Source: Gammaproteobacteria bacterium (lineage in GTDB: Bacteria; Pseudomonadota; Gammaproteobacteria; Arenicellales; Arenicellaceae). From it: DNA of 57,206 bases. Both the position numbers and the translations under genes were made by a program. This document shows positions 1 to 57,206 of the stretch, in pieces. How positions within the stretch are numbered: position 1 is the first letter of the stretch; every line of letters starts with the position of its first letter. The stretch spans positions 1 through 57,206 of the forward strand of contig JAKVBA010000010.1 of NCBI GenBank assembly GCA_022447525.1, given 5' to 3'. The notes beneath the pieces were generated by a model that searched no databases, had not been told where the DNA came from, and saw only the letters and a list, made by a program, of their open reading frames with translations.

Positions 1-631
1 CACGAGACTCAAACTCACGGACTAACATCTTGTCTGAGAAATACTGATTACCAACAACGTTAATTTTCTTAATTTTGGCCGTGGGGCCTTCTTTTACATG
101 CAACTTTACCTTTACTCGATTTCTAGGTAGATCGGTAACTTCTGTACCAACTTGCGCATTGTATTTACCCTGATTGAGATACTGACGTTTAAGCTCCTGT
201 TTAACCTGTTCTAGAACGTTGGGTTGATAAACACGGCCCTCGATAAAATCATTACTTGAAAGTGCCTCTCTCAGTGACTCTTCTTTAATTAGTTTATTAC
301 CGGCAAATTCTATCTGAGCAATAGATGGATATTCGATAACAGTCAACACAATGTCATCGCCTTCTGTGGTCATTTCAATATTCTTGAAGAAACCCGTTCG
401 GTAGAGTTCACGAATAATATTTGATGATTCTGTTGTGGAAAAATTATCTCCAACTTTGACTGGCATCAAATTAAAAAGTGCTCCTGCCGAAATTCTCTGT
501 AAGCCCTTAATCCGGATATCTTTAACAACAAACGATCTCTGCTCGAAGCTTGTTTGTGCCTTTACCATAGTAATCTGTGTACTTGCAATAGATACAAATA
601 CCAGCATTGCTAAGATTGGAGTTCTTATCAT
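1..631 (-). CDS. bamA: Outer membrane protein assembly factor BamA, N-terminal part (cut by window edge)
   Basis: BamA is the central subunit of the BAM complex, which folds beta-barrel proteins into the outer membrane. The visible 210 codons encode a signal peptide ending near AKAQ, then POTRA-type repeats: the first follows FVVKDIRIKGLQRIS, the next IAQIEFAGNKLIKEE and the third begins KIKKINVVGNQYFS. The ATG at 631 is preceded by GAGGA (639-643) at normal spacing, which fixes the start. The barrel lies beyond the left edge. It follows rseP on the same strand with a gap of about 140 bases, the usual gammaproteobacterial order. Identification rests on the POTRA pattern plus synteny; I see no frameshift in the visible part. 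Confidence 0.95.
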   Translation of the reverse strand, partial: MIRTPILAMLVFVSIASTQITMVKAQTSFEQRSFVVKDIRIKGLQRISAGALFNLMPVKVGDNFSTTESSNIIRELYRTGFFKNIEMTTEGDDIVLTVIEYPSIAQIEFAGNKLIKEESLREALSSNDFIEGRVYQPNVLEQVKQELKRQYLNQGKYNAQVGTEVTDLPRNRVKVKLHVKEGPTAKIKKINVVGNQYFSDKMLVREFESR

Positions 632-774
632 TATTTTTTCCTCTGATTTGGCCAACGAGAATTAAATCTTAATTTCTAATACTAGTGCTTTCCTGACTTT
701 AAACAACGAGGAACGCTTATGTTCACGGCAATAAGTTGATAAACAACGCACCATGCGCTTCTCAGTTTGAGAGT

Positions 775-2139
775 TTAATTCAATAGTCTAAAAATATCAT
801 TATAAAAAGCCAGCAGCATAAATCCCAACAAGAGAACCACACCAATCCTTTGGCCAACTGCGAAAAAAGATTCTGCTACCCGCTTGCCAGCTATACCTTC
901 CACCAGATGAACTAATAGGTGACCACCATCTAAAACGGGTATTGGTAATAGATTCATAACACCCAAGCTGATACTTATAACCGCTAACACATGGATATAG
1001 TAGTCCAGACCAATCTGTATCGCTTGACCAGCCACGTTTGCGATTGTTATCGGACCATTGATATTTTCATGCGATACTTGCAGAGTAATCATCTTACCCA
1101 ACATACGCAAAGTAACAGTAGACATTTGCCAGGTCTGATCTAAGCCGTGTATTAAAGCTTGCCAAAAAGATCTATTTATTTTAACTATTTGATCAAGATC
1201 ATAGGGCGTGGCGACAGGCCCAACACCAATAACTGCACGAGACTCACCGTTGAATTCCCTGACTTCCGGTGTCACCTTCAGCTGAATTAGCGCTCCCTGC
1301 CGATCTATTTCGAGTAAAAGCTCACCAGCCCGACTCGGCGCAATTTGTTCCGACATTGCTTGCCAAGAATTAACCTTAACGCCGTTAATTCCAAGTATTT
1401 TATCGCCCTTTTTTATACCCGCTTTTTCCGCTGGAGAACCGTCACCAACCACATCGATTTCACTTGAGATTTTAGGTAATTGTGGCACCAAACCTAATTG
1501 CAACATCATACTTCTGGGATTGATGTTATAGATTGGGATCTTATCTGTTTGGATGTTTAATGTTCTTTTGCTGCTACCGGACAGCACCTCTAGAACCAAG
1601 GGTTCACTCTTAAGAACCTGATTCATGATGTATAACTGCTGATGTGACATAAATGCTATCTCACGCCCATTCACTGTCAATAGTCGATCACCAGATTGCC
1701 CCCCAGCTTGTACAAGTGCTGAATTTGGCCGTGGATCCCCCAGAACTGGGTCTAGGCGCTCTTCACTTTGCAGCCCAAGAAATGTCAAGAGTACAATAGC
1801 AAATAAAAAATTGATGCCTGGACCAGCGAGGATTATGAGACTCCTTTTCCAAATGGGCTGATTATCAAAGGCTCTATGTTTTTCATTTTCGGTGACTTTT
1901 ACATCAGGATCGTTTTCCCCAAGCATTCGAACGTAACCGCCAAGAGGAATAGCCGCTATCACGTATTCAGTTTGATCTGGTCCTGCAACCTTGCTCCAAA
2001 GCGGCTTGCCAAAACCAACCGAAAACTTAAGCACTTTAACACCGAGTTTCTTCGCCACCCAGTAATGTCCAAATTCATGAACCGCAACCAGAACTCCGAT
2101 AGCAATAATGAAACCGATGACGCTATATAAAAAACCCAT
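775..2139 (-). CDS. rseP: RIP metalloprotease RseP (site-2 protease)
   Basis: Inner-membrane zinc protease that makes the second cut in anti-sigma factor RseA and so activates the sigma-E envelope-stress response; it also clears remnant signal peptides. The 454 residues match E. coli RseP in length. The zinc motif HEFGH is at residues 21-25 in the first membrane helix, and the second metal motif NLLPIPVLDGG ends near 406 with Asp404. Two periplasmic PDZ domains lie between, roughly 115-200 and 225-300, the second with SPAEKAGIKKGDKILGING. Further membrane helices are near 100-122, 378-400 and 430-447. It sits between dxr (63-base gap) and bamA. All catalytic residues are present. Confidence 0.97.
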   Translation of the reverse strand: MGFLYSVIGFIIAIGVLVAVHEFGHYWVAKKLGVKVLKFSVGFGKPLWSKVAGPDQTEYVIAAIPLGGYVRMLGENDPDVKVTENEKHRAFDNQPIWKRSLIILAGPGINFLFAIVLLTFLGLQSEERLDPVLGDPRPNSALVQAGGQSGDRLLTVNGREIAFMSHQQLYIMNQVLKSEPLVLEVLSGSSKRTLNIQTDKIPIYNINPRSMMLQLGLVPQLPKISSEIDVVGDGSPAEKAGIKKGDKILGINGVKVNSWQAMSEQIAPSRAGELLLEIDRQGALIQLKVTPEVREFNGESRAVIGVGPVATPYDLDQIVKINRSFWQALIHGLDQTWQMSTVTLRMLGKMITLQVSHENINGPITIANVAGQAIQIGLDYYIHVLAVISISLGVMNLLPIPVLDGGHLLVHLVEGIAGKRVAESFFAVGQRIGVVLLLGFMLLAFYNDIFRLLN

Positions 2140-2202
2140 TAACTTCTTCTACCCATCTTCCCAATTAAACCAAAATCAACATTGACGTTAGCTGATCGAC
2201 GG

Positions 2203-3363
2203 TCAGTGTATCGCTCGCTTGGCAATGATTCTTGCTTCATTATCAATGTTTAATATCGCTGATAAATCAGTGGGTGCCTCATCTTTAAGATAAATCATCG
2301 CAGACTCAATAATAGTTGGGATTGAAGTAAAAGAAATTTTCTGATTCAAAAAGGCTTCGACAGCAATTTCATTAGCCGCATTTAGTGCGATCGGCAACGC
2401 TCCCCCCTCTTGCGCGGCTTGCCTTGCTAAAAATAAACATGGCATATTGTTGTAGTCTGGTTTTTGAAAATCCAGCCGGGCTATTTCAGTAATATCAAGC
2501 GCTGCTGCTCCAGAGTTTACTCGACTTGGCCAGGCCAAGGCATGAGCGATAGGGATTTTCATATCTGGAGAACCCAGCTGTGCTATGAATGAACCATCTA
2601 TGTATTCAACCATTGAATGAATAATGCTTTGTGGATGAACTACCACTTCTACCCTATCCGCATCAATTGAGAACAAAGCGGTTGCCTCAATAAGCTCCAA
2701 GCCTTTATTCATCATAGTCGCAGAATCCACCGAAATCTTACGACCCATTTGCCAATTGGGGTGAGCGCATGCCTCTTCAGGTCTAATATTATCCAGTGAT
2801 GACCATTCCCTACCCAAAAATGGCCCGCCAGATGCAGTCAAATGAAGTTTCTTGACTCCATCATAAACCTGTTTATCCGGCAAACACTGAAAAATAGCAT
2901 TGTGCTCACTGTCTATCGGTAACACCAAGGCACCATGTTCTCGAGCTTCATTTATAAAGAGATCGCCAGTCATGACGAGAGGTTCTTTGTTCGCTATCAT
3001 CGTGCGTTTTCCTGCCCTTACCGCAGCCAAGGTAGGCCTTAGTCCTGCAGCTCCGACAATAGCAGCCATGACGGCATCACATCGATCACTTGTCACGCAA
3101 TTAACAACCTCCTCCTCACCCGATCGCACCTCTATATCGCTAAGGTCAGCTTTAGCAAGTTCGGCTAGCAACTCCTCAGCAGCCTTCTCACACAGCATGA
3201 CCGCCACTTTTGGGTTATGAACTAGGCACTGAGCCAACATTTCTGTGGTATTTGTGTTTGCGGTAAGAGCATAAACATCGTATTTTTCGGGATGCCGTGC
3301 TATTACATCTAAGGTGCTTTTGCCTACAGAACCAGTTGAGCCCAATATAGTTATCGATTGCAT
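2203..3363 (-). CDS. dxr: 1-deoxy-D-xylulose 5-phosphate reductoisomerase
   Basis: Catalyses the NADPH-dependent conversion of DXP to MEP, the committed step of the non-mevalonate isoprenoid pathway; it is the target of fosmidomycin. The 386-residue cytosolic protein opens with the nucleotide-binding loop GSTGSVGKSTL (8-18). The metal ligands are visible as Asp151 and Glu153 in PIDSEHNAIFQ and Glu223 in MMNKGLE. The substrate loop HPNWQMGRKI starts at 201. It lies in the uppS-cdsA-dxr-rseP run, so isoprenoid supply (dxr) and its use for undecaprenyl carrier (uppS) are co-located. Also called ispC. Nothing unusual is seen. Confidence 0.97.
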   Translation of the reverse strand: MQSITILGSTGSVGKSTLDVIARHPEKYDVYALTANTNTTEMLAQCLVHNPKVAVMLCEKAAEELLAELAKADLSDIEVRSGEEEVVNCVTSDRCDAVMAAIVGAAGLRPTLAAVRAGKRTMIANKEPLVMTGDLFINEAREHGALVLPIDSEHNAIFQCLPDKQVYDGVKKLHLTASGGPFLGREWSSLDNIRPEEACAHPNWQMGRKISVDSATMMNKGLELIEATALFSIDADRVEVVVHPQSIIHSMVEYIDGSFIAQLGSPDMKIPIAHALAWPSRVNSGAAALDITEIARLDFQKPDYNNMPCLFLARQAAQEGGALPIALNAANEIAVEAFLNQKISFTSIPTIIESAMIYLKDEAPTDLSAILNIDNEARIIAKRAIH

Positions 3364-3404
3364 ATCTACTAAAAGCGAAATCCAATTCCAATAAAATCAG
3401 CGTA

Positions 3405-4208
3405 CTAGGTCCATATTCCTAGTAAAAGTAAGCCCAAAGCAAAAACAGGTAGGCCAGCCATCAAACTATCTACACGATCTAAGATGCCTCCATGCCCTGG
3501 TAAAATTTGACTGCTGTCTTTTAAGCCAACGTGTCTCTTGAGTTTACTTTCAAACAAGTCTCCCCCAACTGAGGATACAGCAGTAAGAATAGCAGTAATA
3601 AGTAATCCTGCCGCCCCACCAGCTGGGAATAAAAAAAAGAGCAAAGGTATGTATATAGTTACTACTAACAGTAGGCCTCCGACAAAGCCTTCCACCGTTT
3701 TACCTGGGCTCACAGATGGCGCCAGTTTGCGTTTACCAAATCGTTTTCCACAAAAATAGGCGCCCACGTCGGCGGCGACTACTATCAAGAAAAAACCCAA
3801 CACCCAAAAGGGACCGTTAGTAAGAGTTCTAATCTCAATAATTGCCCAACCAGCGGTTGCAAGGGTACTTATGCCAACCATCAACTTGACCCATCTGATA
3901 TTAATAAAAGCAAACCAACCTCGGGTCGTGAAAGCGAATAATGCCATCCAGATTGCACAAACGCTCCCAATGACGATAACAGGTGGCACACTATTCTGGC
4001 CTAAACCATAGGCCGCCGATATAAAGAGCAAATAAGATAGCGCCTGAGCTATTGGATTATCGATCTGACAAAATCTTAGCCACTCGTAGAAACCTGCCAA
4101 CAGCATGACACTAATCATTATGGTCCAATAAACCGGGTTTTTGGCAAACAAGGCCGCGAGTAAAACAGCCACAAGAATAACTGCGGTTATGATTCTCTGT
4201 TTAAGCAT
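3405..4208 (-). CDS. cdsA: Phosphatidate cytidylyltransferase
   Basis: Makes CDP-diacylglycerol from phosphatidate and CTP, the branch point to all bacterial phospholipids. The 267-residue polytopic inner-membrane protein has about seven hydrophobic segments. The C-terminal family signature runs through residues 221-248, with SKLKRHVGLKDSS followed by LPGHGGILDRVDS, including the paired metal-binding aspartates. The start overlaps the 3' end of uppS by 8 bases, suggesting translational coupling. The family usually has 265-285 residues, so it is full length. Confidence 0.96.
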   Translation of the reverse strand: MLKQRIITAVILVAVLLAALFAKNPVYWTIMISVMLLAGFYEWLRFCQIDNPIAQALSYLLFISAAYGLGQNSVPPVIVIGSVCAIWMALFAFTTRGWFAFINIRWVKLMVGISTLATAGWAIIEIRTLTNGPFWVLGFFLIVVAADVGAYFCGKRFGKRKLAPSVSPGKTVEGFVGGLLLVVTIYIPLLFFLFPAGGAAGLLITAILTAVSSVGGDLFESKLKRHVGLKDSSQILPGHGGILDRVDSLMAGLPVFALGLLLLGIWT

Positions 4209-5040
4209 GTGAATCCTCGGAGTTAAAATTTTTGTTGCTATCGATTTTCGGTATCTTATCTACGGCATTTCCAAATCTTCGGTCGCGATGGGTATACAAA
4301 AGTAGGGCCTCGGTGAATGCGTCCTCATCAAAGTCAGGCCACAATAGATCGGTGAAGTAAAACTCCGAGTAAGCAGCCTGCCAAAGCATGAAATTGCTAA
4401 TACGATACTCCCCACTAGTGCGTATGAAAAGATCAGGGTCCGGCTGACCAGCAGTGCACAGACATTGGCTTATCATGTTCTCATCGATCTGATCGGGCTG
4501 TAAATCACCTTGAGCTACCTTAGTAGCAAGCGCTCTTGCTGATTGAACGATATCCCAGCGGCCACCATAATTTATCGCAACATTAAGAACCAGAGCGGCG
4601 TTATCAGCAGTGGCTTCTGTCGCATGCTTCGCTAATCTTTGAATTTTTGGCTCGAATCTAGTCAAGTCACCAACAAGATTTAGCTTTACACTATTTTCAT
4701 CAAGCTTGGCAGTCTGATTTTCCAATGCTCCCATTAACAACTCCATAAGAGCATTAACCTCATTGGCTGGTCTATTCCAGTTTTCGCTACTAAAAGCGTA
4801 TATAGACAGATAAGGTATCTCATGTTTCAAGCAGCTTTTGATCAACTGCTTCACAGCATCTACACCCCGTCGATGGCCAGCCACCCTGGTCAAACCCTTA
4901 GAGTTTGCCCAACGACCATTGCCGTCCATGATAACGGCAACGTGTCTAGGCTTAGGCGTGATGATATCTGGTACCACTTTACCCCTTCTCGACAGCTTTC
5001 CTCTTAGGAGAATAAAAACTGCTTTCAAACGTGAAAACAT
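4201..5040 (-). CDS. uppS: Undecaprenyl diphosphate synthase (UppS/IspU)
   Basis: Cis-prenyltransferase that condenses eight isopentenyl diphosphates onto farnesyl diphosphate to give C55-PP, the lipid carrier for peptidoglycan and other envelope polysaccharides. The 279-residue protein carries the pyrophosphate-binding motif MDGNGRWA at 38-45 (Asp39), then SIYAFSSENWNRP and the C-terminal RTSGEYRISNFMLWQ and FTDLLWPDF segments. It has about 30 residues ahead of the catalytic core, with a basic N-terminus, slightly longer than the E. coli enzyme. It lies 22 bases downstream of frr and overlaps cdsA. Confidence 0.96.
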   Translation of the reverse strand: MFSRLKAVFILLRGKLSRRGKVVPDIITPKPRHVAVIMDGNGRWANSKGLTRVAGHRRGVDAVKQLIKSCLKHEIPYLSIYAFSSENWNRPANEVNALMELLMGALENQTAKLDENSVKLNLVGDLTRFEPKIQRLAKHATEATADNAALVLNVAINYGGRWDIVQSARALATKVAQGDLQPDQIDENMISQCLCTAGQPDPDLFIRTSGEYRISNFMLWQAAYSEFYFTDLLWPDFDEDAFTEALLLYTHRDRRFGNAVDKIPKIDSNKNFNSEDSHA

Positions 5041-5062
5041 AACAAAGAACTGAGACCGGGAG

Positions 5063-5620
5063 CTAGACGGTTAAAATTTCAGCTTCTTTCTCTTTGACAA
5101 CCTCATCTACCTGGCTCACATATTTATCAGTCAGCTTTTGCACTAGATCTTGAGCTCTTTTATCATCATCCTCAGTGATGTCTTTGTCTTTCAACAACGA
5201 CTTAAAATCATTGTTTGCATCTCTGCGAATATTCCTAATCGCTACTTTACCGCTCTCTCCCTCCGCTGCAGCAACTTTGACCATTTCTCTACGACGTTCC
5301 TCGGTTAGAGGAGGCAGAGGAATTCTTATCAACTCCCCTGCGGTCATAGGATTCAAACCAAGGTTGGCTTCCATAATTGCTTTTTCAACGACTGGCACCA
5401 TTGGCTTTTCCCATGGTTGAACACCAAGTGTTCGTGCGTCTTGAACGGTAATATTAGCCACCTGATTAATGGGCGTGGGACTGCCGTAATAGTCGACCAT
5501 TACGTGCTCGATCAAGGCTGGAGAAGCTCTTCCTGTACGAATTTTTGCCATTTCTCCTCGCATTGATTCAATACTTTTTTGCATACGTTGTTCGGCGTCT
5601 TTTAGAATGTCGTCAATCAT
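5063..5620 (-). CDS. frr: Ribosome recycling factor
   Basis: RRF works with EF-G to split post-termination ribosomes. The 185-residue length equals that of E. coli Frr. The N-terminus [17 protein letters not shown] and the segment [19 protein letters not shown] are diagnostic, as is [15 protein letters not shown] in the long-helix domain. It sits between pyrH (214-base gap) and uppS. The larger upstream gap leaves room for an internal promoter, though I could not identify one with confidence. Confidence 0.97.
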
Positions 5621-5834
5621 GATTTTTCGAGCTTGGTTTGTACCAAAAATATCATCGTTAATTGGAGTTACGATTCCATTTTTGTTTGTTTAAAGTGTTA
5701 AAGTCGAGGTGCTAGAAACTTTGAGCATTGCGGGATGGTAACAGCAAGACACAGCCAACACCATCATCTCTAATCTAGTCTTACTTGTCGGTCAGCAGTA
5801 TCTTGGTACCCGGCAATAAAATTAGAAACTTCGA

Positions 5835-6602
5835 TTATGAGCTGGTTATAACTGTCCCAATTTCTATACCTTGACTCATTTTAGTAAGCGCACCCTGATC
5901 GCTTATAGACAGCACCCTCATGGCCATCTCATTATCACGACAAAGAGCGATCGCAGTAGCATCCATCACTCCGAGTCTTTTTTGTAATACTTCATCATAA
6001 GTAATTTTATCGTAGCGTTTGGCGTCAGGATTTTTGGCGGGATCAGAATCATATACGCCATCAACCTTTGTGGCTTTTACCAAAACGTCGGCATTGATCT
6101 CAGCAGCACGCAAACTCGCCGCCGTATCAGTTGTAAAATAGGGATTTCCTGTTCCCGCCGCGAATATAACCACTCGTCCGAGATTCAGGTGCTTTAACGC
6201 ACGCAATCGAACATATGGCTCAGATACAGGAGAGATTGGAATAGCCGATTGAACTCGGGCGCCAACACCGATCTGCTTTAGGCCCTGTTGAATAGCCAAG
6301 GCGTTCATAACCGTGGCTAGCATACCAATATAGTCCGCGGTGGCTCTTTCGATCCCTGACTCTGAGGCAGAAATGCCTCTGAAAAAATTGCCACCTCCGA
6401 CGACAATCGCGACCTGTGTTCCTAGCTCAACGACGTCTGCAATTTCTTTGCAAACGCCGTTAAGTGTCTGCGCATCTATACCGAATTTACTGTCACCCTC
6501 ACTTCCAGCGAGCGCTTCACCACTTAGCTTTAGAAGAATTCTTCTATACCCTCTCGTTGACTCTTTAGCACCATGTTCGTTGCTCAATGAATCGTTTGGC
6601 AT
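5835..6602 (-). CDS. pyrH: Uridylate kinase (UMP kinase)
   Basis: Bacterial UMP kinase of the amino-acid-kinase fold, making UDP from UMP and ATP. The core begins with RRILLKLSGEALAG near residue 20 and contains IVVGGGNFFRG, the UMP-binding DYIGMLATVMNALA and GTGNPYFTTDTAA. At 255 residues it is about 14 longer than the E. coli enzyme because of a hydrophilic N-terminal leader. I keep the ATG at 6602, but a later start is possible. It is the third gene of the rpsB-tsf-pyrH-frr run. Confidence 0.96.
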   Translation of the reverse strand: MPNDSLSNEHGAKESTRGYRRILLKLSGEALAGSEGDSKFGIDAQTLNGVCKEIADVVELGTQVAIVVGGGNFFRGISASESGIERATADYIGMLATVMNALAIQQGLKQIGVGARVQSAIPISPVSEPYVRLRALKHLNLGRVVIFAAGTGNPYFTTDTAASLRAAEINADVLVKATKVDGVYDSDPAKNPDAKRYDKITYDEVLQKRLGVMDATAIALCRDNEMAMRVLSISDQGALTKMSQGIEIGTVITSS

Positions 6603-6677
6603 TGAATGAATCTCCTAATTTTTAGTCTTATTTATCGATATTCTGCGCGGTATAATACTTGTATTTGCGAAAGAATG

Positions 6678-7556
6678 TTACGCTTTTCCTGCTTGTGCCA
6701 TTACTTCGCTTACAAAGTCGTCTTCTTTCTTCTCGATCCCTTCGCCTACTTCATAGCGAACGAATTGAGTCACTTCAGCACCCGCTGATTTAAGTAATTT
6801 CTCAACAGTCTGATCTGGATCTTTTACGAATGCTTGCCCTAGCAGGGTTACTTCATTCAAATACTTACGAATACGACCCTCGACCATTTTTTCCATAATC
6901 TCCGCTGGCTTACCGCTTTCTGCAGCTTGCGCAGAAAATATCTCACGCTCCTTGTCAAGCAACTCGGCAGGAACTTGGTCAGCTGAAACACAAACTGGTT
7001 TACTTGCTGCAACGTGCATTGCAATATCTTTGGCCAGCTCTTCACTTCCGCCCTTGACGCGAGTGAGCACAGAAATTTTGTTGCCGTGCTGATAAGCACC
7101 AACAACTTCACCATCACCAGCTTCAACGATTTCAAAACGACGCACAGTGATGTTCTCACCAATCTCTTGAATTAGAGCTTGGCGTGCGGCTTCAACAGTT
7201 TGGCCGCCTTCAACGTCTATATCCGCCAATGCTTCAACGCTGGCAGGTTTTGACGCCATCACCGCGCTAGCAACTTGCTTTGCAAATGCAACAAAACCTT
7301 CGTTTTTAGCAGAGAAGTCAGTCTCTGAATTAATTTCAACAGCAACACCAGTTGAACCGTCGACTAGAGTTACGATTGTGCCTTCTGCAGCCACTCGGCC
7401 AGCTTTTTTGTCAGCCTGAGCTGCGCCACGCTTGCGAAGCTCTTCGATTGCAGCTTCGATATCGCCGTTCGTTTCGGTCAACATCTTCTTGCATTCCATC
7501 ATGCCAGCGCCGGTGCGCTCGCGTAATTCTTTTACTAAAGAGGCAGTAATTGCCAT
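6678..7556 (-). CDS. tsf: Elongation factor Ts
   Basis: Guanine-nucleotide exchange factor for EF-Tu. The start is placed at the ATG at 7556, giving [20 protein letters not shown], because this matches the conserved EF-Ts N-terminus and an AGGTGA ribosome-binding site lies at 7561-7566. An upstream in-frame start at 7634 would add 26 hydrophobic residues that do not belong to the family. The 292-residue product has the UBA-like N-terminal domain with [21 protein letters not shown], then the exchange core including [17 protein letters not shown]. It is 101 bases downstream of rpsB, the usual partner. Confidence 0.97.
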
Positions 7557-7560
7557 GGGA

Positions 7561-7566
7561 TCACCT
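7561..7566 (-). promoter_or_regulatory. Ribosome-binding site that fixes the tsf start
   Basis: AGGTGA on the minus strand ends 4 bases before the ATG at 7556. It favours the conserved EF-Ts N-terminus over the longer reading frame beginning at 7634. Confidence 0.75.
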
Positions 7567-7657
7567 ATCAGATAAAAAAGGTTGTAACTAAATTGGAATC
7601 GAGTGATAAAGCAAAGAAGCCGGAGTAAAAACACCTCCAGCCTCTTGTGTTGCTGGC

Positions 7658-8665
7658 TTAGCCTAGTTTGGCCTTAGCTTGAGAAATCCACTCTTCACGT
7701 TCGATGCGGCCTTTGAAATTCAATTGCGCATCGATTCGCTCAACATCTTCAGCTGAGAGCTCAGCGATTTGTTTGAATGTTGTAACACCAAGAGCTTTAA
7801 GCTTACCTTCGATTACTGGGCCGATACCATTAATCTCGGTCAGCGCATCACCACCCTCAGTCGCTGCAGATACTTCCTCTACAACCGCTTCCTCAGCAAC
7901 TTCTTCTACAGCTGCCTCGGCTTCTTCGACTACTTCAACATATTCGTTTGCATCGCCTTCGCTAACAGCTGGTCTAATCTGAGCAGCACCACGGGCTTCG
8001 ATGATTGTGTCAGCTACAGCGTTGGTGTAGAGCTCGATAGCTCTGATTGCATCGTCGTTTCCTGGGATAACATAATCTACGCCATCAGGCACGCAGTTAG
8101 TGTCAACTACTGCAATTACAGGAATACCTAGTTTGTTTGCTTCAGACACTGCGATGTATTCAGATTTAACGTCAATTACAAACAATGCATCAGGAAGACC
8201 AGGCATGTTTTTGATGCCGCCAAGACTGCGCTCAAGCTTCACTCGCTCACGCTCTTGCATGAGCGCTTCTTTTTTACCCAACCGCGCATTCGTACCTTCA
8301 ACCATAGCGGTATCAAGTTCCTTTAAACGGCGAATAGAATTTTTAACTGTCTTAAAGTTGGTGAGCATGCCACCCAACCAACGGTGATTTACGTAAGGAG
8401 TGCCAGCACGTTCCGCTGCTTCCTTTACTAACTTACTTGCTGAGCGTTTTGTTCCTACCAACATGACAGACCCACCATTCCCAACAACATTGCCGATGTA
8501 ATTCATCGCGTCGTTGAACATCGGAAGTGTCTTTTCTAAATTGATAATATGGATTTTATTTCGATCCCCAAAGATAAATGGGCGCATTTTTGGTGACCAG
8601 TAACGAGTTTGATGGCCGAAGTGAACGCCTGCTTCTAGCATTTGGCGCATAGTAACGTTTGACAT
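7658..8665 (-). CDS. rpsB: 30S ribosomal protein S2 with C-terminal acidic linker and helix-hairpin-helix domain
   Basis: S2 is a late-assembling 30S protein near the mRNA exit and the S1 attachment site. Residues 1-226 are an ordinary S2 core ([55 protein letters not shown]). The protein then continues to 335 residues instead of about 241 in E. coli. Residues 237-270 are a strongly acidic, Val/Glu/Ala-rich linker, and 273-335 form a compact domain with the helix-hairpin-helix core [20 protein letters not shown] and the ending [19 protein letters not shown]. From memory, this tail resembles one found on L21 and NuoE proteins of other proteobacteria. Its role on S2 is unknown; no frameshift separates it from the core. 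Confidence 0.97.
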
Positions 8666-8914
8666 GTGTACTCCAAATTGTACGGGTTATTACAAATCCG
8701 ATGTATCTAGCCCACTAACCTTTTACCACGCTGTCATCTGCAAATCGCAGTCGATTTTAAAACCACGTGTTCTGGTTATTAACTACCAAAATCACGCAAC
8801 TAAACCCACCACTCAACAACCCCTAAAAAAGATTGCTTATTTGATTTAAAAACAACAACTTAAATAGATAAAAAGCACCCAGCAAACAATAATGACCAAC
8901 GGATGATTTAAGTT
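8666..8914 (-). promoter_or_regulatory. Long rpsB 5' leader, possible S2-responsive leader
   Basis: If the promoter at 8923-8951 is used, the rpsB mRNA carries a leader of about 250 bases. It contains a perfect 6-bp hairpin (AAATCG/CGATTT, 8742-8757, loop of 4). E. coli rpsB is known to be autoregulated by S2 through its leader; that this leader works likewise is inference, and I did not recognise the conserved fold. Confidence 0.3.
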
Positions 8915-8922
8915 GAGGCGCG

Positions 8923-8951
8923 TTTATACCATAGCCCTTTAGCATCAACAA
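8923..8951 (-). promoter_or_regulatory. Sigma-70 promoter of rpsB-tsf with extended -10
   Basis: On the minus strand, TTGTTG (8946-8951) is separated by exactly 17 bases from TATAAA (8923-8928). The TG one base before the -10 makes it an extended -10 element. The bases just after the -10 are CGCGCC, a GC-rich discriminator of the kind linked to stringent control at ribosomal promoters. It is the best promoter match I found in the gap between rpsB and the wax synthase gene. Confidence 0.6.
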
Positions 8952-9062
8952 GAATAATTCTTTAAATATAGGTTAATTTACTCGTTTTCCTGCTCATTTG
9001 ATATCGATGTGAACCACTTGAATTTTCAATGTATCATGTCCTCAAAATTATAAATGAATAGC

Positions 9063-9067
9063 GAGGA
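9063..9067 (+). promoter_or_regulatory. Ribosome-binding site that fixes the wax synthase start
   Basis: GAGGA lies 7 bases before the GTG at 9075. It supports initiation there rather than at the ATG at 9054, which has no such site and would add seven residues absent from the family N-terminus. Confidence 0.6.
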
Positions 9068-9074
9068 ACGCACA

Positions 9075-10592
9075 GTGCAGCAATTAACGGGCTTAGATGC
9101 TTCATTTCTATATTTGGAAACCCAAAACTCTCCCATGCATATAGGTGGACTGGCGATATATGATCCAAGTACCGCGCCAGGTGGAGCCGTTGGCTTCAAA
9201 CAAATCATGCAAAATGTTCTGAAGCGAGCATGCAAAGTTCCTGCTCTGAACAATGTCCTTCTTGAAGTGCCCATGAGACTAGATCATCCATATTGGAGAT
9301 CAAATGGTGAATTCGATCCCGAATTTCATATTCGCCATATCGCTCTCCCTAAACCGGGTGACTGGCGACAACTCTGCATACAAGCATCAAGGCTACACGC
9401 AAGACCACTTGATCGAGCCAGACCTTTGTGGGAAATGTACATCATTGAAGGCTTAGATAATGTTCAAGGTTACCCAAAAGGGTGTTTTGCGGTTCTCAGT
9501 AAAATGCATCACGCAGCAATTGATGGGGCATCTGGAATAGAGATAGCTTCGGCCATCCACGATTTAAGTCCAGAATATGACAAACCATCAACTCCAAACA
9601 ACATCCCCAAAGACCGTACTCCAGGCTATCTTGAACTAATTTGGCGCTCCCAACTTAATACTATCAAGACCCCCGCCAGAGTTTTCGAGGTAGCGAAAAA
9701 TACGGTACCCGGTCTCGCTAAAACCGTTGCCGGTCTTGCTCGAGGTAAACTGAAACGAGTCACCGATATACCTCGAACTAGGTTTAATACCAATGTTTCA
9801 GCTCATAGAGTTTTTGAAGCCGTTGAATTCCCGCTAGATACAATAAAGCAAATAAAAGACACACTGCCGGGCGTGACCGTAAATGATGTGGCCATCGCAA
9901 TATGTGGGGGCGCGCTTCGATTATATTTAGATAGCAAAGGAGAACTACCAAATCGATCACTGGCAGCAATGGCCCCAATTAATATCCGCACTGTTGATCA
10001 ACACGGTACCGCTGGCAATCAAGTTTCTCAAATGACGGTACGTATTAGAAGCGATGTTAAGGACCCGCTTGAGAGACTCATTGCTGTAAATGAGGGCACC
10101 TCCTCGGCAAAAGAACTCACCAACGCCGTTGGAGCAAAAACCATGACTGATTATACTCAGTTTATACCCAGCACACTCACTGCATCGGCCGCTAGACTGT
10201 ATAGTAAGCTTGGGATCTCGAACAGAATAAAACCGTCATATAACTGTGTAATCACCAATGTTCCGGGACCACAAATCCCTCTGTATTTCACCGGCGCAAA
10301 GATGCTGAGTAATTTTTCACTTGGACCTCCGATTGATGGCATGGGTCTCTTTCATGGTTTAGGAAGCTATTGCGGAAAATTTACTATTTCAGTATCAGCT
10401 TGTAGAGAAATGATGCCTGACCCTGCTTTCTATGCTGATTGCTTGAATACCTCATTCTTAGAATTGAGAGAGGCTGCTACGACACACGCTAACAAGACCA
10501 CAAAGAAAACTTCTAAAATAAAAGCAAAAGTCAGCAAAAAGAAGGCCAAGAAAAAAACCAAGAAAGTGACTAAAAAGAACGCCTCTACTTAA
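9075..10592 (+). CDS. Wax ester synthase / diacylglycerol acyltransferase (WS/DGAT family)
   Basis: Bifunctional acyltransferase that makes wax esters or triacylglycerols from acyl-CoA, building storage lipid at the inner membrane. From the GTG at 9075 the protein is 505 residues and opens with QQLTGLDASFLYLE, typical of the family. The catalytic motif HHAAIDG is at 145-151, preceded by the PLW motif at 117-119. Later family motifs are VNDVAIAICGGALRLYL, TNVPGP and the C-terminal SACREMMPDPAFYADCL. The last 35 residues are an extreme Lys/Thr-rich tail, not part of the fold. It heads a lipid group with the hydrolases at 10621 and 11596. Whether it prefers alcohol or diacylglycerol acceptors cannot be read from sequence. 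Confidence 0.93.
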   Translation: MQQLTGLDASFLYLETQNSPMHIGGLAIYDPSTAPGGAVGFKQIMQNVLKRACKVPALNNVLLEVPMRLDHPYWRSNGEFDPEFHIRHIALPKPGDWRQLCIQASRLHARPLDRARPLWEMYIIEGLDNVQGYPKGCFAVLSKMHHAAIDGASGIEIASAIHDLSPEYDKPSTPNNIPKDRTPGYLELIWRSQLNTIKTPARVFEVAKNTVPGLAKTVAGLARGKLKRVTDIPRTRFNTNVSAHRVFEAVEFPLDTIKQIKDTLPGVTVNDVAIAICGGALRLYLDSKGELPNRSLAAMAPINIRTVDQHGTAGNQVSQMTVRIRSDVKDPLERLIAVNEGTSSAKELTNAVGAKTMTDYTQFIPSTLTASAARLYSKLGISNRIKPSYNCVITNVPGPQIPLYFTGAKMLSNFSLGPPIDGMGLFHGLGSYCGKFTISVSACREMMPDPAFYADCLNTSFLELREAATTHANKTTKKTSKIKAKVSKKKAKKKTKKVTKKNAST

Positions 10593-10620
10593 AACAACTC
10601 TACAGGTTCAACAAACTACA

Positions 10621-11508
10621 ATGTCTGAAAAATATTTGATGGCAAATGGCCTGCGACTTTGTTACGAAGAATTTGGCTCACCATGCGATCCGACAATTAT
10701 CCTAATAATGGGCTTGGGGACTCAAATGACGTCATGGCCCGATACTTTTTGCGAGACGCTTGCGACTAACTCTTATCGAGTTATTCGATTCGATAATAGA
10801 GATATTGGCCTGTCGGAAAAAATCGACACCGATAAGGCGCCAAATTTACTCAGTTTGATGATCAGGAGTCGTCTTGGTCTACAAGTATCTGTACCTTATA
10901 CGCTAAGGGATATGGCGAGGGATACTATAGGACTTCTGGATGCATTGAGCATTGAACGAGCGCATTGGGTTGGGGCCTCGATGGGAGGTATGATTGCTCA
11001 GCTCCTAGCCGCTGAATACCCAAAGAGGACCTTGAGTTTGACGTCAATCATGTCAACCACTGGACGCCATGGTTTGCCACAAGCTCCACTTAGAGTTCTC
11101 CGTCAAATGTCGTCAAGGCCAAGCGCGCAAAATAAAGACGCCTACGTCAAACATGCGATGCAGACTTGGGCACTGATAGGTAGTCCGGACTACCCACCAG
11201 AACCTGATGAGTTGAGAGCTAGAATTTTAAAATCATTGAGTCGTTGTTATTATCCATCAGGCTACCGCAACCAGGCCGCAGCCATTATCGAATGCGGTGA
11301 CCGTCGCGGTGTATTGCATCGCATTACATGCCCAACGCTGGTTATACACGGCAAGGCTGACATACTTGTGCCGGTCGAGGGCGGCATCGAAACAGCGCAG
11401 AATATCAAAAATGCAAAATTGGAATTGATTCAAGGTATGGGGCACGATTTTCCAAAACAACTGGTACCGAAAATAGTCAAAATGATTATTAACCACATCG
11501 ACCAGTGA
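10621..11508 (+). CDS. Alpha/beta hydrolase (esterase/lipase-like)
   Basis: A 295-residue cytosolic alpha/beta-hydrolase with no signal peptide. The oxyanion region is ILIMGLGTQMTSW (about 27-39). The nucleophile elbow GASMGG places Ser120. The acid is likely Asp247 in IHGKADILVP and the base His275 in GMGHDFP, so the triad is complete. It starts 28 bases after the wax synthase stop on the same strand, so the two are probably cotranscribed, which suggests turnover of storage lipid or a related acyl ester. The family also contains epoxide hydrolases, haloperoxidase-like and aminopeptidase-like members, so the substrate is not assigned. Confidence 0.85.
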   Translation: MSEKYLMANGLRLCYEEFGSPCDPTIILIMGLGTQMTSWPDTFCETLATNSYRVIRFDNRDIGLSEKIDTDKAPNLLSLMIRSRLGLQVSVPYTLRDMARDTIGLLDALSIERAHWVGASMGGMIAQLLAAEYPKRTLSLTSIMSTTGRHGLPQAPLRVLRQMSSRPSAQNKDAYVKHAMQTWALIGSPDYPPEPDELRARILKSLSRCYYPSGYRNQAAAIIECGDRRGVLHRITCPTLVIHGKADILVPVEGGIETAQNIKNAKLELIQGMGHDFPKQLVPKIVKMIINHIDQ

Positions 11509-11595
11509 GCTCGGCACAAGGGCATAATCGCGTAAAGTTAAGCAAGACCAAGATAAGTAACTGGTTGGAGATTGATTTTCGACTCTGTGTCAAAT

Positions 11596-12414
11596 TCAAT
11601 CCAACGGTGATATTGAGGGCACTACATCTTCGAAGAGCTTACGATGTACCTTTTTGCTTGGCTTTTTATATACCAGACTCTTGAAACCATGATTATTGAA
11701 TCGTCTCCAGTTGTTTTCAGGCTGCGCCAACCTATCCGCAACAGCATACAGAGCAAGCGGATTCACTCCCATTCCTAGATGACTCGCCGGAACTTCAATA
11801 TTCTCCGTGAACTCGCCTCGAGCTTGTACAGAACCTTCCCAAGCAACGATTCCGTCTGACTTCGAATAAATAGATGTAGTTGGCACATCTGGCGGAGTAT
11901 TCAAACTTTGGTACCGGGTAATATCAATTTTAGAAGGCTCTCCGTTTAGTACTTTAAAAAGAGCATGCGCATGTGAGTGTCCCGTATTCCCGGATATTGG
12001 ACTACCTAAGGTCACAACACTTCTGATCTTGCCCTTACAGGCCTTTGCCACCTCTCTAGCGTAAATACCACCTAAACTCCAACCAACTAATGAGACCTTT
12101 TTACCTGTTGATTCATAAACTTCGTTTACTAACGCTATCATTTCTGATTCTAAAGCATTACTAAAGAGCAGGTTTGTCCCCAACCCCCAACCATGGGTAT
12201 CGTAACCCAACTCTTGCAACAGACCTCTTATAGGCCGAGTAGCTCGGTCACTCGAGACAAAACCAGGAAAGACAACTACAGAATGCCCGTCCCCCTTAGG
12301 AAACTTACTCAACAACGGGCGCAATGCAAAAAAGCTTTGCCATTCGAATATCGCGCGCGGCTCCAACAATCTAAACAGACGAAACTGCGCCTGACGAAGC
12401 GTGCCTAAAGCCAT
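11596..12414 (-). CDS. Lipase-like alpha/beta hydrolase
   Basis: A 272-residue protein convergent to the previous hydrolase. The strand leading to the oxyanion hole reads VVVFPGFVSSDRATRPI (about 46-62). The nucleophile motif GWSLGG gives Ser113, followed by the PGAP1/triacylglycerol-lipase-like phrase RSVVTLGSPISG. Later Asp (YSKSDGIVAW) and His (PASHLGMGVNP) complete a plausible triad. There is no signal peptide or transmembrane helix. Its place next to a WS/DGAT gene suggests a role in wax ester or triacylglycerol mobilisation, but that is inference from context. It is divergent from map. Confidence 0.8.
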   Translation of the reverse strand: MALGTLRQAQFRLFRLLEPRAIFEWQSFFALRPLLSKFPKGDGHSVVVFPGFVSSDRATRPIRGLLQELGYDTHGWGLGTNLLFSNALESEMIALVNEVYESTGKKVSLVGWSLGGIYAREVAKACKGKIRSVVTLGSPISGNTGHSHAHALFKVLNGEPSKIDITRYQSLNTPPDVPTTSIYSKSDGIVAWEGSVQARGEFTENIEVPASHLGMGVNPLALYAVADRLAQPENNWRRFNNHGFKSLVYKKPSKKVHRKLFEDVVPSISPLD

Positions 12415-12556
12415 TTTTAACCCCTACAATCTAAAATAACTGCCGATACTCTAACCTGAGCAAAAAAAAATTTGAATGAAAAGTTAGTTATGTCACCGAA
12501 ATCATGATCATTTGTTACAATACTTCGCTGAAAGAAGATCAAATTTGCATATTCTA

Positions 12557-13327
12557 ATGACTGTTTCAATTAAGACACCCGAAGAAATCGAAAAAATGCG
12601 TATCGCGGGGCGGCTTGCTTCACAGGTTCTGGATATGATTGAAGAGCACGTTGTCGCTGGTGTCACCACAGACGAACTAAATACCATATGCCATGACTAT
12701 ATAGTCAATGTGCAAGGAGGGATTCCTGCTCCGCTCAATTATCGCGGATTTCCGAAATCCATATGCACCTCCGTTAATCATGTAATTTGCCACGGTATAC
12801 CTGGGCAAAAGAAGCTTAAAAAAGGCGACATTATCAATATCGACGTCACCGTAATTAAAGATGGCTATCATGGAGACAACAGCCGCATGTACTACGTTGG
12901 AAAACCGAGTATATTGGCTAAGCGACTCTCTGAGGTTGCCAAGGCAGCAATGTTGATTGGCATAGATATGGTCAAGCCCGGTATACGCCTCGGAGATATT
13001 GGCCATGCCATCCAGAAACACACTGAAAGTAATAATTTTTCAGTGGTGAGAGAATATTGCGGGCATGGAATTGGTAAAGTTTTTCACGAGGAACCGCAAG
13101 TGCTGCATTACGGTCGCCCAAACACAGGCATGGAACTGCTGGAGGGAATGACTTTCACGATCGAACCAATGATTAATGCGGGACGCAAAGAAACAAGGCT
13201 GCTATCAGACAATTGGACGGTAGTGACTCGGGATCATTCGCTATCTGCGCAATGGGAGCATACGATATTAGTCACCGCTGAAGGCTACGAAATTCTGACC
13301 AATTCAGAGGGTGCGGTTCACCCTTAA
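12557..13327 (+). CDS. map: Methionine aminopeptidase, type I
   Basis: Removes the initiator methionine from nascent proteins, a two-metal enzyme. I set the start at the ATG at 12557, giving MTVSIKTPEEIEKMRIAGRL, which aligns end to end with E. coli Map; the frame is open 15 codons further upstream without family similarity. The ribosome-binding site is weak. The metal and active-site signatures are visible: His in VICHGIP, Asp in NIDVTVIKDGYHGD, YCGHGIGKVFHEEP and FTIEPMINAG, then QWEHTILVT. The product is 256 residues. glnD follows 42 bases later, as in E. coli. Confidence 0.96.
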   Translation: MTVSIKTPEEIEKMRIAGRLASQVLDMIEEHVVAGVTTDELNTICHDYIVNVQGGIPAPLNYRGFPKSICTSVNHVICHGIPGQKKLKKGDIINIDVTVIKDGYHGDNSRMYYVGKPSILAKRLSEVAKAAMLIGIDMVKPGIRLGDIGHAIQKHTESNNFSVVREYCGHGIGKVFHEEPQVLHYGRPNTGMELLEGMTFTIEPMINAGRKETRLLSDNWTVVTRDHSLSAQWEHTILVTAEGYEILTNSEGAVHP

Positions 13328-13369
13328 TCATTCGCTTAAATAACATTTCTTCTGGGCATTTGATCAGCT

Positions 13370-16060
13370 ATGCATTTTGCCAAAAGCAAACTACTAAACC
13401 CTTCAATATTTAAAAAAGAGGTCTTAAGGGACTCAGATAAGGCACTACCTATAGCGCCTTTCAAGAACAAGATTAAAAGCGCCCTAGAACTGCTACAAAC
13501 GCATCAAAACGAAGGCGTGTCATCCGCCGAGCTAGTTAAGAAATACACCTGGATGATTGATGAGCTAATCACTATTATCTGGGATCACTTTAGTCCACTT
13601 GCTGAGGGCCTAGAATTAGAGCTGGTCGCTGTTGGCGGATATGGACGTCGAGAACTACATCCCAAGTCTGATGTTGATCTGCTAATACTCTTAGCCAATA
13701 CAGACTATGATCATGCTAAGGAGTTCGCAGAGCACTTTATTCGCTTCCTGTGGGATATTGGCCTTGAGATCGGTCACAGTGTCAGATCAGTAAAAGACTG
13801 CATCAAGGAAGCTCGCGGCGATATTACAATTATGACCAACCTGATCGAGGCAAGGCATCTGTGCGGCTCGAAAAGTAATTTTTCAACGCTAGATGCAAAA
13901 ATTCGTAGTGCTAGAACCTGGGCTCCAACAGTATTTTTCAATGGTAAGGTTGATGAGCAGCGAGCACGTCATAGACAGTATCAAGATACAGCATATTCAC
14001 TCGAGCCGAATTTGAAGGAAAGCCCTGGAGGTCTTCGCGACTTACAAACCATACTCTGGGTCTACAATCGTCATTACGGTGTTAGATCTTTTAAAGAGAT
14101 GAGTCAACAAGGTCTAATCAACGAAGCAGAATACAGAATACTCATTAGGGCACGCAACATTCTTTGGAAAATGCGGGTAGGCCTTCATCTGATCACTAAT
14201 AGACATGAAGATCGCCTATTGTTCGACACACAAAGACAACTCGCAACTGAATTCGGCTATCAAGATACTAAAGCTCATCTTGCAGTAGAGCAGTTAATGA
14301 AACGTTTTTATCGCACCGCAAAAGACGTGATTTATTTGAACGAGTTATTGATCGCTAATTATCGTATTTCGAATAGCAAACGTTTTAAACTCGCGGTTGG
14401 TCGCAATATCGATCAAAATTTTGTTCTTAGAAATAAACTGATCGAACAGCGAGATCCACAGCTTTTTAAAAAGCATCCTGAGCAAATGATCATGCTTTTT
14501 ACCCTAATGCAAGATCATAAGATCACAGGAATTCATCCCGATACTATACGAGCCATAAGAGCAAATCTTGATCAGATCAACACCAGCTTTAGGAATTCAG
14601 AGGAGCCTAAACGCCTGTTTTTAAAAATGTTTAAGCACGAAGGTATCGGTCTGACTAATGCCTTGGTAAGAATGAATGCATATGGCCTATTGGGTGCTTA
14701 CTTACCCACCTTTGGAGCTATTGTTGGACAGATGCAACATGACTTGTTCCATGTATATACTGTCGATGGCCACACCCTCAAGGTAATGGAAAATTTAACG
14801 AGGCTACGCAAATACCCTGATGAGTTCCCGGTAGCAAGCAAATTATTGGCCGGCCTTTACAAACCAGAACGTTTATTTCTGGGGGCCTTATTTCATGATA
14901 TTGCCAAAGGTCGCGGTGGGGATCACTCTGAGTTGGGTGAGCCAGATGCATACAATTTCTGCATAGATCATGGCATGAGCAATTATGATGCTCAACTGGT
15001 CGGATGGTTAGTTTTAAACCATTTGCGTATGTCGCACTTTTCTCAGCGACGGGACACATCGGATCCCGAAGTCATTAAAGAGTTTGCTGAAATAGTTGGG
15101 GATCAAGAGCATCTAGATAATCTTTATTTGCTTACTCTAGCCGATATACGAGGCACAAGCCCTAAAGTATGGAATGCCTGGAAGGGACAATTATTGCTGG
15201 ATTTGTACACCGCGACAAGAACTGTGTTGCGACAAGGAGTTGCTGAGCCAATCAACGCGGCAGAACACGTGCAGGAAGACAAGACCGCAGCAATTGAGCT
15301 CCTGCGCGAACAAATAAGTGAACAGCATATACAAGAAAAGCAACTACAACAATTTTGGGGGACGTTACCCAAAGACTATTTCATTCGTAACGAACCCTAT
15401 TACATTGCGTGGCATGCTGGTAGTTTATTAAAAACACCCGCGATCAATACTCCTCTTGTGTCAGTTAGATTTAGTGAGCGTTTACAAGCCAATATGTTTT
15501 TCATATTCGCGCCAGAAACTAATGATCTTCTTACCCAAGTAACTGGCGCATTTGATTCTCTTGAGTTGAATATTATCGAGGCACGACTACAACTTACCAA
15601 CAATGGATTTGCACTATACACGTTCAATGCTGTTGCGCCTGAAAACGAGGTTGCTACTCAAAAAGAGTACATGAAACATCTTGAAAGAAAACTGCAAGAG
15701 TTAATTCTTATACGCCATACTCTCAAACCTATATCCCGGAGTAATACATCAAGAGCCCTGAAGCATTTCCCTATTAAACCCCGAGTTAATTTTTTATTTC
15801 ACCATGTTAGCTACACTACCATGGAGGTCATCGCACAAGATCAACCTGGACTATTGCATAATGTAGCGCTCATATTGAGAGAACACAACATGATCTTGCT
15901 CAGCGCTCGAATCGCTACGTTTGGGGAGCGGGCGGAGGATATATTTTACATAAGGCATGGGGATCACACACCGGTTACTGACGAGAAATTATTAGAAAAG
16001 CTTGAACGTCAAATAGTTTCCTCGCTAGACAAGCGACCAGCCAAACAAAAATCGGCTTAA
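13370..16060 (+). CDS. glnD: Bifunctional PII uridylyltransferase / uridylyl-removing enzyme
   Basis: Senses glutamine and modifies PII proteins, setting nitrogen regulation. The 896-residue length matches E. coli GlnD. The nucleotidyltransferase motif GGYGRRELHPKSDVD is at 89-103, with catalytic Asp101 and Asp103. The central HD domain has LFHDIAKGRGGDHSELG near residue 507. Two C-terminal ACT domains begin near 703 (MFFIFAPETNDLLTQV) and 820 (MEVIAQDQPGLLHNVALIL). Both catalytic activities look intact. It stands between map and dapD. Confidence 0.97.
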   Translation: MHFAKSKLLNPSIFKKEVLRDSDKALPIAPFKNKIKSALELLQTHQNEGVSSAELVKKYTWMIDELITIIWDHFSPLAEGLELELVAVGGYGRRELHPKSDVDLLILLANTDYDHAKEFAEHFIRFLWDIGLEIGHSVRSVKDCIKEARGDITIMTNLIEARHLCGSKSNFSTLDAKIRSARTWAPTVFFNGKVDEQRARHRQYQDTAYSLEPNLKESPGGLRDLQTILWVYNRHYGVRSFKEMSQQGLINEAEYRILIRARNILWKMRVGLHLITNRHEDRLLFDTQRQLATEFGYQDTKAHLAVEQLMKRFYRTAKDVIYLNELLIANYRISNSKRFKLAVGRNIDQNFVLRNKLIEQRDPQLFKKHPEQMIMLFTLMQDHKITGIHPDTIRAIRANLDQINTSFRNSEEPKRLFLKMFKHEGIGLTNALVRMNAYGLLGAYLPTFGAIVGQMQHDLFHVYTVDGHTLKVMENLTRLRKYPDEFPVASKLLAGLYKPERLFLGALFHDIAKGRGGDHSELGEPDAYNFCIDHGMSNYDAQLVGWLVLNHLRMSHFSQRRDTSDPEVIKEFAEIVGDQEHLDNLYLLTLADIRGTSPKVWNAWKGQLLLDLYTATRTVLRQGVAEPINAAEHVQEDKTAAIELLREQISEQHIQEKQLQQFWGTLPKDYFIRNEPYYIAWHAGSLLKTPAINTPLVSVRFSERLQANMFFIFAPETNDLLTQVTGAFDSLELNIIEARLQLTNNGFALYTFNAVAPENEVATQKEYMKHLERKLQELILIRHTLKPISRSNTSRALKHFPIKPRVNFLFHHVSYTTMEVIAQDQPGLLHNVALILREHNMILLSARIATFGERAEDIFYIRHGDHTPVTDEKLLEKLERQIVSSLDKRPAKQKSA

Positions 16061-16207
16061 AGGCGTTAATTTGGAAGATATCTCGACAATTTCATGGCGC
16101 TCAACAACACATTATTGGATAATCTCGGACGCCAATAACAGGGTCATCAGGCCCAGTATTGGAATTAACAGTCAATCAAATTTGCCCCAAGATTTTTAGG
16201 AGCCACA

Positions 16208-17032
16208 ATGTCTGCGGAACTACAAGCTATCATCGAGGAAGCGTTCGAAAATCGCTCCCGTATCTCACCCTCAACGGTTGCACCCGAATTAAAAACATCG
16301 GTGGAGACAGCAATTGATTTACTAGATCGAGGAGCAGCAAGAGTAGCAGAAAAGATTGATGGAGAGTGGGTAGTAAACCAGTGGTTAAAGAAGGCTGTAC
16401 TATTGTCTTTTGCTATGCGTGACAATGAATTAATGGCGGGCGGCGAAACAAATTACTTCGATAAAGTGCCATCCAAATTCGCATCCTATGATAACGAGCG
16501 CTTCAAACAAGACGCTTTCAGAGTAGTTCCACCAGCGGCAGTTCGACAAGGCTCATTTATTGCGCCGGGAGTTGTATTAATGCCAAGTTATGTGAATATC
16601 GGTGCTTATGTCGATTCAGGCTCTATGGTGGATACCTGGGCAACTGTAGGTTCATGTGCTCAAATTGGTAAAAACGTGCATTTATCGGGTGGCGTAGGGA
16701 TTGGTGGAGTTTTAGAACCTCTGCAAGCTGGTCCTGTAATAATCGAAGATAACTGTTTTATCGGTGCCCGATCAGAAATTGTTGAAGGTGTAGTTGTAGA
16801 GGAAGGCTCCGTTATTTCAATGGGTGTATATATAGGTCAGAGCACCAAGATCTTAGATCGAGAGACGGGTGAAATTAGCTACGGACGAATTCCAGCAAGA
16901 TCTGTTGTCGTATCTGGCTCTCTGCCAAGCAAATGCGGCACGCACAGTTTGTACTGTGCAGTTATTGTTAAAAAGGTTGATGAAAAGACCCGCAGCAAAA
17001 CCGGCTTAAACGAACTACTAAGGGTCGACTAA
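16208..17032 (+). CDS. dapD: Tetrahydrodipicolinate N-succinyltransferase
   Basis: Transfers succinyl from succinyl-CoA to tetrahydrodipicolinate, in the succinylase branch of lysine and diaminopimelate synthesis. The 274 residues equal the E. coli enzyme. A left-handed beta-helix of hexapeptide repeats is clear from about 105 to 210 ([45 protein letters not shown]). The ATG at 16208 follows AGGAG at 16199-16203. Together with dapE 69 bases downstream it feeds peptidoglycan cross-linking. Confidence 0.97.
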
Positions 17033-17101
17033 TTTCTGTATGTTAACTCTTTGACGAAAATGTTTTTATAAAACTAATTTTTCTTTGTTACAGCAAATAT
17101 T

Positions 17102-18247
17102 ATGTCAGACCTTACCTTAGAATTGACGAAACAGCTCATATCAGCACAATCGGTTACACCTGAAGACGCAGGCTGCCAGGAACTGATTGCCGAGCGTCTT
17201 CGAAAATACGGGTTTTCGATTGAGGAAATGAATTTCTCGGATGAGAACGGCAAGGTCAAAAACATTTGGGCGCGCCGCGGCACAACATCGCCTTGCTTTG
17301 CCTTTGCTGGTCATACTGATGTGGTTCCATCGGGTAAGCTAACCCATTGGGATACGAACCCATTCGAGCCAGTGATTAAAGATGGCATGCTTTATGGGCG
17401 CGGTGCAGCGGACATGAAGACGTCGTTAGCGGCCTTTGTCACCAGTATTGAGAGGTTTATTGAAAAGCATCCAGATCACAAAGGCTCAATTGCGCTGTTA
17501 ATTACCTCTGATGAAGAGGGACCAGCCACTTGTGGAACAGTAAAAGTTGTTGAAACGCTTGAAAAGCGTGGCGAAAAAATTGATTACTGTCTAGTTGGCG
17601 AGCCCAGCTCAACTAATCAAATGGGAGACATTATCAAAAACGGTCGCAGAGGCTCCGTAGGATGCGTTATGACGCTTTATGGAGTTCAAGGTCATGTTGC
17701 CTACCCCCATCTCGCTGATAACCCCATACATCACGCGAGCGATGTAATAACCGCGCTAAAAACAATAGAATGGGATCAGGGCAACGATTACTTCCCGCCA
17801 ACAACCTTTCAGATATCCAACATTAATGGTGGAACTGGCGCAACCAACGTCATTCCAGGAGACGTACAAATAGTATTTAACCTAAGACACTCAACAGAGA
17901 TTGATTACGACAGTATCGTCGCGAAGGTAAACTCGACTGTTGAAGCATTAGATATCAAATTCGACTGCAAATGGACTTTAAACGGCCTACCATTTTTAAC
18001 CGAAAAGGGACAATTAGTCGATGCATGCATAAAGGCAATCGAATCAGAACTTACAATTACGCCTGAACTCTCAACAAGCGGCGGGACATCAGACGGGCGA
18101 TTTATCGCTCCTACCGGTGCACAAGTCGTGGAACTAGGACCGGTAAACGCAACCATCCACAAGGTAAACGAGTGCGTAGATGCAAGTGTGCCCAACTTGC
18201 TCTCAAAAGTTTACCAAAGCGTCTTAGAGAATCTGTTACGGCCTTAG
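17102..18247 (+). CDS. dapE: Succinyl-diaminopimelate desuccinylase
   Basis: Zinc hydrolase that removes succinate from N-succinyl-LL-diaminopimelate. The 381-residue M20-family protein has His71 and Asp73 in [11 protein letters not shown], Asp104 in [10 protein letters not shown], the catalytic Glu138 and metal-binding Glu139 in SDEEGPA, and a C-terminal His in NATIHKVNE. The dimerisation (lid) domain lies between about 180 and 295. It lies directly after dapD, so the two desuccinylation-branch enzymes are paired here. No downstream gene on this strand lies within 500 bases, so it likely ends the transcript. Confidence 0.97.
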
Positions 18248-18787
18248 GCTATTTAGTCGTCACATCGCGCAACCTTAGATCGAACGATCAGTAATCCGTT
18301 TTTTTGAAGCGATAAATAACAAACAAATTAAAAGAGTTGGATGACTTTGTTGTTTAGATTAACAACTGCTTCCTTTACACATGCCTTAATATCAGAACCA
18401 GCATAGGTAAATAAATTGGCCGATCAAGTTCACCTGCATCATCGGCTGCTTTAATACGCTCTCCTTAAAATACACAATCTGCCCGAGAAGTTGGTTATAG
18501 ATGAACCATATTGACAAACCACGGAGTCAATACTATTTTCTGACAAGTTGAGTTTTGACTCTAAACTAAAACATCTCTGATGTTGCTGAGGCGGCACTGA
18601 CAAGGCATCTACACTCTAGAGCGGGAAGAATCCACACCTGTTAATTATGTTACTTTAGCCTGCTTAGCTGTCCTGCTCACGCTTAAATCTGACCACAATA
18701 TTCCGAAAAATTACTAATTTTGGCTCGTGCTTGACCTGCTTTTGCTACAGCACTATCCATAAACATAAAACACACTAAGATCCAAAC
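18248..18787. other. Intergenic region with no recognisable gene
   Basis: 540 bases with no convincing coding frame on either strand. The only structure noted is a 7-bp inverted repeat GAGTCAA/TTGACTC (18524-18561, 24-base loop) and a T-run at 18300-18306 after a very short GATC hairpin. Neither is strong enough to call a terminator or operator. Confidence 0.5.
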
Positions 18788-19711
18788 ATGTTAAGACTGC
18801 TTTGTTTTCTAACGATTGTCTCGATACCCCTTATCGCCACACCGAATGATAAGCTTGTTTTGCTGGAAGAAAGTGTTGCCAAAGGCGAATCAAAATATAC
18901 CGACATCGTAGCAAGTACCGAAAAATACATACGTTGGCATGGTAACACTATTAGAAAATCAGACTATGTAATCATATACATCCACGGCTTCTCTGCATCC
19001 AGAATGGAACTCAGCCCTACTACCGAGTTACTCGCTGATAAGATTGGTGCCAATGTATTCTATACCCGTTTAACCGGTCACGGTCGCTCCGACGACGCGA
19101 TGGCTGACGCAACCGTTGATGCCTGGAAACAAGACGCGTTGGAGTCATATAGCATCGCCAAACAAATGGGTAAAAAGATTATTTTGATCAGCGTATCAAC
19201 CGGTGGCACCCTCGCAACTTGGCTACAGGGCGAATCCGTTATCAAAAATGTAGTAGCAAATATTATGATTTCACCAAACTTCGGTGTAAAAAGTAGCTCT
19301 GCTTCTATCTTATTATGGCCCGGTGGTATTACGCTAGCAAAATGGATCAGTGGTGACTATCGAAGCTTCACACCTCTAAATGAGAAACACGCTCGCTATT
19401 GGACTGAGCGGTATCCAATTGAAGCTGTGATTCCAATGTTGAGGTTAGTCAAAGAAGTCGGTGATATAGAGAAATCAAAAATTAAGATACCTCAGCTTTT
19501 TGTTTACTCGCCTAGAGATCAGGTCATCGATGTAGAAAAAATAGAAAGCACAATGGGGCAATATAGTCCAGATATCGTTTCCGCCTATCGATTTGAAACC
19601 TCTGAAGATCCAGCTCAGCACGTATTGGCTGGTGACGCATGTGCTCCTAAATCAACCGAAAAAATGGTTAAGCTATTAGAGCAATATATCCTTGGTGGTT
19701 TCTCCTTGTAA
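18788..19711 (+). CDS. Secreted or membrane-anchored alpha/beta hydrolase
   Basis: A 307-residue alpha/beta-hydrolase beginning with a hydrophobic leader (MLRLLCFLTIVSIPLIATP), so probably exported. The oxyanion strand is YIHGFSASRMELSP (about 64-77), and TRLTGHGRSDD resembles carboxylesterases and monoacylglycerol lipases. The nucleophile elbow is SVSTGG with Ser137. Candidate acid Asp244 is in YSPRDQVID and base His278 in PAQHVLAGD. It stands alone between long non-coding stretches, so context gives no substrate. The downstream gap also lacks a clear terminator on this strand. Confidence 0.8.
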   Translation: MLRLLCFLTIVSIPLIATPNDKLVLLEESVAKGESKYTDIVASTEKYIRWHGNTIRKSDYVIIYIHGFSASRMELSPTTELLADKIGANVFYTRLTGHGRSDDAMADATVDAWKQDALESYSIAKQMGKKIILISVSTGGTLATWLQGESVIKNVVANIMISPNFGVKSSSASILLWPGGITLAKWISGDYRSFTPLNEKHARYWTERYPIEAVIPMLRLVKEVGDIEKSKIKIPQLFVYSPRDQVIDVEKIESTMGQYSPDIVSAYRFETSEDPAQHVLAGDACAPKSTEKMVKLLEQYILGGFSL

Positions 19712-20039
19712 TCAACGATACTAGGCAATCAAAACCCACTGAATTTTATCAAGCACTCGTTTTGACTCATAGAAAAAGAGTCTAGGTTAGAGAATAAATT
19801 CAATCTTCGAAAAAGTAACTTTATCTACTTTACCAACGACATCTAAAATATCAAAAGGCCATAAACAAAGGAAATTATGAACAAATTCATTCTAGCGCAT
19901 TGATCGCATCAGGTAGCTCAAGAATATAAAAGCCCCCTTTATTTTTAAGGGCTTATCAATAATTGAATCGAAAATACCGTTATTCCAAATCATAGACTAA
20001 TAGCCTAGTCGAATTTATGATGCCTATATGATGCTTTTC
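19712..20039. other. Intergenic region between convergent genes; possible weak terminator hairpin
   Basis: 328 bases without a credible gene. At about 19929-19953 there is an imperfect hairpin (AAGCCC...GGGCTT) whose minus-strand copy is followed by TTTTAT. It could end the minus-strand gene at 20040; the plus-strand side has no U-tract. Confidence 0.35.
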
Positions 20040-20318
20040 CTATCGACTACTCCATAACTTAGCCACTGCTCTATCGCTACCAACACTGCCCACAACTAGA
20101 CTCACTAATCCTACTGCTGCAAAAATAACGCAAGGGATCAATGCGCCAAATTGTTCAAAATAGATGCCTACGGCACCTACACCCGTCGCAAGTGAGAAAA
20201 ACAGGGCCCCAATGATAAGCAAAATAATTCTATGCGACCTTTTATATAAAAACTCGCCGTCGCCAGACTCCAAGTTGGCAAGTAAGGGAGCGAACAACTT
20301 TCTTATTATGGATTTCAT
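20040..20318 (-). CDS. Small two-helix membrane protein, function unknown
   Basis: I do not recognise a named family. The 92 residues show a basic amphipathic N-terminus, a hydrophilic stretch LESGDGEFLYKRSHR, then two membrane helices at about 31-52 and 58-78, ending in a short charged tail. Both helices are rich in Gly/Ala/Val. No strong ribosome-binding site precedes the ATG. The clear membrane design argues for a real gene, but it has no operon partner: the neighbours are over 300 bases away on both sides. Possible roles such as a stress or holin-like protein are not supported by any motif. Confidence 0.6.
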   Translation of the reverse strand: MKSIIRKLFAPLLANLESGDGEFLYKRSHRIILLIIGALFFSLATGVGAVGIYFEQFGALIPCVIFAAVGLVSLVVGSVGSDRAVAKLWSSR

Positions 20319-20813
20319 AAAACTAACTGTGACACAACAAATATTTTTTATAAGCTTTTAAAGGCCTTGTTTGTTCCTAGCCTTTAAATGGTAGATCGAC
20401 TCTCAATCAACACTCAATTTAACGCAGAGACGAAGAAAGCATCTTGTCACCGATCACTATGTATGAGTACTAGCCTATCGAGACATCATCGCAGTCGACT
20501 AAATCTCAAGTGCATTTTATCATCTAACTAGCCAGCCGCTTACACTTAAGCTACGGATTTGACACCTACTAGATGCTTTACTACACCGCTCAGCAGGACT
20601 CAAAGTCAACTTTATTAGGATAATATATACAGCGCTCTTTCACTATTAACCAAACCACTTCCAGCTCGCATTTGAGCACCCTTGATATTTTCGAAATACT
20701 GATCCGCTTAATCCTCAGATAAACGTGTGATCTCATTCAACAACTGCTTTTAAAGGGCTTTTTTAGAACTTAGAAGCGCTTAGATCGATACTAATCCCTG
20801 TGATTTTTGATAG
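20319..20813. other. Intergenic region upstream of the small membrane protein
   Basis: 495 bases without a convincing gene. It contains the perfect inverted repeat described at 20357-20388, and otherwise AT-rich sequence with no clear promoter or terminator. Confidence 0.5.
20357..20388. repeat. Perfect 9-bp inverted repeat
   Basis: TTTAAAGGC (20357-20365) pairs with GCCTTTAAA (20380-20388) across a 14-base loop. There is no T-run after it, so it is more like an operator or structured leader than a terminator. It lies 39 bases upstream of the ATG at 20318. Confidence 0.5.
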
Positions 20814-21101
20814 TTAATGATTTTTTTTAGCCCAATTCACGTACTTAGCCAAATCTTCGTTGGCAAGCAGTTTTTGTAAAGTGTTAAGCTCTCGCCCCAA
20901 ATACTTTTCTGAAAACTTTTTGTGAATGAAAGAATGACACTTTCGACACACGAAAATACCCCTCTTGCGCATATCATCGAGAGAAAAATTTTTTTTGAAC
21001 CACTTATTTTTGTGACAAGTCTTTGGGATAAGATGGTGGAATGTTATGTTGAACGGACTTCCACACATCTCACAGCATTTATGTTTGGATCCAGATTTCA
21101 A
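20814..21101 (-). CDS. Small HNH-type protein next to sdhE
   Basis: The C-terminal 85 residues form a compact HNH-like zinc module: CCEMCG, then TFHHLIPKTCHKNKWFKK, then CRKCHSFIHKKFSEKYLGREL, giving two CxxC pairs and the His-His catalytic pair. The frame is open to 21335, but the extra 78 residues look unlike protein. I place the start at the TTG at 21101 with low certainty; no ATG precedes the first CxxC. Comparable short HNH proteins of about 90-100 residues are familiar in proteobacteria, usually labelled endonuclease without direct proof. It lies downstream of sdhE on the same strand, after 269 bases. Confidence 0.6.
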   Translation of the reverse strand: MKSGSKHKCCEMCGSPFNITFHHLIPKTCHKNKWFKKNFSLDDMRKRGIFVCRKCHSFIHKKFSEKYLGRELNTLQKLLANEDLAKYVNWAKKNH

Positions 21102-21370
21102 GGGTATATGGCAAATTTGTTTAGCGAGGAGACTATTGTAAACAATGTGTAATCCAGAAAATGAATTTACCTTGGGGAAGAAATATAAGAATGATACAAA
21201 ACCCAAATCAGAGACGGAGTTAAATACAGACAAGTTTGGCTTCGGGTAACGAATTGAACCCAATTTTCCTTGCAGCTGTAATCTAGAGCCAAATTGGATT
21301 TTAGCAATAGAAAGACCTTGGCTTTGTGAGATCAAAAACAGAGAAATATTTTGTTCTCAATCGCTAGGTT

Positions 21371-21613
21371 TTAGAGACCTGAAATCTCTTTAAGGAAAGC
21401 GATTAAATCTCGCATGCTAGGTTCCTCGGGCTCGTATTTTCCAAATAACCAATCCATTATTACTGGATCTTGAACCTCCAATAGTTCTTGAAAAGTAGCT
21501 TGGGTATCTAGCGATAAGCCATGATAGTGGTCCTGCACGAATCTAGTGAAAAGAACATCTAATTCTCTAACACCTCTTCGGCAACGCCAATGAAGCTGGC
21601 TTTCAGACAACAT
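21371..21613 (-). CDS. sdhE: FAD assembly factor SdhE
   Basis: Small cytosolic helper needed for covalent flavinylation of SdhA (SDHAF2/Sdh5 in mitochondria). The 80-residue protein has the hallmark RRGVRELD at about 12-19, the RGxxE motif that contacts the flavoprotein, and ends in a helical domain with DPVIMDWLFGKYEP. It lies 39 bases after sdhB on the same strand, so it is probably cotranscribed with its client. In E. coli this gene (ygfY) is instead beside ygfZ, which here lies across the sdh operon at 25.6 kb. Confidence 0.93.
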   Translation of the reverse strand: MLSESQLHWRCRRGVRELDVLFTRFVQDHYHGLSLDTQATFQELLEVQDPVIMDWLFGKYEPEEPSMRDLIAFLKEISGL

Positions 21614-21652
21614 TGGCGTATCCTCCCTAAAATCAGTCTACCGAGTCTGGAT

Positions 21653-22444
21653 CTATAGCGAACGTTCAGCGATCATCTTTTTAATCTCGCCAATCGCTTT
21701 ACCTGGATTCAAACCTTTTGGGCAGGTGTTGGTGCAGTTCATAATGGTATGACAACGATATAACTTGAATGGGTCTTCCAGTGCATCTAATCGTTCGCCC
21801 TTGGCTTCATCACGACTATCCGCCAACCAACGATAAGACTGAAGCAAGATCGCTGGACCTAAATATTTATCACTATTCCACCAGTAGCTAGGGCATGAAG
21901 TTGAACAACACGCACACAATATGCACTCGTAAAGTCCGTCGAGTTTTTCTCGGTCTTCTTTTGACTGGAGACGTTCAGCCGATTGTGATACCGGTGTTTT
22001 TGTCTTTAGCCAAGGCTCAACTGAAGCATATTGAGCGTAGAAATGAGTCATATCGGGGACTAAGTCTTTGACTACCGACATGTGAGGCAAAGGATAGATC
22101 TTTACATCTTTCTTACCGCCAGCGCATTCTTCAATCGATTTTGTACACGCCAGTGTGTTGGTGCCATCAATATTCATTGCGCATGAGCCACATATACCCT
22201 CACGGCAAGAACGACGGAAGGTTAAGGTCGGATCAATCTCATTTTTTATTTTGATTAAAGCGTCAAGAACCATTGGACCGCAATTGTCCATGTCCACATC
22301 GTATGTATCAACGTGGGGGTTCTGATCATCATCAGGGGACCAACGATAAACACTGAATGTGCGAACATTCTTAGCACCATCTGGTGCCGCGAAATGTTTT
22401 CCTTTTTTTACCTTGGAATTCTTTGGTAAGCTAAATTCTGCCAT
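21653..22444 (-). CDS. sdhB: Succinate dehydrogenase iron-sulfur subunit
   Basis: Carries electrons from SdhA FAD to ubiquinone through [2Fe-2S], [4Fe-4S] and [3Fe-4S] clusters. The [2Fe-2S] ligands are in [12 protein letters not shown] plus the Cys of LACT. The C-terminal ferredoxin-like domain has [17 protein letters not shown] and [17 protein letters not shown]. At 263 residues it is about 25 longer than E. coli SdhB because of an N-terminal extension of Lys- and Pro-containing sequence. It lies 17 bases after sdhA. Confidence 0.97.
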
Positions 22445-22461
22445 ATCTATTCTCCCAAACC

Positions 22462-24249
22462 TTAATAAACGCGGGGTTTTGGTTTTACGTATTCAACGTC
22501 ATCAGTCATCGTGTAGTCATGAACTGGGCGATAATCAATATTGGTATTGTGCTTGTCATCACACCAAGTCAGGGTATGCTTCATCCAGTTCTCGTCATCA
22601 CGATCTTCGATATCATCTCGAGCATGGGCGCCACGACTTTCGTCACGATTTGCCGCCGAATTCATTGTTACAACGGCTTGACTCAATAAATTTTCAAGTT
22701 CAAGCGTCTCGATTAGATCGGTATTCCAAATCAAACCTCGATCGCTTGTTTTAACGTCGCCAAAGGAAGCTGCTGTGGCTGCTAGTTTTCCTACACCCTC
22801 GTTCATCGACTCGCCAGTACGGAATACAGCACAATGAGCTTGCATCGAGCGTTGCATTTCAAGTCTGATCTCAGCGGTAGTCCTTGAACCGTCCGCATAG
22901 CGTAGTTGATCTAGACGTTCCAGCGTTTCTTCACCGGCATTATCAGATATACTTGGGATCGGGTCGCTTGGATCAACGGTGTCTTTCGCTCTTAGGGCTG
23001 CTGCACGACCAAACACGATCAGATCTAACAAAGAATTTGAGCCAAGTCGGTTAGCACCGTGTACCGATACACAAGCAGCTTCGCCAATCGCCATCAAACC
23101 CGGCACTACACTGTCAGGATTACCGTCTTTTAAAGTAACCACTTCACCATGGTAATTGGTCGGAATACCACCCATGTTGTAGTGAACAGTTGGAAGCACT
23201 GGGATAGGTTCCTTGGTGACGTCTACGCCAGCAAATATTTTTGCCGACTCAGAAATACCAGGCAAACGCTCTTCTAGTAATTCTGCACCAAGGTGCTCCA
23301 AATGAAGGTGAATGTGATCACCATCTTCGCCTACACCACGACCCTCATTTATTTCGATGGTCATTGAGCGAGAAACAACATCTCTGGATGCCAAATCTTT
23401 AGCATTTGGAGCATAACGCTCCATGAATCTCTCGCCTTCAGAGTTAGTAAGGTATCCACCCTCGCCTCGGGCACCCTCGGTGATTAAACACCCAGACCCG
23501 TAAATACCAGTCGGGTGGAATTGTACAAATTCCATATCCTGAAGCGGCAAGCCAGCACGCAAGACCATCGCATTACCGTCGCCAGTGCAGGTGTGTGCTG
23601 AAGTCGCAGAAAAATAAGCACGTCCATAACCACCCGTGGCGAGAACTACCTGCTTAGCACGATAGCGATGGATGATACCAGTAGCCATATCGATCGCGAT
23701 AACGCCACGACATTCGCCTTCTTCCATTATCAAATCTAATGCAAAAAATTCGATAAAGAATTGAGCATCGTGCTTCAAAGCCTGCTGATATAGAGTATGC
23801 AAAATGGCGTGACCGGTTCTATCTGCCGCAGCGCAGGTACGCATCGCCTGACCTTCACCATAATGGGTGGTCATACCGCCAAAGGCACGCTGATAGATCT
23901 TGCCCTCTTCCGTCCGCGAAAATGGTACTCCATAATGCTCTAGTTCATAGACTGCAGCAGGTGCGTTGCGGCACATGTACTCAATAGCATCTTGGTCACC
24001 GAGCCAATCAGAACCCTTCACAGTGTCGTACATGTGAAAACGCCAGTCATCTTCACCCATATTGCCGAGTGCTGCGGACATTCCGCCCTGCGCAGCTACT
24101 GTATGAGATCGAGTAGGAAATACTTTGGTAAGACAAGCCGTTGATAAACCAGCTGCAGCCATACCAAAGGTGGCCCTGAGACCGGCGCCACCGGCGCCTA
24201 CCACTACAACATCAAATGAGTGGTCAATTATTTTGTAATCGCCTTTCAC
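22462..24249 (-). CDS. sdhA: Succinate dehydrogenase flavoprotein subunit
   Basis: Catalytic subunit of complex II, oxidising succinate to fumarate. The 595 residues contain the FAD-binding GAGGAG at 18-23 and the covalent FAD-binding histidine in [11 protein letters not shown] (His49). The substrate and capping region includes [13 protein letters not shown] and a later [14 protein letters not shown]. Length and order equal the family norm. It lies between sdhD (4-base gap) and sdhB in a compact operon. Confidence 0.98.
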
Positions 24250-24253
24250 TGCA

Positions 24254-24634
24254 TTAGCCTCCTAAAGCAACTTGTAAGACAGAAATCGTCGCTAAAACAG
24301 CCATGATAACGGCAGCAAATTTAACAACGAGCAATAAAGTTAGATTGATCCATTTGGTGTGGATATAGTCTTCAATGACGACTTGAAGGCCAGTTTGCGC
24401 GTGAAAAAGCACCGCGAAAACAAAAACCAGCATCAGAGTTGCGTTCACTGGCGAAGCTAACCACGTGGTTGCTTGATCGTAGTCATTGTTCATCAAGAGA
24501 ACGATTGAGTATACGAACCATAGAGTCAGAGGTATCAGCGCAACCGCGGTCACCCTTTGCCACCACCAGTGAGAAAAACCGTGTTTAGCCGAACCTAAAC
24601 CCACAGCGACTGATCGAGGACTTCTGAGGTTCAT
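24254..24634 (-). CDS. sdhD: Succinate dehydrogenase membrane anchor subunit SdhD
   Basis: One of two small membrane subunits that hold heme b and the ubiquinone site. The 126 residues form three helices at about 24-47, 62-83 and 100-122. The family phrase [21 protein letters not shown] is split by the start of helix 1, and [16 protein letters not shown] carries the heme-side histidines. The start overlaps the sdhC stop by 4 bases. Assignment is secure from context; individual ligand residues are inferred from the family. Confidence 0.94.
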
Positions 24635-25020
24635 GATGCACCTCCATTGAGTGCAAAAAACACCGTTATCGTAGTTAAAACAACCGCCGTGGTGAGGACC
24701 ATGTAGCCCGAGCGATGTAAATCTTCCAATTCAAATCCTTTACCAATATCCCAAAACAAGTGACGAATACCGTTTGCTAAGTGATAGAAAAGTGCGAAGG
24801 ACCAGCCAACTAATATCAGCTGTGGGAACCAGTGCGACAAGCTCTGTTGCAGTTCAGCGTAAGCCAGTGGGCCCGCAGCCAACTTGACCAGCCAATAAAC
24901 TAATAGGGGTGTACCAAAGGCTAAAAACACACCGGTGCCTCGATGCATAATCGACAGCATCGATGTCATTTGCGGTCTGTAAACCTGCAGGTGCGGGGAT
25001 AAAGGTCTCTCTTTTTGCAT
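24631..25020 (-). CDS. sdhC: Succinate dehydrogenase cytochrome b556 subunit
   Basis: The other heme b and quinone anchor of complex II. The 129-residue protein begins MQKERPLSPHLQVYRPQM, the conserved quinone-side region with SIMHRGTGVFLAFG following, and has three membrane helices. The heme-ligand histidine is in YHLANGIRHLFWD. It is the first of the sdhCDAB genes; the SDHAF4-like gene lies 241 bases upstream on the same strand. Confidence 0.95.
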   Translation of the reverse strand: MQKERPLSPHLQVYRPQMTSMLSIMHRGTGVFLAFGTPLLVYWLVKLAAGPLAYAELQQSLSHWFPQLILVGWSFALFYHLANGIRHLFWDIGKGFELEDLHRSGYMVLTTAVVLTTITVFFALNGGAS

Positions 25021-25261
25021 ACCCTAAATACTCAATGTGTGAATCGTGGATAGAATTTATCTGCAAGCGAGAGCTCTTGAAATCGTCGAGCTCAAGCTGG
25101 CGGCATTTTACCCTAAACAAGGTCAGCTAGTTGCATGTTCTGGGGAAAAAATACTGTTTATTTACATGATTTATTGCTCTTCTCTACTCCAGTTAAGAAC
25201 TGTTCTCATATAGAGTCAAAGAAGGCTAAAATCCTCATGTCAACACTGGGATTTGCTAACC

Positions 25262-25477
25262 CTAAAAATCATAACAGCGCCCCTTCGACTCCCAATCTCC
25301 ATATCGAGTTGGCTCGGGACCTTTCGGCCCTCCGATTTCTTTGGTTTCCTTACCAATTGGAATTTGCGTTGCTTTCCCATGATCGTCTGCAAGCTTGCTA
25401 TTGTCAGTCTCTCTACTCTTGTTATCGAGATTGGCGTTAGCCATTTTGTCTGCTTCGTGGGATGTATTTCTGCTCAT
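25262..25477 (-). CDS. SDHAF4/DUF1674-type succinate dehydrogenase assembly factor
   Basis: A 71-residue protein in the frame opening at the ATG at 25477 (start MSRNTSHEADKM). The first two-thirds is polar and likely disordered. The last 25 residues carry the family signature: EIGGPKGPEPTRYGDWE followed by SKGRCYDF at the very end. In mitochondria SDHAF4 binds flavinylated SdhA and protects it before it pairs with SdhB; a like role here is inference from family and position upstream of sdhC. A purine-rich AGAGAG lies upstream of the start. An alternative start is the ATG at 25444. The longer open frame to 25687 runs antisense into ygfZ and is not coding there. Confidence 0.85.
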   Translation of the reverse strand: MSRNTSHEADKMANANLDNKSRETDNSKLADDHGKATQIPIGKETKEIGGPKGPEPTRYGDWESKGRCYDF

Positions 25478-25586
25478 AATCTTTATTACTCTCTTTACTT
25501 CTTTTTGGTGAATTAACCGATAGATAAGGCTTCGTGTTTTTCCATCGGAATGATAGCATGCGCGATGAAACCCATAATTGACATCG

Positions 25587-26435
25587 ATGATCATGAACCC
25601 AGAGTCTGCGTCACATTTACAACTAGTCAAAATCACTGGAGAGGATGCAAAGCCCTTTTTACAAGGCCAGTTGACAAATGACATCAACCTTTTAGAAAAC
25701 TCATGGCAGTATTCTGCTTATTGCAATCCGAAAGGACGAGCGATGGCAGTATTTACTATTTGGGCAGACGCTGATGTGATATATCTGCTGATTGAGTCTG
25801 CCATAGCTCAGGCTGTTCTGAAGCGTCTAAAAATGTATGTATTGAGGAGCAAAGTAATTATTGAGGAGATAAACTCAAATATATCAGCGAAGTTTGAACT
25901 TACGGTAGCAAACCCGCTTTATCACCAATCCAATGCACAGAATACATACAGATTAGGATTTGGAAACAGGGAATTACTCATAACTCCAGAAGAGGCTCAA
26001 ACTCCTTTTGACCTCACTCGCTGGCTGCAAGCGGATATTAGTGAAGGCTTACCCAGAGTAACTGAGGAAACTTATGAGGCCTTTATACCCCAAATGATTA
26101 ATTTGGATATTTTAAACGGTATAAATTTCAAAAAAGGATGTTATACAGGCCAAGAAATCATTGCGCGAATGAAGTATCTTGGAAAGCTCAAACAGCGCGG
26201 TTTCGTTTGCACCAAACAAGGAGACCGGCCAAGGGCAAGTTTAATCAGGATCGGTGAAAAAGTAATAGACAATGATGGAAAAAACGTTGGCTCAATTATT
26301 AATGCGTCTGAAGATTATAAATATGCCCTAGCATCGTTGCGATTTGATAATCTATCTAACGGTTTAAAAACTGAATCGGGTGTGGACTTGGAAGTAAATA
26401 AAGAGCAGCCATATAACTTGGGATTAGAAAATTAA
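25587..26435 (+). CDS. ygfZ: Folate-binding protein YgfZ (GcvT-like, Fe-S repair)
   Basis: Tetrahydrofolate-dependent protein that helps assemble or repair certain Fe-S clusters. It has the GcvT-type fold; the hallmark is GINFKKGCYTGQEIIARM near residues 186-203, where the Cys is essential in E. coli YgfZ. The N-terminal phrase LVKITGEDAKPFLQGQLTNDI is also typical. Length is about 282 residues. The frame is open from a TTG at 25578, with ATGs at 25587 and 25593 and no clear ribosome-binding site, so the exact start is uncertain. It is divergent from the succinate dehydrogenase group, whose SdhB is an Fe-S protein. In E. coli ygfZ is beside sdhE. Confidence 0.9.
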   Translation: MIMNPESASHLQLVKITGEDAKPFLQGQLTNDINLLENSWQYSAYCNPKGRAMAVFTIWADADVIYLLIESAIAQAVLKRLKMYVLRSKVIIEEINSNISAKFELTVANPLYHQSNAQNTYRLGFGNRELLITPEEAQTPFDLTRWLQADISEGLPRVTEETYEAFIPQMINLDILNGINFKKGCYTGQEIIARMKYLGKLKQRGFVCTKQGDRPRASLIRIGEKVIDNDGKNVGSIINASEDYKYALASLRFDNLSNGLKTESGVDLEVNKEQPYNLGLEN

Positions 26436-26500
26436 TGCTTCGACGCACTTAAGTTGTACCCGCACGCGTGTGGGAAATATCCGCCTGAGACAAAAGCCCT

Positions 26501-27337
26501 TCAACTAAATGTTTGGCAGGCGCTAATTGATCCAGACTCCATGCCCTGTTTAAACCAGTACATCCGCTCCCTTGAGCTACCATGCGTAAAATTTTCTCGG
26601 CGCGGTGCCATGCCAGCTCGTTTCATAATGGTGTCATCACCCACGGCGGCGGCAGCGAAGCCCTCTTCAATATCACCACGTTCTAAAATAGCACCGCGTT
26701 TTTCAGTATGATTAATCCAGATACCCCCTAAGCAGTCGGCTTGTAGTTCCATGTTTACTGAGAGTGCATTTGCGACTGCTTTATTAGAGCGCGACTGTTT
26801 TTGTCTTACATCTTTTGCAATACCGATAATATTTTGCACGTGGTGACCCACTTCATGAGCGATCACGTAGGCAAAAGCAAAATCACCTGGCGCTCCCATG
26901 CGTTTTAACTCACCCATAAAACTCAAATCTATATAGATCTTATAATCGCCCGGACAATAAAACGGTCCTGAAGCCGCTTGCCCCATGCCACACGCTGTCG
27001 GTGTTCTACCATCATAGAGTACTAACACCGGAGCTTGATATGTTGAACCTGATTGAGCAAAGATCTGACTCCAGGTATCTTCAGTTTCCGCCAATATAGT
27101 CTTAACAAAAGCGACATTTTGATCATTGACTGATTTCGAGCGTGTCGGCACTTGCTGAACCTGTTCGTTAGTATCGATGACCAATGATAGAGCCCGCTGT
27201 ACGTCTTCTCCAAAAAACAAACCTACAAGAATTAGCACCAACATAACTCCACCGCTGGCTTTGCGCTTACCGCGCATCATTCGCTGTCCCCTTCGATCCT
27301 CTACGTTTGTGCTCTGTCTACGACCTCTCCAACGCAT
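26501..27337 (-). CDS. ypfJ: YpfJ-type neutral zinc metallopeptidase
   Basis: A 278-residue membrane-anchored protein: a short basic cytoplasmic tail, one helix at about 28-46, then a catalytic domain. The zinc motif HEVGHHVQ is at 161-168, matching the HExxH site of this family; YCPGDYKIYIDLSF precedes it. The later phrase LQADCLGGIW supplies the third ligand region. Function in vivo is not well established for YpfJ. It lies 29 bases after the Hpt gene on the same strand and could be cotranscribed with the signalling locus, but the family is common outside such loci. Confidence 0.88.
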   Translation of the reverse strand: MRWRGRRQSTNVEDRRGQRMMRGKRKASGGVMLVLILVGLFFGEDVQRALSLVIDTNEQVQQVPTRSKSVNDQNVAFVKTILAETEDTWSQIFAQSGSTYQAPVLVLYDGRTPTACGMGQAASGPFYCPGDYKIYIDLSFMGELKRMGAPGDFAFAYVIAHEVGHHVQNIIGIAKDVRQKQSRSNKAVANALSVNMELQADCLGGIWINHTEKRGAILERGDIEEGFAAAAVGDDTIMKRAGMAPRRENFTHGSSRERMYWFKQGMESGSISACQTFS

Positions 27338-27366
27338 GGCAAAACCTCATGAAAATATAATATGTT

Positions 27367-27654
27367 TTAAATTTTTGAGTCTAGTTGCTTGATCACTGCA
27401 TCGATAGCCTCGAGCGAACTCAGCGAATCTCTGGTATCTAACTTTTCCATGGCACTTCTGCAATTGGCCGCCAACTCACTATACCCATACATACCAGAGG
27501 AACCGGCTAGCTTGTGAAGCTCTTCCCTAGCAAATGTAATGTTGTTCTCTTGTAAAAGCTCAGAGCGGGCCTTCCGAATAATTGCGAGCTTTTCTGGAAA
27601 GCTCTGTCTGTATCGTACCTTTAACTGTTGTATCTGTGGCGAATCTTCAGTCAT
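27367..27654 (-). CDS. Histidine phosphotransfer (Hpt) domain protein
   Basis: A 95-residue single-domain Hpt protein. The phospho-acceptor histidine sits in REELHKLAGSSGMYGY, the classic HxLxGssgmyG helix, inside a four-helix-bundle-like sequence. I choose the ATG at 27654 because AAGGAG (27661-27666) lies 6 bases upstream; the earlier ATG at 27672 has no such site. It begins just after the kinase stop codon on the same strand, so it likely receives phosphate from the receiver of that kinase. A natural next partner is a receiver such as that of the OmpR-type regulator at 31956, but this is inference. Confidence 0.85.
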   Translation of the reverse strand: MTEDSPQIQQLKVRYRQSFPEKLAIIRKARSELLQENNITFAREELHKLAGSSGMYGYSELAANCRSAMEKLDTRDSLSSLEAIDAVIKQLDSKI

Positions 27655-27660
27655 CTCAAA

Positions 27661-27666
27661 CTCCTT
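27661..27666 (-). promoter_or_regulatory. Ribosome-binding site that fixes the Hpt start
   Basis: AAGGAG on the minus strand ends 6 bases before the ATG at 27654. It supports that start over the in-frame ATG at 27672, of which this site would be codons 3-4. Confidence 0.65.
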
Positions 27667-27675
27667 ACTCATTAT

Positions 27676-29229
27676 TTATTGCGAAAGCAATATGTCAGCC
27701 GTTTCAATGATCTCTTGGACATCAACTGGCTTTGTTAAGTAAGCAGAGCAACCTAGCTCAGCCGCCCGCTTTTGGTCGGCTTCAACCGCAGATGCACTCA
27801 TTACAATTACCGGAATAGTCGAGCCAATTCTATTCAACTCTAAAACAGCTTCGTAACCCGACATTACTGGCATGTGAATATCCATTATTATGAGATCGAA
27901 GTTATGGCTTTGGACGGCTTCTACAGCGAGCGCTCCGTTGACAACATGAGTGACATCAATATTCCAATCTTTAAGCATCAAAATCATAAGATCTGCGATA
28001 AATGGGTCATCTTCTGCTAACAAAATATCGAGGGATTTAGTTTTAATCAACTCCCTAGTGGCCGAGTCTAAATCCAATGATCCAAGATCAGAGGCGTGCA
28101 CATTAAATTTAACTAGCGTTCCCTCACCTAGCTCGGAAAAAATATCCAACGCTCCTCCCATCATGTTAATGATGCGTTCGGTAATAGTGAGACCAAGCCC
28201 AGTCCCTATTTTGCCAGTACCCGAAGCCTGATAAAACGGTAGCCTTATTTTATTCATATCCTCTTCACTTATACCAATGCCGGTATCTAAAATCGAAACC
28301 TGCAAAGTGTCATTCGCGTAGTTAAAATCCACAGTAACAGACCCCTGATCTGTAAACTTTATCGCGTTGCCTATTAGGTTAATCAGGCACTGACGTAAAC
28401 GACTATCGTCTACCATTACTGTCGCCGTTTCGTTGTAAGGAGGAATGACGTTGAATTCAATTCCCTTTGTTTCACTCAAGGGTCGTAGAACTAATTCCAC
28501 ATCATCTATAAGCTGTTTGAGAGAGTTGGGCTTGGGTTTAAGTACTATCTCATCAGAGTCTAACTTGCCGTGATCAAGCAAATTTTCTACCAGCGACATA
28601 AGATGCTTGCTCGAACGCTGAACAGCACTTAGATAATCATTGTTACAATCGGCGAGTCCTTTTTGTTCATCTCCTGTCTTTTGAAGATTGTTTAGCACTA
28701 AGTTGGTGTAACCTATTATTGAGGTTAGAGGTGTTCTAAATTCATGTGACACGCCTGATAAAAAGCTGGTTTGCAACCGAGAGGCTTCTTCAAGCTGCCT
28801 GTTTTTTTGCTCAAGCTTCCGTGATGCTCTCTCTAATTCAGCCATCAGCTTTTTCTGCCGCTCAACCAATAACTCATTCTCATTGGCGGCTTGCTGTAAC
28901 TTCCTTCTTTGCTCGGTTGTATCCGAAACATCTGATATCAAAACTGTAAGATTGTCTCCACAAGGAACCAAACTAACTGAAATTGACATACCATTTGGGC
29001 TGGCTACGAATGGAAGATCTAGTTTCGTATTAACGTCCATGCCAATCATGAAATCAATCGCGTCATCTATGACCTGCCCCGGTTGCAATTCAGGAAAGCC
29101 ATAATCCTTGATATTACTTGAGGATTCACATACCCGCATATGCTGATCGACAGAGAAGTATGCCAAATGTAATTTATCAGCCAGTTGCCGACTAATAATC
29201 TTTTGAATTGTGCTGTTTGATGTAAGCAA
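27676..29229 (-). CDS. Hybrid sensor histidine kinase with receiver domain
   Basis: A 517-residue cytosolic kinase with no membrane helix. Residues 15-105 form a PAS-like sensor, and 106-155 a coiled coil. HisKA follows with His162 in GVSHEFRTPLTSIIGY. HATPase motifs are the N box around residue 288, DTGIGI at 315-320 and GTGLGL near 342. The C-terminal receiver (399-515) has acidic EDD early, phospho-acceptor Asp450 in IIMDIHMPVMSG and Lys500. It lies between the GTPase and Hpt genes and would complete a His-Asp-His relay. The start is a TTG at 29229 with no ribosome-binding site; the sensed signal is unknown. Confidence 0.92.
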   Translation of the reverse strand: MLTSNSTIQKIISRQLADKLHLAYFSVDQHMRVCESSSNIKDYGFPELQPGQVIDDAIDFMIGMDVNTKLDLPFVASPNGMSISVSLVPCGDNLTVLISDVSDTTEQRRKLQQAANENELLVERQKKLMAELERASRKLEQKNRQLEEASRLQTSFLSGVSHEFRTPLTSIIGYTNLVLNNLQKTGDEQKGLADCNNDYLSAVQRSSKHLMSLVENLLDHGKLDSDEIVLKPKPNSLKQLIDDVELVLRPLSETKGIEFNVIPPYNETATVMVDDSRLRQCLINLIGNAIKFTDQGSVTVDFNYANDTLQVSILDTGIGISEEDMNKIRLPFYQASGTGKIGTGLGLTITERIINMMGGALDIFSELGEGTLVKFNVHASDLGSLDLDSATRELIKTKSLDILLAEDDPFIADLMILMLKDWNIDVTHVVNGALAVEAVQSHNFDLIIMDIHMPVMSGYEAVLELNRIGSTIPVIVMSASAVEADQKRAAELGCSAYLTKPVDVQEIIETADILLSQ

Positions 29230-29287
29230 TTTATTTTTTTGCAGTAATTCAACTCAGCATGAGTCGAAAAGCCTTTACTGTTACCCT

Positions 29288-29767
29288 TTATTCTTTAGTT
29301 TTCTCCACTATTTTATGGAATAAAGATTCTACCATTACCCCATCCTTTGCGCTGGTTTCAAACACATCCCAGCCGCGATCTCGAAGGCTCTCAATCGTTG
29401 TATTGTCAACGCACCAGTCTTCAAGATCGGCTTTATTCAGGGCGACTACACAAGGGACCTCACCAATCTTCTCCCGCACGGTAGACCAAATTTCCGAGAT
29501 ACTTTCCACTGTTTGGAGTCTCGTGCCATCAGCAACCAATACAACTCCTGCCGCACCCACTAGGTAACTGGCGTTAATGGGAGAAAGAGAATCCCTGCCA
29601 GCGATATCCCAGATAACTAATTTGGTGTCTTCAATTTGAACCGTGTCGATCTTAACGCCGATTGTGGTCAGATATGTTTCTGAGAATACATTGTTTACAA
29701 ATTTTTGCGTTAGGCTGGTTTTCCCTACCGAAAACTCTCCGACCATACACACTTTTTTCTTTATCAT
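29288..29767 (-). CDS. Ras/Rab-like small GTPase
   Basis: From the ATG at 29767 this is a 159-residue minimal Ras-fold GTPase. The P-loop GEFSVGKTS is at 10-18, the switch I threonine near 34-35 in YLTTIGVK, switch II WDIAGRD at 53-59, the guanine motif NKAD at 111-114 and SAK at 139-141. The residue aligned with Ras Gln61 is Arg59, so intrinsic hydrolysis may be altered. No lipidation motif or membrane helix is seen. The frame is open to 29830, but that would overlap the upstream gene and add 21 residues before beta strand 1. Position beside a membrane protein with a longin/roadblock-like segment hints at an MglA/MglB-like partnership; this is inference. Confidence 0.9.
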   Translation of the reverse strand: MIKKKVCMVGEFSVGKTSLTQKFVNNVFSETYLTTIGVKIDTVQIEDTKLVIWDIAGRDSLSPINASYLVGAAGVVLVADGTRLQTVESISEIWSTVREKIGEVPCVVALNKADLEDWCVDNTTIESLRDRGWDVFETSAKDGVMVESLFHKIVEKTKE

Positions 29768-29799
29768 GTTTATTTTAATGATTAAAGTAGACAAAACGC

Positions 29800-31320
29800 C
29801 TATTTGATATTTGCTTCGATTTTCACCCACGGTATGCCCGAAAAAGATGACACCAAAGAAGCGAACTCCTTAGAAGAAACTTCGAGTTCAATATTAACAA
29901 CACCCATTTTGGAGTGCTCAGTTTTTATCGATGAAGTCATAGAGTTTATCCTGACAGAATCATATCTCGCATTTATAGCTGCTCTTACTGACTGCTCGTC
30001 GGCAGCTAGCCGGCTAATATTTAATCTTTTATCGCTTGCCAAATTCAGAATTCTGGTCTGATTACTCTTTAACCACTCATACGGAGCATCACCTTCTAAA
30101 TAAATCTTACCGTCTTTTTTATAGAGAGATACGCCAGTTGGTAAAGAAAATTCGTTTGTGAACCTAGCTAACTCCATTTCTGGCTCAAGTGAGCGTACAG
30201 GTACAGTGGCAAACCTTATATCTGACTCGGCTATGCCATATGAGTTCAAAGTCTGATAAGGGATAATCGCATCAGGATCCTTTAAACCTTGAACGACGAT
30301 TTTACCATCGTCATGAATGACATGATTTGCCGTGATACCTGGTGTCTGGTCAAGGAAATGCTTGACCGTCGATAATCGCGAGTAACTATCGTACCAATGA
30401 ACCACTAACCAAGTTAGTGCAGCCAAAACTCCAAGTGAAAAAAGTATCGGCCCCACAGGCTTATCTTTTTTCTTATTTTCAGTGGCTGAATCTTCTTGCT
30501 TGAGCTCCGACCGAAGGAGTGGCTGCAAAATTGATCGAGCGCCCATAAACTTTGCAGCATCTCCATCATATTCCGCTATTTCGTTAGCGAAATCTGTACG
30601 AACCATATCGAGCGCATCATATAGTTCCTGTCTTAACGAGACAGGCGCTTCACCTCGGATTACACAAGCTAGCATCGCACTGGCACCATGAACAACCCAA
30701 ACATTTTGATCACCTACCTTTAAGTCCGTAAGACGGCTTCCCTCATCTACAGAAAACGAATCATGTATAAAACTTTGAATTGCTGAAAACATGGCACTAA
30801 CAGCATCACTATCCAGAGACTGAGCATTATCAGCATGAAGTGTGGTCATCGCCATACCAGTGTTTTGATCAATCAAATAGAGGTGTTCGACTCGGTAGAG
30901 TAAAGTCTGGCGCAATGCCAGTTCAGCATAGGGAATGCCTGTTCTTAGTGATTCATAACGTAGACTCAACCCTTGTGCAGTAGTGGCCGACTCAATGGTT
31001 CTGTTTATTGTTACCATCATTGAACTGATGGCTTGTGAAATCGCTCGCCTGATCGAGGGGGCCATAACAGGATACAGAATTTCAGCGTATTCTTGCGGCT
31101 CAGATCTAATCGCCTTTTTTAAACCAAGGGTAACTGGTTTTTGGAGTGAGTCGACAATGCCACTTTGTTGCGAGGAGAGCTCTTTTTCGATGGCAGACGA
31201 TAGAACTTCAGCTACGTCTTTTGTGCGTTGTTCGACATTCTCTATTCGCTGCTTTAACTCGGTGAGCTGTGCTGAATTATCACCGATGATAATTTGCCTT
31301 AGTTCGTCTAACTGACTCAC
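29800..31320 (-). CDS. Membrane protein with cytoplasmic longin/roadblock-like segment and periplasmic BON-like repeats
   Basis: A 506-residue protein with one transmembrane helix at about 288-310. Before it lie a coiled-coil start (1-50), a conserved segment with YPVMAPSIRRAISQAI (about 83-98), and a region near 144-190 reading VEHLYLIDQNTG then SAMFSAIQSFIHDSF that looks like a longin or roadblock fold. After it, in the periplasm, are two BON-like units (ANHVIHDDGKIVVQGL; GVSLYKKDGKIYLEGD). From memory it resembles proteins labelled OmpA-family in gammaproteobacteria and cyanobacteria, but I see no OmpA peptidoglycan-binding motif. It is flanked by the GTPase and a coiled-coil gene. Domain labels are by eye and need a profile search. 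Confidence 0.75.
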   Translation of the reverse strand: MSQLDELRQIIIGDNSAQLTELKQRIENVEQRTKDVAEVLSSAIEKELSSQQSGIVDSLQKPVTLGLKKAIRSEPQEYAEILYPVMAPSIRRAISQAISSMMVTINRTIESATTAQGLSLRYESLRTGIPYAELALRQTLLYRVEHLYLIDQNTGMAMTTLHADNAQSLDSDAVSAMFSAIQSFIHDSFSVDEGSRLTDLKVGDQNVWVVHGASAMLACVIRGEAPVSLRQELYDALDMVRTDFANEIAEYDGDAAKFMGARSILQPLLRSELKQEDSATENKKKDKPVGPILFSLGVLAALTWLVVHWYDSYSRLSTVKHFLDQTPGITANHVIHDDGKIVVQGLKDPDAIIPYQTLNSYGIAESDIRFATVPVRSLEPEMELARFTNEFSLPTGVSLYKKDGKIYLEGDAPYEWLKSNQTRILNLASDKRLNISRLAADEQSVRAAINARYDSVRINSMTSSIKTEHSKMGVVNIELEVSSKEFASLVSSFSGIPWVKIEANIK

Positions 31321-31384
31321 CTAACCCCCCCATCAAATTCAGGGCTATGGCACTGAGAGCAAGACGGGGAAACCATCTTAGTTT

Positions 31385-31927
31385 TTAACTTCCACGTAGT
31401 TTTACTGCAACTTCATCAAGCATCAAGGCTAAAGCATCACGACTCACTTTATCGCCTTTTAATTCTTCTTTTTGGCTTTCTAGCTGACCAACAAGCTCAG
31501 CCTGTACCGATAAAGTTTGATCAAGTAATTCTTGATGACTCTCCTCTAATGAAGCTCGAACTGACGCCAAATCTTGATTGGCTTGATCTTCCATTAAAGA
31601 AATAGAGTGCTGCAAAGCGGTCTCCGCCTCAGCAAGCGTATTTTGAATAGATTTTAATTCGCTGTTTCTACTTTCTTGCTCCTTCTCAATTTGATTGTCA
31701 AGTTTCAGTAGTGAGTCGTTAACCGCTTGATCCATTTGTTCTAGTTTTTCAGTTAAGCGATCTTTGAGCGTTTCAACGTCGGCTTCAAGTCTACTTTCAA
31801 GCTGAGCAAAGCGGTCCTCGAAACTGGCTACGTATTTGCCAAATAAGATATCTCGTACCTTCTCTATATCGCCCAATCCTGGGTTAATAATTTCAGCACT
31901 ATTTTTACTATTAGTTGTTTCGGCCAT
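31385..31927 (-). CDS. Coiled-coil protein of the GTPase/two-component locus
   Basis: A 180-residue soluble protein that is almost entirely heptad-patterned coiled coil from about residue 30 to 160 (RFAQLESRLEADVETLKDRL is typical). A short conserved head with IEKVRDILFGKYV near 21-33 precedes it. No catalytic motif, signal peptide or membrane helix is visible. It lies 28 bases after the response regulator gene and 64 bases before the membrane protein, on the same strand, so it is very likely part of the same transcript. A scaffold or effector role in the GTPase locus is inference. I know no named function for it. Confidence 0.8.
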   Translation of the reverse strand: MAETTNSKNSAEIINPGLGDIEKVRDILFGKYVASFEDRFAQLESRLEADVETLKDRLTEKLEQMDQAVNDSLLKLDNQIEKEQESRNSELKSIQNTLAEAETALQHSISLMEDQANQDLASVRASLEESHQELLDQTLSVQAELVGQLESQKEELKGDKVSRDALALMLDEVAVKLRGS

Positions 31928-31955
31928 AATAATTTGTCAAAGAAAATTCGAGCAA

Positions 31956-32642
31956 CTAAACCTGCTCAAGTCTATATCCGTGTCTATACACAGAATTTAA
32001 CCGCCAGTTTTCCTGGTGCTCGATCATAAGCTTCGAGCGCAACCTGCTTATATGTGTATCAACGGTTCTAGTATTTAGATTAGAGGTCGTACCCCACACC
32101 ATTTCTAAAAGATGTCCTCTAGAGATAACCCTACCAAGATTTTTGAACAAGAACAGGGTCACCTCATACTCTTTTTGAGTCATCTCAACGATTCGCCCAT
32201 TCAATTTTACCTGACGAGACTTTGAATCTAACTGATACGGAGGCAAGTCGAAATTATCAGGAGTATACTCGTCACTAAACCCCATACGACGCGCGATAGC
32301 ATTGACCCTAGCCATAGTCTCTAGTTGCCTAACGGGTTTGGTCATATAGTCATCGGCACCAGCCTCAAGAGCTTGGACAACATCTTCCTCTGAATCCTTT
32401 TGAGTAATAAACACAACCGGCACCACATTATCTAAATGTGAGCGCATGTGTTTAAGCACCTCTAGCCCACTCAGGCTTGGGACCATCCAGTCTAAAAGCA
32501 CAATGTCATAGGAGTCCTTATTATAGCCCCGTATAAAGGCATTTCCATCTCTATGAACAGTGCATTGGTGACCAGCTTCTTCTAGCCAAGCTACCAGTAA
32601 GTCTGCTTGATCCTTATCATCCTCAAGAATTACTACTCTCAT
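31956..32642 (-). CDS. OmpR/PhoB-family response regulator
   Basis: A 228-residue two-domain regulator. The receiver has acidic Glu7-Asp9 (ILEDD), phospho-acceptor Asp51 in LLDWMVPSLSG, and the Lys of DDYMTKPV. The C-terminal winged helix contains EVTLFLFKNLGRVISRGHLL and TVDTHISRLRSKL, then the wing YRHGYRLEQV. It is first in the minus-strand run that continues with the coiled-coil, membrane, GTPase, kinase and Hpt genes, so it could autoregulate that run. The 357-base divergent gap upstream would hold its promoter. Confidence 0.94.
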   Translation of the reverse strand: MRVVILEDDKDQADLLVAWLEEAGHQCTVHRDGNAFIRGYNKDSYDIVLLDWMVPSLSGLEVLKHMRSHLDNVVPVVFITQKDSEEDVVQALEAGADDYMTKPVRQLETMARVNAIARRMGFSDEYTPDNFDLPPYQLDSKSRQVKLNGRIVEMTQKEYEVTLFLFKNLGRVISRGHLLEMVWGTTSNLNTRTVDTHISRLRSKLMIEHQENWRLNSVYRHGYRLEQV

Positions 32643-32999
32643 TTTGCCTCTTTATTGGTATCTTATTGAAAGCAAGGAATATAATCTCACGCAAATAATT
32701 TAGCCTTGACTTGGATGTGCGGAGCTAACCAACACTGTCCCATTTTGAATTGTGAAGAAAGTTTAGAGTTTTCTATAATCGAAATAGACAAACTATTGTT
32801 TTAATTATGACAAATCCCATGCTTACGACGTCCGAGCTTTGTCTAATCATAAGCTTTAACAACAAAAAAGCAAACAAAATGTTAAATGAAACGTTACTAT
32901 GAGACACTTTGATTGTTTAGGGTCTCATAAGCACTTAAAATCAAAAACATACACACGCCAATTTAGCAGCAAACTAACCCAACATTCGCTTAAATAATT
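32643..32999. other. Divergent intergenic region between the signalling locus and yjgR
   Basis: 357 AT-rich bases with no gene. It should contain the promoter of the minus-strand signalling operon and that of the plus-strand ATPase gene. TATATT-like hexamers occur on the minus strand near 32685, but with poor -35 partners, so I do not call a promoter. Confidence 0.5.
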
Positions 33000-34496
33000 A
33001 TGTCTGACGAAAATCATCTACTAATCGGTGGCAATGGAGAGCAAACCGTCTTTATGGACGCGAGTATGGCCAATCGCCATGGCATGGTAGCTGGAGCAAC
33101 TGGAACTGGAAAAACGGTAACCTTACAAGTTCTCGCCGAGAACTTTTCTAAAGCTGGCGTGCCGGTGTTTTTAGCTGACGTTAAAGGCGACGTCTCAGGT
33201 ATAGGTAAGAAAGCTAAACCTCACCCCAAAATCGATGAGAGAATCGAGACCATCGGCATTACAGACTACAGTGCCAGCCCTAGCCCGGTGGTATTTTGGG
33301 ATATGTTTGGAGAAAAAGGGCATCCTATTCGCACTACCGTCAGTGAAATCGGGCCTCTACTACTCGCTAACTTACTGGAATTGAATGACACACAAACAGG
33401 GATACTATACTCGTGCTTTAAGATTGCAGACGATCAAGGAATGCTAATTTTGGATCTCAAGGACCTTAGGTCCATGCTGATCTGGATGGGGGATAACAGA
33501 GCCGATCTAAAATCAGAATACGGTAATATTTCCACATCGAGTATTGGCGCTATTCAACGCGGATTGATCGTACTCGAAGAGCAAGGAGCCGAGTTTTTCT
33601 TGGGTGAACCCGCCATTGAACTAAAAGATTTAATGAGTCGAGATTTTTCAGGGCGCGGCGTAATCAACATTTTAGATGCGAATACCCTTCTGCAGAAATC
33701 CCCCAAACTATATTCGACATTTTTGCTTTGGCTCTTATCAGAACTGTTCGAATCTCTGCCTGAAGTAGGCGATGCTGATAGACCTAAATTCGTTATTTTC
33801 TTCGACGAGGCACACCTCCTTTTTGATGACGCACCTAAAGTATTGGTGGAAAAGATTGAACAGGTCGTCAGACTTATACGCTCGAAAGGGGTTGGTATTT
33901 ATTTTATTTCCCAAAGCCCGCTGGACGTGCCTGAAGAAATACTTGGACAACTTGGGTTAAAGATACAACATGCACTTCGAGCATTTACGCCAAAAGACCA
34001 AAAGGCGGTGCGAACTGTTGCCGAAACTTTTCGGCCTAACCCAAAATTAGAAACAGGCAAGGTCATCACTCAGTTAGGCGTTGGTGAGGCGTTAGTAAGC
34101 GTTTTAGATGCTGAAGGTATTCCCACTCAAGTTGAGAGAGTGTTGGTTCGCCCGCCAGAATCGCGCATTGGCCCAATGACCGCAAGCGAGCGAGCTGAAC
34201 AGATAGATCGCTCACCATACAGAGGTAGATACGAACAGACTCTCGATCGAGAGTCTGCCTATGAGATGCTACTGCAACGTGCTAAAAAACTCGCCGCCCA
34301 AGAAGATAAAGACGCGCAAGAAAGTGCACTAAGAGCAGAGCGCGAGAGACTTGAAAAAGGGACATCGAGACCCAGAAGACAATCGAGTAGACAGATACCC
34401 ACAGAGGAATTAGTAAAAAGTGCGGCCAGAGTAATCGGCTCCCCACTTGGAAGAAGGCTTATTAGAGGTGTGCTTGGTTCCTTATTCAGAGGCTGA
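33000..34496 (+). CDS. yjgR: HerA-like P-loop ATPase of the YjgR/DUF853 family
   Basis: A 498-residue HerA/FtsK-type NTPase. Walker A is GATGTGKT at 32-39, and Walker B is VIFFDEAHLLF near 262-272. The phrase ADVKGDVSGIG after the first strand is characteristic. The C-terminal third is rich in Arg/Lys/Glu, with a Gly/Arg end (LGSLFRG). The family is widespread but its role is unclear; relation to HerA suggests DNA or protein translocation. It starts at an ATG after a long AT-rich gap, is divergent from the signalling locus, and is followed by the cytochrome gene. Confidence 0.9.
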   Translation: MSDENHLLIGGNGEQTVFMDASMANRHGMVAGATGTGKTVTLQVLAENFSKAGVPVFLADVKGDVSGIGKKAKPHPKIDERIETIGITDYSASPSPVVFWDMFGEKGHPIRTTVSEIGPLLLANLLELNDTQTGILYSCFKIADDQGMLILDLKDLRSMLIWMGDNRADLKSEYGNISTSSIGAIQRGLIVLEEQGAEFFLGEPAIELKDLMSRDFSGRGVINILDANTLLQKSPKLYSTFLLWLLSELFESLPEVGDADRPKFVIFFDEAHLLFDDAPKVLVEKIEQVVRLIRSKGVGIYFISQSPLDVPEEILGQLGLKIQHALRAFTPKDQKAVRTVAETFRPNPKLETGKVITQLGVGEALVSVLDAEGIPTQVERVLVRPPESRIGPMTASERAEQIDRSPYRGRYEQTLDRESAYEMLLQRAKKLAAQEDKDAQESALRAERERLEKGTSRPRRQSSRQIPTEELVKSAARVIGSPLGRRLIRGVLGSLFRG

Positions 34497-34545
34497 ATTT
34501 TAGAGATTATTGCTTCAATACAACATCAAAAGGGGCTTAAAACAG

Positions 34546-34574
34546 TTTTTAGGCATCGAGAGATGGGCTATAAT
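34546..34574 (+). promoter_or_regulatory. Candidate promoter of the cytochrome c5 gene
   Basis: A perfect -10 TATAAT (34569-34574) has a weak -35 (TTTTTA, 34546-34551) at 17-base spacing. A hairpin with 8 pairs (34535-34554, loop CAGT) overlaps the -35 and could end yjgR transcripts or act on this promoter. The call rests mainly on the exact -10. Confidence 0.45.
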
Positions 34575-34668
34575 TTGGCCGCTTAAAACGACCGCAAGCT
34601 CACCTTTGCCGGTCAACCAATTTATTATTGATTGATAAGATCAAAAAACCTACAACAAGGGTGTCTCA

Positions 34669-35148
34669 ATGAGTGAAGAGCAAATGAATGACTCGACGTT
34701 TAATCGTCTATTTATTATCATGATCCTAGCAATGACTGTGCTAACGGTAATCATCATGGTGCTGGCTTCATTCGCATCAAGCGATGTCAACGCCAAATTA
34801 AAAGAACAATCAGAGCAAGAAAACACTCAAAAGGTTGCCGAGCGTCTAGCTCCGATCGGAGTTTTTTCTGCAACAACCGTAGCAGCTGTCGAACCGGTGG
34901 TTGCAGCAGATCTCACTGGTGCGGCTGCTTATGAGCCATGCGCAGCGTGCCATATCAGTGGAGCTGCTGGTGCCCCAATTGTTGGAGATACAGCAGTCTG
35001 GGCAGAACGTCTTAAAAAAGGCACCGAGACCCTTTACAGCAATGCAATCAACGGCATAAATGCGATGCCTGCTAAAGGTGGTTTTGCAAATTTAAGCGAC
35101 AATACAGTCAAGGCCGCCGTAGATTACATGCTAGAACAATCGAAATAA
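34669..35148 (+). CDS. Membrane-anchored cytochrome c5 family protein
   Basis: A 159-residue class I c-type cytochrome. One N-terminal helix (about 13-36) anchors it in the inner membrane. A Val/Ala-rich linker leads to the heme site CAACH at 91-95, and the likely axial ligand is Met133 in NAMPAKGG. The closing phrase DNTVKAAVDYMLEQ is typical of c5. It would carry electrons on the periplasmic face, possibly to a terminal oxidase; no oxidase genes are nearby. Two such domains in tandem are common in relatives; here there is one. A terminator follows 29 bases after the stop. Confidence 0.92.
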   Translation: MSEEQMNDSTFNRLFIIMILAMTVLTVIIMVLASFASSDVNAKLKEQSEQENTQKVAERLAPIGVFSATTVAAVEPVVAADLTGAAAYEPCAACHISGAAGAPIVGDTAVWAERLKKGTETLYSNAINGINAMPAKGGFANLSDNTVKAAVDYMLEQSK

Positions 35149-35177
35149 AATTCTACTAGACTCCCAATTATGTAAAG

Positions 35178-35204
35178 AGGCCGCGCAATGTCGTGGCCTT
35201 TTTT
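35178..35204 (+). terminator. Rho-independent terminator after the cytochrome c5 gene
   Basis: An 8-bp stem AGGCCGCG/CGTGGCCT (one G-T pair) with a 6-base loop is followed directly by a run of T (35199-35204). It begins 29 bases after the stop codon at 35148. Confidence 0.85.
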
Positions 35205-35710
35205 GTAGATAAACAATTGACTCACTATCGATGGTTTTCTTGACACGTTGAACTTTTCTTGAAAGGTTTAACAAAATAAATCGAAAAGGTTCGCTCAAAA
35301 ACCCTGAAATTCGTTTGCGAAGGAGTAGTTTGCAAGGGGCAGGTCGAGGCCGCAAAGGAATTAAAGTAACAAGACAAAGTCTCTTCTGACAAACCCTTGG
35401 GAGCCGGCCTTAACAAGGTAAAGCGTTACATTTAACAAAACCAACAAAAGTCAGTCGATAAGGTGTTGCGCACACATGCCGCTTTACCATCATCTTTTTT
35501 CAAGCCATCGCCCTATTACTTAAGAAAAGATGATCATTTTATTGTGAGCAGACAAAAACAGTTAACAAGAGCTCATAATTATCTAAAAGGTAAATGCGCT
35601 GGGTTTAGCGAGATCGATTAAAATAACACTATTCAACAGTTTTCCAACGAACCATAGATACCACGTTGGTTAGCGGGTAAGAGCGGTTGACAGACCACAA
35701 CAGACCCTAT

Positions 35711-35765
35711 AATCGAGATCTCCTGTAGTAACATTCTTCTCTAATCGAAATCTCCGTTATTAACA
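35711..35765. repeat. Two degenerate 23-base direct repeats
   Basis: 35711-35733 and 35743-35765 share 19 of 23 bases (both begin AATCGA and end TAACA or close to it). They start 32 bases apart, about three helical turns, as expected for a protein bound to one face of the DNA. No gene starts nearby, so a regulatory role is unproven. Confidence 0.4.
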
Positions 35766-35793
35766 GACGTTAACAGACGTATCAAAAGACCTA

Positions 35794-37116
35794 CTATGCC
35801 GGCTTAGAGACATGTTTTATGTAAGCCCCTTCTTGTAACTCTCGCACCCATTGACTAAATTCTCGATCAGCTCTTTGTCGCCTAAGAATATTTTCCGCCC
35901 GAGCGCGCTTGATTTGCTCGGTAACGTTTTTCTTTCTTCTATCTTCTACTACTAAAACGTGAACCCCATACTGAGACGTAAAAGGCATGCTAACCTGCCC
36001 TATAGCCATTTCAGTGAAAGTTTTTTCGAATTCAGGAACCATTTGGCCGGGGGATACCCAGCCCAAGTCTCCACCAAGTGCAGCCGAGCCTGAGTCATCA
36101 GAAAATATGCGAGCGATTGTCTCAAATTGTTCTCCGGCCACTATTCTGTCGCGCAACTGATTAGCTTTTTTGATGGCCTGTGCCTTAGCTATACGTGAGT
36201 TAGCTGAAATCAGAAAATGACGAACTTTACTCTGAAGTATCTCAGAACGCTCACCTTTCAAATTCACTAACTTAAGAATATGATAACCATTTGGACTTTC
36301 CAAGATATCGCTAACTGCACCGACTTCGATATCCTTTATCGCATTTACAAACAGCGATGGCAGCTGCTCTGGCCTACGCCAACCTAACATTCCACCGTCG
36401 TTTGCATCGGCAGCCTCAGAATAACGCACTACCGCTTGTTCGAAGCTCAAGCCACGTTGTATGGCATCCAACGCTTCCTCAGCCACCTGTAATTTGTCTT
36501 CACCACCCTTAATTAAGATTTGAGCGATTTCGTATTCAACAGCGTCTTTATCCAAATTATTAGCAGACAACCAGCCATCTATTTCGTAGTCTGGAACTAC
36601 CACCCTGGAACGAGCGTAATAATCCGCAAAGCGTGAAATAGTGATCGAGTCACGAACACTTCTTGAAAAAGCACTAAACGGCTGACCAGTTTTCGCCACC
36701 TCTACTTTAAGTTGATCCAGTGTTAAATCTTGTTGAGCGGCAAATCTGATTAATGCCTGTTGCAGCTCTTCATCAGAAATGTCGATCCCACGTCTCTCTG
36801 CTTCCTGAACTTGCATTAACTCCGACACCATAGTCTCAAGTAGCTGCTCGTTAATGCCATCAGGCACCGTCTTTCCTGCAACAACAATATCGTTTATGAC
36901 AGAGTTTCGTCTGTAAGAAAACTCAGACTGAGTAATGACGTCATCATTCACTATCACCAACACCTTATCGACTGCTCCTTGTTGAGCAAAAACAAGCTGT
37001 GTAGCCAACAATGTACAGACGCTAGTAAAGCCGGCGAAACGGCATAACCATTTAATTAAAAGCTGCAATCGGCTCAACCCGAATGAACCTATTTTTGTAT
37101 ATGTTGGTTTATTCAT
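35794..37116 (-). CDS. surA: Periplasmic chaperone / peptidyl-prolyl isomerase SurA
   Basis: SurA escorts unfolded outer-membrane proteins to BAM. The 440-residue protein has a long leader with a hydrophobic core at about 28-43 and likely cleavage after VFA. The mature N-terminus reads VDKVLVIVNDDVITQSEF, typical of SurA. Two parvulin domains follow, about 188-288 (EYEIAQILIKGG; MLGWRRPEQLPSLF) and 299-398 (SKVRHFLISA; LGGDLGWVSPGQMVPEFE). It is 122 bases after lptD. In E. coli pdxA follows surA; here a gene-free gap follows instead. Confidence 0.95.
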   Translation of the reverse strand: MNKPTYTKIGSFGLSRLQLLIKWLCRFAGFTSVCTLLATQLVFAQQGAVDKVLVIVNDDVITQSEFSYRRNSVINDIVVAGKTVPDGINEQLLETMVSELMQVQEAERRGIDISDEELQQALIRFAAQQDLTLDQLKVEVAKTGQPFSAFSRSVRDSITISRFADYYARSRVVVPDYEIDGWLSANNLDKDAVEYEIAQILIKGGEDKLQVAEEALDAIQRGLSFEQAVVRYSEAADANDGGMLGWRRPEQLPSLFVNAIKDIEVGAVSDILESPNGYHILKLVNLKGERSEILQSKVRHFLISANSRIAKAQAIKKANQLRDRIVAGEQFETIARIFSDDSGSAALGGDLGWVSPGQMVPEFEKTFTEMAIGQVSMPFTSQYGVHVLVVEDRRKKNVTEQIKRARAENILRRQRADREFSQWVRELQEGAYIKHVSKPA

Positions 37117-37238
37117 AAAAACTCTAACTAAAACTCAAATTCATTAATAACAGCCGAATAAGCCACCCAATACATGGCAATCTAAGATACTCGCCTATTT
37201 TTCCGCATCACGCCAGAACCGTTACCAGGGAGTCCCTG

Positions 37239-39530
37239 TTATCTAATACCGGTACGAATCCGTCCAAGAGAAGTCAACTCTAATTCCAAAAAGATCGATG
37301 TTCGCTTTTTGTCCGCAGAAGGATCGCTAGTGCGTACAAGTCGAGAATCCACTCGATCTGATCCGATAAGTCGAAGCTTCCAACAACACCCGTTGTACTC
37401 CAATCCAATCGTCGATGCGATATTCTCTGATCGCTCTAATGAATATCTACCAGAACCAAAAACTTGCCACCGATCCGCGATCGGCCACTGCGCATTAAAG
37501 GTCAGTTGCTCTAGATCAGTGTCACCGCGCTCTCTAAAATAGTAGCCGAGAGAAAGTAATTTCCTATTATCGTCATCGGGGCTGTAGCCCAAATCAAATC
37601 GAGCCGTACGTATAGCGTCGTCTTCTTCATGGCTGTATTGAATAAAGCTGTAGGTTGTCCATGGGCCCTTAGACCTTGTTCTCAACTCAACAAGCAAGTC
37701 GCCCAGCCCTTTCTCGATCACTTGTCCAGCAAACTGATTCTGCTCCAAATCGTCCAAGAGAATTAGCTGACCAACACTCAGCTTAAGGCGCTCATCACCA
37801 CTTTCACTATCAATGATTCTAGAGGTTACTCCTATCGTCGCTTGATTCGTGTCACCGACTCTATCACCCCCGTAAAAACGCGTTTCTCTGAATATATTTC
37901 TCAGATTATTGAGAGAAATTTGTCGTGTGTCGAAGAGTGGTACATCTTCTTGATCCTCTTCAGGTGCATACACATAGTAGAGTCGTGGCTCAAGAGTTTG
38001 CAACGCCTCGTCGCCGAACCAAGATGTATTTTTCTCTAGATAGATACCACTATCAATGCTAAAGATCGGCACATCAAAACTCGGATTGTCATCCAGATCT
38101 GCATTGGCTCTGTCTAAAGAATAGGATCTATGGTGAAAGGACAGCCTTGGTTTCACATATCCCCATACGTTCTCAAAAGGAATTTCAGCGTATGGCGTAA
38201 TTGCTAAACGCTTACCTTCGTCCGCCCTATCGTCAGACGCGAAATTTGTATAACTTGCATCAACTCCATAGCTGATGTCATAGGGTCCGTCGGGTAAACG
38301 AGTATTAAAAGAGACTGAGGGTAACCTCTCGTAGGGAGCGTTTGTTATGCGATCATCAATAATTTGATATTCGCTAGCTCTGACGCCGAGATTAAAGTAA
38401 TCATGAGAGTAATTGAGTCGCACATCTCTAGGTACATACAACGCGCTAAAATAACTAACCTCGTTGCGAAAATCATTGAAGTAGTCAATATCAGAAACAT
38501 CGTTGTAGTTCACACTTGCTGAAATGTCATCAGTAAACTGATGTCTATGCTGAATACTCAACATATCACGCTGCTGGCCAGTTTCGAGCTCGCCATTTAA
38601 ACCATCATAAAGGTCATCTTCCGGCAAGATTTCACCATAGACAAGAGTAGAAGAATTTTCCGAGAGATGCCTGTACTCCAAGCCAACCTGTAGACCTCGG
38701 TCGGTGTAGTAGCGAGGCGTTATCGTAGCGTCTTGATTCTTAGCGATATTCCAGTACCAAGGCACCTCAATTATGTTGCCAGATTCGTCATCTGAACCAT
38801 AGCCCGGAGTCAAAAAGCCGGTTTTTCGCTGATCGTTGATTGGAAATGATAAATAGGGAGCGTAAAAAATGGGCACACCTTTAAACCTTACAGTCGCTCC
38901 CTTGGCTCTCGCGATACCTCCAATACGATCTAGCTCGATCTCACTCGCCCCGACCATCACGCTGTCGTTTCCGTCTGGACAGTTCGTGAATTTTGCATTC
39001 GACAGTCGAACAACTCCCTCGCCCTCAAGACTTATCAACTCCGCTGATCCTCTTGACTCAATCTCCGCAATGTCTACGCCATCGGACGAATTTATACCCT
39101 TTGATAGCTTGAACTCCGAGTTAACCAACGTGCCAATCTGGGTTGGTGCTATGACGTCGACCGATTCACTGGAAAGATAATCACCTTTTTCAGAGATCAT
39201 TTCAACATTCCCAGTCGCTACAACACGCTCAGACTCGCGATAGTATTTGAGATTATCAGCGACAATAGTCTGGCGGCCTTGCTCTACTTTTGCGTTCCCC
39301 GAGAGCTCTACTAAATTTTCTCCCTGTGAAAGTACATTGTCGGCCTCTAGGGCGATTAAGTAATCTCCATTTTCGTCTGGCTCAAGGGTCGGTGTAGCAT
39401 AATTGAGCACCGAAGGTTTGCACACACAATTAATGCCTTTGCATGCTGCTTCGGCGTTTTGAGGCGCAATGGAGTAGATGGCTGAACTTAGTGCAACGGC
39501 AACGGAGAGTGAAGTCAGTTTGGCTGGCAT
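37239..39530 (-). CDS. lptD: LPS-assembly protein LptD
   Basis: Outer-membrane barrel that inserts lipopolysaccharide into the outer leaflet with LptE. The 763-residue precursor has a signal peptide ending near NAEA. Residues about 50-215 form the periplasmic jellyroll (LVELSGNAKVEQGRQTIVADN; RVVATGNVEMIS). The rest is a beta barrel, including ITPRYYTDRGLQVGLEYRH. Cysteines CKGINCVC near the N-terminus and the CC pair in YNGCCWKLRL near the C-terminus would form the interdomain disulfides. It lies just upstream of surA. The barrel client (BamA) and chaperone (SurA) are also encoded in this window. Confidence 0.96.
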   Translation of the reverse strand: MPAKLTSLSVAVALSSAIYSIAPQNAEAACKGINCVCKPSVLNYATPTLEPDENGDYLIALEADNVLSQGENLVELSGNAKVEQGRQTIVADNLKYYRESERVVATGNVEMISEKGDYLSSESVDVIAPTQIGTLVNSEFKLSKGINSSDGVDIAEIESRGSAELISLEGEGVVRLSNAKFTNCPDGNDSVMVGASEIELDRIGGIARAKGATVRFKGVPIFYAPYLSFPINDQRKTGFLTPGYGSDDESGNIIEVPWYWNIAKNQDATITPRYYTDRGLQVGLEYRHLSENSSTLVYGEILPEDDLYDGLNGELETGQQRDMLSIQHRHQFTDDISASVNYNDVSDIDYFNDFRNEVSYFSALYVPRDVRLNYSHDYFNLGVRASEYQIIDDRITNAPYERLPSVSFNTRLPDGPYDISYGVDASYTNFASDDRADEGKRLAITPYAEIPFENVWGYVKPRLSFHHRSYSLDRANADLDDNPSFDVPIFSIDSGIYLEKNTSWFGDEALQTLEPRLYYVYAPEEDQEDVPLFDTRQISLNNLRNIFRETRFYGGDRVGDTNQATIGVTSRIIDSESGDERLKLSVGQLILLDDLEQNQFAGQVIEKGLGDLLVELRTRSKGPWTTYSFIQYSHEEDDAIRTARFDLGYSPDDDNRKLLSLGYYFRERGDTDLEQLTFNAQWPIADRWQVFGSGRYSLERSENIASTIGLEYNGCCWKLRLIGSDRVDSRLVRTSDPSADKKRTSIFLELELTSLGRIRTGIR

Positions 39531-39777
39531 TACTATACCTATGATTATTAGTATTTATTATTTTCGTCTTCTCTGGCGGCACCACATAAACCGTTATCTC
39601 AGTTTCTTAGCCTGGTGACCCTAAGCCAGGGAATTGCTTTTTTTTAAGACGCTTTGCATTATAGAGCATCCTTTGGGCAAGCGCTTTAAATTGTGGTTAT
39701 TTAATCCAGCTTTCTAAGAAATCCTAGTCTACAATACAGCTGGATCTAAACCACGTATTTAACTATCGAATAGTCTT

Positions 39778-40761
39778 TTGGATACTCGCCTAATTCATCT
39801 TAAAGATTGGCTTCAAACCATCATTCCTAACGAAGATTTCAATCTTACCAGCGCCTCAGCGGATGCCAGCTTTAGGCGGTATTTTCGCATCACCACAAAA
39901 CAGCGAGTATTCATTTGCATGGATGCTCCTCCCGAGAAAGAAGATTGTCGCCCCTTTGTGCACTTTGCCGATCTGTTACAAAAGCAAGGTGTCTATGTCC
40001 CTAAGATATACGCACAGAATATTGAGCAAGGCTTTATTCTCCTCGAAGATCTGGGCAGAGTAGATTTTCTGACTAGTTTGGAATCCGCTGGGGAGCCGGA
40101 TATTCTTTATCAGAGCGCTATCGATGTACTTATCAAGATCCAGCAAGGTGATCCCGATTTAGCGCCAAAATACGATAAAACAAAACTTGTTGAAGAAATG
40201 TCTCTATTTAATGATTGGTTCATTGAGCGACACCTAGGTGCATCGTTAGACACCAAGTCAATAGACGTATGGAATTTACTTCAAGAGAGACTTTGCCTAG
40301 CTTGCTTAGAACAACCGCAAGTGTGGGTTCATAGAGACTTTCACTCTAGGAATTTAATGGTAGCGGAAAACAACAATACCGGAGTGATCGATTTTCAAGA
40401 TCTTGTAACTGGACCAATAAGCTATGACTTGGCTTCAATTTTTAAAGACTGCTACATCAAGTGGCCAAGACAACGACAACTGTCTTGGCTTAAACAGTAT
40501 CACCATAAATCGAATAATGAGAGTTTTTCCTTTGACCAACTAACTCAATGGTATGACCTCACAGGTTTTCAGCGACATTTAAAAGTTCTAGGTATTTTTT
40601 GCCGGCTAAAATACCGCGATGGTAAAGAAAGTTACTTGAAGGATTTACCCCGAGTTGCCAACTATTGCGTAGAAGTAATGGAGATCTATTCCAACTCAAT
40701 TACAGAGATAAACGAGTTTCATGATTTGTTTTTACCATTTTTCCGAAAGGTCGCAATGTAG
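39778..40761 (+). CDS. amgK: N-acetylmuramate/N-acetylglucosamine anomeric kinase AmgK
   Basis: Phosphorylates MurNAc at C1 in the cell-wall recycling route that bypasses de novo UDP-MurNAc synthesis. The 327-residue aminoglycoside-phosphotransferase-fold protein has the catalytic loop VHRDFHSRNLMV and the metal site GVIDFQDLVTGP, with the N-terminal SADASFRRYFRI. The start is a TTG at 39778; no nearby ATG gives a complete fold, and the ribosome-binding site is weak. MurU follows 11 bases later. Divergent from lptD. Confidence 0.9.
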   Translation: MDTRLIHLKDWLQTIIPNEDFNLTSASADASFRRYFRITTKQRVFICMDAPPEKEDCRPFVHFADLLQKQGVYVPKIYAQNIEQGFILLEDLGRVDFLTSLESAGEPDILYQSAIDVLIKIQQGDPDLAPKYDKTKLVEEMSLFNDWFIERHLGASLDTKSIDVWNLLQERLCLACLEQPQVWVHRDFHSRNLMVAENNNTGVIDFQDLVTGPISYDLASIFKDCYIKWPRQRQLSWLKQYHHKSNNESFSFDQLTQWYDLTGFQRHLKVLGIFCRLKYRDGKESYLKDLPRVANYCVEVMEIYSNSITEINEFHDLFLPFFRKVAM

Positions 40762-40772
40762 GATTAGCAAAA

Positions 40773-41474
40773 ATGTCCCCCTCAAAAACCACCGTAATTT
40801 TATTGGCAGCTGGACATGGCAAAAGAATGCTACCTCTTACCAAAGACATACCCAAGCCATTACTAAAGGTAGATAAGCATTCATTAATTGAACATCATCT
40901 GTTCAAACTCAGTAGATCAGGATTCATTGATATTGTTGTCAATGTTGCCTATCTTGCAGACAGTATTATTGATCGTTTGGGCGACGGCAGTAGATTTGGG
41001 GTAAAAATACGATTTTCGGACGAATCCCAAACAGGAGCACTAGAAACCGCGGGTGGCATTAAAAACGCGCTCCCATTAATTCAATCAGACCCGTTCATAG
41101 CAATAAATGCTGACATATGGACCGACTTTAATTTTGCTAGCTTGCTTACTGATATACCCGAATATGGAAGTCTAGTAATGACAAATAACCCGCCGCACAA
41201 TCCTCAAGGAGATTTTTCTATCAACCAAGAGGGTCTTTTAGTAGCGCGCAACAGCGATGAAACTTTAACCTACAGTGGAATAGCGATTTATCGAAAAAAG
41301 ATTTTTGTCGACCTTGAGCCCCGCAAATCTGCCCTAGCACCACTATTTAGACAGCTTATCGACGAACAGAAGCTGCGCGGACAACGACTTAATGGAGAAT
41401 GGTATGATATTGGAACCCCTGACCGTCTAGAAGAACTGCGGAAGAAGGTCAAACACCATAGAAAACATGATTAA
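40773..41474 (+). CDS. murU: N-acetylmuramate alpha-1-phosphate uridylyltransferase MurU
   Basis: Converts MurNAc-1-phosphate to UDP-MurNAc, the second step after AmgK. The 233-residue nucleotidyltransferase opens with ILLAAGHGKRMLPLTKDIPKPLL, broken by the signature GxGxRM loop; the metal-site phrase is INADIWTDF. The C-terminus reads EWYDIGTPDRLEELR, typical of short sugar-nucleotidyltransferases. Coupled to amgK by an 11-base gap. Its 3' end overlaps that of lipB by 4 bases, tail to tail. In Pseudomonas this pair makes wall synthesis less dependent on MurA. Confidence 0.92.
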   Translation: MSPSKTTVILLAAGHGKRMLPLTKDIPKPLLKVDKHSLIEHHLFKLSRSGFIDIVVNVAYLADSIIDRLGDGSRFGVKIRFSDESQTGALETAGGIKNALPLIQSDPFIAINADIWTDFNFASLLTDIPEYGSLVMTNNPPHNPQGDFSINQEGLLVARNSDETLTYSGIAIYRKKIFVDLEPRKSALAPLFRQLIDEQKLRGQRLNGEWYDIGTPDRLEELRKKVKHHRKHD

Positions 41475-42112
41475 ATCAAGCCCAGAAACGTATCTGACAA
41501 TTCCTTACCAATCTGTTGAACTGAACTATTCACACCCAAATCCCTTAGTTGAGTCACCTCAAGACCTTGGTAACCACAGGGGTCAATATTATTGAAAGGG
41601 GTCAAATCCATACCAACATTAAAGCTCAAACCGTGATAGGAGGTTCCTCTTCGGATTCGTAGTCCCAGCGCTGCCAGCTTTGCTTGGTTTACATAGACCC
41701 CCGGGGCACCGTCTTTACGACTAGAATTAATACCCCGAGCAGCCAGCACATCAATAGCCGCCTGCTCCAAGTGTTGCACCAAGGATTTAACCCCTAGATC
41801 ATGTATTTTTAATTTAAGCAAAGGGTACATTACGATTTGACCCGGCCCATGATAGGTTATCTGTCCCCCTCGATCAGTTTTAATCACAGGAATATCGGAT
41901 GGAATAAAGGTCTCTAGATCGCACGCGGTTCCTTGGGTGTATATGCGGGGATGCTCAAGTAACCAGAGTTCATCAACTTCGCTGTCTGTTCTGGTGTTTG
42001 CAAAATCCCTCATCGCCGTAAGCGACTCTTCATAAGCGACTCGACCGAGCCACTTTACAACAACTTCGTTACCCTTAGAGGTCAGATGCTTTTTCTCACT
42101 TATCGCGATCAT
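41471..42112 (-). CDS. lipB: Octanoyl-[acyl-carrier-protein]:protein N-octanoyltransferase LipB
   Basis: Transfers octanoyl from ACP to the lipoyl domains of 2-oxoacid dehydrogenases and GcvH. The catalytic Cys is in NIDPCGYQGLEVTQL, with the conserved RGGQITYHGPGQIVMYP and the lysine of AKLAALGLRI. The product is 213 residues from the ATG at 42112; a TTG at 42124 would add four. It follows ybeD by 24 bases, as in E. coli. lipA is not in the window; the next gene on the other side, murU, is convergent. Confidence 0.95.
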   Translation of the reverse strand: MIAISEKKHLTSKGNEVVVKWLGRVAYEESLTAMRDFANTRTDSEVDELWLLEHPRIYTQGTACDLETFIPSDIPVIKTDRGGQITYHGPGQIVMYPLLKLKIHDLGVKSLVQHLEQAAIDVLAARGINSSRKDGAPGVYVNQAKLAALGLRIRRGTSYHGLSFNVGMDLTPFNNIDPCGYQGLEVTQLRDLGVNSSVQQIGKELSDTFLGLI

Positions 42113-42136
42113 GGATTCCGTCAACTTAATCTTGAG

Positions 42137-42421
42137 TTACAGCGTCATAACCACTCTTGGTGAGTTGGCTATGTGCTTATAAATCGACTCAAGCTCGTCT
42201 CTTGAATTGATTCTTATTTTTAGGGTGACCGACTCAAATTTACCAGTCTTGCTCACGTTTCCGCTGATATCTAACAATGCTTCATCATCCAACAGCGGCA
42301 AAATAAGTCCTTTAATATGTTCTTGCGCGGGCTGCTTATCATCAGCCTTACACATGGCTTTGAATGCGAAGTCGGTAGGATATTCGATTAAATCAAAACC
42401 ATCTTTTGGATCATCACTCAT
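42137..42421 (-). CDS. ybeD: YbeD/DUF493 family protein
   Basis: A 94-residue protein from the ATG at 42421 (MSDDPKDGFDLIEYPTDF), preceded by AGG at 11-base spacing; a TTG at 42439 would add six residues. The ferredoxin-like ACT-type fold is seen in YPTDFAFKAMC and VSKTGKFESVTLKIRINS, typical of the family. Its function is not established; in E. coli it also lies between dacA and lipB. Here it is 28 bases after dacA. Confidence 0.88.
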   Translation of the reverse strand: MSDDPKDGFDLIEYPTDFAFKAMCKADDKQPAQEHIKGLILPLLDDEALLDISGNVSKTGKFESVTLKIRINSRDELESIYKHIANSPRVVMTL

Positions 42422-42449
42422 AAATCTAAACCTGATCAATCAACTTATA

Positions 42450-43643
42450 TTAGCCCTCTTGAAACTGGCGCAATCGTAACCGAATCGAATCAAGAAAACG
42501 ACCAAAAAAGCCGGCCTCTTGAATATTACTCATCGCCAACAACGGAGTCGTGTAAAGCTCTATCCCATCCATTTCCAGAGCCACCTTACCAACTGGCTGA
42601 GATGTGGCAATTGGCGCGACTAAATAACTTGGATAACTATAACTCGTTTTTAGATCAGCCTTTCTACCAATTGGAACTAATATCTTAGCTGGCTCTTCTA
42701 CCTTAAGCTGTAGAGTTTCTGAATCACCCGAGTAGACTTCTATCTGACCATGACTTTCTTGCTCATCTAACAAAGTCAGTGGTTCAAAGTTTGAATAGCC
42801 GTATTCGAGTAATTTAAATGCTGCAGCCTCTCTTTCTCTGGCGCTATTCGTACCCAAGACTACTGCTATCCAGCGCTGCCCGTTACGATCAGCTGTCGCT
42901 ACCAAACAGTAACCTGCCGCGTCGGTATACCCTGTTTTTAGGCCATCTACGCTCTCATCTTTCCATAGCAATCCATTACGGTTTCGCTGTCTAATACCAT
43001 TGTAGGTAAACTCCTTTTGTGCATACCATCGATAATATTCCGGGAAGTCATTGATCAAAGCAGCACTTAATTTGAGGATATCAACTGGTGTCATTTCTTG
43101 ATTCGATTCGGTCAGCCCAGTAGCGTTGACGAAAAAACTATTTTCAAGCCCAAGCTCCCTGGCATATTTATTCATTAAGGCTGCAAAATCTTGTTCCGTG
43201 CCTGATACGTGCTCGGCCAGTGCAATCGAGGCATCATTGCCACTCTGGATCACCATGCCCTTGAGCAACACTTCCAGCTCGATTTGTGAACCGACTTCGG
43301 CGAAAGTTCTTGAACCGATAGCTCTCCAAGCTCGCTCACTGATAACAACCTTATCCTTCAAGTCTATACGTCCAGCATTCAACTCTGAAAACAAGACATA
43401 ATTCGCCATTAACTTAGTAATGCTGGCTGGAGCTCTCTTCTCGAGGGCATTGTTGTGTGCAACAATCCAACGACTGTTTAGTTCCATCAATGCCCATGCC
43501 TTAGCATCAATTTTGGGCTCCTGAGCAGCGATAGGAATGGATACAAACTTAGCATCTGTCGAACTCGCTTCGAATGCAAACGCTAATAAAGATGAAGCTA
43601 AAATTAGCTTGATCAAGAAATGGGTAAAAATCCGCTTAAACAT
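42450..43643 (-). CDS. dacA: D-alanyl-D-alanine carboxypeptidase (PBP5/6 type)
   Basis: Trims the terminal D-Ala from peptidoglycan stem peptides. From the ATG at 43643 the product is 397 residues, with a signal peptide and mature enzyme. The serine motifs are complete: SITK at 74-77, SGN at 134-136 and KTG at 236-238. A beta-rich domain follows from about 280. The C-terminus (FLDSIRLRLRQFQEG) is an amphipathic helix that would lie on the inner membrane. The frame is open upstream to 43688 but would overlap mltB. It sits 10 bases after mltB. Confidence 0.95.
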   Translation of the reverse strand: MFKRIFTHFLIKLILASSLLAFAFEASSTDAKFVSIPIAAQEPKIDAKAWALMELNSRWIVAHNNALEKRAPASITKLMANYVLFSELNAGRIDLKDKVVISERAWRAIGSRTFAEVGSQIELEVLLKGMVIQSGNDASIALAEHVSGTEQDFAALMNKYARELGLENSFFVNATGLTESNQEMTPVDILKLSAALINDFPEYYRWYAQKEFTYNGIRQRNRNGLLWKDESVDGLKTGYTDAAGYCLVATADRNGQRWIAVVLGTNSAREREAAAFKLLEYGYSNFEPLTLLDEQESHGQIEVYSGDSETLQLKVEEPAKILVPIGRKADLKTSYSYPSYLVAPIATSQPVGKVALEMDGIELYTTPLLAMSNIQEAGFFGRFLDSIRLRLRQFQEG

Positions 43644-43653
43644 GGAAGTCTTT

Positions 43654-44910
43654 TTATAAATTGTGATTTTCTCTATACTTTTCGGCAATTGCTTGGCTTA
43701 GATCATGGACCGCCATAGCATAAAGTACACTGTGATTGTATTTGGTTATCGCGTAGAAATTCGAATGCGTATAAAAGTAAACTGGGGCTGGTCCAGCTTC
43801 TTTGTTCGCTTTTTGATCTACCTTGCCGACTTCCCACTTTCCTTTTTTACTCGCCGAACCGGCCGTGGTAGATTTAGACTTTACTGTGTTTACTTTGAGC
43901 TGCTGCCCACGAAAAATATCTCCTTTCGAATTAAGTTTATTTAACCTAAACAACGTTTTACAGGGCATTGAAAAACGCTCAGCAATTTGGCACGCAGTAT
44001 CACCCGCTCTTACTATATAAGTCGTTGCGGAATTTTTATCATGAACCACTTCAGAGCTATCTAACATAAGCACGCCAAGCTTCTCACCGCCTGTAATACT
44101 TGGCGACAGCACAGCGCCCTTTGCCAGTAAACTTTCCGCTGTGTGCTGGACTTTACGTTTACGATTCGCCAAATCGGCAATCGTCTTATTCACTTTTGTG
44201 ACCGGCTTAGAGGTGACCGGCTGATCGGGTTTCCAGCCATTTTCGATAAAATAGTTAGCGATACTACCAATTGCATCGTCAACTTGATTAATAAGATCGG
44301 TTTTTCCGTCCCCATTGAAGTCGATCGAATAGTTCCGGTAACTACTGGAAATAAATTGTGGGAAGCCTACTGCACCAGCATAAGACCCGAGTATTTGATT
44401 GGCATCTAAATTGTTTTCTTTGCTAAGAATCAAAAAATGTTCTAATTCTCCGGCAAAAAACTTACTTCTTCTTGGATAGCTACTCACCAAAGATACCAAA
44501 CTATCTAGGACTTTATATGAACCCTTGTATTTACCATACTTAGATTCAACGCCAATAATCGCAACAATTATCTCAGCAGGTACGCCAAACTCTTTCTCCG
44601 CACGGGTTAGCTGCGCCTTGTGGCGTGCCCAAAAATCGACTCCTTGTGCAATACGATCTTCTTTTAAAAACAGTTTTCGGTATTTACCCCAAGTAAACTT
44701 ATATTCTGCTGGGCTCATCATTGCCTTGAGCACACTTTCACTGATCTCTGCCTGCGCAAAAATCCTTTCCAATTCAGTGAACTGATAATGCCCATCAGCA
44801 ACAAGTTTGTCAGCCACTACTTTTACTTCTGGGTGCTCTTCTAAGTCAATTGCTCTAGCCTGTTGAGCCACAACCATGACGATTGATATGAGTAAAATTT
44901 TAAGATACAT
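43654..44910 (-). CDS. mltB: MltB-type lytic transglycosylase with an inserted LysM domain
   Basis: Cleaves peptidoglycan strands to 1,6-anhydro products. From the ATG at 44910 it is 418 residues with a signal peptide. The catalytic Glu122 lies in GVESKYG. The MltB core continues through ENGWKPDQP to LGVLMLD (281-284), and its last element NFYAITKYNHS (384-394) with YAMAVHDLSQAI closes the fold. Between them a LysM (about 297-341; VRAGDTACQIAERFSM) and a Lys-rich linker are inserted. In E. coli MltB those two core elements are almost adjacent. A TTG at 44937 is a less likely start. Next to rodA and dacA, as in other gammaproteobacteria. Confidence 0.92.
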   Translation of the reverse strand: MYLKILLISIVMVVAQQARAIDLEEHPEVKVVADKLVADGHYQFTELERIFAQAEISESVLKAMMSPAEYKFTWGKYRKLFLKEDRIAQGVDFWARHKAQLTRAEKEFGVPAEIIVAIIGVESKYGKYKGSYKVLDSLVSLVSSYPRRSKFFAGELEHFLILSKENNLDANQILGSYAGAVGFPQFISSSYRNYSIDFNGDGKTDLINQVDDAIGSIANYFIENGWKPDQPVTSKPVTKVNKTIADLANRKRKVQHTAESLLAKGAVLSPSITGGEKLGVLMLDSSEVVHDKNSATTYIVRAGDTACQIAERFSMPCKTLFRLNKLNSKGDIFRGQQLKVNTVKSKSTTAGSASKKGKWEVGKVDQKANKEAGPAPVYFYTHSNFYAITKYNHSVLYAMAVHDLSQAIAEKYRENHNL

Positions 44911-44953
44911 AGAGACAAAAAGAGTATGTAAAAACAAGTAACATTGTGTTGCA

Positions 44954-46030
44954 CTATCGCGACATGAGACTTCGATGATGATGAATACTCATTAATATTC
45001 CAAAACCCGCCATCAAAGTCACCATAGATGTGCCGCCATAACTAATTAAAGGTAATGGTACCCCAACCACAGGCAGCATTCCCGAAACCATACCAATGTT
45101 AACAAAAACGTAAAAGAAAAAGGTCATAGATAAACTGCCAGCCACCAACCTTGAGAATGTATCTTTGGTGTAATACGCAATGTAAAGCCCGCGCAAAGTA
45201 ATAAGAAGATACAAAAGTAGCAAGAACAAGAAACCCAAAAAGCCCTGTTCTTCAGCAAACACAGAAAATATAAAATCGGTATGTCTTTCAGGTATAAATT
45301 CCAGTTGGGATTGACTTCCGGCCATCCACCCTTTGCCTTGTGAGCCACCAGATCCAATAGCTATCATAGATTGAATAATGTGATATCCAGCACCGAGAGG
45401 ATCTGCCCATGGATCGAAAAGTGTCTGTATTCTTTTTTGCTGATAAGGGTGCAAAAGAAAGTGGTATGCAAATGGAATTGCCACAACACTAGCGCCGGCT
45501 AATACTCCAATGAGTTTCCAGGCAAAGCCAGCCAAAAACAAGATCAACCCCCCAGACATAACGATTAATATCGTCGTTCCTAGATCAGGCTGTTTTAAAA
45601 TTAGGATTGCGGGAGCAACAAGAACTGCCGTTGCTAGGCTGAGATTTCCAGCTGAAGGAGGCAAAGGTTTTCTAGTAAGCACCCATGAGACCATCATCGG
45701 CACAGCTATTTTCATTAATTCTGATGGCTGAAAACGCATGAAACCAAGATCCAACCATCGCTGAGCTCCCTTACCGGTGTACCCCACCAACAAAACTAAA
45801 AGTAACATCACTAAACCGATACCGAACAAGACCGGGGAAACTCTAAAAAGAGTCTCTGGACGCACCTGAGCGATCGCCAGCATCGCTAAAATTGCCACCC
45901 CCATCCTTACGCTCTGATTAAACAGTAGTCGTTGGCTTTCTCCGCCAGCACTCCAGAGAATGAACAAACTTACTGAACATAAGATCATCAATCCGATAAA
46001 CAGAGGAATATCAATTTTAAACTTAAACAT
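44954..46030 (-). CDS. rodA: Peptidoglycan glycosyltransferase RodA
   Basis: SEDS-family polymerase of the elongasome, working with PBP2. The 358-residue polytopic protein has about ten helices. Family phrases are YTGKGAQRWLDLGFMRFQPSE, split at the loop start, PDLGTTI, and the C-terminal VGVPLPLISYGGTSMV, with the catalytic Asp in the extracellular loop region. It follows mrdA by 2 bases, typical coupling. Also called mrdB. Confidence 0.96.
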   Translation of the reverse strand: MFKFKIDIPLFIGLMILCSVSLFILWSAGGESQRLLFNQSVRMGVAILAMLAIAQVRPETLFRVSPVLFGIGLVMLLLVLLVGYTGKGAQRWLDLGFMRFQPSELMKIAVPMMVSWVLTRKPLPPSAGNLSLATAVLVAPAILILKQPDLGTTILIVMSGGLILFLAGFAWKLIGVLAGASVVAIPFAYHFLLHPYQQKRIQTLFDPWADPLGAGYHIIQSMIAIGSGGSQGKGWMAGSQSQLEFIPERHTDFIFSVFAEEQGFLGFLFLLLLYLLITLRGLYIAYYTKDTFSRLVAGSLSMTFFFYVFVNIGMVSGMLPVVGVPLPLISYGGTSMVTLMAGFGILMSIHHHRSLMSR

Positions 46031-46032
46031 TA

Positions 46033-47916
46033 CTACTGATCTAACAAGGCGGTAGAACTATTGTGCTTGTACTCACCGTCTTCTCCGAGCAAGTAATAAT
46101 CCATCACCTTACGGGCGACTGGCGCTGCAACGCTACTTCCACTACCACCATTTTCCACTACCACAGCCACAGCTATTTTTGGTAATTCAACCGGAGCAAA
46201 AGAGACAAACAAGGCATGATCTTTCTGAAACTCAGAAAGCTTACTCTCATCATACTTTTCGCCTTGAGGAATCCCCACTACTTGTGCTGTACCGGTTTTG
46301 CCCGCAATACTATATTTTGCATTCAAGCCAGAACTCAATGCGGTTCCACCGGGACTCTCTACTACGGCACGCATACCTTCGATAATTCGATCAAAATTCT
46401 CTGCTGAAGCATTAACCTCCTGTAGCTGATTGGTATTAGGTACGATCGGAGCTGAAGACCCGCTTACTAATCTATTTACCAATCTTGGTTCCTTTCTTTT
46501 GCCGCGATTAGCAATCGTTGCCGTCATTGCCCCCAATTGAATAGGAGTAGTCAGCGTAAAACCTTGCCCAATTCCTGTTATCAACGTCTCGCCAGGATAC
46601 CATGGCTCGCCCTTTACTCGTTTTTTCCATTCGCGTGACGGCATCAATGCCGAGGGTTCTCCGGACAAATCGATACCCGTTCTATTTCCTAAACCAAATT
46701 GTCGCAGATAGGTCTGCATTTTATCGATACCCATCCAATTTGCTATTTGATAGTAGTAGATATCACAAGAATGCTTGATCGACTCAATCATTGACATTGA
46801 ACCGTGCCCACTTCTTTTCCAACATCGATATCGGTGTGAGCTGCCACTCAAGGTATAATAGCCCGGGCAGAGTACTGACGCATTCTTGTTCCAACCCTGT
46901 TCCAATGCAGCCAAGGAAACTAATCCTTTAATGGTAGAGCCCGGAGCGTATCGACCATTAAGCGCCCTGTTCAAAAGTGGCCGATTGATGTCATCCCTTA
47001 GCTGGTTGTATTCACGATGACCTATACCATTTACAAATTTATTTGAGTCATAGACCGGATTACTTACAAACGCCAACACACCACCTGTTTCAGGTTCAAT
47101 AGCAATCACAGCGCCCCGTCGGTCAGCTAGATATTCGCGTGCCTTGACCTGTAAATCAGCATCGATATTTAAATAGATGTCATGCCCAGATACGGGTGGT
47201 GTTAAATCTAGTTGCCTGACTCGTTGACCGTGGGCATTGGTTTCAACCTGTTCAAACCCAACTTTACCCAACAGCATCTCTTCATATTTAGCCTCGATAC
47301 CTAAACGACCAATATACTGAGTCCCTTTGTAGGCATTTCTGTCAATTTTATCCAAATCACGTTGATTAATTCGGGCGACGTAACCTAGAACGTGAGCCAA
47401 CTCTCCACCGTAGGGATAATTTCTCTGCAACCTGGGTTGTACTTCCGCGCCTCGGAAACGATGTTTATTGACCAAGAAACGAGCAACCTCCTGGTCGGTA
47501 AGATTGACTTTAAGTACTTGCGATTGAAATCCAGGTCGACCACGAACTAGGCTCTTAAACTTTGCAATTTCGGTTGGAGTTAAAGCAATAAACCTTGCAA
47601 GTTCATCCAATAGTGAGGACAAATCATCTGCGTCGTCGGGAGTGATCTCTAGTGTAAATACCGGTATATTCTCAGCCAGAACCTTGCCATTTCGATCGAA
47701 AATTTGCCCTCTAACCGGAGGCACCGGCACTAGTCTGACACGATTATCTTTCGAAAGAACCTCAAACTTTTGATGACTGCTGATCTGCAGAAACCATATC
47801 CTCGATATTAAAATCAAGCTCAAGATGACCAATAACACCACTAGCGCCACCAGTCGAGCGTGTATCAAGTTGGTCTCTCTTAGATAATCCTTGAGTTGTA
47901 TATTCTCTTTAACCAT
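46033..47916 (-). CDS. mrdA: Penicillin-binding protein 2
   Basis: Monofunctional class B transpeptidase for side-wall growth. The 627-residue protein has one N-terminal helix (about 20-43), a pedestal domain (PVRGQIFDRNGKVLAENIPV), and the transpeptidase domain with STIK at 327-330, SCD at 383-385 and KTG at 540-542. All three motifs are intact. It lies between mreD (18-base gap) and rodA. Confidence 0.97.
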   Translation of the reverse strand: MVKENIQLKDYLRETNLIHARLVALVVLLVILSLILISRIWFLQISSHQKFEVLSKDNRVRLVPVPPVRGQIFDRNGKVLAENIPVFTLEITPDDADDLSSLLDELARFIALTPTEIAKFKSLVRGRPGFQSQVLKVNLTDQEVARFLVNKHRFRGAEVQPRLQRNYPYGGELAHVLGYVARINQRDLDKIDRNAYKGTQYIGRLGIEAKYEEMLLGKVGFEQVETNAHGQRVRQLDLTPPVSGHDIYLNIDADLQVKAREYLADRRGAVIAIEPETGGVLAFVSNPVYDSNKFVNGIGHREYNQLRDDINRPLLNRALNGRYAPGSTIKGLVSLAALEQGWNKNASVLCPGYYTLSGSSHRYRCWKRSGHGSMSMIESIKHSCDIYYYQIANWMGIDKMQTYLRQFGLGNRTGIDLSGEPSALMPSREWKKRVKGEPWYPGETLITGIGQGFTLTTPIQLGAMTATIANRGKRKEPRLVNRLVSGSSAPIVPNTNQLQEVNASAENFDRIIEGMRAVVESPGGTALSSGLNAKYSIAGKTGTAQVVGIPQGEKYDESKLSEFQKDHALFVSFAPVELPKIAVAVVVENGGSGSSVAAPVARKVMDYYLLGEDGEYKHNSSTALLDQ

Positions 47917-47934
47917 ACTCGAAATACAAATGAC

Positions 47935-48438
47935 CTAAGGACGCAAATGAAAAACTCTGCGAATTTCTTCAAGTACAATATTAACGAACGGCCAAACCAG
48001 TATATTACCGACAATAGAGTACCAATCCTCTACGGTTATTTTGTTACCAGCAACGAGTCCTTCTAGCCAAAGGTTGATCAACTTAAAAAATGCAATCAAC
48101 GCAACTACCAAAAAGACTTGCAACCATCTGGATGTTACTTTTAGTTGTAAATACGTCAAATTGACCAAAAACACCAACGTCGCAAGTCCAATACTCAACA
48201 CACCGAACGTCTTTGCAGTCAAGACCTCTAGCATGGTACCAATGGTAAATCCAACGATCGGTCCGACTTTATTCGGAGCAAGCAGTGCCCAATAGACCAA
48301 GACCAAGGCAATCCAATCTGGCCAAAATGCAGCCAACCAATCTGGCACTTGCACTAACATTAAGGTAAACGCAGCAAAGCATGAAACACATAAGGCCAAA
48401 TAAACTCGATTTGGAGCCCCGGCAGTACTATTCATCAC
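47935..48438 (-). CDS. mreD: Rod shape-determining protein MreD
   Basis: Small polytopic membrane protein of the elongasome; 167 residues, about five helices, with the phrase PDWIALVLVYWALLAPNKVG near 40-59. It overlaps the 3' end of mreC by 11 bases, implying coupling. Catalytic motifs are not expected. Identification rests on the mreBCD order plus the family phrase. Confidence 0.93.
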   Translation of the reverse strand: MMNSTAGAPNRVYLALCVSCFAAFTLMLVQVPDWLAAFWPDWIALVLVYWALLAPNKVGPIVGFTIGTMLEVLTAKTFGVLSIGLATLVFLVNLTYLQLKVTSRWLQVFLVVALIAFFKLINLWLEGLVAGNKITVEDWYSIVGNILVWPFVNIVLEEIRRVFHLRP

Positions 48439-49318
48439 TCAGGTCCCCATCCGTCTCCTTTTGCGACTGGCTTACTTGATTTGCTCCCACTTCCATATTT
48501 TTAGCTTCTCTAGATAGCAACAAAACATGATTAGATCTATCAAGCTTAGCGATTGGGCTGGCTGTCACCCGCATAAACGCTTCATCCTCGATTATTGCAA
48601 CATCAACCACTTGCGCTACCGGATAGCCATTTGGAAATCTTTCGCCCAAACCTGAACTCAAAAGAATATCGCCTTGTTTTATGTCGGAGTTTTGATTCAG
48701 ATAGAGCACATCGACTGTCGAAAGACTGCCGGTACCGCGTACAATAGTACGTAAGCCATTACGTTCCACCTGAACCGGCATTGCATGACCAGGATCGGTT
48801 ATAAGCACAACAACACTGCTTAATGGCATGACTTCGGTTATTTGACCGATGACGCCTTTGTCGTCTACGACTGCCTGCCCTAAATACACAGAATCACTCA
48901 AACCTTGTCGTATCGAAACTCGATGACTATCTCTGTCGAGACTTACTTGCATCAGTTCCGCTAGGGTGACCTTTTCCTCTAAACGCTCGGTTGCGTCTAG
49001 CAAGGCTCTTAAACCGGCATTTTCTTCTTGCAACGTTCTTAGCAAAAGAGTTTCTGATTTAAGTTTAAAATATTCACTACGGAGATTTTCGTAGGCAATT
49101 TTAACGTCGGGTTCAGCGGACATTGTACCGGACACCCAATTCCCTATGCTTGATGGTACTGATGCCAACACTTGTATTGGGCGCAAAGCAACAGAGAGCG
49201 CGTTTCTGGGACTATTCAGCCATGAAGTATTGGAATCTACAAGTAATAGCACCACTGACGTAACCAGCATAGTACAAAACTGAAACCAACCACTGCTTTT
49301 ACGAAACTGCTTTTCCAT
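48428..49318 (-). CDS. mreC: Rod shape-determining protein MreC
   Basis: Periplasmic scaffold of the elongasome that activates PBP2. The 296-residue protein has one N-terminal helix, a coiled coil at about 75-110 (ENLRSEYFKLKSETLLLRTL), then two beta-barrel-like domains with VVDDKGVIGQITEV and STVDVLYLNQNSDIKQGDIL. The start is at the ATG at 49318. It lies 78 bases after mreB. Confidence 0.95.
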   Translation of the reverse strand: MEKQFRKSSGWFQFCTMLVTSVVLLLVDSNTSWLNSPRNALSVALRPIQVLASVPSSIGNWVSGTMSAEPDVKIAYENLRSEYFKLKSETLLLRTLQEENAGLRALLDATERLEEKVTLAELMQVSLDRDSHRVSIRQGLSDSVYLGQAVVDDKGVIGQITEVMPLSSVVVLITDPGHAMPVQVERNGLRTIVRGTGSLSTVDVLYLNQNSDIKQGDILLSSGLGERFPNGYPVAQVVDVAIIEDEAFMRVTASPIAKLDRSNHVLLLSREAKNMEVGANQVSQSQKETDGDLSDE

Positions 49319-49396
49319 TTTATCGCGTTAACGGCCTCAAAATCACGTGGTCAAGCTTATCGAGCTTAGCTTTACATGGTGACTAGACATGGTGTC

Positions 49397-50953
<1,557 letters not shown>

Positions 50954-51241
50954 ATGGCACTAGATAGCAAAACAGTGCAAGACATTGCTCGTCTTGCGAG
51001 ATTGAGAGTTTCCGTAGAAGAAACCACAAAATTTGGAACAGAGTTGAGTAATATTCTCGACTTAGTTGCGCAAATGGAAGCTGCAGACACCGATAATATC
51101 GAACCCATGACTCATCCATTCGATGCGACCCTGAGAATGCGAAATGATCAGGTCACTGAAACTAACCAAAGGGACAAGTTTCAATCCATTGCACCAAGTG
51201 CGGAGAACGGTTTATACCTAGTTCCTAGAGTAATCGATTAA
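50954..51241 (+). CDS. gatC: Aspartyl/glutamyl-tRNA amidotransferase subunit C
   Basis: Small belt subunit of GatCAB, which amidates Glu-tRNA(Gln) and/or Asp-tRNA(Asn). The 95-residue protein has the standard features: DIARLARLRVSVEE near the start and MEAADTDNIEPMTHPF mid-protein. A GAGAGA ribosome-binding site precedes the ATG. First of gatCAB; its presence implies an indirect route to Gln- or Asn-tRNA. Confidence 0.96.
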   Translation: MALDSKTVQDIARLARLRVSVEETTKFGTELSNILDLVAQMEAADTDNIEPMTHPFDATLRMRNDQVTETNQRDKFQSIAPSAENGLYLVPRVID

Positions 51242-51326
51242 GAAAAATCACATAGTATTGATAATGCCATTGCATTAGAGATCGTCAATTAGCCCCAACA
51301 AGTAACAAATTAAAAGAGTCAAGACA

Positions 51327-52796
51327 TTGAGTATTAAGACACTAACGCAGCTGGCTGGCGACCTCAAAAATGGTCGCGTCTCCAGTGAGGAACTGACTAG
51401 AGACTATTTAACTAAAATCGATTTAAGCGATCATAATGCGTTTATCAGCGTCAATGCAGACTCAGCGATTACGCAGGCTAAAGAGGCCGACAAAAAACGC
51501 GCAAAGGGGGCTGATTCCCCTTTGCTAGGGTTACCCATCGCGCAGAAAGATATTTTTTGTATCGAGGGTACGAGAACCACCTGCGGATCAAAAATCTTAT
51601 CTGATTTTGAGGCGCCCTACACCGCTTCTGTAGTGGAAAATATGCGAAGTCATGGGCTGGTGACTCTTGGCAAAACCAATATGGATGAGTTTGCAATGGG
51701 CTCATCAAATGAGACGTCTTACTTTGGCGGAGTAAAGAACCCTTGGGGAAGTTCAGATGAAAACCTTGTCCCCGGCGGGAGTTCAGGTGGCTCGGCCGCT
51801 GCTGTCTCCGCGCAACTGGCACCAGCTGCGACCGGCACAGACACGGGTGGCTCTATAAGACAACCGGCAGCATTTTGTAACCTCACTGGATTGAAACCAA
51901 GTTACGGTCGCTGCTCACGTTATGGAATGATAGCTTTTGCATCTTCGCTAGACCAAGCGGGCCCAATGACGCACACCGCTGAAGACGCTGCTCTTCTACT
52001 AAATACGATGGCAGGGTTTGATCAAAAAGACTCGACGTCCTTGGATGTTCCTGCAGAAGATTTCACCATAATGCTGGAGGATTCCTTATCGGGGCTAAAA
52101 ATTGGCTTACCTAAAGAGTACGTAAGCGAAGGGCTGGATCCAGAAGTTGCAGCACTGGTGGAAAGCGCAATCAAAGAATACGAAAAGCTAGGCGCGCAAT
52201 TGGTTGACGTGTCGCTGCCCAACTCAGCTTTAGCGTTACCAAGCTATTATGTAATTGCTCCTGCTGAGGCTTCTTCTAACCTATCTCGATTTGATGGGGT
52301 TAGATATGGTTATCGAGCCGAAGAGTATGAGAACCTTGAAGAGCTTTATTTGAATTCTCGCACCGAGGGTTTTGGTGAGGAAGTCAAACGCCGAATAATG
52401 ATTGGCGCCTACGCTTTATCCTCAGGTTACTATGATGCCTACTACTCAAAAGCACAAAAACTGCGTCGGTTGATCTCAAACGATTTTGATGCCGCGTTTA
52501 AATACTGCGACGTTATTATGGGGCCAACCACTCCCAGCCCGGCGTTCGCTGCTGGTAGCCGCACTGACGATCCCGTTTCGATGTACCTAAACGATATTTA
52601 CACTATACCAGTAAACCTTGCTGGACTTCCTGCTGCGTCGATTCCAGCCGGTTTCACACAGTCGGGTTTACCTGTAGGCCTACACATGATTACGCCTTAC
52701 TTACGAGAAGCTAAATTATTGAACATTGCTCATCAATATCAATTGGTAACAGATTGGCACATGCAGTCACCTAGCTCGCTAGGAGGGACGACCTAA
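51327..52796 (+). CDS. gatA: Aspartyl/glutamyl-tRNA amidotransferase subunit A
   Basis: Glutaminase subunit that supplies ammonia for transamidation. The 489-residue amidase-signature protein has Lys74 (PIAQKDIF), the cis-serine near 152 ([10 protein letters not shown]) and the nucleophile Ser176 ([11 protein letters not shown]), giving the complete Ser-cisSer-Lys triad. The start is a TTG at 51327, with AAAAGAG just upstream. Its stop overlaps the gatB start (TAATG). Confidence 0.97.
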
Positions 52797-54241
52797 TGTT
52801 TACATGGGATAAAAATTGGGAAGTGGTCATTGGCCTTGAAGTTCATACCCAACTTCAAACTAAATCGAAAATATTTTCGGGCAGTTCAATCGCTTACGGC
52901 GCCGAGCCAAACACGCAAGCCAGTGCGGTGGACATTGCCCTACCCGGGGTTCTTCCAGTTATGAACTTGGAGGCAGCAAGACTAGCAGTAAAATTTGGTT
53001 TAGCGATTGACGCTCACATCAACAAACGAAATGTCTTTGCCAGAAAGAACTATTTCTATCCAGACTTGCCAAAAGGCTATCAGATTTCACAAATGGAATT
53101 GCCAATCGTCGGTCTAGGCGCACTGGAAATCAAAACCGAGAGTGGCACTAAAACAATTGGGATTACACGAGCACACCTAGAAGAGGACGCTGGAAAATCA
53201 CTGCATGAAAACTTTCATGGGCAGACGGGCATAGACCTTAATCGTGCGGGAACGCCCTTGCTGGAAATTGTCTCTGAACCCGACATGCGTTCACCAGCTG
53301 AGGCAGTAGCGTATTTGCGCAAGCTCCACAGTCTAGTTCGCTATATCGAAATTTGCGATGGCAATATGCAGGAAGGTTCATTTCGCTGTGACGCCAACGT
53401 GTCAGTCAGACCTGTCGGTCAAAAAGAGTATGGCACTAGAACTGAATTGAAAAATATTAATTCATTCCGTTTTGTTGAGCGCGCTATCGAATATGAAGTC
53501 GAGCGTCAAATAGACATGCTAGAAGAAGGTGGAGAGATCGTTCAAGAGACCAGACTATACGATGCTGATAAGCATGAAACTCGATCTATGCGATCCAAAG
53601 AAGAAGCGCATGACTATCGATATTTTCCAGATCCAGATCTTCCTCCGATGGTACTGGAAGACAGTTTCATCGAAGAAGTTCGCATAACCCTTCCTGAGTT
53701 ACCCGATGCCAAAAAAGCTCGATTTGAGACAGAACTGGGTTTGAATGAGGCAGACGCTCAAGTTCTTACCGCAGACAGAGAAATCGCCGACTATTTTGAA
53801 AGCACAGCCGACGCGACATCAGCAGACACAAAAACGGTAGCCAATTGGATGACTGGTGAGCTGTTTGCCAACCTCAACAAAGCCGAATTAGAAATCAGTG
53901 ACTCCCCTATTTCCAGCGCTCAACTGGCTAAATTACTGGATCGAATCGCGGACAAAACTCTCTCTGGCAATACCGGTAAAAAGGTATTTGCCGCTCTGTG
54001 GGACCAAGAAGGAGAAGTTGATGACATAATCGACGCCAAGGGATTAAAACAAATTACTGATACCGGCGCGATCGAGGCCATTGTCGATGACGTCATTGCC
54101 AGCTGCCCTGATCAAGTCGCACAGTTCAAAGAAGGTAATGAAAAAGTCATTGGATTCTTAACGGGTCAAGTTATGCAAAGGTCAAAAGGCAAAGCCAACC
54201 CACAAATGGCTAACCAAATGCTAAGAGAAAAACTGTCGTGA
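52796..54241 (+). CDS. gatB: Aspartyl/glutamyl-tRNA amidotransferase subunit B
   Basis: Kinase/amidotransferase subunit that activates the misacylated tRNA. The 481 residues begin [20 protein letters not shown], a fixed family start, with [32 protein letters not shown] and CDANVSVRP. The C-terminal helical tail (from about 330) contacts tRNA. It overlaps gatA by 1 base, and the thioesterase gene overlaps its 3' end by 4 bases. Confidence 0.97.
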
Positions 54242-55041
54242 CGGATAGATTTGAATTTTCTGACCTACTTGCGAACTTTACACGGTCACAATCAAGCGAC
54301 ACTGCTTGGGCCACCAATGTGCCCGAAACGTGGCTACAAGGCAGAACTACCTATGGTGGGTTATCTGCCGCTATGTGCCTGCGTGCGGTGGAACTAGAGT
54401 TACCGGATCTACCACCGCTACGTTCAGCCCAGATAAACTTTATTGGCCCCGTTTCTGGTGAGGTTTCCATCAAGGTGTCGGTGTTAAGACAGGGTAAGAG
54501 CGTCGCCTGCGTAAGCGCTGACATGATCGGTCTGGGCGGCTTGGCGACGCACGCGGTGTTTACGTTTGGCTTATCGAGACCATCGAAGCTTGATCAAGAT
54601 TTTACTGAACCACCCTCTGTTCCGGGTATTGAAGAATCGATAAATTTCTTCGCGCACGAACAACGTCCAGCTTTTGCGAAACATTTTGATTGCAAGCTTG
54701 CTCAAGGTGGTCATCCAGTAAGCGGATCTCAACATCATGAGCACTATCTCTGGGTTAGACACCAAGATAAAAATGCACAAGGCATGACCGCCCTGATGGG
54801 CATAGGCGACATGCCTCCGCCTGCTGTACTGCCTATGTTCAAAGAGTTTGCTCCCATCAGCAGCATGAATTGGACCGTGAATATTCTAAGCGAAGATCTA
54901 TCAACAGACGACGGATGGTGGTTACTCAGATCCGCAGCCGAACACGCCAGAAACGGCTACTCAAGCCAAGACATGCAGGTTTGGAACAGCGAAGGCAAGC
55001 TCGTGATCTCAGCCATGCAAACCGTCGCGCTGTTTTATTAA
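54238..55041 (+). CDS. TesB-like acyl-CoA thioesterase family protein
   Basis: A 267-residue double-hotdog protein. The first hotdog has [21 protein letters not shown] and then [20 protein letters not shown]; the second includes [13 protein letters not shown] and the closing [15 protein letters not shown], typical of the TesB/4HBT_3 group. It probably hydrolyses acyl-CoA, but the substrate is unknown. The start is a GTG that overlaps the gatB stop (GTGA), so it is translationally coupled to gatCAB, though functionally unrelated. Confidence 0.85.
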
Positions 55042-56161
55042 AATCAAATTGACACAGCACTCGAAACATCGACTCAACTAGACCGTAATTCGCTTGCGCG
55101 CAACTAAGCACCTGCTCGAGTTTTTTTGTAATCCGCCCCTTTTGGAATTTGTGACCGAGTCTGGGCTAGATCCAGAGGGCTATTCTTGTTGTAAGCGGGG
55201 GTTGATTTCTTAGTTATTATTGGTCTCTTAGTTAACACAGCGGGAGTCGAACGATTAAAGAATTCGCCTACCTTCGTCTGATGCTTTTTGTGAGGTCATA
55301 ACACTGGCATGGACTTAGATACTATAGTATTTTAAATCCCCATTAAGTCTCTGCAAGAGCTCCCTCTAAGGCAACACTAGTAACCAACAATGATTATGAG
55401 CCAAAGTCAAAACAGCATAAATCGAACTTTTTCAGCGCCGACTTCTGATGTTAAACGAGGCGGTCATCAATTGTTATTATTAACAACCCTGGTGTAACTG
55501 CTAATCCTGTCTCACCTTACCACTGCAGGGGTGGCTGTTGTGCGCCACTTGCGGCAAAAAGTGCGAGGCACAGGGACATGTTGACCAATCCCCTCTCTCT
55601 CCACTATCTTTTTAAACAAATATTTAGAATTATGCTGGCCAAGTTTAAGCTGGTTTAGAGTACTTCTAGCGTCGCAATGCCAGCTTTTTGGTGCGCCAAA
55701 ATTCCGTTCGGGTTTCTGTTTCGTAGCCCAAAACACTATTCAATTAGATTGAATACATTACAACGCCGAATAATACATTAACGGGCTACGCCCGCAATAT
55801 GGCGTGGATTTATGACTGCAACCACTACTAATAAAAAGCACTTCATTTGTTACAACTTAACATTTAAGGTCTTGATAAGTTGCAACGGCAGAAACAACGA
55901 CCTTCACTTGCCAAATTTGGAATCCAGCCAAGAGGCGCTGGCTAAGGGTAAATGATTTAATGCTCGTCGCTTAAAAGCAGAACTTTTATGTGTTAAAATC
56001 GCGAAGCAGGCTTCACAAGAGAACTTAGACTCACAATTATAGAAAAAATATCACTTGTAATTCAGATTACATTGCTTGGTAAGTTCGGTTGCTTCTATCT
56101 AACCAATACACATATTACAAAAACTTACGTTTAGACAGAGATTATCATCTCGGGAGTTGGT
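55042..56161. other. 1.1-kb non-coding region with clustered small palindromes
   Basis: No convincing gene. A 74-codon minus frame (55512-55736) is unsupported. From 55722 to 55805 there are several short inverted repeats (described separately). The rest is unremarkable. The promoter of the secreted protein gene at 56162 should lie in the last 150 bases. Confidence 0.5.
55722..55805. repeat. Cluster of nested small inverted repeats
   Basis: CGTAGCCC (55722-55729) pairs with GGGCTACG (55783-55790). Inside lies ATTCAA/TTGAAT (55738-55754). Overlapping the right arm is CGGGC/GCCCG (55782-55794, loop of 3), enclosed by ACGCC/GGCGT (55763-55767, 55801-55805). AATACATTA is also directly repeated (55752, 55772). 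It may be a folded RNA, a recombination site or a remnant repeat; nothing ties it to a known family. Confidence 0.45.
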
Positions 56162-57206
56162 GTGTTTCGTTCGTTGATTTATTCAATTCTAGTAGGGCTT
56201 ATTATCATTAGTAATACTGCAAAGGCACAATCGCTAACACTGCCTGTGTATGAAAGTTTTGATGATGTTGGTCCGACGCTTCGTTATTTTCCGGATGGAG
56301 TCAGTTCGCAGGTAATCGAGGGACTTCCGAGTTGGGCCTATGATGGGACTGTCGATGGTCGACTATCTTTCAGAGCAGATTTTGAGATTCACAATGGATC
56401 TGAATATATTGCTACGCTAGACAATCCAGGCGGTGAGAGTACAAATCGACTGATTGCAACCATTGATGCCTCTGCTCAGACTGTCGCGACAGATCGCGTT
56501 ATTTTAGCGTTCGATTGGTATGATCACGGAGATGAGATTGATATCCCGGATACCGTGAGTATTCGCGGCAGTGATGCTGATGCTTGGGTTGAAGTATACA
56601 ATTTTGGTACCAATACCGCCAATGGTAGTTGGACAAAAGTAAGAGATATTGATCTGTCTGCTGCATTAGCTTCTGCAATGCCAGCTCAGGATTTTTCAGA
56701 AACCTTTCAGATTCGATTTCAGCAAAATGATAATTTTCCTGTTAACACCGATGGAATCAGTATTGAGGATGTGAGTATTGAGGTTGCTAGCGCCTCAGCG
56801 GACAGCGCTTCACCTTCACCGAATGTTTTAATTGCTACGATGGTAGACTATCGTGACCGAGAAGTACCCAACGGGCAAGAGTTGGAATATAAAGTAACGC
56901 TGATTAATCCACTGGATAGTACTGCAGACGCAGACTCTGTTTTGTTTCAGATAGACAATTTTGATGATCAGACTGAATTGGTCCCTGGCACAGTGATTAC
57001 GTCGAAGGGCTCAGTCGTTATGGGAAATGGAATGTCTGACGATTTAGTTACGGTTCAAATAGGCAACATACCTGATGGCGAGTCTGAAACTATTTACTTC
57101 AAGGTACGCGTAGGTTACGTAGATGACCGAGACGTATTTAATCAGGGCCTGGTAACAGCTTTGAATGTGGGGACATTCGTGACCGAAGACCCAAGCATTG
57201 ACTCTG
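56162..57206 (+). CDS. Secreted protein with DUF11-like repeat, N-terminal part (cut by window edge)
   Basis: The frame is open from a GTG at 56162 to the right edge, 348 codons seen. It opens with a signal peptide (FRSLIYSILVGLIIISNTAKA, one helix) and likely cleavage after AKA. Residues about 30-210 form a domain with YESFDDVGPTLRYFPDG and LAFDWYDHGDEIDIPDTV, resembling surface lectin- or MAM-like beta sandwiches. From about 225 (ATMVDYRDREVPNGQELEY, then GNIPDGESETIYFKVRV) the pattern is that of DUF11/cadherin-like adhesin repeats. GGAG lies near 56152-56155 as ribosome-binding site. It may be an adhesin or sorted surface protein; the C-terminus is needed. Confidence 0.75.
   Translation, partial: MFRSLIYSILVGLIIISNTAKAQSLTLPVYESFDDVGPTLRYFPDGVSSQVIEGLPSWAYDGTVDGRLSFRADFEIHNGSEYIATLDNPGGESTNRLIATIDASAQTVATDRVILAFDWYDHGDEIDIPDTVSIRGSDADAWVEVYNFGTNTANGSWTKVRDIDLSAALASAMPAQDFSETFQIRFQQNDNFPVNTDGISIEDVSIEVASASADSASPSPNVLIATMVDYRDREVPNGQELEYKVTLINPLDSTADADSVLFQIDNFDDQTELVPGTVITSKGSVVMGNGMSDDLVTVQIGNIPDGESETIYFKVRVGYVDDRDVFNQGLVTALNVGTFVTEDPSIDS

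What the first reader, a model, noticed from the sequence alone, without database searches (positions are those of the whole stretch)
29288..29767. Small GTPase with Arg at the Ras Gln61 position
Switch II reads WDIAGRD, so the catalytic glutamine of Ras/Rab (DTAGQE) is replaced by Arg59. In Ras, Q61 changes slow hydrolysis; many bacterial and Arf-like GTPases use other arrangements. The protein may depend on an external GAP or stay GTP-bound until acted upon.
Basis: partly seen in the sequence, partly recalled or inferred. Interest (0 to 1): 0.6.

Follow-up and report, generated by a model that had tools for sequence, protein, structure and literature searches.

The report
Bacterial Rab-like GTPase signalling operon
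A small bacterial switch protein related to Rab and Ras lacks the amino acid such switches normally use to turn themselves off, and sits in an operon whose partner proteins look able to supply that function, which makes the pairing a testable model for how such switches are controlled in bacteria.

Summary
The GTPase is real. It lies on the minus strand, and the residue is Arg58, not Arg59; it aligns with Ras Gln61. By every published feature tested except the OmpA domain it belongs to the described Group 1 Rup GTPases, already reported to lack this Gln (PMC4316618).

My survey extends that. None of 83 relatives has Gln there. Arg is fixed in the window's genus and one family mate (16 sequences, all six Arg codons); elsewhere it is Glu, Ala, Ser, Thr, Asn, Asp, His, Lys or Ile. 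The Ras Gly12 position is never Gly.

The output protein next door, here a hybrid histidine kinase, has a PAS-plus-helix N-terminus in which exactly one column is invariant: a Gln (79 of 79; Gln113). This fits, but does not prove, a catalytic Gln supplied in trans.

New here: the conserved cytosolic domain of the neighbouring membrane protein, published as 'unknown function', is predicted to have a longin/roadblock fold (VIA Z 13.1 to Fuzzy-Inturned), the fold of Rab GEFs and of the MglA GAP MglB. Sequence support is weak, model confidence moderate. It co-occurs almost one-to-one with the GTPase.

Best model: the longin protein regulates the GTPase, which controls a phosphorelay.

The parts
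29288..29767 (-). Group 1 Rup-type small GTPase, P0001, 159 aa
29594..29596 (-). codon AGG of Arg58 (Ras Gln61 position)
29732..29734 (-). codon of Phe12 (Ras Gly12 position)
29800..31320 (-). membrane protein P0002, 506 aa: N-terminal coiled region, conserved cytosolic domain, one hydrophobic helix, C-terminal (probably periplasmic) part without a Pfam OmpA match
30502..30903 (-). predicted longin/roadblock-fold domain, P0002 residues about 140-273
30958..30960 (-). Arg121 of P0002, invariant in 58 of 58 aligned relatives
30394..30459 (-). hydrophobic (probably transmembrane) stretch, P0002 residues 288-309, judged by eye
27676..29229 (-). hybrid histidine kinase P0005, 517 aa: PAS-like N-domain and long helix, HisKA, HATPase_c, receiver
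28891..28893 (-). Gln113 of P0005, the only invariant column of the output N-domain (79 of 79)
27367..27672 (-). Hpt phosphotransfer protein P0006, 101 aa
31385..31927 (-). coiled-coil-like soluble protein P0003, 180 aa, conserved in the operon
31956..32642 (-). OmpR/PhoB-type response regulator P0004, 228 aa, first gene of the operon

Best explanation
P0001 is the switch of a six-gene signalling operon (response regulator, coiled-coil protein, membrane protein, GTPase, hybrid histidine kinase, Hpt), a Group 1 Rup system. Shown: the GTPase keeps its nucleotide-binding motifs; no relative read has Gln at the Ras-61 position; the output protein's PAS-plus-helix region carries one invariant Gln; the membrane protein's conserved domain is tied to the GTPase by synteny and co-occurrence. 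Predicted: that domain has a longin/roadblock fold. Inferred: the longin domain binds the GTPase and controls loading (GEF) or hydrolysis (GAP) in response to the envelope. The GTP form docks on the PAS-helix of the kinase and changes the kinase-receiver-Hpt-response regulator relay. Gln113 of the kinase completes the active site in trans, so that effector binding also ends the signal. Arg58 is then a lineage-specific switch II contact residue, not the catalyst.
For: Position 61: E48, R16, A6, S4, T3, N2, D1, H1, K1, I1, no Gln, of 83; four more diverged relatives have Asn. Output N-domain: one invariant column of 136 well-filled columns, Gln, 79 of 79, next best 90%, across kinase, class III cyclase and HD-GYP outputs. 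Six-gene order kept across the genus; membrane-protein gene upstream on the same strand in 60 of 67 loci. Co-occurrence: order sample 19 GTPase and 20 membrane-domain genomes of 109, 19 shared; class sample 27 and 30 of 369, 26 shared, with 3 of the 4 membrane-only genomes holding a diverged GTPase next to it. G015 (99% complete) lacks all three parts. Fold: Foldseek E 1.7e-4 to Mon1-Ccz1 and 3.4e-4 to an Asgard roadblock; VIA Z 13.1 to Fuzzy-Inturned; Fuz_longin_1 is the Pfam family matched by most members, 5 of 50, best E 0.004. The PAS model, run the same way, returned PAS domains and not longins.
Against: No biochemistry and no model of the complex. The invariant Gln could be structural, in the helix that follows the PAS domain. 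The longin model has mean pLDDT 65 and pTM 0.56, with its central helix under 55. Profile-profile comparison with nine bacterial roadblock relatives found nothing (0.2% probability), profile searches of PDB sequences found no longin, and all Pfam longin hits are weak. Four rows were dropped before the Gln count (L025, L015, L090, L079). In G390 the membrane-protein gene lies on another contig than the GTPase; L028 has none within 5 kb upstream.
Confidence: 0.5

Rival explanations
1. The membrane protein is the GAP: its longin/roadblock domain, with invariant Arg121 as arginine finger, completes the active site; the kinase Gln is structural.
For: Roadblock protein MglB is the GAP of MglA (PMC4316618 passages), and MglB structures score Z about 10.5 against the model. 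Arg121 is invariant in 58 of 58, and in 50 of 50 in alignment A4.
Against: MglB works by positioning residues of MglA itself, and this GTPase has no Gln to position. The best fold matches are longins, several of them from GEF complexes. Arg121 lies in a middling-confidence helix before the fold.
Confidence: 0.2
2. Slow-off timer or pseudo-GTPase: with Phe12 and Arg58 the protein hydrolyses GTP hardly at all and is switched by exchange, degradation or binding only; nobody supplies a catalytic residue.
For: Both Ras positions whose change blocks hydrolysis are changed (that these changes block Ras is recalled). Position 61 is variable, as if not catalytic.
Against: The main nucleotide-binding residues are kept in 83 of 83, and a single Gln is kept in the partner against a background of strong divergence.
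Confidence: 0.15
3. Arg58 is a cis catalytic residue of a new kind (intrinsic arginine finger), specific to this genus.
For: Arg is kept by selection in 16 sequences with six codons.
Against: Sister systems with kinase outputs have A, S, T, N, H, K or E there, so the chemistry cannot depend on Arg unless it changed many times.
Confidence: 0.08
4. The residue at position 61 is tuned to the output enzyme: acidic for cyclase and HD-GYP outputs, free for histidine kinases.
For: Acidic in 39 of 39 cyclase or HD-GYP systems, 2 of 32 kinase systems (classes by short motifs).
Against: On the tree the kinase systems are nearly one clade; only 1 independent comparison on supported branches, so descent alone explains it.
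Confidence: 0.1

Closest known systems
Group 1 Rup GTPase systems (Wuichet and Sogaard-Andersen 2014, PMC4316618; sections 16 and 18 read, passages elsewhere)
   Same: Ras-like motifs, no Gln in G3, neighbours are a coiled-coil protein, a membrane protein with a conserved domain, and an output protein whose N-terminal region has an invariant Gln.
   Different: Arg in G3; the relay is complete (added response regulator and Hpt genes); no OmpA domain found in the window's membrane protein; the 'unknown' domain is here predicted as longin/roadblock.
MglA/MglB
   Same: Bacterial Ras-like GTPase with a roadblock-type partner that regulates it.
   Different: MglA has Gln (TVPGQ or GTPGQ) in G3 and usually an MglB gene; here WDIAGRD, and no Robl_LC7 match over cut-off in the genome.
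Actinobacterial conservon (CvnA-D)
   Same: Kinase, small GTPase and roadblock-type regulator in one operon (PMC4316618).
   Different: The conservon GTPase is of the MglA family, and the conservon has no response regulator.
Longin-based Rab GEFs (Mon1-Ccz1 for Ypt7, Fuzzy-Inturned for Rab23, TRAPP)
   Same: Rab-like GTPase (best PDB match of P0001 is Rab23) paired with a longin-fold protein.
   Different: Here the longin domain is in a bacterial membrane-anchored protein; homology is not shown by sequence; exchange activity unknown.
TBC RabGAPs and Rap/RapGAP (recalled)
   Same: Catalytic Gln or Asn supplied in trans.
   Different: The candidate donor here is a PAS-plus-helix region of the effector enzyme, not a GAP domain.

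Membership tests
Group 1 Rup | single-domain Ras-like GTPase with G1-G5 | tested here: met
Group 1 Rup | no catalytic Gln in G3 | tested here: met
   Arg58; 0 Gln of 83 relatives
Group 1 Rup | neighbouring coiled-coil protein and membrane protein with a conserved cytosolic domain | tested here: met
Group 1 Rup | membrane protein often ends in an OmpA domain | tested here: not met
   window 0 families; OmpA in 8 of 10 relatives scanned, two of the eight below cut-off, none in L038 and L052. The paper says 'often', so this does not exclude membership.
Group 1 Rup | output protein with invariant N-terminal Gln | tested here: met
   79 of 79 including P0005 Gln113
Group 1 Rup | clusters with the published Group 1 sequences in a tree | not tested
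   the published sequences were not fetched
MglA family | G3 with Gln (TVPGQ or GTPGQ) | tested here: not met
   WDIAGRD
MglA family | MglB (Robl_LC7) partner | tested here: not met
   no match over cut-off in the own genome, best E 0.002
Roc/Roco | Roc domain within a large multidomain protein | tested here: not met
   159-residue single-domain protein; Pfam Ras scores above Roc
Longin/roadblock fold (P0002 domain) | strand order b-b-a-b-b-b-a-a and structural match to solved longins | tested here: met
   DSSP of the model; Z up to 13.1, 124 aligned, rmsd 2.8; model confidence moderate
Longin/roadblock families by sequence | significant profile match | tested here: inconclusive
   Fuz_longin_1 in 5 of 50 members, best E 0.004; hhalign to roadblocks nothing
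Longin Rab GEF or roadblock GAP | exchange or GAP activity | not testable with these tools
   needs biochemistry

The most novel reading that the evidence does not exclude
A bacterial Rab-like GTPase with a split, two-protein 'dual finger': a membrane-anchored longin domain (invariant Arg121) and the PAS-helix of the effector kinase (invariant Gln113) together supply the Arg and Gln that RabGAPs (recalled) supply from one protein. That would make it a bacterial counterpart of the eukaryotic Rab-longin pairing, encoded in one operon.
Probability: 0.12. Interest if true: 0.85.

Novelty: new variant of a known kind. Interest (0 to 1): 0.52.

Why it matters
The 2014 survey said that no Rup protein had been characterised experimentally and that Rup proteins are candidate ancestors of eukaryotic Ras/Rab; a 2016 paper calls them the group closest to Rab/Rho/Ras/Ran (PMC4915359, passages). 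If their conserved membrane partner is a longin protein, a Rab-like GTPase plus longin regulator would exist as one operon in bacteria, and the question who turns Rup on and off becomes directly testable with two named residues.

Tried and rejected
Sequence proof of the longin domain: Pfam on 10 and on 50 members, PDB profile searches and hhalign against nine roadblock relatives (with as a PAS comparison and as a GTPase comparison) gave no significant match. Only the fold comparison and a weak lead to Fuz_longin_1 support it.

Residue 61 against output class looked almost perfect, but the tree allows one independent comparison only, so I do not claim adaptation.

I considered folding GTPase and kinase N-domain as one read-through chain, because in L009 and others the kinase frame follows the GTPase stop directly.

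Literature: 'Rup GTPase' and related terms found one relevant paper. Searches that paired longin with bacteria or with OmpA listed no report of a longin domain in Rup systems; that is all that 'not in print' rests on.

Rows dropped: from the 83 GTPases, L026 (Roco protein), L018 and its longer copy L055 (fragment at a contig edge) and L037 (cut). Of the 46 match rows, 14 places were not read for the 83, because no locus was laid for them. From the 79 outputs, L025, L015, L090 and L079 (no partner next door; gene broken; ORF start unclear; two domains), and L037 had no downstream ORF. From the 58 membrane proteins, two short pieces of L051. Alignment A4 holds 49 of these relatives plus the window. 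In one search the window's own row failed by a naming slip; its operon was read directly.

Full report
What is there. The interval holds a minus-strand gene for a 159-residue Ras-like GTPase, the only match of its kind in the genome at E <= 0.001. Pfam gives Ras (9.9e-27) above Roc and Arf. The best solved relatives are Rab23 and Rab35, and in the Rab23 alignment the Arg of WDIAGRD lies under the Gln of WDTAGQE. The Arg is residue 58.

Operon. On the same strand lie, in order: an OmpR-type response regulator (31956-32642), a coiled-coil-like protein (31385-31927), a 506-residue membrane protein (29800-31320), the GTPase, a hybrid histidine kinase (27676-29229) and an Hpt protein (27367-27672), with gaps of 3 to 64 bases. 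The same six genes in the same order occur across the genus wherever the contig is long enough. In 60 of 67 loci read, the membrane-protein gene is found upstream on the GTPase's strand.

Position 61. Of 18 genomes of the genus (the window's own included), 15 have a full-length copy, one a fragment and two none. All 15 have Arg, as does one genome of another genus in the family, written with all six Arg codons, so the residue is kept by selection. Among 83 relatives read from wider searches (the window included) position 61 is E48, R16, A6, S4, T3, N2, D1, H1, K1, I1, and never Q. The Ras Gly12 position is never Gly (F61, A16, T2, S2, W1, Y1), while G10, G15, K16, D54, G57, N111, K112, D114, S139 and A140 are invariant. 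Four more diverged relatives have Asn.

Known family. Wuichet and Sogaard-Andersen (PMC4316618; sections 16 and 18 read; passages) described Group 1 Rup GTPases: no G3 Gln, neighbours a coiled-coil protein, a membrane protein with a domain of unknown function and often OmpA, and a signalling enzyme whose N-terminus has an invariant Gln, which they found noteworthy given their idea that the Gln comes in trans. The window fits in all tested points but the OmpA domain.

The partner Gln. I aligned the N-termini of 79 downstream output proteins. Exactly one of 136 well-filled columns is invariant, a Gln (79 of 79); the next best is 90%. In P0005 it is Gln113. The outputs include histidine kinases, class III cyclases and HD-GYP enzymes (motif-based). 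AlphaFold2 gives a PAS domain followed by a long helix (pLDDT 83.5), matched to PAS structures; the Gln lies about eleven residues into the helix. This is what a trans-acting Gln could look like, but a structural role is not excluded.

Residue 61 and output type. Acidic in 39 of 39 cyclase or HD-GYP systems, but in only 2 of 32 kinase systems. The tree puts the kinase systems nearly in one clade and offers one independent comparison, so this is no proof of adaptation. It does show that within kinase systems the position takes at least eight residues, which speaks against Arg as catalyst.

The membrane protein. In 58 aligned relatives the cytosolic domain has invariant Pro84, Arg121, Met177, Ala180 and Gly223. 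The AlphaFold2 model of P0002 residues 66-280, from the window plus nine loci, has mean pLDDT 65 (64 to 88 over the strands and C-terminal helices, 44 to 52 over the central helix) and the order b-b-a-b-b-b-a-a. Foldseek's best hits are Mon1-Ccz1 (1.7e-4), an Asgard roadblock (3.4e-4), TRAPP and adaptor subunits, with MglB at 1.3e-3. VIA-align gives Z 13.1 (124 aligned, rmsd 2.8) to the Rab23-Fuzzy-Inturned complex, chain A; all 50 listed rows are longin or roadblock proteins as I read their titles, and MglB stands at 10.5. By sequence the family matched by most members is Fuz_longin_1 (5 of 50, best E 0.004). Against: no profile-profile similarity to nine bacterial roadblock relatives and no longin in PDB profile searches. 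I hold the fold at about 0.75. Longin and roadblock proteins mostly act on small GTPases as GEFs, occasionally as GAPs (PMC10933270, passages), so either is open.

Co-occurrence. In the order, 19 of 109 genomes have the GTPase and 20 of 109 the membrane domain, 19 shared; the twentieth, G016, has a GTPase fragment at a contig end. In the class, 27 of 369 and 30 of 369, 26 shared. Of the four membrane-only genomes three have a diverged GTPase beside it and one (G284) none. The GTPase-only genome G471 has a membrane-protein fragment cut by the contig end. G015, G006, G019 and G020 lack the GTPase, the membrane domain and the kinase-type N-domain. In G390 membrane protein and GTPase lie on different contigs and still co-occur.

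Mechanism. Envelope state is read by the membrane protein, whose longin domain controls the GTPase. GTP-bound GTPase docks on the kinase PAS-helix and changes the relay kinase-receiver-Hpt-response regulator. The kinase's Gln113 completes GTP hydrolysis. The parts, their linkage and the invariance are shown; the fold is predicted; binding, direction and catalysis are inferred.

Noticed in passing
L051 (genome G004, same genus) 4013-9070: The operon is decaying: response regulator, membrane protein and kinase genes each carry one in-frame TAA stop, the one in the kinase exactly at the invariant Gln site, and the membrane-protein frame also ends early; the GTPase is still open and keeps Arg.
   Followed up: partly
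L054 (genome G014) 963-1478: A second, diverged Rup GTPase in the same genome with Ala at position 61 and none of the operon partners found around it.
   Followed up: no
membrane proteins of L168, L169, L165, L162, L164, L171: The part beyond the hydrophobic helix contains several repeats of a short unit with invariant Gly and conserved Trp, varying in number between relatives; one protein (L142) has a weak BON match there.
   Followed up: no
window 29800-31320; L038; L052: The OmpA domain that most other family members scanned carry is not detected in the window's membrane protein, a genus mate or L052.
   Followed up: partly
L076, L077, L079, L029: Some output proteins appear to carry two copies of the Gln-bearing N-terminal domain in tandem.
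   Followed up: no
genomes G159, G297, G401: A diverged branch pairs the membrane domain with a GTPase reading WDTDGN in switch II.
   Followed up: partly

Follow-up and report, generated by a model that had tools for sequence, protein, structure and literature searches.

The Locus and Its Genes

The window, meaning the whole 57,206-nucleotide stretch of DNA that was analyzed, contains a series of reverse-strand genes arranged around the gene for a 506-residue membrane protein (Table 1). This open reading frame (ORF), already called in the initial annotation, is a real gene, since it is kept in 16 of the 18 Arenicella genomes searched (the source genome counted in) and its start residue matches that of most relatives. 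The relatives within Arenicella share 43–59% identity with it, and the gene order of the operon is identical across the other genomes of the genus. The protein itself consists of N-terminal helices, a domain with a predicted longin fold, one transmembrane (TM) helix, and three BON-like periplasmic units, in that order.

Table 1. Coordinates of the operon genes and of the segments of the 506-residue protein.
Feature	Coordinates	Strand	Remarks
ORF, 506-residue membrane protein	31320..29800	-	GTG start; stop 29802-29800
OmpR/PhoB-type response regulator	31956..32642	-	Pfam Response_reg + Trans_reg_C; upstream position conserved at gammaproteobacterial loci
Cytoplasmic coiled-coil protein, 180 aa	31385..31927	-	Conserved directly upstream, 65/72 testable loci
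Rup-type small GTPase, 159 aa	29288..29767	-	Pfam Ras E 1e-26
Hybrid histidine kinase (HisKA, HATPase, receiver)	27676..29229	-	N-terminal output-gene domain; QQ motif at 112-113
HPt phosphotransfer protein	27367..27672	-	Pfam Hpt E 1.3e-8; conserved in genus
YpfJ-like metallopeptidase	27337-26501	-	Downstream of HPt gene
N-terminal module, residues 2-44	31189..31317	-	Pattern LRxLLxG...LxxRxExxExR; common to coiled-coil partner
Conserved helices, residues 54-139	30904..31161	-	PVMxPxIRxxI motif at 84-94
Predicted longin-fold domain, residues 140-274	30499..30903	-	VIA-align and Foldseek on predicted model
Central longin helix, residues 171-189	30754..30810	-	DSDAVSAMFxAIQxFVxDSF
Single TM helix, residues about 289-311	30388..30456	-	Preceded by KKKDK
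Periplasmic unit 1, residues 313-375	30196..30384	-	BON-like in model only; family motif GLxDPDA
Periplasmic unit 2, residues 376-441	29998..30195	-	BON by profile comparison
Periplasmic unit 3, residues 442-506	29803..29997	-	BON-like in model only

Intergenic gaps from the response regulator gene through the HPt gene are only 3 to 64 bases long, so these genes probably form one transcript. The response regulator is the probable output of a phosphorelay. Divergent from the operon lies a gene for a HerA-like ATPase (33000-34496); it holds this position, with ~69–84% identity, both within the genus and in a second genus of the family.

A broken copy of the operon is found in UBA7415 (locus L035:3646-9999), where in-frame TAA codons and frameshifts interrupt the genes for the regulator, the longin protein, the kinase, and YpfJ and the adjacent HerA-like gene is intact. 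Either an assembly error or decay accounts for this state. An altered genetic code was dropped as an explanation, because the in-frame TAAs replace E, L, and Q and frameshifts are present as well.

Membrane Topology and the Periplasmic Half

As first annotated, the protein is a one-helix protein in which a single hydrophobic helix joins two halves. Its proposed orientation, with a cytoplasmic N-terminus and a periplasmic C-terminus, agrees with the sequence features that bear on it. Five Lys/Arg residues occur in the 15 residues before the helix and two after it; among 60 relatives, the count is higher before the helix in 33 and equal in nine, which amounts to a mild positive-inside signal. 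Better support than the Lys/Arg count comes from a C-terminal Pfam OmpA domain in 43 to 45 of the 60 relatives, since the OmpA domain acts in the periplasm.

Domain searches bear out the absence of an OmpA peptidoglycan-binding motif from the 506-residue protein, and the OmpA domain with its NxxLxxxRA motif is absent in Arenicella as well. In a tree of the cytoplasmic half, Arenicellaceae cluster with three OmpA-less relatives (L113, L047, and L049), and the OmpA state requires two changes, some forks being weakly supported. The protein of another pair of loci (L036/L084) retains what was judged by eye to be an OmpA-like remnant. The missing OmpA domain is thus to be read, in correction of the initial annotation, as a departure from the usual design, OmpA having been lost by Arenicellaceae and a few relatives.

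Two BON-like units had been noted in the periplasmic half, whereas the structure model contains three, each of an alpha-beta-beta-alpha-beta type. Unit 2 is also recovered by profile: its hhalign comparison with the BON family gives E 4e-7 and a score of 34.2 versus a shuffled maximum of 13.7, and the match persists with the Arenicella rows alone (24.6 versus a null of 13.7). The other two are BON-like in fold only. Profile support for unit 1 is weak with all rows and absent with the Arenicella rows alone, while the Arenicella-only profile of unit 3 scores 14.4 versus a null of 14.2, which is not significant. The Pfam BON model finds no match in the 506-residue protein. A strong score between units 2 and 3 was discarded as an artefact of OmpA-bearing rows, falling to 8.3 without them versus a null maximum of 16. 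Foldseek also matches the periplasmic half to the periplasmic domains of YscD and CdsD (4alz, 4qq0).

Variation in size is seen at three other loci (L050, L053, and L055, in genomes G381, G131, and G275), where longin proteins of 888–982 residues have a duplicated N-terminal segment and additional BON-like repeats ahead of OmpA.

A Predicted Longin Fold in the Cytoplasmic Half

The N-terminal module of the protein recurs in the coiled-coil protein encoded upstream, with an hhalign score of 27.2 for residues 2–44 versus a maximum of 18.4 in 40 column-shuffled controls and 13.4 for the reversed comparison. This common module suggests that the two proteins may pair.

Residues 60–260 had initially been ascribed the look of longin/roadblock proteins. 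That reading holds at the level of fold for residues 140–274, by structure prediction and structure search, in the longin rather than the roadblock form; it finds no backing from sequence profiles. The model used was built from 60 relatives and has a mean pLDDT of 84, a single-sequence AlphaFold model (pLDDT 50) being poor and therefore set aside. In VIA-align, where models without a clear match typically peak at Z 7 to 8, residues 140–274 reach Z 13.2 to the longins 2j3t_D, 9rs9_A, 4afi_A, and 7q3d_C (TRAPP Trs23, Fuzzy, and Vamp7 are named among these), with Sec22b and Ykt6 next at Z 12.3. The structural matches include the Rab regulators TRAPP, Mon1-Ccz1, and Fuzzy-Inturned. Longin alignments of the predicted model span 117–126 residues at an rmsd of 2.5–2.9 Å, and the model displays the longin order b1-b2-a1-b3-b4-b5-a2-a3, with the last helix C-terminal.

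Longins are distinguished from roadblocks by the replacement of an N-terminal helix with an additional C-terminal helix (Tran et al., PMC10933270). The longin alignments extend to residue 272–274 and cover the model's C-terminal helices at 255–268, whereas that of the roadblock protein MglB is confined to residues 142–250. Roadblock Z scores are about 10.5–10.6, for MglB and the archaeal Roadblock3, and the roadblock alignments stop near residue 250. Foldseek matches to chains of longins and roadblocks are at best E 2.4e-4, with MglB and Roadblock3 at 3e-4 to 5e-4. Because the Z of 13.2 stands against a usual 7 to 8 and the alignments take in the C-terminal helices, residues 140–274 are predicted to adopt a longin fold, and the longin form fits the model better than the roadblock form.

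The link to longins is confined to the level of fold, since sequence profiles fail to confirm kinship with longins or roadblocks. Searches of Pfam, NCBIfam, and PDB sequences with the protein or its profile assigned no fold to the cytoplasmic half. The Robl_LC7 profile has no match in the 506-residue protein, the source genome is without any Robl_LC7, and among the 60 relatives there are two weak matches (best E 0.056). An alignment to the gammaproteobacterial Robl_LC7 profile is colinear but weak, scoring 16.8 versus a shuffled-column maximum of 19.6, and was not counted as evidence of kinship. The Fuz_longin_1 profile matches two of 62 relatives (best E 0.0012), below the cut-off and at a level that unrelated families also reached in that scan; these matches are scattered and noise-level, and the reverse search did not recover the Rup loci.

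Conservation within the protein is highest in the central longin helix, with a mean column entropy of 0.65 bits versus 1.1–3.3 elsewhere. Longin-fold proteins also have other roles, for example in regulating SNAREs and assembling coats, so the fold by itself is no proof of GTPase binding.

The GTPase, the Kinase, and Other Output Proteins

The nearest solved structures to the GTPase are those of Rab23, Rab35, Rab1, and Sec4. Its G3 motif, WDIAGRD, is missing the catalytic Gln, and in a family alignment of 68 relatives Gln is not one of the residues commonly found there.

The QQ motif of the hybrid kinase is conserved in 47 of 51 relatives. Its N-terminal domain is common to nine of 11 other downstream output proteins tested, and a tenth matches weakly; output genes at other loci encode an HD-domain protein, a nucleotide cyclase, a PAS protein, or a sigma-54 activator. 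This segment of the kinase (residues 1–146; 28792-29229), which includes a QQxxNELL motif and is without a Pfam family, occurs in kinases, a cyclase, and stand-alone proteins beside Rup GTPases. It is a candidate Rup effector domain. An invariant Gln in the N-terminal region of Group 1 Rup output proteins was reported in 2014, and the authors speculated that this domain supplies the catalytic Gln (PMC4316618). The kinase QQ motif agrees with this speculation and is a putative counterpart of the invariant Gln in their logo (PMC4316618).

Distribution and Co-Occurrence

A scan of genome contigs with the single 506-residue protein as query yielded no matches; an alignment-based scan yielded 521 relatives. 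The best 80 of these include members of the Acidobacteriota, Cyanobacteriota, Gemmatimonadota, Myxococcota, and others. In the 80 that were examined, 65 of 72 testable loci have the coiled-coil gene upstream, and 64 of 77 have the GTPase gene downstream. The order of the cassette is therefore maintained across many phyla.

The suspected link to a GTPase partner proves much stronger than adjacency. Of 369 genomes from the class, the longin-fold protein is present in 31 and the GTPase in 29 (E 1e-12), and all 29 fall within the 31, the lists having been compared by eye. The two remaining genomes (G275 and G392) have the longin-fold protein without a GTPase match at that threshold.

Several variants of the arrangement exist. 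Beggiatoa/Thiomargarita-type loci (L114, L115, L123, L128, L141, L143, L144, L146, and L147) encode long longin proteins of 750–1267 residues, sometimes in tandem copies, with no adjacent GTPase gene. At two loci from distant relatives within the same taxonomic order (L038:5041-5904 and L039:4898-5746), the protein is 282–287 residues long and stops before the TM helix, the coiled-coil, GTPase, and kinase genes being kept. These represent a soluble version of the system.

A Probable Membrane-Anchored GTPase Regulator and Its Alternatives

The 506-residue protein is best read as a membrane-anchored GTPase regulator, given its predicted longin fold, its Rab-like partner, the co-occurrence of the two, and the common output domain. 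With a probability of about 0.6, the protein is an envelope-coupled, membrane-anchored regulator of the Group 1 Rup GTPase and feeds a phosphorelay. The observations behind this reading are the genes and their order, the co-occurrence, the predicted folds, and the missing G3 Gln. Also in its favor are the conservation peak on the central longin helix, the QQ-bearing domain of the output proteins, the profile-matched BON unit, the OmpA domain of most relatives, and the module common to the coiled-coil protein; against it speak the missing profile support for kinship with longins or roadblocks, the other roles of longin-fold proteins, the Beggiatoa/Thiomargarita-type copies with no GTPase gene beside them, and the two genomes with no GTPase match.

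From these, we infer the binding of the GTPase, a GEF- or GAP-like effect on it, the stimulus, and the direction of signaling. The N-terminal helices would pair with the coiled-coil protein, and the longin-fold domain, probably dimeric, would hold its Rab-like GTPase partner at the inner membrane. The periplasmic BON-like half would read or grip something in the envelope, and the protein may in this way transmit a signal across the membrane: an envelope change would alter the handling of the GTPase by the longin domain and shift the GTP/GDP balance. The target of the GTPase would then be the conserved domain at the N-terminus of the hybrid kinase; this domain may provide the missing catalytic Gln, and the signal would pass from the kinase to its own receiver, the HPt protein, the OmpR-type regulator, and finally transcription.

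If the cytoplasmic domain were instead a divergent MglB-type roadblock acting as a GAP for the GTPase, the system would be a membrane-anchored MglA/MglB pair. The Z scores and Foldseek E-values of MglB and Roadblock3 are in keeping with such a pair, as are the weak colinear Robl_LC7 alignment and the two weak Robl_LC7 matches among the relatives. It is nevertheless unlikely, since longins score higher and reach over the extra C-terminal helix where MglB does not, the Robl_LC7 alignment lies within its shuffled controls, and no MglB was found coupled to Rup GTPases in the 2014 survey (PMC4316618).

A passive scaffold, in which the longin domain merely clusters the GTPase, coiled-coil protein, and kinase and the periplasmic units merely anchor the complex with no transmembrane signaling, is rather doubtful. 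OmpA and BON units are frequently structural, Arenicellaceae tolerate the loss of OmpA, and the soluble L038/L039 relatives do without a TM or periplasmic part altogether, all of which such a scaffold would accommodate; against it, varied output enzymes with a common N-terminal domain adjoin the longin protein, which suggests a regulated output. Signal flow could also run outward, with the kinase and GTPase setting the state of a BON-like half that acts on the envelope. In favor of this direction, the BON-like units resemble the periplasmic domains of two type III secretion proteins, YscD and CdsD. Against it, a DNA-binding response regulator and an HPt protein are both encoded in the operon, which is the customary wiring for an inward signal; outward flow is improbable.

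The regulator reading is in line with much of what was first proposed for the locus. The initial annotation had named as contrary outcomes a match to neither fold or an opposite topology, and neither occurred: the predicted cytoplasmic fold is longin-type, one BON unit is matched by profile, and on the available evidence the topology agrees with the proposal. A regulator of this kind would offer a concrete route by which the state of the envelope could reach a bacterial GTPase.

Comparison with Known Systems

The operon belongs to the Group 1 Rup cassette, which was described in 2014 from gene neighborhoods (Wuichet and Sogaard-Andersen, PMC4316618); the class of system has thus been known since then, a point on which the initial annotation is corrected. 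According to that survey, Group 1 Rup GTPases are without the G3 Gln, the domain accompanying Rup was left as unknown, the membrane protein carries OmpA "often" but not always, and no Rup member had been characterized (PMC4316618). The present operon shares with the cassette a Ras-superfamily GTPase without the G3 Gln, an adjoining coiled-coil gene together with a gene for a conserved domain followed by an inner-membrane helix, and an output protein with a conserved Gln in its N-terminal region. It differs in that OmpA, optional in the original description, is lost while the BON-like units are kept, and in that the output consists of a hybrid kinase, an HPt protein, and an OmpR-type regulator. 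What is new, the cassette itself being already known, is the predicted longin fold for its formerly unknown domain.

Among bacterial GTPases, Rup proteins lie nearest to the Rab/Ran/Ras/Rho clade; they have so far been without a known regulator, for which the predicted longin fold now names a candidate. A 2012 analysis derived longins from the MglB-type domains of MglA GTPases (PMC3521125). A bacterial longin fold beside a Rab-like GTPase, as opposed to this MglB/MglA derivation, bears on the origin of the longin-Rab pairing. It is tentatively suggested, as a possibility short of an even chance, that a genuine longin-domain regulator exists in bacteria, paired with a Rab-like GTPase and wired to the envelope, and that this is a counterpart, old or transferred, of a pairing so far ascribed to membrane traffic in eukaryotes and Asgard archaea. 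Any claim of a first bacterial longin needs care, since a 2016 review already records bacteria as having "Longin/Roadblock," the two taken jointly (PMC4917890). A search limited to the open-access literature found no paper later than the 2014 survey on bacterial longins or Rup proteins.

Eukaryotic longin Rab regulators (the TRAPP core, Mon1-Ccz1, and Fuzzy-Inturned) resemble the 506-residue protein in its predicted longin fold and Rab-like GTPase partner. In contrast to them, it is bacterial, spans the membrane with a periplasmic half, has no detectable sequence similarity to them, and is putative as to exchange activity. The MglA/MglB pair and the actinobacterial conservons (CvnA-D) likewise combine a small GTPase with a roadblock/longin-type partner, and conservons also include a histidine kinase; here, however, the GTPase is of the Rup rather than the MglA type, and the partner is membrane-spanning and of the predicted longin rather than the roadblock form. 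Finally, BON-OmpA envelope proteins such as Rv0899/OmpATb (2l26) share the succession of a TM helix and BON-like domains, with OmpA in relatives of the 506-residue protein, whereas the latter has a GTPase-partner-like cytoplasmic half and, in Arenicella, is without OmpA.
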